Assembly: GCA_903904635.1 (NCBI GenBank)
Contig: CAIVDH010000033.1
Coordinates: 1 to 21,546 of the forward strand
Length of the DNA stretch: 21,546 bases
Direction of reading: 5' to 3'
Origin: an uncultured Burkholderiales bacterium
Lineage (GTDB): Bacteria > Pseudomonadota > Gammaproteobacteria > Burkholderiales > Burkholderiaceae_D
Positions 1 through 21,546 of the stretch are shown piece after piece. Position numbers and translations under genes: made by a program. How positions within the stretch are numbered: position 1 is the first letter of the stretch; the number at the start of each line of letters is the position of its first letter. The notes under the pieces were generated by a model. That model searched no databases, was not told where the DNA came from, and saw only the letters and a program-made list of their open reading frames with translations.

Positions 1-29
1 GGCGAATTAATTTTTTATATCGATTTTTA

Positions 30-53
30 TTCCGACTATTCCGATTGTTCCGA
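30..53. repeat. Short 9-bp-period TTCCGA repeat upstream of the aldehyde dehydrogenase
   Basis: TTCCGA occurs at 30-35, 39-44 and 48-53, an exact 9-base period, inside the AT-rich leader of the first gene. No promoter hexamers can be placed with confidence because the window starts only 72 bases before the start codon. The function is unknown; it may be a slippage product or a regulator site. Confidence 0.35.
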
Positions 54-72
54 TTCCTCTGGAGATTATTCA

Positions 73-1506
73 ATGCCCACTCTACTCATTGATGGCAAAT
101 GGGTGCCGTCTGTCAGCGGCCAAACTATTGATGTGATCAATCCTTGCGATGGCAAGGTATTTGGCAAAATCGACCGCGGCTCTGCTGCAGATATTGATCT
201 GGCCGTTGCTGCTGCCAGACGCGCATTACATGGCGCATGGGGCAAGATGACGGCGACTGAGCGTGGTCGTATTTTGATGAAATTTGGCGAGCTGATCATC
301 AAGCATGCAGATGAGATCGCAAAAATTGAAGCGCGTGATACCGGCAAGCCGATGACGGTTGCCCGCAACGATATCGTGGCGGTGGCGCGTTATTTTGAAT
401 TTTATGGCAGCGCTGCTGACAAGATTCATGGTGAACAGATACCTTATTTAAATAGTTATAACGTGCAGGTTGTGCGTGTACCGCATGGTGTGACAGCGCA
501 CATCATTCCGTGGAATTATCCTGCGCAAATGTTTGGCCGCACCCTGGCGCCTGCACTTGCCATGGGCAATGCGGCGGTGCTCAAGCCTTCTGAAGATGCC
601 TGCTTGTCGGGTATACGCTTGGCAGAGCTGGCGATGGAAGCGGGCTTGCCACCGGGAGCATTAAATGTGGTGACAGGTTTTGGGCATGAAGCTGGCGCGG
701 CACTGACTGCACATCCAGGAATTAACTTTGCGACCTTCACCGGTTCACCGGAAGTGGGCGTGATGGTGCAAGAATCAACGGCTAAAAATTCTGTACCTTG
801 CGTCTTGGAGTTGGGCGGAAAATCACCGCAAATCGTTTTCAATGATGTGGATTTTGACAAAGCAGTGCCCGTTATCGTCAAAGCGATTACGCAAAATGCC
901 GGACAGACTTGTTCAGCCGGTAGCCGTCTGCTGATACAGGAAGATATCTACGATAAGTTTGTCGGCTTGGTGGCTGAAGCATTTAAAAAGGTTAAGGTTG
1001 GCACGCCTGAGATGGATTTGGATTGCGGCCCTATCGTGAATAAAAAACAGTTTAATCGTGTAAATGGTTTTATTGATGATGCTGTGGCCTCTGGTGTGCC
1101 TTTGCTGGCGCGTGGTGTTTTGGCTGAGGGCTTGTCTGCAGATGGTTATTTTGTTGCGCCGGCTTTGTTTGGCGCCGTACCGCGTGACCATAATCTGGCT
1201 TGCAAAGAAGTGTTTGGCCCGGTTTTGTCGGCGATGTCATTCAAAGATGAAGAAGATGCGGTGCAGCTGGCCAATGCAACGGAGTTTGGTTTGGTGACAG
1301 GTATCTGGACTGAAAATGGCAGCCGGCAGTCAAGGATGGCGCAGCGTGTTGAAAGCGGACAGGTGTTCATCAATTGCTATGGCGCCGGTGGTGGTGTGGA
1401 ATTGCCTTTCGGTGGCATGAAGAAAAGCGGTCATGGGCGTGAGAAGGGCTTTTTGGCGCTGGAAGAATTTAGTACGACGAAAACGGTGGTCCAGTATTTT
1501 GCTTAA
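73..1506 (+). CDS. NAD(P)-dependent aldehyde dehydrogenase (betaine-aldehyde-dehydrogenase-like)
   Basis: This is a cytoplasmic aldehyde dehydrogenase superfamily enzyme that oxidises an aldehyde to its carboxylate with NAD(P)+. At 477 residues it has the normal length. Visible family landmarks are the oxyanion Asn148 in IPWNYP, the cofactor-loop motif FTGS at 222-225, the general base Glu246 in LELGGK, the nucleophile Cys280 in GQTCSAG, the EVFGPV motif near residue 380, and the C-terminal PFGGMKKSGHGRE signature. The ATG at 73 is preceded by GGAG (61-64) at 8 bases. The sequence resembles betaine-aldehyde or gamma-aminobutyraldehyde dehydrogenases, but substrate cannot be read from it and no choline or polyamine genes lie next to it here. 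It is separated from the dcw operon by rnpB and looks like an independent unit. The superfamily call is certain; substrate is open. Confidence 0.93.
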   Translation: MPTLLIDGKWVPSVSGQTIDVINPCDGKVFGKIDRGSAADIDLAVAAARRALHGAWGKMTATERGRILMKFGELIIKHADEIAKIEARDTGKPMTVARNDIVAVARYFEFYGSAADKIHGEQIPYLNSYNVQVVRVPHGVTAHIIPWNYPAQMFGRTLAPALAMGNAAVLKPSEDACLSGIRLAELAMEAGLPPGALNVVTGFGHEAGAALTAHPGINFATFTGSPEVGVMVQESTAKNSVPCVLELGGKSPQIVFNDVDFDKAVPVIVKAITQNAGQTCSAGSRLLIQEDIYDKFVGLVAEAFKKVKVGTPEMDLDCGPIVNKKQFNRVNGFIDDAVASGVPLLARGVLAEGLSADGYFVAPALFGAVPRDHNLACKEVFGPVLSAMSFKDEEDAVQLANATEFGLVTGIWTENGSRQSRMAQRVESGQVFINCYGAGGGVELPFGGMKKSGHGREKGFLALEEFSTTKTVVQYFA

Positions 1507-1551
1507 ATGCATAAAATTTATTTGGCATCACGATCAAAATAACGCTGAACT

Positions 1552-1579
1552 AATTTTAAAATTCCCTAACGCGTACAAT
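1552..1579 (+). promoter_or_regulatory. Probable rnpB promoter
   Basis: A good -10 hexamer, TACAAT, lies at 1574-1579, eight bases before the rnpB 5' end at 1588, which is the expected spacing for a stable-RNA promoter. The -35 is poor (TAATTT at 1551-1556 for a 17-base spacer). The region between contains a perfect 12-base AT palindrome, AATTTTAAAATT, at 1552-1563. The call rests mainly on the -10 and its distance to the RNA. Confidence 0.6.
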
Positions 1580-1587
1580 GCACGCTT

Positions 1588-1919
1588 GAAGCAGACCAGA
1601 CAGTCGCTGGCTGCCGTGTCAAAGCGGTGGCGGGAGGAAGGTCCGGACTCCATAGAGCAGGGTGACGGCTAACGGCCGTCCGCCGTGAGGCGCGGAATAG
1701 GGCCACAGAGACGAGTCTTCACCACGCAAGTGGTGAAGGGTGAAACGCGGTAACCTCCACTCGGAGCAATTCCAAATAGGCACGCATTGAGGCGGCTCGC
1801 TGAGCGTGCGGGTAGGAAGCTTGAGCCCCGAAGTAATTCGGGGCCTAGAGGAATGACTGTCATAGCAGCCGGGCTTGCCCGTCTGCCGTAACAGAATCCG
1901 GCCTATCGGTCTGCTTCAT
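1588..1919 (+). ncRNA. rnpB: RNase P RNA (class A), compact form without P13/P14
   Basis: This is the catalytic RNA of RNase P, which removes 5' leaders from pre-tRNA. The ends pair perfectly as helix P1: GAAGCAGACC (1588-1597) with GGTCTGCTTC (1908-1917). The conserved core is present: the GAGGAAGGTCCGGACTCC block near 1634, the CATAGAGCAGGGTGACGGCTAACGG-type block after it, GGAGCAATTCCAAATAGG (1773-1790), the GAATGACTGTC block near 1851 and the AGAATCCGGCCTATCGGT 3' core. P12 is a 9-bp hairpin capped by GCAA (1717-1738), P18 is a 7-bp hairpin capped by GTAA (1826-1843), and the GGT that pairs with tRNA CCA is at 1749-1751. Between P12 and that GGT there is no room for helices P13 and P14 found in E. 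coli, which accounts for the shorter length (about 332 versus 377 bases). The exact 3' end is uncertain by a few bases; TTTT follows at 1921. Confidence 0.96.
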
Positions 1920-1924
1920 CTTTT

Positions 1925-2222
1925 AAAGCGCCCATCAAAATGATGCTGGCTGTGTTTGTTCAGCCAAGCTCGTTTTGTTGCAGGTACTGAATTTATTTTT
2001 TTATCACTTTCGTGCATAAAATCTTCGCGCTGCCTGCGCAAATTGCACAACAAAAAGATGGTTTTACGCAATAAACACATGTGTATTGCTAAAGTTCAAC
2101 CTTCACACTCTGCGCTAAGTCTCTAATTTTTCTCGTCTATTCGCTTTTTACTCAGCTTCAAGTAGTTGCGCTAAGTCCTTGACTTCATTGAAAAAAATCT
2201 AGTCCAAGACACTTGATATTCC
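1925..2222. other. Gene-free spacer between rnpB and the mraZ promoter
   Basis: I find no convincing coding region here. It holds a weak hairpin, TGGCTG/CAGCCA (1947-1952 with 1961-1966), followed a few bases later by TTTT, which might contribute to rnpB termination. It also holds an interrupted palindrome around CACATGTG (2068-2089), and an 11-base direct repeat TGCGCTAAGTC at 2111-2121 and 2167-2177. Base composition is more AT-rich than the flanking genes. Upstream regulatory sites for the dcw operon or an unrecognised small RNA are possible, but nothing is identifiable. Confidence 0.4.
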
Positions 2223-2251
2223 TTGACCGCAAATTCGCCTTCCACTAAAGT
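2223..2251 (+). promoter_or_regulatory. Probable dcw operon promoter (Pmra)
   Basis: TTGACC at 2223-2228 and TAAAGT at 2246-2251 are separated by exactly 17 bases, a good sigma70 arrangement. The predicted transcript start is near 2258, giving a leader of about 100 bases before mraZ. The last base of the -10 is the first base of the first MraZ-box-like repeat, consistent with repression by MraZ. The promoter is predicted by eye. Confidence 0.6.
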
Positions 2252-2285
2252 GGGCGTCAGTGTGAAAAAGTGTCTTTTTGTGGGA
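2250..2285 (+). promoter_or_regulatory. MraZ operator: four TGGGN-like repeats at 10-bp spacing
   Basis: Pentamers TGGGC (2251), TGTGA (2261), TGTCT (2271) and TGGGA (2281) start exactly 10 bases apart, each separated by 5 bases and each preceded by G. MraZ proteins are known to bind TGGGN direct repeats separated by 5 bases in their own promoter. The outer two copies match that pattern fully; the inner two are degenerate (TGTG, TGTC). The array runs from the -10 across the predicted start site, so MraZ binding should block transcription of the operon. Confidence 0.75.
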
Positions 2286-2358
2286 TGAAATTCTATTTCT
2301 TCCGGCTTTCGACCTTATTCTGCATTCCTTAATTTGCAACGCCACAGGAGTCAAACAG

Positions 2359-2787
2359 GTGTATCAGGGCGCGTCCTCATTGAATCTCGATGCCAAGGGC
2401 CGGATGTCGATTCCGGCCAGGCATCGTGACGCACTGTCCGTTCAGTGCGAAGGACGGGTCACGCTGACTAAGCATCCGCATGGTTGCCTGTTGCTGTTTC
2501 CTCGCCCGGTATGGGAATCCCATCGTGAACAAATTGCCTCGTGGCCTATGTCGGCACGCGCATGGCAACGCATTTTCTTAGGCAATGCCTGCGATGTTGA
2601 GATGGACGGCGCTGGCCGCATTCTGATTGCGCCTGAATTGCGTAATGCAGTGGGCCTGATGCGCGATGTGATGTTGCTGGGCATGGGCAGTCATTTTGAA
2701 ATCTGGGATGCAGCAAAACTCAATGATAGTGAAACGCAGGCCATTGCCGAAGGCATGCCTGATGTGTTGAATAACTTCTCTTTCTGA
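2359..2787 (+). CDS. mraZ: Transcriptional regulator MraZ
   Basis: MraZ is a ring-forming DNA-binding protein that represses the dcw operon through repeats in its own promoter. The GTG at 2359 is chosen because AGGAG (2346-2350) lies 8 bases before it, the product then has the family-standard 142 residues, and it begins with the usual [15 protein letters not shown]-terminus. The frame is open upstream to 2278, but that would place the start inside the operator. Two AbrB/SpoVT-type half-domains are visible, each with the DxxGRxxxPxxxR signature: residues 11-23 ([13 protein letters not shown]) and 83-95 ([13 protein letters not shown], with the Pro shifted by one). It is the first gene of the operon, 10 bases before rsmH. 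Confidence 0.95.
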
Positions 2788-2797
2788 TGGCACCTTG

Positions 2798-3769
2798 ATG
2801 AACCAAACAACGGTGCCAGAGTTTTCGCACCGAACGGTGCTGCTGGATGAGGCTGTAGAGGCGCTGGCAATTGAAGATGCGCGCCGCGACGGTATTTATG
2901 TCGATGGCACCTTCGGTCGTGGCGGACACAGCCGTAAAATTTTAGATCGCCTGTCACAGCGAGGACGTCTGATCGCTTTTGACAAAGATCCGGAGGCGAT
3001 AGCCGAAGCCGAAAAACTCGCGCGTGCAGATGCGCGATTTGTCATCGTGCATGACAGCTTTGCCACATTGTCACAAGCGCTGACGGCGCGCGATGTGCAG
3101 AAGGTTGATGGGGTTTTGCTAGATTTGGGTTTGTCATCGCCGCAGGTTGATGATGCATCCCGCGGGTTTAGTTTTCGTGGTGATGGTCCGCTAGATATGC
3201 GCATGGATACCACGCGCGGCATATCGGCAGCGGATTGGCTGGCGACTGAAACCCAAGACAACATAGAGAAAGTGATACGGGAATATGGGGAAGAACGGTT
3301 TGCTTTTCAGATTGCAAAGGCGCTTGTTGCTCGCCGGGCAGTCGAGCCAATTTCAGGCACACGGCAGCTTGCCGCGCTCGTGGCTCAAGCCGTCAAGACT
3401 CGTGAAAAAGGCAAAGACCCGGCCACCCGCACTTTTCAGGCTATACGGATTTTCATCAATAAGGAACTTGAAGAACTCGAAGCAGGTTTGATGCAGGCAT
3501 ACGGCCATCTTGGTCCGCACGGGAGGTTGGTGGTGATCAGTTTTCATTCGCTTGAAGATCGCATAGTCAAGCGGTTCATGGCGTCCAAAGCCAGCGTACC
3601 GCAGCCGGACCGTCGGCTGCCGATACGTTCGGTCGACCTGCCACAACCTTTGATGGACTTGATCTCACGCGTCAAGCCCAGTGATACTGAAATTCATGCC
3701 AATCCGCGTTCACGCTCGGCCATTATGCGCTGCGCAAAACGTCTGCCCGCCGGAGAAAATTCGCTATGA
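2798..3769 (+). CDS. rsmH: 16S rRNA (cytosine(1402)-N(4))-methyltransferase RsmH (MraW)
   Basis: RsmH transfers a methyl group from S-adenosylmethionine to N4 of C1402 in the ribosomal P site. The product is 323 residues from the ATG at 2798; a TTG directly before it (2795) is also in frame but less likely. The SAM-binding motif GTFGRGGH is at residues 37-44, followed by the family blocks [26 protein letters not shown], the [14 protein letters not shown] helix and [16 protein letters not shown] near the C-terminus. There is no strong ribosome binding site; the mraZ stop lies 10 bases upstream, so coupling to mraZ translation is likely. Its stop overlaps the ftsL start (ATGA). Confidence 0.96.
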
Positions 3770-4038
3770 ATAATCGTGCAATTTATCCGGTGCTAGCGTT
3801 GCTGGTTCTGTGTTCACTCTTGCTGGTGAATTCTCAATATCAGGCGCGCCAGTTATTCATGGAGCTAGAGCGCACCCGCATGCGTCAGCGTGCAAATGAA
3901 ATCGAATGGGCGCAGCTGCAGCTTAATCAGTCGCTGCTTGCCAAGCATGCGCGCATTGATAGCATGGCAAAAAGTACCTTGCACATGCAGCCCCCGGCAG
4001 CTGGCCGGACACAATATCTGACGGCAGCAGCACCATGA
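3766..4038 (+). CDS. ftsL: Cell division protein FtsL
   Basis: FtsL is a small bitopic membrane protein of the FtsQLB divisome subcomplex that signals to FtsW-FtsI. The 90-residue product has a short cytoplasmic N-terminus, one membrane segment (about residues 6-24, [19 protein letters not shown]) and a periplasmic coiled-coil-like stretch (about 28-62, rich in Leu, Glu, Gln and Arg). FtsL sequences diverge strongly, so the call depends on size, topology and position between rsmH and ftsI as much as on sequence. The start overlaps the rsmH stop by 4 bases and its stop overlaps the ftsI start in the same way. Confidence 0.9.
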
Positions 4039-5795
4039 CACGTAGCGTACCTACCCGTAAAGCAGCCGGTCGAGGCGTACCATTTTCGGCCAGCCCAGTA
4101 TTGGCTTTCACTTTGCCTGCCTGGCGTTCCAAACTGGTGCTGTTTTTTCTTTTTGTCGCTTTTGCTGCATTGGCAGCGCGCGCATTTTGGCTGCAAGCCG
4201 TGTCCACTGATTTTTTGCAAAAACAGGGCGAGCAGCGTTACGCACACAAAATTGAAGTACCGGCTACGCGCGGTAAAATTTTTGATCGCAACGGCGAAGT
4301 CATGGCCACTTCGCTGCCTGTAAAAGCCATCGAAGCCACCCCAGATAATCTGGTAGCTACACCCGAGCAACTGCGTGAACTGGCACGGCTGCTAGATATG
4401 AACGCCGGTGAGTTAAAGAAAAAACTCGACGCAGATCGCAGCTTTGTTTATCTGAAACGACAAGTCGAGCCGGAACTTGCGCAGCAAATAATGGATCTTA
4501 AGATTGTCGGTGTGCGCACCAGCAAAGAATATAAACGTTCTTATCCGGCTGGTTCATCCGCAGCACACGTGGTCGGATTTACAGATTTTCAAGATAAAGG
4601 CCAGGAAGGTATAGAGCTGATGCAGCAGGACGCGTTGGCTGGTATTACGGGTAGCCGTCATGTTATTCGTGACAGAAAAGGCCGCACCGTTGAAGACATC
4701 GCTTTGATTCGTGAGCCACGCGACGGTAAAGATCTGACACTTTCTATCGACAACAAAATTCAATATCTCGCATTTTCACAATTGCGCGATGCGGTTGAAG
4801 CGCACAAAGCCAAGGCGGGTGCCATTGTTGTGCTTGACGTGAGAACAGGCGAAGTACTGGCCATGGCAAATCTGCCTACCTATAACCCGACTGAGCGCAC
4901 AACCATGAATCAGTCTGCCATGCGCAATCGCGTCTTGACTGACACCTTCGAGCCCGGCTCCACCCTCAAGCCTTTTACCGTTGCGCTGGCAATGGAAAAA
5001 GGCTTGATCTCACCCAACACCGTACTAGATACGCCGCCAAGACTGACCATAGGCAGCGCCACTATTGGTGACTCACATCCGCATAATGCAACGATGTCAG
5101 TCAGTCAGATCATAGAGAAATCGTCTAACGTAGGCACAGTCAGAATTGCGCAGAAAATGGAACCCCATCAAATGTGGGACATGTTTACTGCAGTCGGTTT
5201 TGGTCAGCAACCCCGCATGGGTTTTCGTGGTGCAGTAGCAGGTCGCATGCGGCCCTATAAAACCTGGCGACCTATTGAGCAAGCCACCATGAGTTATGGC
5301 CATGGCATATCGGTGTCGCTGATACAGCTTGCGCGCGCTTATATGATTTTTGCGCGCAATGGCGAAATGATTCCATTAAGTTTTGAGAAGCTGACAAAGC
5401 CGCCGCTGCCACAACGCGTCATCAGTGAAAAAACTGCCCGGGAAATGCGTGAAATGATGGAGCGCGTCATCGGTCCTGATGGCACAGCGCCGTTGGCGCA
5501 GGTGCGAGGCTATCGTGTCGCCGGCAAAACCGGAACAGCCCACAAACTTGAAGGCGGACATTACGTTAAAAAATATGTAGGTTCATTCGTCGGATTAGCG
5601 CCGGCTTCAGACCCGCGCATCATCATTGCGGTAATGATTGATGAGCCCAGCAATGGCAAATATTTTGGCGGGCAGGTTGCCGCGCCGGTTTTTGCTAATG
5701 TCGCAGCCGGCACCTTGCGCCTGATGAATATGGCACCAGACACGGCAGTCAACAATGTCATCATGCCAGCCAAGGCAGTTGCGGAGAGCATGTGA
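4035..5795 (+). CDS. ftsI: Septal peptidoglycan transpeptidase FtsI (PBP3)
   Basis: FtsI cross-links septal peptidoglycan and is anchored in the inner membrane with its catalytic domain in the periplasm. The protein has 586 residues. A cytoplasmic basic N-terminus is followed by one membrane segment (about 35-55, LVLFFLFVAFAALAARAF). The pedestal domain begins with RGKIFDRNGEVMA near residue 78. The transpeptidase domain carries all three motifs: STLK with the nucleophile Ser309 and Lys312, SSN at 363-365, and KTGT at 498-501. Serine 309 is close to Ser307 of E. coli FtsI. The start overlaps ftsL (ATGA) and the stop overlaps the murE GTG. It acts together with FtsW encoded downstream. Confidence 0.97.
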   Translation: MTRSVPTRKAAGRGVPFSASPVLAFTLPAWRSKLVLFFLFVAFAALAARAFWLQAVSTDFLQKQGEQRYAHKIEVPATRGKIFDRNGEVMATSLPVKAIEATPDNLVATPEQLRELARLLDMNAGELKKKLDADRSFVYLKRQVEPELAQQIMDLKIVGVRTSKEYKRSYPAGSSAAHVVGFTDFQDKGQEGIELMQQDALAGITGSRHVIRDRKGRTVEDIALIREPRDGKDLTLSIDNKIQYLAFSQLRDAVEAHKAKAGAIVVLDVRTGEVLAMANLPTYNPTERTTMNQSAMRNRVLTDTFEPGSTLKPFTVALAMEKGLISPNTVLDTPPRLTIGSATIGDSHPHNATMSVSQIIEKSSNVGTVRIAQKMEPHQMWDMFTAVGFGQQPRMGFRGAVAGRMRPYKTWRPIEQATMSYGHGISVSLIQLARAYMIFARNGEMIPLSFEKLTKPPLPQRVISEKTAREMREMMERVIGPDGTAPLAQVRGYRVAGKTGTAHKLEGGHYVKKYVGSFVGLAPASDPRIIIAVMIDEPSNGKYFGGQVAAPVFANVAAGTLRLMNMAPDTAVNNVIMPAKAVAESM

Positions 5796-7360
5796 ACATC
5801 ACACATCGATTCCATCCGCGACAAGTGACTGACTGGCTGCAAAGCGTACTGCCGGCAGCGCAGAGTCAACTTACGCAACAGAGCCGTGCGCAGTTAACTG
5901 CTGATTCACGCCGCATTTCGGCCGGTGATGTATTTCTTGCATATCCGGGTGATGCAGGTGATGGCCGTCAATATATTGCGCAGGCGATCGAAGCTGGTGC
6001 GCGTGCGGTGCTCTATGATGCATGTGGCGGATTTGAGTGGAATGTGCAATGTGATGTGCCGCATCTGGCCATAGCAGAACTACGGCAAGCTGCCGGCTTG
6101 ATTGCCCATGCATGGTATGAGCAGCCCGATCAGGGTATGTTTGCCGTCGCAGTCACTGGCACTAACGGTAAAACATCCTGCACCCAATGGCTGGGGCAAG
6201 CACTCTCGCGGAATGGTCTGCCTACTACCGTAATTGGTACCCTCGGTGTGGGCCTGTTTCAAAACGGGCAGGTAAATCATTTTGAAGAAACCGGTTACAC
6301 CACGCCGGACGCCGTGCAGCTGCAGCGCCATCTGGCTACACAAAAACAGCTAGGTGCATGCGCTTATGCCATCGAGGCTTCGTCTATAGGCCTGCATCAG
6401 GGTCGCATGAATGGTCTGCATGTTGATGTTGCCGTATTCACCAATCTCACGCGCGATCATCTTGATTATCACGGCAGCATGGAAGCTTATGAAGCAGCCA
6501 AGGCGCGCTTGTTTGAGTGGCCGGATATCAAGCATGCGGTCATTAATCTTGATGACCCAATCAGTCCCCGGCTGTTGGCGCAAGTACGCGCGCGTAAACC
6601 CGACGTCACAATTTTTGCTTACACCATCGGTGAAGCGGTAGAGATAGAAGGCGTTGCCGTACTGCGCGCAAGCGAGATGCGTAACTCACCGCTAGGCACG
6701 ATATTTCAAATGACATCCCCCATGGGGATTGCGCAAGTGCGCTCGCATTTGATAGGCCGTTTCAACATCAGTAATTTGTTAGCTATCGCGGGCGTCTTAT
6801 TTGCGCGCGGCCTGGATCTGCAGGAAGTCGTCATCTTGCTGGAGGCACTGACACCCGTGCCGGGTCGTATGCAGCAGCTGGGCGGTATTGATGCGCCACT
6901 GGCAGTCATAGACTATGCGCACACACCCGATGCGCTTGAAAAAACATTGCATGCGTTACGTCAGGTTGCCCATGAAAGACATGGTGCGCTTTGGTGTGTA
7001 TTTGGTTGCGGCGGTGATCGCGATCCGGGCAAGCGTCCGCAAATGGCGCTGGCTGCGTTACATGCGGATCACCAGATCATCACCAGCGACAATCCGCGCA
7101 GCGAAGACCCGGCAGCCATCATTGCGCAAATTACGGCAAGCCTGAGCACAGCAGATACAGTCAAGTTTAATGTCATAGAAGATCGCGCCAGCGCAATTCT
7201 GTTTGCCATCAAACATGCAGGCAAACAAGATGTGGTGCTCATCGCCGGCAAGGGGCATGAAGGCTATCAGGAAATCAAAGGCCGTCGTCTGGCTTTTGTG
7301 GATGCAGAACATGCTGCACTGGCCTTGGCCACACGCGCAACCCGTAACGGAGGTCATTGA
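5792..7360 (+). CDS. murE: UDP-MurNAc-tripeptide ligase MurE (meso-diaminopimelate-adding)
   Basis: MurE adds the third amino acid to UDP-MurNAc-L-Ala-D-Glu using ATP, in the cytoplasm. The 522-residue product has the Mur ligase P-loop GTNGKTS at 123-129 and the DNPR motif at 433-436, which marks enzymes that use meso-diaminopimelate, as expected for a Gram-negative. Other landmarks are FTNLTRDHLDYHG near 215, EAAKARLF with the lysine that is carbamylated in the family, and the C-terminal AGKGHEGYQE. The GTG start lies in a GTGA overlap with the ftsI stop and has GGAG (5783-5786) upstream. At the 3' end its TGA overlaps the murF ATG by one base. Confidence 0.97.
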   Translation: MNITHRFHPRQVTDWLQSVLPAAQSQLTQQSRAQLTADSRRISAGDVFLAYPGDAGDGRQYIAQAIEAGARAVLYDACGGFEWNVQCDVPHLAIAELRQAAGLIAHAWYEQPDQGMFAVAVTGTNGKTSCTQWLGQALSRNGLPTTVIGTLGVGLFQNGQVNHFEETGYTTPDAVQLQRHLATQKQLGACAYAIEASSIGLHQGRMNGLHVDVAVFTNLTRDHLDYHGSMEAYEAAKARLFEWPDIKHAVINLDDPISPRLLAQVRARKPDVTIFAYTIGEAVEIEGVAVLRASEMRNSPLGTIFQMTSPMGIAQVRSHLIGRFNISNLLAIAGVLFARGLDLQEVVILLEALTPVPGRMQQLGGIDAPLAVIDYAHTPDALEKTLHALRQVAHERHGALWCVFGCGGDRDPGKRPQMALAALHADHQIITSDNPRSEDPAAIIAQITASLSTADTVKFNVIEDRASAILFAIKHAGKQDVVLIAGKGHEGYQEIKGRRLAFVDAEHAALALATRATRNGGH

Positions 7361-8745
7361 TGCGCGCCGATCTCCAACAACTATGCGCTGCCATACCAGG
7401 ATCGCGCATCACTGCGCCAGCGCATTGTGATGGTGTGTCAACCAATAGTCGGGCGATTGAGGCCGGCAATTTATTTGTGGCGTTGGTGGGCGAGCGTTTT
7501 GATGCGCATGATTTTCTGCCTGACGTAGCCAGCAGCCGCGCCGCCGCTGTGGTGGCACATCAGGTGCCGCAAAATTATCCGCTGCCCGCATTGCTGGTGC
7601 CGGATACGCGTCATGCCTTGGGTCAGATCGCTAATTGGTGGCGTCGTCAATTTGCCATACCGGTCATAGGCGTCACAGGCAGCAACGGTAAAACCACCGT
7701 CAAAGAAATGATCGCTTCCATACTGCAGGCCGAGTATGGCGCGGGACAGTATCTTTCTACCTCAGGCAATCTGAATAATGAAATTGGCGTGCCATTGACA
7801 TTGTTTCGACTCAATGCACAACACCGTGCCGCTGTCATTGAGATGGGTATGAATCATCCGGGCGAAATTGCGCGTCTGGCAGAAATTGCACAACCCAGCG
7901 TTGGCTTGGTAAATAACGCACAGCGCGAGCATCAGGAATTCATGGCTACGGTTGCCGCAGTGGCAGAAGAAAACGGCGCCGTGATTAACGCTTTACATGC
8001 TGATGCATGCGCCGTATTTCCTGCCGATGATGAATTTACACCCCTGTGGCAATCCTATGCGGGTACACGACGCATAATCAGTTTTGGATTAAATCCTGCT
8101 GCGCATGTCAGCTGCACCTATAGCAGCAAAGAATTCGGCAGCACCCTCAACATCAATATCAACATCAATGCCAATGCGAATGTCCATAGCGAAGTTTTTA
8201 CCGCAGAACTAGCTGCAGCCGGCGTGCATAACGTGCGTAATGCGTTAGCAGCCTGCGCGGCCACGCTGGCCATAGGCATTAGCCCGGCAACGATTGTGCG
8301 CGGCCTGCACGCGTTCAGTCCTGTAGCGGGCCGTCTGCAGCGCAAGAGCGCAAAAAATGGCGCATTGCTTATCGATGATACCTACAACGCCAACCCTGAT
8401 TCAGTACGCGCCGCCATTGATGTGCTGGCAGCAGCACCATCACCACGCACACTCGTGCTGGGCGATATGGGTGAGGTGGGCAGTGAAGGTATCGCTTTTC
8501 ATCAAGAGATCGGTGCGTATGCACTTGCGCAACATATCGATCAGCTTTTTACAATCGGCACACTCGCCCGTCATGCCAGCTCGGCGTTCGGCGCAGCAGC
8601 CCGTCATTTTGAAGACATGGATAAATTAAACGAAGTCATCAGCACCATTACCCCCGAGGCCAGCGTTCTGGTTAAAGGTTCGCGGTTTATGAAAATGGAG
8701 CGGGTTGTGCAACATCTGACCGGCATCACAGCAGGAGCTCACTAA
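7360..8745 (+). CDS. murF: UDP-MurNAc-tripeptide:D-Ala-D-Ala ligase MurF
   Basis: MurF adds the D-Ala-D-Ala dipeptide to complete the UDP-MurNAc-pentapeptide. The ATG at 7360 follows GGAGG (7349-7353) at 6 bases and overlaps the murE stop (TGATG); a TTG just before it is in frame but not needed. The product is 461 residues. Visible motifs are the P-loop [13 protein letters not shown] with Lys111, [30 protein letters not shown], and [10 protein letters not shown] near residue 343. An unusual low-complexity stretch of alternating Asn with Ile/Ala (264-275) sits in the central domain and is probably an insertion in a surface loop. Its substrate dipeptide should come from ddl in the same operon, which is frameshifted here. 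Confidence 0.96.
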
Positions 8746-8746
8746 T

Positions 8747-9916
8747 ATGTTGCTCTGGCTCGCACAACATTTTCAAGATCAGATAGGCGCTTTGCGCGTA
8801 TTTAATTTCATTACCTTTCGTGCCGTATTTGCCACGCTCACTGCATTAATGATCGGCTTAGTCGCAGGTCCAGCCGTGATACGTATGCTGGCCAGACTAA
8901 AGGTGGGTCAGGCCGTGCGCACCGATGGTCCGCAAACGCATCTGATCAAATCCGGCACGCCCACCATGGGTGGTGTGTTGATACTGATTTCTATCGGTAT
9001 CTCAACCTTGCTGTGGGGTGACTGGAGCAATCGTTTCATCTGGCCAGTATTGATTGTGACACTGGGTTTTGGCGCTATAGGCTGGGTCGATGATTATCGC
9101 AAAGTGGTTTACAAAGACCCCAACGGTATGCCGTCGCGTGAAAAATATTTTTGGCAGTCTGTCATTGGCCTGCTGGCAGCTTTTTATCTCGCGTTTTCTG
9201 TCTCTGGCCCGACCAACACGCAGGTCGTTGAATTATTTCTCGCCTGGGTGCAGTCCGGTTTTCAAATGGACTTACCACCCAAGGCTGACTTGATTGTGCC
9301 GTTCTTCAAAACTATCAGCTATCCGCTGGGTGTGTGGGGCTTTATTGCGCTGACTTACTTCGTCATTGTTGGTACTAGCAATGCCGTCAATCTGACGGAT
9401 GGTCTGGATGGCCTGGCCATTATGCCGACTGTCATGGTCGGCTCCGCACTCGGATTATTTGCTTATCTGGCGGGTAGTGCGACCTATGCAAAATATTTAT
9501 TGATACCGCATATACCTGGCGCTGGTGAACTGATTATTTTCTGTGGTGCGATGGCAGGCGCTGGCCTGGCATTTTTGTGGTTTAACGCTTATCCGGCGCA
9601 AGTGTTTATGGGTGACGTGGGCGCCTTAGCACTAGGCGGCGCATTAGGCACCATTGCAGTGATCGCACGTCAGGAAATCGTGCTCTTCATTATGGGTGGT
9701 GTATTCGTTGTTGAAACACTGTCAGTCATGCTGCAAGTGGCTTATTTCAAATACACAAAAATGCGTACCGGAGTCGGGCGTCGCGTATTGCTGATGGCGC
9801 CGTTGCATCATCACTATGAACAAAAAGGCTGGAAAGAAACGCAAGTAGTCGTTCGCTTCTGGATCATCACCATGATGCTGGTGCTGTTTGGTTTATCAAC
9901 ATTGAAGCTGCGTTAA
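8747..9916 (+). CDS. mraY: Phospho-MurNAc-pentapeptide transferase MraY
   Basis: MraY is an integral membrane enzyme that transfers phospho-MurNAc-pentapeptide onto undecaprenyl phosphate to form lipid I. The 389-residue protein has about ten hydrophobic segments. Conserved Mg2+ and catalytic residues are present: Asp115-Asp116 in WVDDYRK (same numbers as E. coli), NLTDGLDG at 215-222, and Asp290 in FMGDVGAL. The histidine-rich [12 protein letters not shown] loop is near the C-terminus. AGGAG (8733-8737) is 9 bases before the ATG, and only one base separates it from the murF stop. Confidence 0.97.
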
Positions 9917-9944
9917 AAAAGCGAACTGAAAAAATAAACTAACT

Positions 9945-11444
9945 ATGAATTTTCTAGGCAAACACGTATTGGTCTGTGGGCTCGGTGAGTCCGGTCTGGC
10001 GATGGCTCGCTGGCTGGCTCGCGGCCATGCACGCCTGCGCGTTGCCGATACACGGTCCGCGCCAGAGCGTTTGACTGTATTGCATGCAGAAATACCGGAG
10101 GCTGAATTTATAGCCGGTGAGTTTAATCCTGCCCTGCTTGATGATATTGATTTCATTGCAGTCAGCCCCGGCCTTGCACCTACTGCTGAGCTGGCCTTGC
10201 TGCTACCTGCAGCAGCAGAAAAAAATATACCTGTGTGGAGCGAGATTGAATTATTTGCCCAGGCGCTGGCAGAGTTAAAGCAGGAACGTCAATACCAGCC
10301 CAAAGTGATTGCCATTACCGGCACTAATGGCAAAACCACTGTCACAAGCATGACTGGTTTGTTATGCCGTCAGGCGGGCTTATCGGTACAAGTAGCGGGC
10401 AATATCAGTCCGGCAGCGTTAGATGTATTGCGCGCCGCGCTGGAACAAGATCAATTACCGAATTGCTGGGTATTGGAACTCTCCAGCTTTCAGCTGCATT
10501 ACACCACCAGCTTGCAGGCTGATGCTGCTGCCGTACTCAATGTGACGCAAGATCATCTGGATTGGCATGGTGATATGGATGCTTATGCCAAAGATAAAGA
10601 GCGTATTTTTGGTCCGCATACAGTACGTGTATTAAATCGTGATGATGCGCGCTGCATGAAAATGCAGCATGCATTAACAAACGTCGTGAGCTTCGGCATA
10701 GGCGTTCCTGATACACCGGACGCTTTGGGTCTGGTCACTGAAAACGGTATGCAATGGTTATTGCTGGCTGTGAGTGGCGAAGAGGAAGAAACAAAAAAAC
10801 GTCGCAAGCCTGCAGCAGAGTCTGAGTTGTTCATCAATCGACTCATGCCATCAGACGCACTAAAAATACGTGGTCAGCATAATGCGGCTAATGCCTTGGC
10901 TGCACTGGCGCTATGCCGCGCAATAGGTTTGCCATTGGCGCCGTTACTGCATGCAGCACGTCAGTATCAGGGTGAAGCACACAGAGTTGAGCTGGTCACG
11001 ACGATAGGCGATGTTGAATATTTCGATGACAGCAAAGGCACCAATGTCGGCGCAACCGTTGCGGCTTTGGTGGGCTTAGGTGCGGGGAAAACTGCGGGAC
11101 TAGGCGCACATCTGATATTGATTGCTGGTGGTGATGGCAAGGGTCAGGATTTTACGCCGCTGGCTGATCCGGTTGCACGCTATGCGCGCGCAGTTATGCT
11201 GATCGGGCGCGATGCACCTGCTATCCGCGCCGCCTTAGCGGATACCGGTGTCGCGCTGACTGATTGCGCTACGCTACAAGAGGCCGTAGTGCAAGCTGCA
11301 GCCATCGCAAAAGCAGGGGACGCTGTTTTGCTTTCACCTGCCTGCGCCAGCTTTGACATGTTTGCCAATTATGCGCAGCGCGCCCAAGTGTTTGTTGATG
11401 CGGTGCGCGAACTCGGACTTTCACGTGGTGAGGTCAGCGCATGA
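9945..11444 (+). CDS. murD: UDP-MurNAc-L-Ala:D-Glu ligase MurD
   Basis: MurD adds D-glutamate to UDP-MurNAc-L-alanine with ATP in the cytoplasm. The N-terminal nucleotide-binding motif [12 protein letters not shown] and the P-loop GTNGKTT (Lys130) are clear, followed by [20 protein letters not shown] and the C-terminal [10 protein letters not shown]. At 499 residues it is about 60 longer than E. coli MurD (438). The extra length lies around residues 255-300 and includes a charged run [10 protein letters not shown] (279-288), plus a small Gly/Ala-rich loop near 370-385. Longer MurD proteins are usual in Burkholderiales. The start is 28 bases after mraY with no clear ribosome binding site. The stop overlaps the ftsW start (ATGA). 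Confidence 0.96.
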
Positions 11445-12646
11445 AAATGGCCTGGGCAAATTTATTCAATCGTGATCTGACATCATCAGAGTCAGCGCAA
11501 GGGCAGCGTACGCCCATGATGGAATTTGACCAGCCCATGCTTTGGGTAACGCTGTTGTTGATGCTCACAGGCATAGTGATGGTGTATTCCGCATCCATCA
11601 ATTTGCCGGATTCTTCCAAAGTAAAGGCACTGACCAGTCATCATTATTTGGTGCGACAAAGCGCTTATGTCGTCATTAGCTTAATAGTCGGCTTGCTGGC
11701 TTTTCGTGTACGCATAGAGCAATGGCAAAAATTTGCACCATGGCTGCTTACCGGCGGACTCATCCTGATGATTATTGTTCTGATTCCTGGCATCAGCCAC
11801 GAAGTCAAAGGCGCACGTCGCTGGATTGGTTTTCATGGTGTGAATTTTCAACCATCCGAATTAATGAAGCTGGCTTTTGTGCTCTATGCAGCTGATTACA
11901 CTGTACGCAAACAGCACTACATGAACAAGCTGCGTAAAGGGTTTTTTCCTATGGCCGGTGCAGTCGGTGCAGTGGGTGTTTTGCTTTTATGGCAGCCAGA
12001 TCTGGGTGCGTTTGGCGTGATTATCTGCATCACCATGGGCATATTATTTTTGGGCGGTTTTAACATCATCTGGTTTAGCGGCATGTTGAGTGTGCTGATC
12101 ACTATTTTTTCACTGATGATTGCATTTGCGCCATGGCGACGCGATCGCATGCTGGCCTATCTCGATCCCTGGAACGCGGATCCGCTGGGCAAAGGTTATC
12201 AACTGACGCATTCACTGATTGCATTTGGTCGCGGTGAATTTTTCGGTGTAGGTCTGGGTGGCAGTATCGAGAAGCTGCAATACCTGCCCGAAGCGCATAC
12301 AGATTTTTTGCTGGCCGTAATCGGTGAAGAGCTGGGGCTGGCAGGCGTGCTGATCGTGACGCTAATGTTTTACTGGTTGGTGCGGCGCGCGTTTGACATC
12401 GGGCGTCAGGCCATCGTGTTGGACAATATTTTTGCCGGACTAACTGCAAAAGGCATAGGCATCTGGATAGGTGCGCAGACCTTCATCAACATGGGCGTCA
12501 ATCTGGGATTGTTGCCTACCAAGGGATTAACACTGCCGCTGATGAGTTATGGCGGTTCAGGCATATTAATGAATTGTATCGGCATCGCAATCTTGCTCAG
12601 AATTGACTATGAAAATCGGTCATTGATGCGCGGAGGCCGAACATGA
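11441..12646 (+). CDS. ftsW: Septal peptidoglycan glycosyltransferase FtsW (SEDS family)
   Basis: FtsW polymerises lipid II into glycan strands at the septum together with FtsI. The 401-residue protein starts with a cytoplasmic tail of about 30 residues and then has about ten membrane segments. SEDS signatures are present: ARRWI and FQPSELMKL after the third or fourth segment, [15 protein letters not shown] with Asp288 (the equivalent of the catalytic Asp297 in E. coli FtsW), IGEELG, and the C-terminal [22 protein letters not shown] (11430-11434) precedes the ATG, which lies within an ATGA overlap with murD. The stop overlaps the murG start in the same way. Confidence 0.97.
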
Positions 12647-13737
12647 AGCCGCACATGAAGCTCATGGTCATGGCAGCCGGTACCGGCGGCCATATTTTCC
12701 CCGGACTGGCGATTGCTGAAACCATGCGTGCGCGCGGATGGCAAGTCACATGGCTGGGCACAGCGCGCGGCATGGAAGCCGAGATTGTGCCGCGTCATGA
12801 TCTGGTGTTTGATGCAATTGATTTTAGTGGCCTGCGCGGCAAAGGCTGGCGTCATACCGTTACAGGCATAGTCAAAATGGCGGCCGGTTTTGTGCAATGC
12901 CTGTCCATCATGCGCAAGCGTAAGCCTGATGTAGTGTTGGGCATGGGTGGGTATGTAACGGTACCGGGCGGGCTGATGGCCAGACTCATGGGCATACCGC
13001 TGGCACTCGTTAATGCCGATGCGGCGTTACTGATGTCAAACAAGGCCTTGCTGCCATTCGCAAAAAAAGTATTGTTTGGTTTTACCACTGGCGATGCCGT
13101 CAACGCCGCCAGCGCAGCAGGAAAATTTCAAGTCACCGGCAATCCGGTGCGCAAAGAAATCAGCGCGCTACCTGTACCGGAACAACGTTATGCATCACGC
13201 AGCGGTAATTTGCATGTGCTGGTCATAGGCGGCAGTCTGGGCGCAAAAATTTTAAATGACACCGTACCTGCAGCATTGGCAAATTTGCCAGCGGCAGAGA
13301 GACCCGTCGTGGTGCATCAATCAGGCAAGCAGCACATAGATGCGCTCACTCACGCCTATAGCAAGGCGGGCGTCGCAGCCGAAGTACTGCCATTCATAGA
13401 TGACATGGCCGCGCGCTATGCATGGGCTGATCTGGTGATCTGTCGCGCCGGTGCAATCACGGTTGCTGAGTTGTGCGCAGCCGGTGTGGCCAGTGTGTTG
13501 GTGCCGTTAGTGGCGTCCACTACCTCACATCAGCGTGATAACGCAAACTGGATGGCGCAATCATTGGCCGCTTTGCATATGCCACAAACAGAATTTTCCG
13601 CGCAATCATTGGCCGCTTTGCTGCAAAAAATCTCGCGCAGTCAATGTCAGCAAATGGCACAGGCTGCCTATTTGCAAGGCAAGCGCGATGCCAATGCATC
13701 CATTGCGCAGGTACTGGAAGAATTGGGTAAGAGATGA
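12643..13737 (+). CDS. murG: Lipid II synthase MurG (GlcNAc transferase)
   Basis: MurG transfers GlcNAc from UDP-GlcNAc to lipid I on the cytoplasmic face of the membrane, making lipid II. The 364-residue GT28 protein has the N-terminal GTGGHIFP loop (His17), [11 protein letters not shown], the VIGGSLGAK loop near residue 200, HQSGKQH, and the UDP-binding [11 protein letters not shown] segment with Glu276, followed by [14 protein letters not shown] (12632-12636) lies 6 bases before the ATG at 12643, which favours it over the in-frame ATG at 12655. Near the C-terminus the peptide AQSLAAL occurs twice 15 residues apart, encoded by an exact 22-base DNA repeat. The start overlaps ftsW and the stop overlaps murC (ATGA both times). 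Confidence 0.97.
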
Positions 13738-15134
13738 AACACAGAATTAAAAAACTACATTTTGTCGGCATAGGCGGTTCCGGTATGAGCGGGATTGCTG
13801 AAGTGTTGCTCAATCTTGGCTATACCGTTTCTGGTTCAGATTTGAACAGTAATGCGGCCAGTCGCCGGCTGGCAGATTTGGGTGCTGTCATACATATAGG
13901 TCATGCCCCTGCCCATGTTGATGGCGCTGATGCGATTGTGACTTCGACTGCCGTCAAGGCCGACAATCCTGAAGTGATTGCTGCGCGTGCGCTGCATATT
14001 CCTATTGTGCCGCGTGCAGTCATGTTGGCTGAGCTGATGCGCTTGAAGAGTGGCATTGCCATAGCCGGCACCCATGGCAAGACCACCACCACCAGTCTGG
14101 TTGCCAGCGTGCTGGCAGAAGCCGGATTAGATCCTACCTTTGTCATCGGTGGTCGATTGAACAGTGCAGGTGCGAATGCAAAATTGGGTTCGGGTGATTT
14201 TATTGTCGCTGAGGCGGATGAGTCGGATGCTTCGTTTCTGAATCTCTCACCGATGATAGAAGTTATTACCAATATCGATGCCGATCATATGGAAACCTAT
14301 GATCACAGCTTCGCCAAGCTCAAGCAGGCATTTATAGAATTTACGCAGCGACTACCATTTTATGGTGTGGCGATATTGTGTGTGGATGATGCCAATGTAC
14401 GCGAAATCATGCCGTTCATCTCCAAGATGATCATGACTTACGGTTTTCATGAAGAAGCTGATGTGCGTGCAATTGATGCACAAGCGGTGCATGGTCATAT
14501 GGAATTTACGGTAGCGCAGAAAGATTATGCGCCGCTAAAAGTGCGCTTGAATCAGCCTGGCATGCACAACATACAAAACGCTTGTGCAGCAATTGCGATT
14601 GCGCGTGAGCTGGATGTCAAAGACAGTCATATTCAAAAAGCCTTGCTGGAATTTACCGGCGTCGGAAGACGTTTTACCCGCTATGGCGAATTGCCACTGC
14701 CAGGTGATAAAGGCAACTTCGCGTTAGTCGATGACTACGGCCATCATCCGGTCGAGACCGCAGCCACCATTGCAGCGGCGCGCGGTGCTTATCCGGGGCG
14801 CAGGCTGGTGCTGGCTTTTCAGCCGCATCGTTACACCCGCACGCGTGATTTGTTTGAAGATTTCGTCAAGGTGCTCTCAACGGTAGATGTGCTGGTGCTG
14901 GCTGATGTGTATGCCGCAGGCGAGCAGCCCATACCGGCAGCGGATGGCAGATCGCTAGCGCATGCACTGCGAGTCGTCGGTAAGACGGAACTGATCTTTG
15001 TAGAAAATATCGCAGACATGCCTGCCACTTTGCTGGAGATGGCAAGCAATCATGATGTGGTCATCACGATGGGTGCAGGATCAATTTCGAATGTGCCGGG
15101 TCAATTGCAGCAACTGACCGCGCAAAAACCTTAA
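13734..15134 (+). CDS. murC: UDP-MurNAc:L-alanine ligase MurC
   Basis: MurC attaches L-alanine to UDP-MurNAc with ATP, the first step of stem peptide assembly. The 466-residue product has the UDP-binding GIGGSGM at 12-18, the P-loop GTHGKTTTT with Lys116, the [10 protein letters not shown] segment, [20 protein letters not shown] starting at Asp333, and FQPHRYTRT. All are typical of MurC. The ATG overlaps the murG stop. It is followed by a 42-base gap before ddl, the first real gap since mraY-murD. Confidence 0.97.
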
Positions 15135-15139
15135 AAGGT

Positions 15140-15180
15140 ATGAATTTAGTAAGCGTGAATTTATGAGTGTGAATGTATGA
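15140..15180 (+). other. Two tiny ORFs chained by ATGA overlaps into ddl
   Basis: ATG at 15140 opens an 8-codon frame (MNLVSVNL) ending with TGA 15164-15166. This overlaps an ATG at 15163 that opens a 5-codon frame (MSVNV) ending with TGA 15178-15180, which overlaps the ddl ATG at 15177. ddl has no clear ribosome binding site of its own. AAAGG at 15134-15138 is too close to the first ATG for a normal site. The block is built from repeated TGAATTTA-like units, so chance is possible. Expression is not shown. Confidence 0.25.
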
Positions 15181-16153
15181 ATGCGAATTTAAAACAGGAA
15201 TTTGGCAAAGTAGGTGTGTTGTTCGGCGGACGCTCTGCCGAGCGCGAGATATCGTTGATGTCAGGATCTGGTGTGCTCGAGGCATTGCTTGCAGCCGGTG
15301 TTGATGCGCATGCATTTGATCCGGCAATGCGCACGCTTGCCGATCTGGCAGCAGAAAAATTTGATCGGATATTTATTGCCTTGCACGGACGCTATGGTGA
15401 AGACGGCACGTTGCAAGGTGCGCTTGAGCAGATGGGTATTCCCTACACCGGCCCCGGTGTACTGGCTTCGGCCATTGCAATGGATAAGGCGATGACCAAG
15501 CGCGTCTGGTTATTCCATGGACTCTCTACACCGCGCTTTGAAATGTTGCATGCGCAGAGCGATTGGAATCAGGTAGCAGCAACGCTGGGTTTGCCCTTGA
15601 TTGTGAAACCGGCGCATGAAGGCTCGACGCTGGGTCTGACAAAAATAACGGATGCATCGCAATTACCAGCAGCGTATGCGCAAGCAGCAAAATTTGATCG
15701 CGCAGTAATGGCGGAAGAATTCATCAGCGGCATGGAGTTGACATGTCCGGTGTTGGGCGAGGGTGATGATGCACGTGCGCTGCCGGTGGTGCGCATCGTT
15801 GCGCCTGATGCCAATTATGACTATCAGAATAAATATTTTTCAAACGAGACGCAGTATCTGTGTCCTAGCGGTCTGCCAGAAGCGCAGGAAAACAGATACA
15901 GCAACTGGTGCTGGATAGTTATCGCACGCTGGGTTGTCGCGGCTGGAGTCGTGCTGATGTGATGGTACGCGCAACAGATGGCAAGCCGTTCCTGTTGGAG
16001 ATTAATACTTCGCCAGGTATGACGGGTCATTCACTGGTGCCGATGTCGGCCAAGGCCGCGGGCATGCCGTATGAAGCCTTGTGCGTAGAGATATTGCGAA
16101 TGGCGGCACTCGATCTGCAAGCTAAGCCGGCTTGGAATGAGCAAAAGAACTGA
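15177..16153 (+). pseudogene. ddlB: D-alanine--D-alanine ligase, interrupted by a 1-base frameshift
   Basis: Ddl joins two D-alanines with ATP to feed MurF. The first frame gives a normal Ddl N-terminus ([16 protein letters not shown], then ATP-grasp segments [13 protein letters not shown] and [11 protein letters not shown]) to Glu238 and then runs into 23 unrelated residues and a stop at 15960-15962. The family continuation ([20 protein letters not shown] through [14 protein letters not shown] to the stop at 16151-16153) is in the other frame. One extra A in the run 15889-15892 restores a gap-free 325-residue Ddl. The lost part holds the Mg2+ ligands, Asp261, Glu275 and Asn277 in restored numbering (E. 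coli DdlB 257, 270, 272), so the truncated form should be inactive. A sequencing or assembly error in the A run, a genuine mutation backed by a second ddl elsewhere, or recoding are the options. The rest of the downstream frame shows no decay, which favours error or a very recent mutation. Confidence 0.93.
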
Positions 16154-16175
16154 AAGAGAGTAAACGAAAAACGCC

Positions 16176-17039
16176 ATGTGGAATGACATCAGAACCTTGA
16201 ACATCCTCACCCGAGCCATGCTCGGTGTGCTGCTGCTCGTTCTGCTTTCTGCTGGTTATAAATGGGTGGCCAGGCAAAGTTTTTTTGACTATCGCGTAAT
16301 TCGTGTCAAAGGCGCGCATCAGACGCCGCTGCGTTTTGTAGATGAGGCAACAGTGCGTAGTTCGGCGTTGCCGCGATTACGCGGGAATTTTTTGAACGGC
16401 GATTTACATACAATGCGCGCCATATTTGAAACAGTGCCTTGGGTTCATCGCGCATCAGTAAGACGCGAATGGCCTAACAAACTGGTTGTGACGGTAGAAG
16501 AATATGAAGCGCTGGGAACTTGGGGTAAAGACGATGATCGCTTGCTCTCAGTTGACGGTGTGGTGTTTACGGCGAATTTGTATGAAGCCGAGCAGGAAGG
16601 TCGGTTGCTTGAATTGTCGGGCCCGGAAGACAGCGCACCAGAAGTGGCTGCACGCGTAAAAGATTTGCAGGCATGGCTGGCGCCAGTTGGACTCAAGCCA
16701 CGCGGTTTGAGTTTATCCAGGCGCTATGCATGGACTGTCGAGCTCGACAATGGCACTACCTTGAAGCTGGGACGTGAACATGGTCCGGGTCAGATTAAGG
16801 CGCGGGTAGAAAGATTTGTCAGTGTTTATCCGCAACTGGCAGAGCGGCTGCCCAATGGTATGGGCGTGATAGACATGCGTTATCCAAATGGACTGGCGCT
16901 GCGCTTACGGACAAATGGCGGCAATAGTGTAAGCAGTGCCAGTCGTGTGAATGGTACCTATGGTGTTAATGGTATTAATTATACGAATGATGTGATTGAA
17001 GATGATGCTGCGCGGCCTGAAGAAAAAAGTGACATCTAA
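16176..17039 (+). CDS. ftsQ: Cell division protein FtsQ
   Basis: FtsQ is the bitopic scaffold of the FtsQLB complex. The 287-residue product has a short N-terminal tail (about 12 residues, much shorter than in many relatives), one membrane segment (about 13-31, TRAMLGVLLLVLLSAGY), a POTRA domain starting near residue 37 (FDYRVIRVKGAHQT ... VPWVHRASVRREWPNKLVVTVEEYEALGTW) and the beta domain after it, ending near GLALRLR (239-245). A 41-residue tail rich in Asn, Gly and Ser, then acidic, follows (247-287). It lies 22 bases after ddl; the upstream AGAGAG is too far away to be a good ribosome binding site. Confidence 0.95.
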   Translation: MWNDIRTLNILTRAMLGVLLLVLLSAGYKWVARQSFFDYRVIRVKGAHQTPLRFVDEATVRSSALPRLRGNFLNGDLHTMRAIFETVPWVHRASVRREWPNKLVVTVEEYEALGTWGKDDDRLLSVDGVVFTANLYEAEQEGRLLELSGPEDSAPEVAARVKDLQAWLAPVGLKPRGLSLSRRYAWTVELDNGTTLKLGREHGPGQIKARVERFVSVYPQLAERLPNGMGVIDMRYPNGLALRLRTNGGNSVSSASRVNGTYGVNGINYTNDVIEDDAARPEEKSDI

Positions 17040-17048
17040 AAAGACGCA

Positions 17049-17102
17049 ATGAATACATTAAATTTTTATAACGTAAAAACTGCTGAGCCAAAAAAATCAT
17101 GA
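17049..17102 (+). other. 17-codon mini-ORF ending in an ATGA overlap with ftsA
   Basis: ATG at 17049 opens the frame MNTLNFYNVKTAEPKKS, ending with TGA 17100-17102, which overlaps the ftsA ATG (17099). It occupies most of the 59-base ftsQ-ftsA gap. ftsA has only a poor ribosome binding site (GAG at 17085-17087, then an A-rich run), so translation of this leader could deliver ribosomes to ftsA. No strong site precedes the mini-ORF either. It may be chance; conservation would decide. Confidence 0.25.
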
Positions 17103-18331
17103 CAAAAGATGCGAAAAATCTGATCGTTGGCCTTGATATCGGCACCTCTAAGGTGGTGGCCGTGGTGGCCGAGGTGATGCCAGACGGCCGTCATGAAGTC
17201 ATAGGCTTGGGGCAGCATGAATCCAAGGGCTTGAAAAAAGGCGTGGTGGTGAATATCGAAGCCACTGTCGAATCTATACAGCGTGCGCTGGAAGAAGCCG
17301 AGCTGATGGCGGATTGCCAGATACGCTATGTGTGGACCGGCATTGCAGGCAGCCATATACGCAGTTTCAATTCCAGTGGCATGGTCGCTATCAAGGATAG
17401 GGAAGTCACCGCTGCCGATGTAAACCGGGTGATAGACACAGCCAAGGCGGTCAATATTCCTACCGATCAGCAGTTGTTGCATACCTTGCCGCAGGAATTC
17501 ATCGTCGACAATCAGGAAGATGTGCGTGAGCCTATAGGCATGAGCGGCATACGTCTTGAGGTGAAGGTGCATATCGTCACTGGTGCCGTCTCTGCGGTAC
17601 AAAATATTATCAAGTGCGTGAGGCGTTGTGGCCTTGAAGTGTCCGATCTGATTTTGCAGCCCATGGCTTCTGCCGAGGCAGTGCTGACTGAAGATGAAAA
17701 AGAATTAGGTGTGGTGTTAGTGGATATCGGTGGCGGCACGACTGACGTTGCAATTTTTACCGAGGGTGCTGTGCGTCATACAGCAGTCATTCCGATTGCA
17801 GGCGATCAGATCACCAATGATATTGCGATGGCCTTGCGCACACCGACTGCTGAAGCAGAAGAAATCAAGGTGCGCTATGGCGTGGCCAAGCAAGTGCTGG
17901 CTGATCCGGGCGAGACGTTTGATGTGCCGGGCTTAGGTGACCGTGCGGTGCGTTCTTTATCACGCCAGGCTTTGGCTGCTGTTATAGAGCCGCGTGTAGA
18001 AGAGTTGTTTGCGCTGGTACATCAGGTCGTGCGCGAGTCTGGTTTTGAAGAGGTTCTGTCATCGGGAATTGTATTGACCGGTGGCAGCGCCATGATGCCC
18101 GGCATGATGGAACTGGCTGAAGATATTTTTCTAAAGCCAGCGCGTGTGGGTACACCGGTTTATAGCGGTCAGTTAGCGGATGTGGTGAGGAGTCCGCGTT
18201 ATTCAACTGTGCTGGGATTGTTGTTAGAAGCGAAGCGGCAGTATTTGCGTGGTCAGGTTGTGCATCGTCAGGGTGGATCGGCGAAAGCTGTCTTGCAGCG
18301 GATGAAAGAGTGGTTTCTCGGGAATTTCTGA
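17099..18331 (+). CDS. ftsA: Cell division protein FtsA
   Basis: FtsA is an actin-like ATPase that tethers FtsZ polymers to the inner membrane and recruits later divisome proteins. The 410-residue protein has the phosphate-1 motif GLDIGTSK at 11-18, the FtsA-specific 1C subdomain after about residue 85, the phosphate-2 motif DIGGGTT at 209-215, and the adenosine motif VLTGGSAMMPG near residue 326. The C-terminal LQRMKEWFLGNF (399-410) is the amphipathic membrane-targeting helix. It follows ftsQ by 59 bases and precedes ftsZ by 142 bases, with an AT-rich spacer. Confidence 0.97.
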   Translation: MTKDAKNLIVGLDIGTSKVVAVVAEVMPDGRHEVIGLGQHESKGLKKGVVVNIEATVESIQRALEEAELMADCQIRYVWTGIAGSHIRSFNSSGMVAIKDREVTAADVNRVIDTAKAVNIPTDQQLLHTLPQEFIVDNQEDVREPIGMSGIRLEVKVHIVTGAVSAVQNIIKCVRRCGLEVSDLILQPMASAEAVLTEDEKELGVVLVDIGGGTTDVAIFTEGAVRHTAVIPIAGDQITNDIAMALRTPTAEAEEIKVRYGVAKQVLADPGETFDVPGLGDRAVRSLSRQALAAVIEPRVEELFALVHQVVRESGFEEVLSSGIVLTGGSAMMPGMMELAEDIFLKPARVGTPVYSGQLADVVRSPRYSTVLGLLLEAKRQYLRGQVVHRQGGSAKAVLQRMKEWFLGNF

Positions 18332-18473
18332 TTTCGGATTTCAGGGTTGAAGTTTTAATTTTTAATTTTTAATTTTGTTTTTTATTTTTTGTATTAACTC
18401 GCAGTTGTTAGTTGCTAGCCGTCACGACCAGTAATGGCTATTGACTAAAAACTGCTTCACAAAGGGAGTCATC
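18332..18473. other. T-rich spacer between ftsA and ftsZ with a 7-bp tandem repeat
   Basis: The spacer holds three perfect copies of TTTTAAT (18353-18373) that merge into a T-rich run reaching 18390. It is the largest gap inside the operon and is strikingly AT-rich compared with the genes. An ftsZ-proximal promoter is plausible here, but no pair of hexamers is convincing. GGGAG at 18464-18468 is the ftsZ ribosome binding site. Confidence 0.5.
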
Positions 18474-19652
18474 ATGGAAATCACAATGCTGGAAAATACT
18501 AAGGGTACCGTGATCAAGGTTGTGGGCGTCGGCGGCGCTGGTGGTAATGCTGTGCAGCACATGATTAACAAGGGTGTGTCTGGTGTGGAGTTTGTTGTTG
18601 CCAATACCGATGCACAGGCTTTGTCCTTGTCGAAAGCGCATAACGTGATTCAGATCGGCGAAAGCGGTCTGGGTGCGGGCATGAAGCCGGCGGTAGGTCG
18701 TCAGCTGGCTGAAGAAACACGCAGCCGTATCGAAGATGCATTGCGCGGTGCGCACATGGTCTTTATTGCCGCGGGTATGGGCGGCGGTACGGGTACAGGC
18801 GCTGCGCCCATCGTGGCGCAGGTTGCCAAAGAACTCGGCGCACTCACTGTAGCCGTGGTGTCCAAGCCGTTCTCTTACGAGGGACAAAAATGCATGGATA
18901 TCGCTGATGAAGGTTTAGAAGAATTAGGCAAGCATGTTGATTCCTTAATCGTGATTCTCAATGAAAAACTCGAAGAGATTTATGAAGACGGCAGCATGAT
19001 GGAATGGCTGCAGCATGCAGATGATGTACTCAACAATGCTGTTGCCGGTATTGCCGAGATCATTAATGTGCCAGGCCATATCAATGTCGACTTCAATGAC
19101 GTTAAAACCATCATGGGCGAGCAGGGCAAAGCCATGATGGGTACGGCAGTGGCTTCTGGTATTGATCGTGCGCGTATCGCTGCCGAGCAGGCCGTTGCCT
19201 CGCCATTGCTTGATGGTGTGGATCTGTCCGGTGCCAGCGGTGTGTTGGTCAATGTGACCGCCAGCCGTAGCCTGAAGGGTAAGGAAATCAAGGAAGTTAT
19301 GGCCACCGTACGTGCCTTCGCTGCAGCGGATGCATCAATCGCTCAAGGTATTGCGTATGACGAATCTATGGGCGATGAAATCCGTGTCACGGTTGTGGCA
19401 ACCGGGCTGGGTCGTAAACGTCCTACCTTAGTGAAAAATCCTATGCCGCGCCTTAAAACCGGCACCTATGATGGCGGCGGTGATGCGGTTGCCAGTAATG
19501 GCCAGGCTGAGACCACTGCACCAGCTTATGAAGCGATACGCACGCCAGCAGTATGGCGTCGTGAATCTGCCTCCGAGACGGTGCGGGCAATGGAGCGCAA
19601 TGGTACGGAAACGTACGATATTCCTGCATTTTTACGTCGTCAGGCTGACTGA
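18474..19652 (+). CDS. ftsZ: Cell division protein FtsZ
   Basis: FtsZ is the tubulin-like GTPase that forms the division ring. The ATG at 18474 is chosen because GGGAG (18464-18468) lies 5 bases before it and the product then starts MEITMLENTKGTVIKV as in relatives; an in-frame TTG at 18441 would add 11 residues and is rejected. The 392-residue protein shows the nucleotide-binding VGVGGAGGNAV near residue 18, the tubulin signature GGGTGTG at 103-109, the T7 catalytic loop NVDFNDVKTIM near 200, a linker of about 60 residues, and the conserved C-terminal peptide DIPAFLRRQ that binds FtsA and other partners. It is the last dcw gene; hairpins follow immediately. Confidence 0.98.
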   Translation: MEITMLENTKGTVIKVVGVGGAGGNAVQHMINKGVSGVEFVVANTDAQALSLSKAHNVIQIGESGLGAGMKPAVGRQLAEETRSRIEDALRGAHMVFIAAGMGGGTGTGAAPIVAQVAKELGALTVAVVSKPFSYEGQKCMDIADEGLEELGKHVDSLIVILNEKLEEIYEDGSMMEWLQHADDVLNNAVAGIAEIINVPGHINVDFNDVKTIMGEQGKAMMGTAVASGIDRARIAAEQAVASPLLDGVDLSGASGVLVNVTASRSLKGKEIKEVMATVRAFAAADASIAQGIAYDESMGDEIRVTVVATGLGRKRPTLVKNPMPRLKTGTYDGGGDAVASNGQAETTAPAYEAIRTPAVWRRESASETVRAMERNGTETYDIPAFLRRQAD

Positions 19653-19658
19653 TCCTGC

Positions 19659-19690
19659 AAAAAAAAGGCAGGCACGGCATACTCCTGCCT
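19659..19690 (-). terminator. Intrinsic terminator on the - strand, downstream of ftsZ
   Basis: Read on the - strand, AGGCAGG (19690-19684) pairs with CCTGCCT (19672-19666) across an 11-base loop and is followed by seven more T residues (19665-19659). This is a standard intrinsic terminator facing ftsZ from downstream. On the + strand the same hairpin has the A run before it and no T run after it, so it should not stop ftsZ transcription by that route. No - strand gene lies upstream of it in the window. Confidence 0.6.
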
Positions 19691-19720
19691 GAAAGCTGCG
19701 CCCAACAGGGCGCGGCTTTC
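19691..19720 (+). terminator. Strong 13-bp hairpin after ftsZ (mRNA 3' end or terminator without T run)
   Basis: GAAAGCTGCGCCC (19691-19703) pairs with GGGCGCGGCTTTC (19708-19720) over a 4-base AACA loop, with 12 Watson-Crick pairs and one T-G wobble. No T run follows, so it is either a non-canonical terminator, a processing or stabilising element for ftsZ mRNA, or both. Confidence 0.5.
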
Positions 19721-19734
19721 TGCAGTTACGCTCG

Positions 19735-19754
19735 GGCGCAATCATCATTGCGCC
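19735..19754. repeat. Perfect 8-bp inverted repeat in the ftsZ-peroxiredoxin gap
   Basis: GGCGCAAT (19735-19742) and ATTGCGCC (19747-19754) form a perfect stem with a CATC loop, 14 bases after the preceding hairpin. It could be a third RNA hairpin or a regulator operator for the peroxiredoxin gene. No T run follows. Confidence 0.5.
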
Positions 19755-19812
19755 ATTCCCGGGCGTTGCTGATGCCGACTGAATCACTGCCACTAACACG
19801 AAGGGATCACAT

Positions 19813-20316
19813 ATGACTATCAAGATTGGCGACCATCTGCCAGAGGGCAAACTTGCCGAATTTATCGAAACCGAAACAGCCGGATGCACGCTGGGACCAA
19901 ATACGTTCAATGTTTCCGATCTGACAAAAGGCAAGACAATTGCCATTTTCGGTTTGCCTGGCGCTTTTACGCCGACCTGTTCAGCACAGCATGTGCCTGG
20001 CTATATCGCGCATGCTAAAGAATTGCATGCCAAGGGTGTCGATGAAATCTGGTGTATTTCGGTTAATGATGCATTCGTGATGGGTGCATGGGGTCGTGAG
20101 CTTAACGCTACTGGTATCGTGCGCATGATGGGTGATGGCAATGCGGATTTCAGCAAAGCGCTAGACTTGTCTGCGGATTTTTCTGCGTATGGCATGGGCA
20201 CACGTTCACAGCGTTATTCGATGCTGGTTAAGGATGGCGTAGTCAAGCAATTGCATGTGGAGGCAGCGGGCAAATTTGAAGTTTCTAATGCAGAGACGAT
20301 GCTGGCGCAGCTGTAA
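19813..20316 (+). CDS. Peroxiredoxin, Prx5 type (AhpC/TSA family)
   Basis: This is a cytoplasmic thiol peroxidase that reduces hydrogen peroxide and alkyl hydroperoxides. The 167-residue product has the Prx5 active-site segment PGAFTPTC with the peroxidatic Cys56, a second conserved Cys81 in the CISVNDAFVMGAWG strand, and an extra Cys25; Thr53 and the Arg in TRSQRYSMLV complete the usual active site. There is no fused glutaredoxin domain. AAGGGA (19801-19806) precedes the ATG by 6 bases. It sits between ftsZ and lpxC, an arrangement I recognise from other Burkholderiales, and has its own terminator, so it is probably a separate transcription unit. Confidence 0.94.
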   Translation: MTIKIGDHLPEGKLAEFIETETAGCTLGPNTFNVSDLTKGKTIAIFGLPGAFTPTCSAQHVPGYIAHAKELHAKGVDEIWCISVNDAFVMGAWGRELNATGIVRMMGDGNADFSKALDLSADFSAYGMGTRSQRYSMLVKDGVVKQLHVEAAGKFEVSNAETMLAQL

Positions 20317-20359
20317 ACAAATCAAGATCGACAATAAGTAGAGCAAGAAGTAAGACGAG

Positions 20360-20400
20360 CCACTGAATGACAGCGCTGACTGCAGTTCAGTGGTTTTTTT
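20360..20400 (+). terminator. Intrinsic terminator after the peroxiredoxin gene
   Basis: CCACTGAA (20360-20367) pairs with TTCAGTGG (20386-20393) and is followed directly by seven T residues (20394-20400). The 18-base loop contains the self-complementary CAGCGCTG, so a second small hairpin may form inside it. It separates the peroxiredoxin gene from lpxC. Confidence 0.85.
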
Positions 20401-20447
20401 AAAATTAAAATTATGTTTGCTGTAATTTATTTAGATGCAGTATGCCG

Positions 20448-21383
20448 ATGATTAAACAGCGCACCATTAATGAAACCGTAAAGACGACTGGCGTAGGCCT
20501 GCATTGTGGCACGCGGGTTGAGCTGACCTTACGTCCCGGTGCAATTGATACGGGCATTGTATTTCGTCGGGTTGATCTTGATCCGGTGGTTGAGCTGGTT
20601 GCTACTGCCACGGGTGTGGGTGATACGCGCATGGCGTCAGTGCTGGAAAAAGATGGCGTGCGGGTATCGACGGTTGAACATTTGCTCTCTGCTTGCGCCG
20701 GACTGGGTATAGATAATCTGATCGTGGAGTTAAACGCAGAAGAAATTCCCATCATGGACGGCTCGGCGGCTTCGTTTGTATTTTTACTGCAGCAGGCTGG
20801 TCGGGCTGAGCAAGCCGCAGCGAAAAAATTTATTCGTGTGCTGCAGACAGTTGAAGTGCGTGAAGGCACGGGCGCACAAGAAAAATGGGCGCGCCTGCAA
20901 CCCATGCATGGTTTCAGCTTAAAGTTTTTTATTGAATTTAATCATCCAGCGATAGATGGCAGCGGCCAGACTGCCGAAGTAGATTTGAGCTTCGAATCCT
21001 ACATACAAGAAATTGCACGTGCCCGCACATTTGGTTTCATGCAGGATGTAGAAACATTGCGCGGCATGGGTTTGGCGCGTGGCGGCTCACTCGAAAATGC
21101 GATTGTGATGGATGAGTTCCGCATACTTAATGCGGGCGGCTTGCGCTATAAAAATGAATTTGTGCGTCATAAAATTCTCGACGCAATGGGTGATTTATAT
21201 CTGATCGGCCATCCGTTATTAGCAAGTTACACCGCCCATAAATCCGGTCATGCGATGAACAATAAATTATTGCGTGCGCTGCTGGCGCAGCCGGGTGCGT
21301 ATGAGATAGTCAGTTTTGATAGCGCAGAAATGGCGCCGGCGGCTTACGCCGCGCAGTTGGATGAAGAATGGGCAATGGCTTAG
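20448..21383 (+). CDS. lpxC: UDP-3-O-acyl-N-acetylglucosamine deacetylase LpxC
   Basis: LpxC is the zinc amidase that catalyses the committed step of lipid A synthesis in the cytoplasm. With the ATG at 20448 the protein has 311 residues and begins MIKQRT, exactly as in E. coli LpxC; an ATG two codons upstream (20442) is the alternative. Zinc ligands are His78, His241 and Asp245, and the catalytic base is Glu77 in STVEHL. Other blocks are [35 protein letters not shown] and the [10 protein letters not shown] segment with the catalytic His. There is no clear ribosome binding site. It follows a terminator, so it needs its own promoter, presumably in the AT-rich stretch 20394-20433, where I cannot place hexamers. 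Confidence 0.97.
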
Positions 21384-21420
21384 TGGCTGTTAGTTAAGCG
21401 TGAACGCTCCGATCCCATTC

Positions 21421-21515
21421 AAAGTCACTGGATCCCGGCCTGCGCCGGGATGACGATTTTAGGGTCAGCCGCTTCTCGATCGTCATTCCGGCGCAGGCCG
21501 GAATCCAGTGACTTT
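21421..21515. repeat. Long inverted repeat of two REP-like hairpins downstream of lpxC
   Basis: Arms 21421-21457 and 21479-21515 are reverse complements at 35 of 37 positions, with a 21-base spacer. Each arm contains its own perfect hairpin: ATCCCGGC-ctgc-GCCGGGAT in the left arm and ATTCCGGC-gcag-GCCGGAAT in the right. The GGATTCC..GGAATGACG style is that of the widespread proteobacterial REP/MITE-like intergenic repeats. No transposase or clear target duplication is seen. As RNA it would act as a strong 3' structure for lpxC and possibly for convergent transcripts from beyond the window. Confidence 0.85.
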
Positions 21516-21546
21516 CGTTAAGTACCTGAAATTTTGCCTTAACTGA

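Follow-up and report, generated by a model that had tools for sequence, protein, structure and literature searches.

According to a study of frameshift pseudogenes, many of these are assembly errors and checking of the reads is advised; MAGs lay outside its scope (PMC11017572). The ddl break described here resembles the spurious breaks of draft assemblies in that one base interrupts the frame of a conserved gene that belongs to an essential pathway, that an intact, otherwise identical protein exists elsewhere, and that the same assembly contains further breaks; it differs in lying in what is probably a MAG, a type of assembly that the study did not assess, and in having been judged from the assembled sequence. 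The closest described protein is DdlB (NF002378/TIGR01205; PF01820 plus PF07478). Both pieces of the copy in the window (the whole stretch of DNA that was analysed, 21,546 nucleotides) share the sequence of this family and its place between murC and an ftsQ-like ORF, and an intact protein on record, P0002, has its full length (325 aa), whereas the assembled copy in the window is spread over two frames and its ORF stops after 261 aa.

The window is contig C33 of a draft assembly of 2,469,048 bases in 443 contigs (87.91% complete), and the nearest named loci, among the best 80 of 574 matches, are from Oxalobacteraceae MAGs or genomes with at most 86% identity over the Ddl part. In the vicinity of ddl, murE, murF, mraY, murD, ftsW, murG, murC, ftsA and ftsZ all have NCBIfam matches above cut-off, and the features discussed here lie on the plus strand of the window. 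The upstream neighbour murC is intact (13734..15134; TIGR01082, 543.5 bits), and the downstream ORF (16176..17039), which lacks an NCBIfam match at E<=1e-30, is termed ftsQ by position alone. MurF, the consumer of the Ddl product, is likewise intact as had been claimed for it (7357..8745), matching TIGR01143 across the entire model with 424.5 bits.

The assembled ddl ORF extends from 15177 to 15962 and encodes 261 aa, the first 238 residues of which are those of a DdlB-type D-Ala-D-Ala ligase (15177..15890; NF002378, 306.4 bits; identical to P0002 1-238). The N-terminal and ATP-grasp parts of a functional DdlB are present in this piece (PF01820, 77.8 bits; PF07478, 101.4 bits). The frame changes at a run of four A residues (15889..15892), and the ORF then runs through an out-of-frame tail to a premature stop (15891..15962), in agreement with the preliminary description, in which a normal Ddl was followed to Glu238 and then by unrelated residues and an early stop. 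None of three Pfam families or of 25 listed among 47 NCBIfam families has its best stretch past residue 244 of the ORF. The remainder of the gene, 86 codons and a stop, lies in the -1 frame (15893..16153), and its 86 residues are exactly those with which P0002 ends. The PF07478 profile is accordingly divided, positions 10-139 matching in the ORF frame and 137-203 in the frame from 15893 (74 bits), so that the single frame through the C-terminal metal-binding end that is expected of a functional DdlB is not found in the window. Between the two pieces the window has a spacer of 2 bases, against 3 in relatives, as was anticipated from the view that the family resumes in the other frame one base short. 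The break is not a misreading of the sequence, because the two family-matching pieces, the single frame found in all of 31 relatives' loci that were compared directly, and a coding-frame scan that makes no use of homology and puts the switch at 15891 (in both a larger and an earlier, smaller scan) agree on it. Of these 31 loci, which include some genes reached twice through two collections, 29 have a spacer of 3 bases, and for two (L016 and L019) the local alignment gives 0.

The lost end contains the segment RADVMV (P0002 259-264) and an 11-residue segment (P0002 273-283), both of which can be aligned to solved Ddl structures and which we take to be the carriers of the metal ligands. The omega loop is presumably that around Lys215-Tyr216 of E. 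coli DdlB, the equivalent of which in the alignment is Lys219-Tyr220 in P0002 numbering; it sits upstream of the break and is retained. The statement that both the Mg2+ ligands and the omega loop had been lost thus holds for the ligand-bearing segments, given their presumed role, and fails for the loop.

Differences between the window and its relatives per site at codon positions 1, 2 and 3 are 0.187, 0.093 and 0.538 upstream of the break (6,960 codon comparisons) and 0.200, 0.132 and 0.504 downstream of it (2,419 comparisons). These totals were obtained from 30 of the 31 loci, L009 having been left out for its shortened downstream part, and are descriptive, the loci being related and partly duplicated. 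Because the downstream differences fall mostly at third codon positions, the pattern suggests that the lost end was working coding sequence under selection until very recently. An old pseudogene was ruled out on the same codon-position pattern.

A search of about 5.77 billion proteins, in which 8,000 candidates were scored and 120 homologues listed, returned two proteins that bear directly on the break. P0002 (325 aa), encoded on a contig of 2,345 bases and known here from its protein sequence, agrees exactly with the window in its first 238 and its last 86 residues, which are joined by a single extra one. One mark of an indel error in assembly is an unbroken but otherwise identical copy of the protein on a different contig, and P0002 is such a copy. 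The other, P0001, is the broken form of Ddl and is found on 2 contigs, and the remaining 119 of the 120 listed homologues, P0002 among them, are 314-330 aa long.

We put at roughly 80% the probability that the ddl break is a one-base indel error of the draft assembly. Under this reading, the break would have arisen where a draft assembly, probably a metagenomic one, went wrong at a short A run, and the ddl of the organism would most likely be intact, a single-copy gene in the division and cell-wall cluster for a normal ligase of the DdlB type. We infer that the fault is in the assembly and that the sampled cells do have the base. As far as sequence comparison can tell, the indel error would account for the intact but otherwise identical P0002, for the unbroken state of every distinct relative's locus, for the apparent selection on the lost end, and for the frame breaks elsewhere in the assembly. 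The main point against a pure artefact is the occurrence of P0001, the broken form, on 2 contigs: if the second contig came from an independent sample it would favour a real variant, although one contig deposited twice would give the same picture. For a typical homopolymer error, moreover, four or five A residues make a short run.

Comparison of the run in close relatives, as proposed in the preliminary description, was extended to 109 pooled loci, of which 101 are distinct over the first 600 bases of the match. All 101 are unbroken at the window's break site, and a split frame at that site was found in none of them. A single stop-free frame is seen outright in 95, and in the six that were flagged the pieces share one frame, with the sole stop at most 10 residues from one end of the aligned stretch and away from the junction.

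Frame breaks were also sought elsewhere in the assembly by a scan of 77 of the 443 contigs (398,934 of 2,469,048 bases), picked by contig number as a non-random sample, which includes the window (C33) and three contigs with ATP-grasp matches (C130, C344 and C353); since the scan depends on 90 coding bases to either side, smaller events escape it. It gave 47 switches, 37 of which were assigned by rule to gene boundaries. Of the 10 remaining, three are breaks supported by homology, namely the window's ddl, L168 and L142, so that outside the window there are two in 377,388 sampled bases, and the layout of the ORFs led us to regard the other seven as gene boundaries or as noise of the model, with Pfam consulted for L124, L123 and L176 only. 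At L123 (G000:C30, 1646-2816), two adjacent ORFs have no Pfam match at E<=0.001. An earlier, smaller scan of 37 contigs (201,276 bases) had given 28 switches, that at 15891 among them.

At L168 (G000:C140, about 1761), a run of nine A residues divides lpxK into two frames, and both halves match PF02606. The region of the second half lies in frames of at least 268 aa in all 17 other genomes of the genus; in three of them it comes as two stretches, in four a single TAA lies within the match, and one has a 53-aa fragment elsewhere in addition. Counting against an indel error, no intact protein identical to the broken lpxK product was found among the 120 listed, the nearest being P0121 (341 aa, 94% identical). 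At L142 (G000:C18, about 245), a gene of the HpcH/HpaI aldolase/citrate lyase family changes frame near a contig end, and its out-of-frame end has a weak match, below cut-off, to a C-C bond lyase model. In eight of the 17 other genomes a close relative aligns as far as the switch and no further (residue 209 or 210), in one case with an internal TAG; a ninth aligns to residue 167, and the remaining eight have weak matches only.

A control genome, G014, was scanned over 20 stretches (302,923 bases) and gave 59 switches, of which 12 were left and two look by eye, without homology, like real breaks. Since the control also shows breaks, they are not unique to the window's own assembly and the comparison carries less weight, which counts against an indel error; the contrast between the two assemblies is in the kind of gene hit, not in the bare rate. 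Both G014 breaks (L208, G014:C12, about 5334 and 4482 on the minus strand) lie, on reading, in one large haemagglutinin-like gene.

The strongest competitor to an assembly error, possible though much less probable, is a genuine recent deletion of a single base in a minority of cells, a strain variant that was picked up by the assembler. The broken form on 2 contigs is in keeping with this, as is the undecayed downstream part, which would be expected of a very recent event. Cells of such a variant would be without ligase and hence inviable or short-lived unless compensated, and, as no second ddl was found in the assembly, a lineage bearing the lesion should not persist; the existence of the intact, otherwise identical P0002 and the other frame breaks in the assembly, which hint at a general cause, also speak against it. 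A run error or a recent mutation had been considered likelier than a second ddl or slippage, a ranking with which the unbroken relatives and P0002 agree. New biology is the less likely reading of the break, which is most probably an error or else a rare dead variant. A break that was both real and fixed would imply that peptidoglycan can be made with no intact Ddl. Breaks of this kind in essential-type genes of draft assemblies call for caution: near-identical copies and the break rate of the same assembly should be consulted before any biological meaning is drawn from them.

It is very improbable that ddl has truly been lost and that D-Ala-D-Ala is supplied by another ligase. At 87.91% completeness, a second gene could be absent from the assembly. 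The genome-wide search for another D-Ala-D-Ala ligase that had been recommended, made with the PF07478 profile, turned up none in this incomplete assembly: the profile matches at six places, two of which are the ddl pieces, and a second ligase among the other four was ruled out, these being two biotin carboxylases and two cyanophycin synthetase-like proteins. In 20 same-genus genomes, further matches, taken as a group, are at E 2.6e-8 or weaker, the exceptions being pieces of ddl itself (G004, G008) and, in G017, a stretch at ddl that is out of frame. The lack of decay in the lost ddl end also argues against loss with replacement. Equally improbable is a real ddl-null variant circulating in this Oxalobacteraceae-like population, to which the broken form on 2 contigs would belong; weak slippage, a second ligase that the assembly lacks or D-Ala-D-Ala taken up from neighbouring cells would then keep it alive.

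Programmed -1 slippage or transcriptional slippage yielding a full-length Ddl was rejected and has a negligible probability: the two ddl pieces do abut without loss and the second has the pattern of selected coding sequence, but the site, which in the first frame is CAG GAA AAC AGA, reads G GAA AAC and contains no slippery heptamer X XXY YYZ for a -1 shift, the 100 nt from 15886 give no stimulatory RNA fold better than shuffles (z 0.61, 144 of 200 as good, by pseudoknot-free folding), none of the 101 distinct relatives' loci shares the split, and the identical unbroken protein is on record.

Three of the 20 same-genus genomes were left out of the set of 101 distinct loci. G011 has just a weak match (E 2.6e-8) in a frame of 874 aa, and in G004 ddl is interrupted by contig ends. 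In G008, the loss of an internal part (between residues 135 and 160, away from the window's site) leaves ddl in two frames, and the frame changes in its murC and ddl are suggestive of assembly faults there as well. On reading of the G008 locus (L137, G008:C49, 1-1717), murC and ddl each seem to have lost an internal stretch and to change frame.
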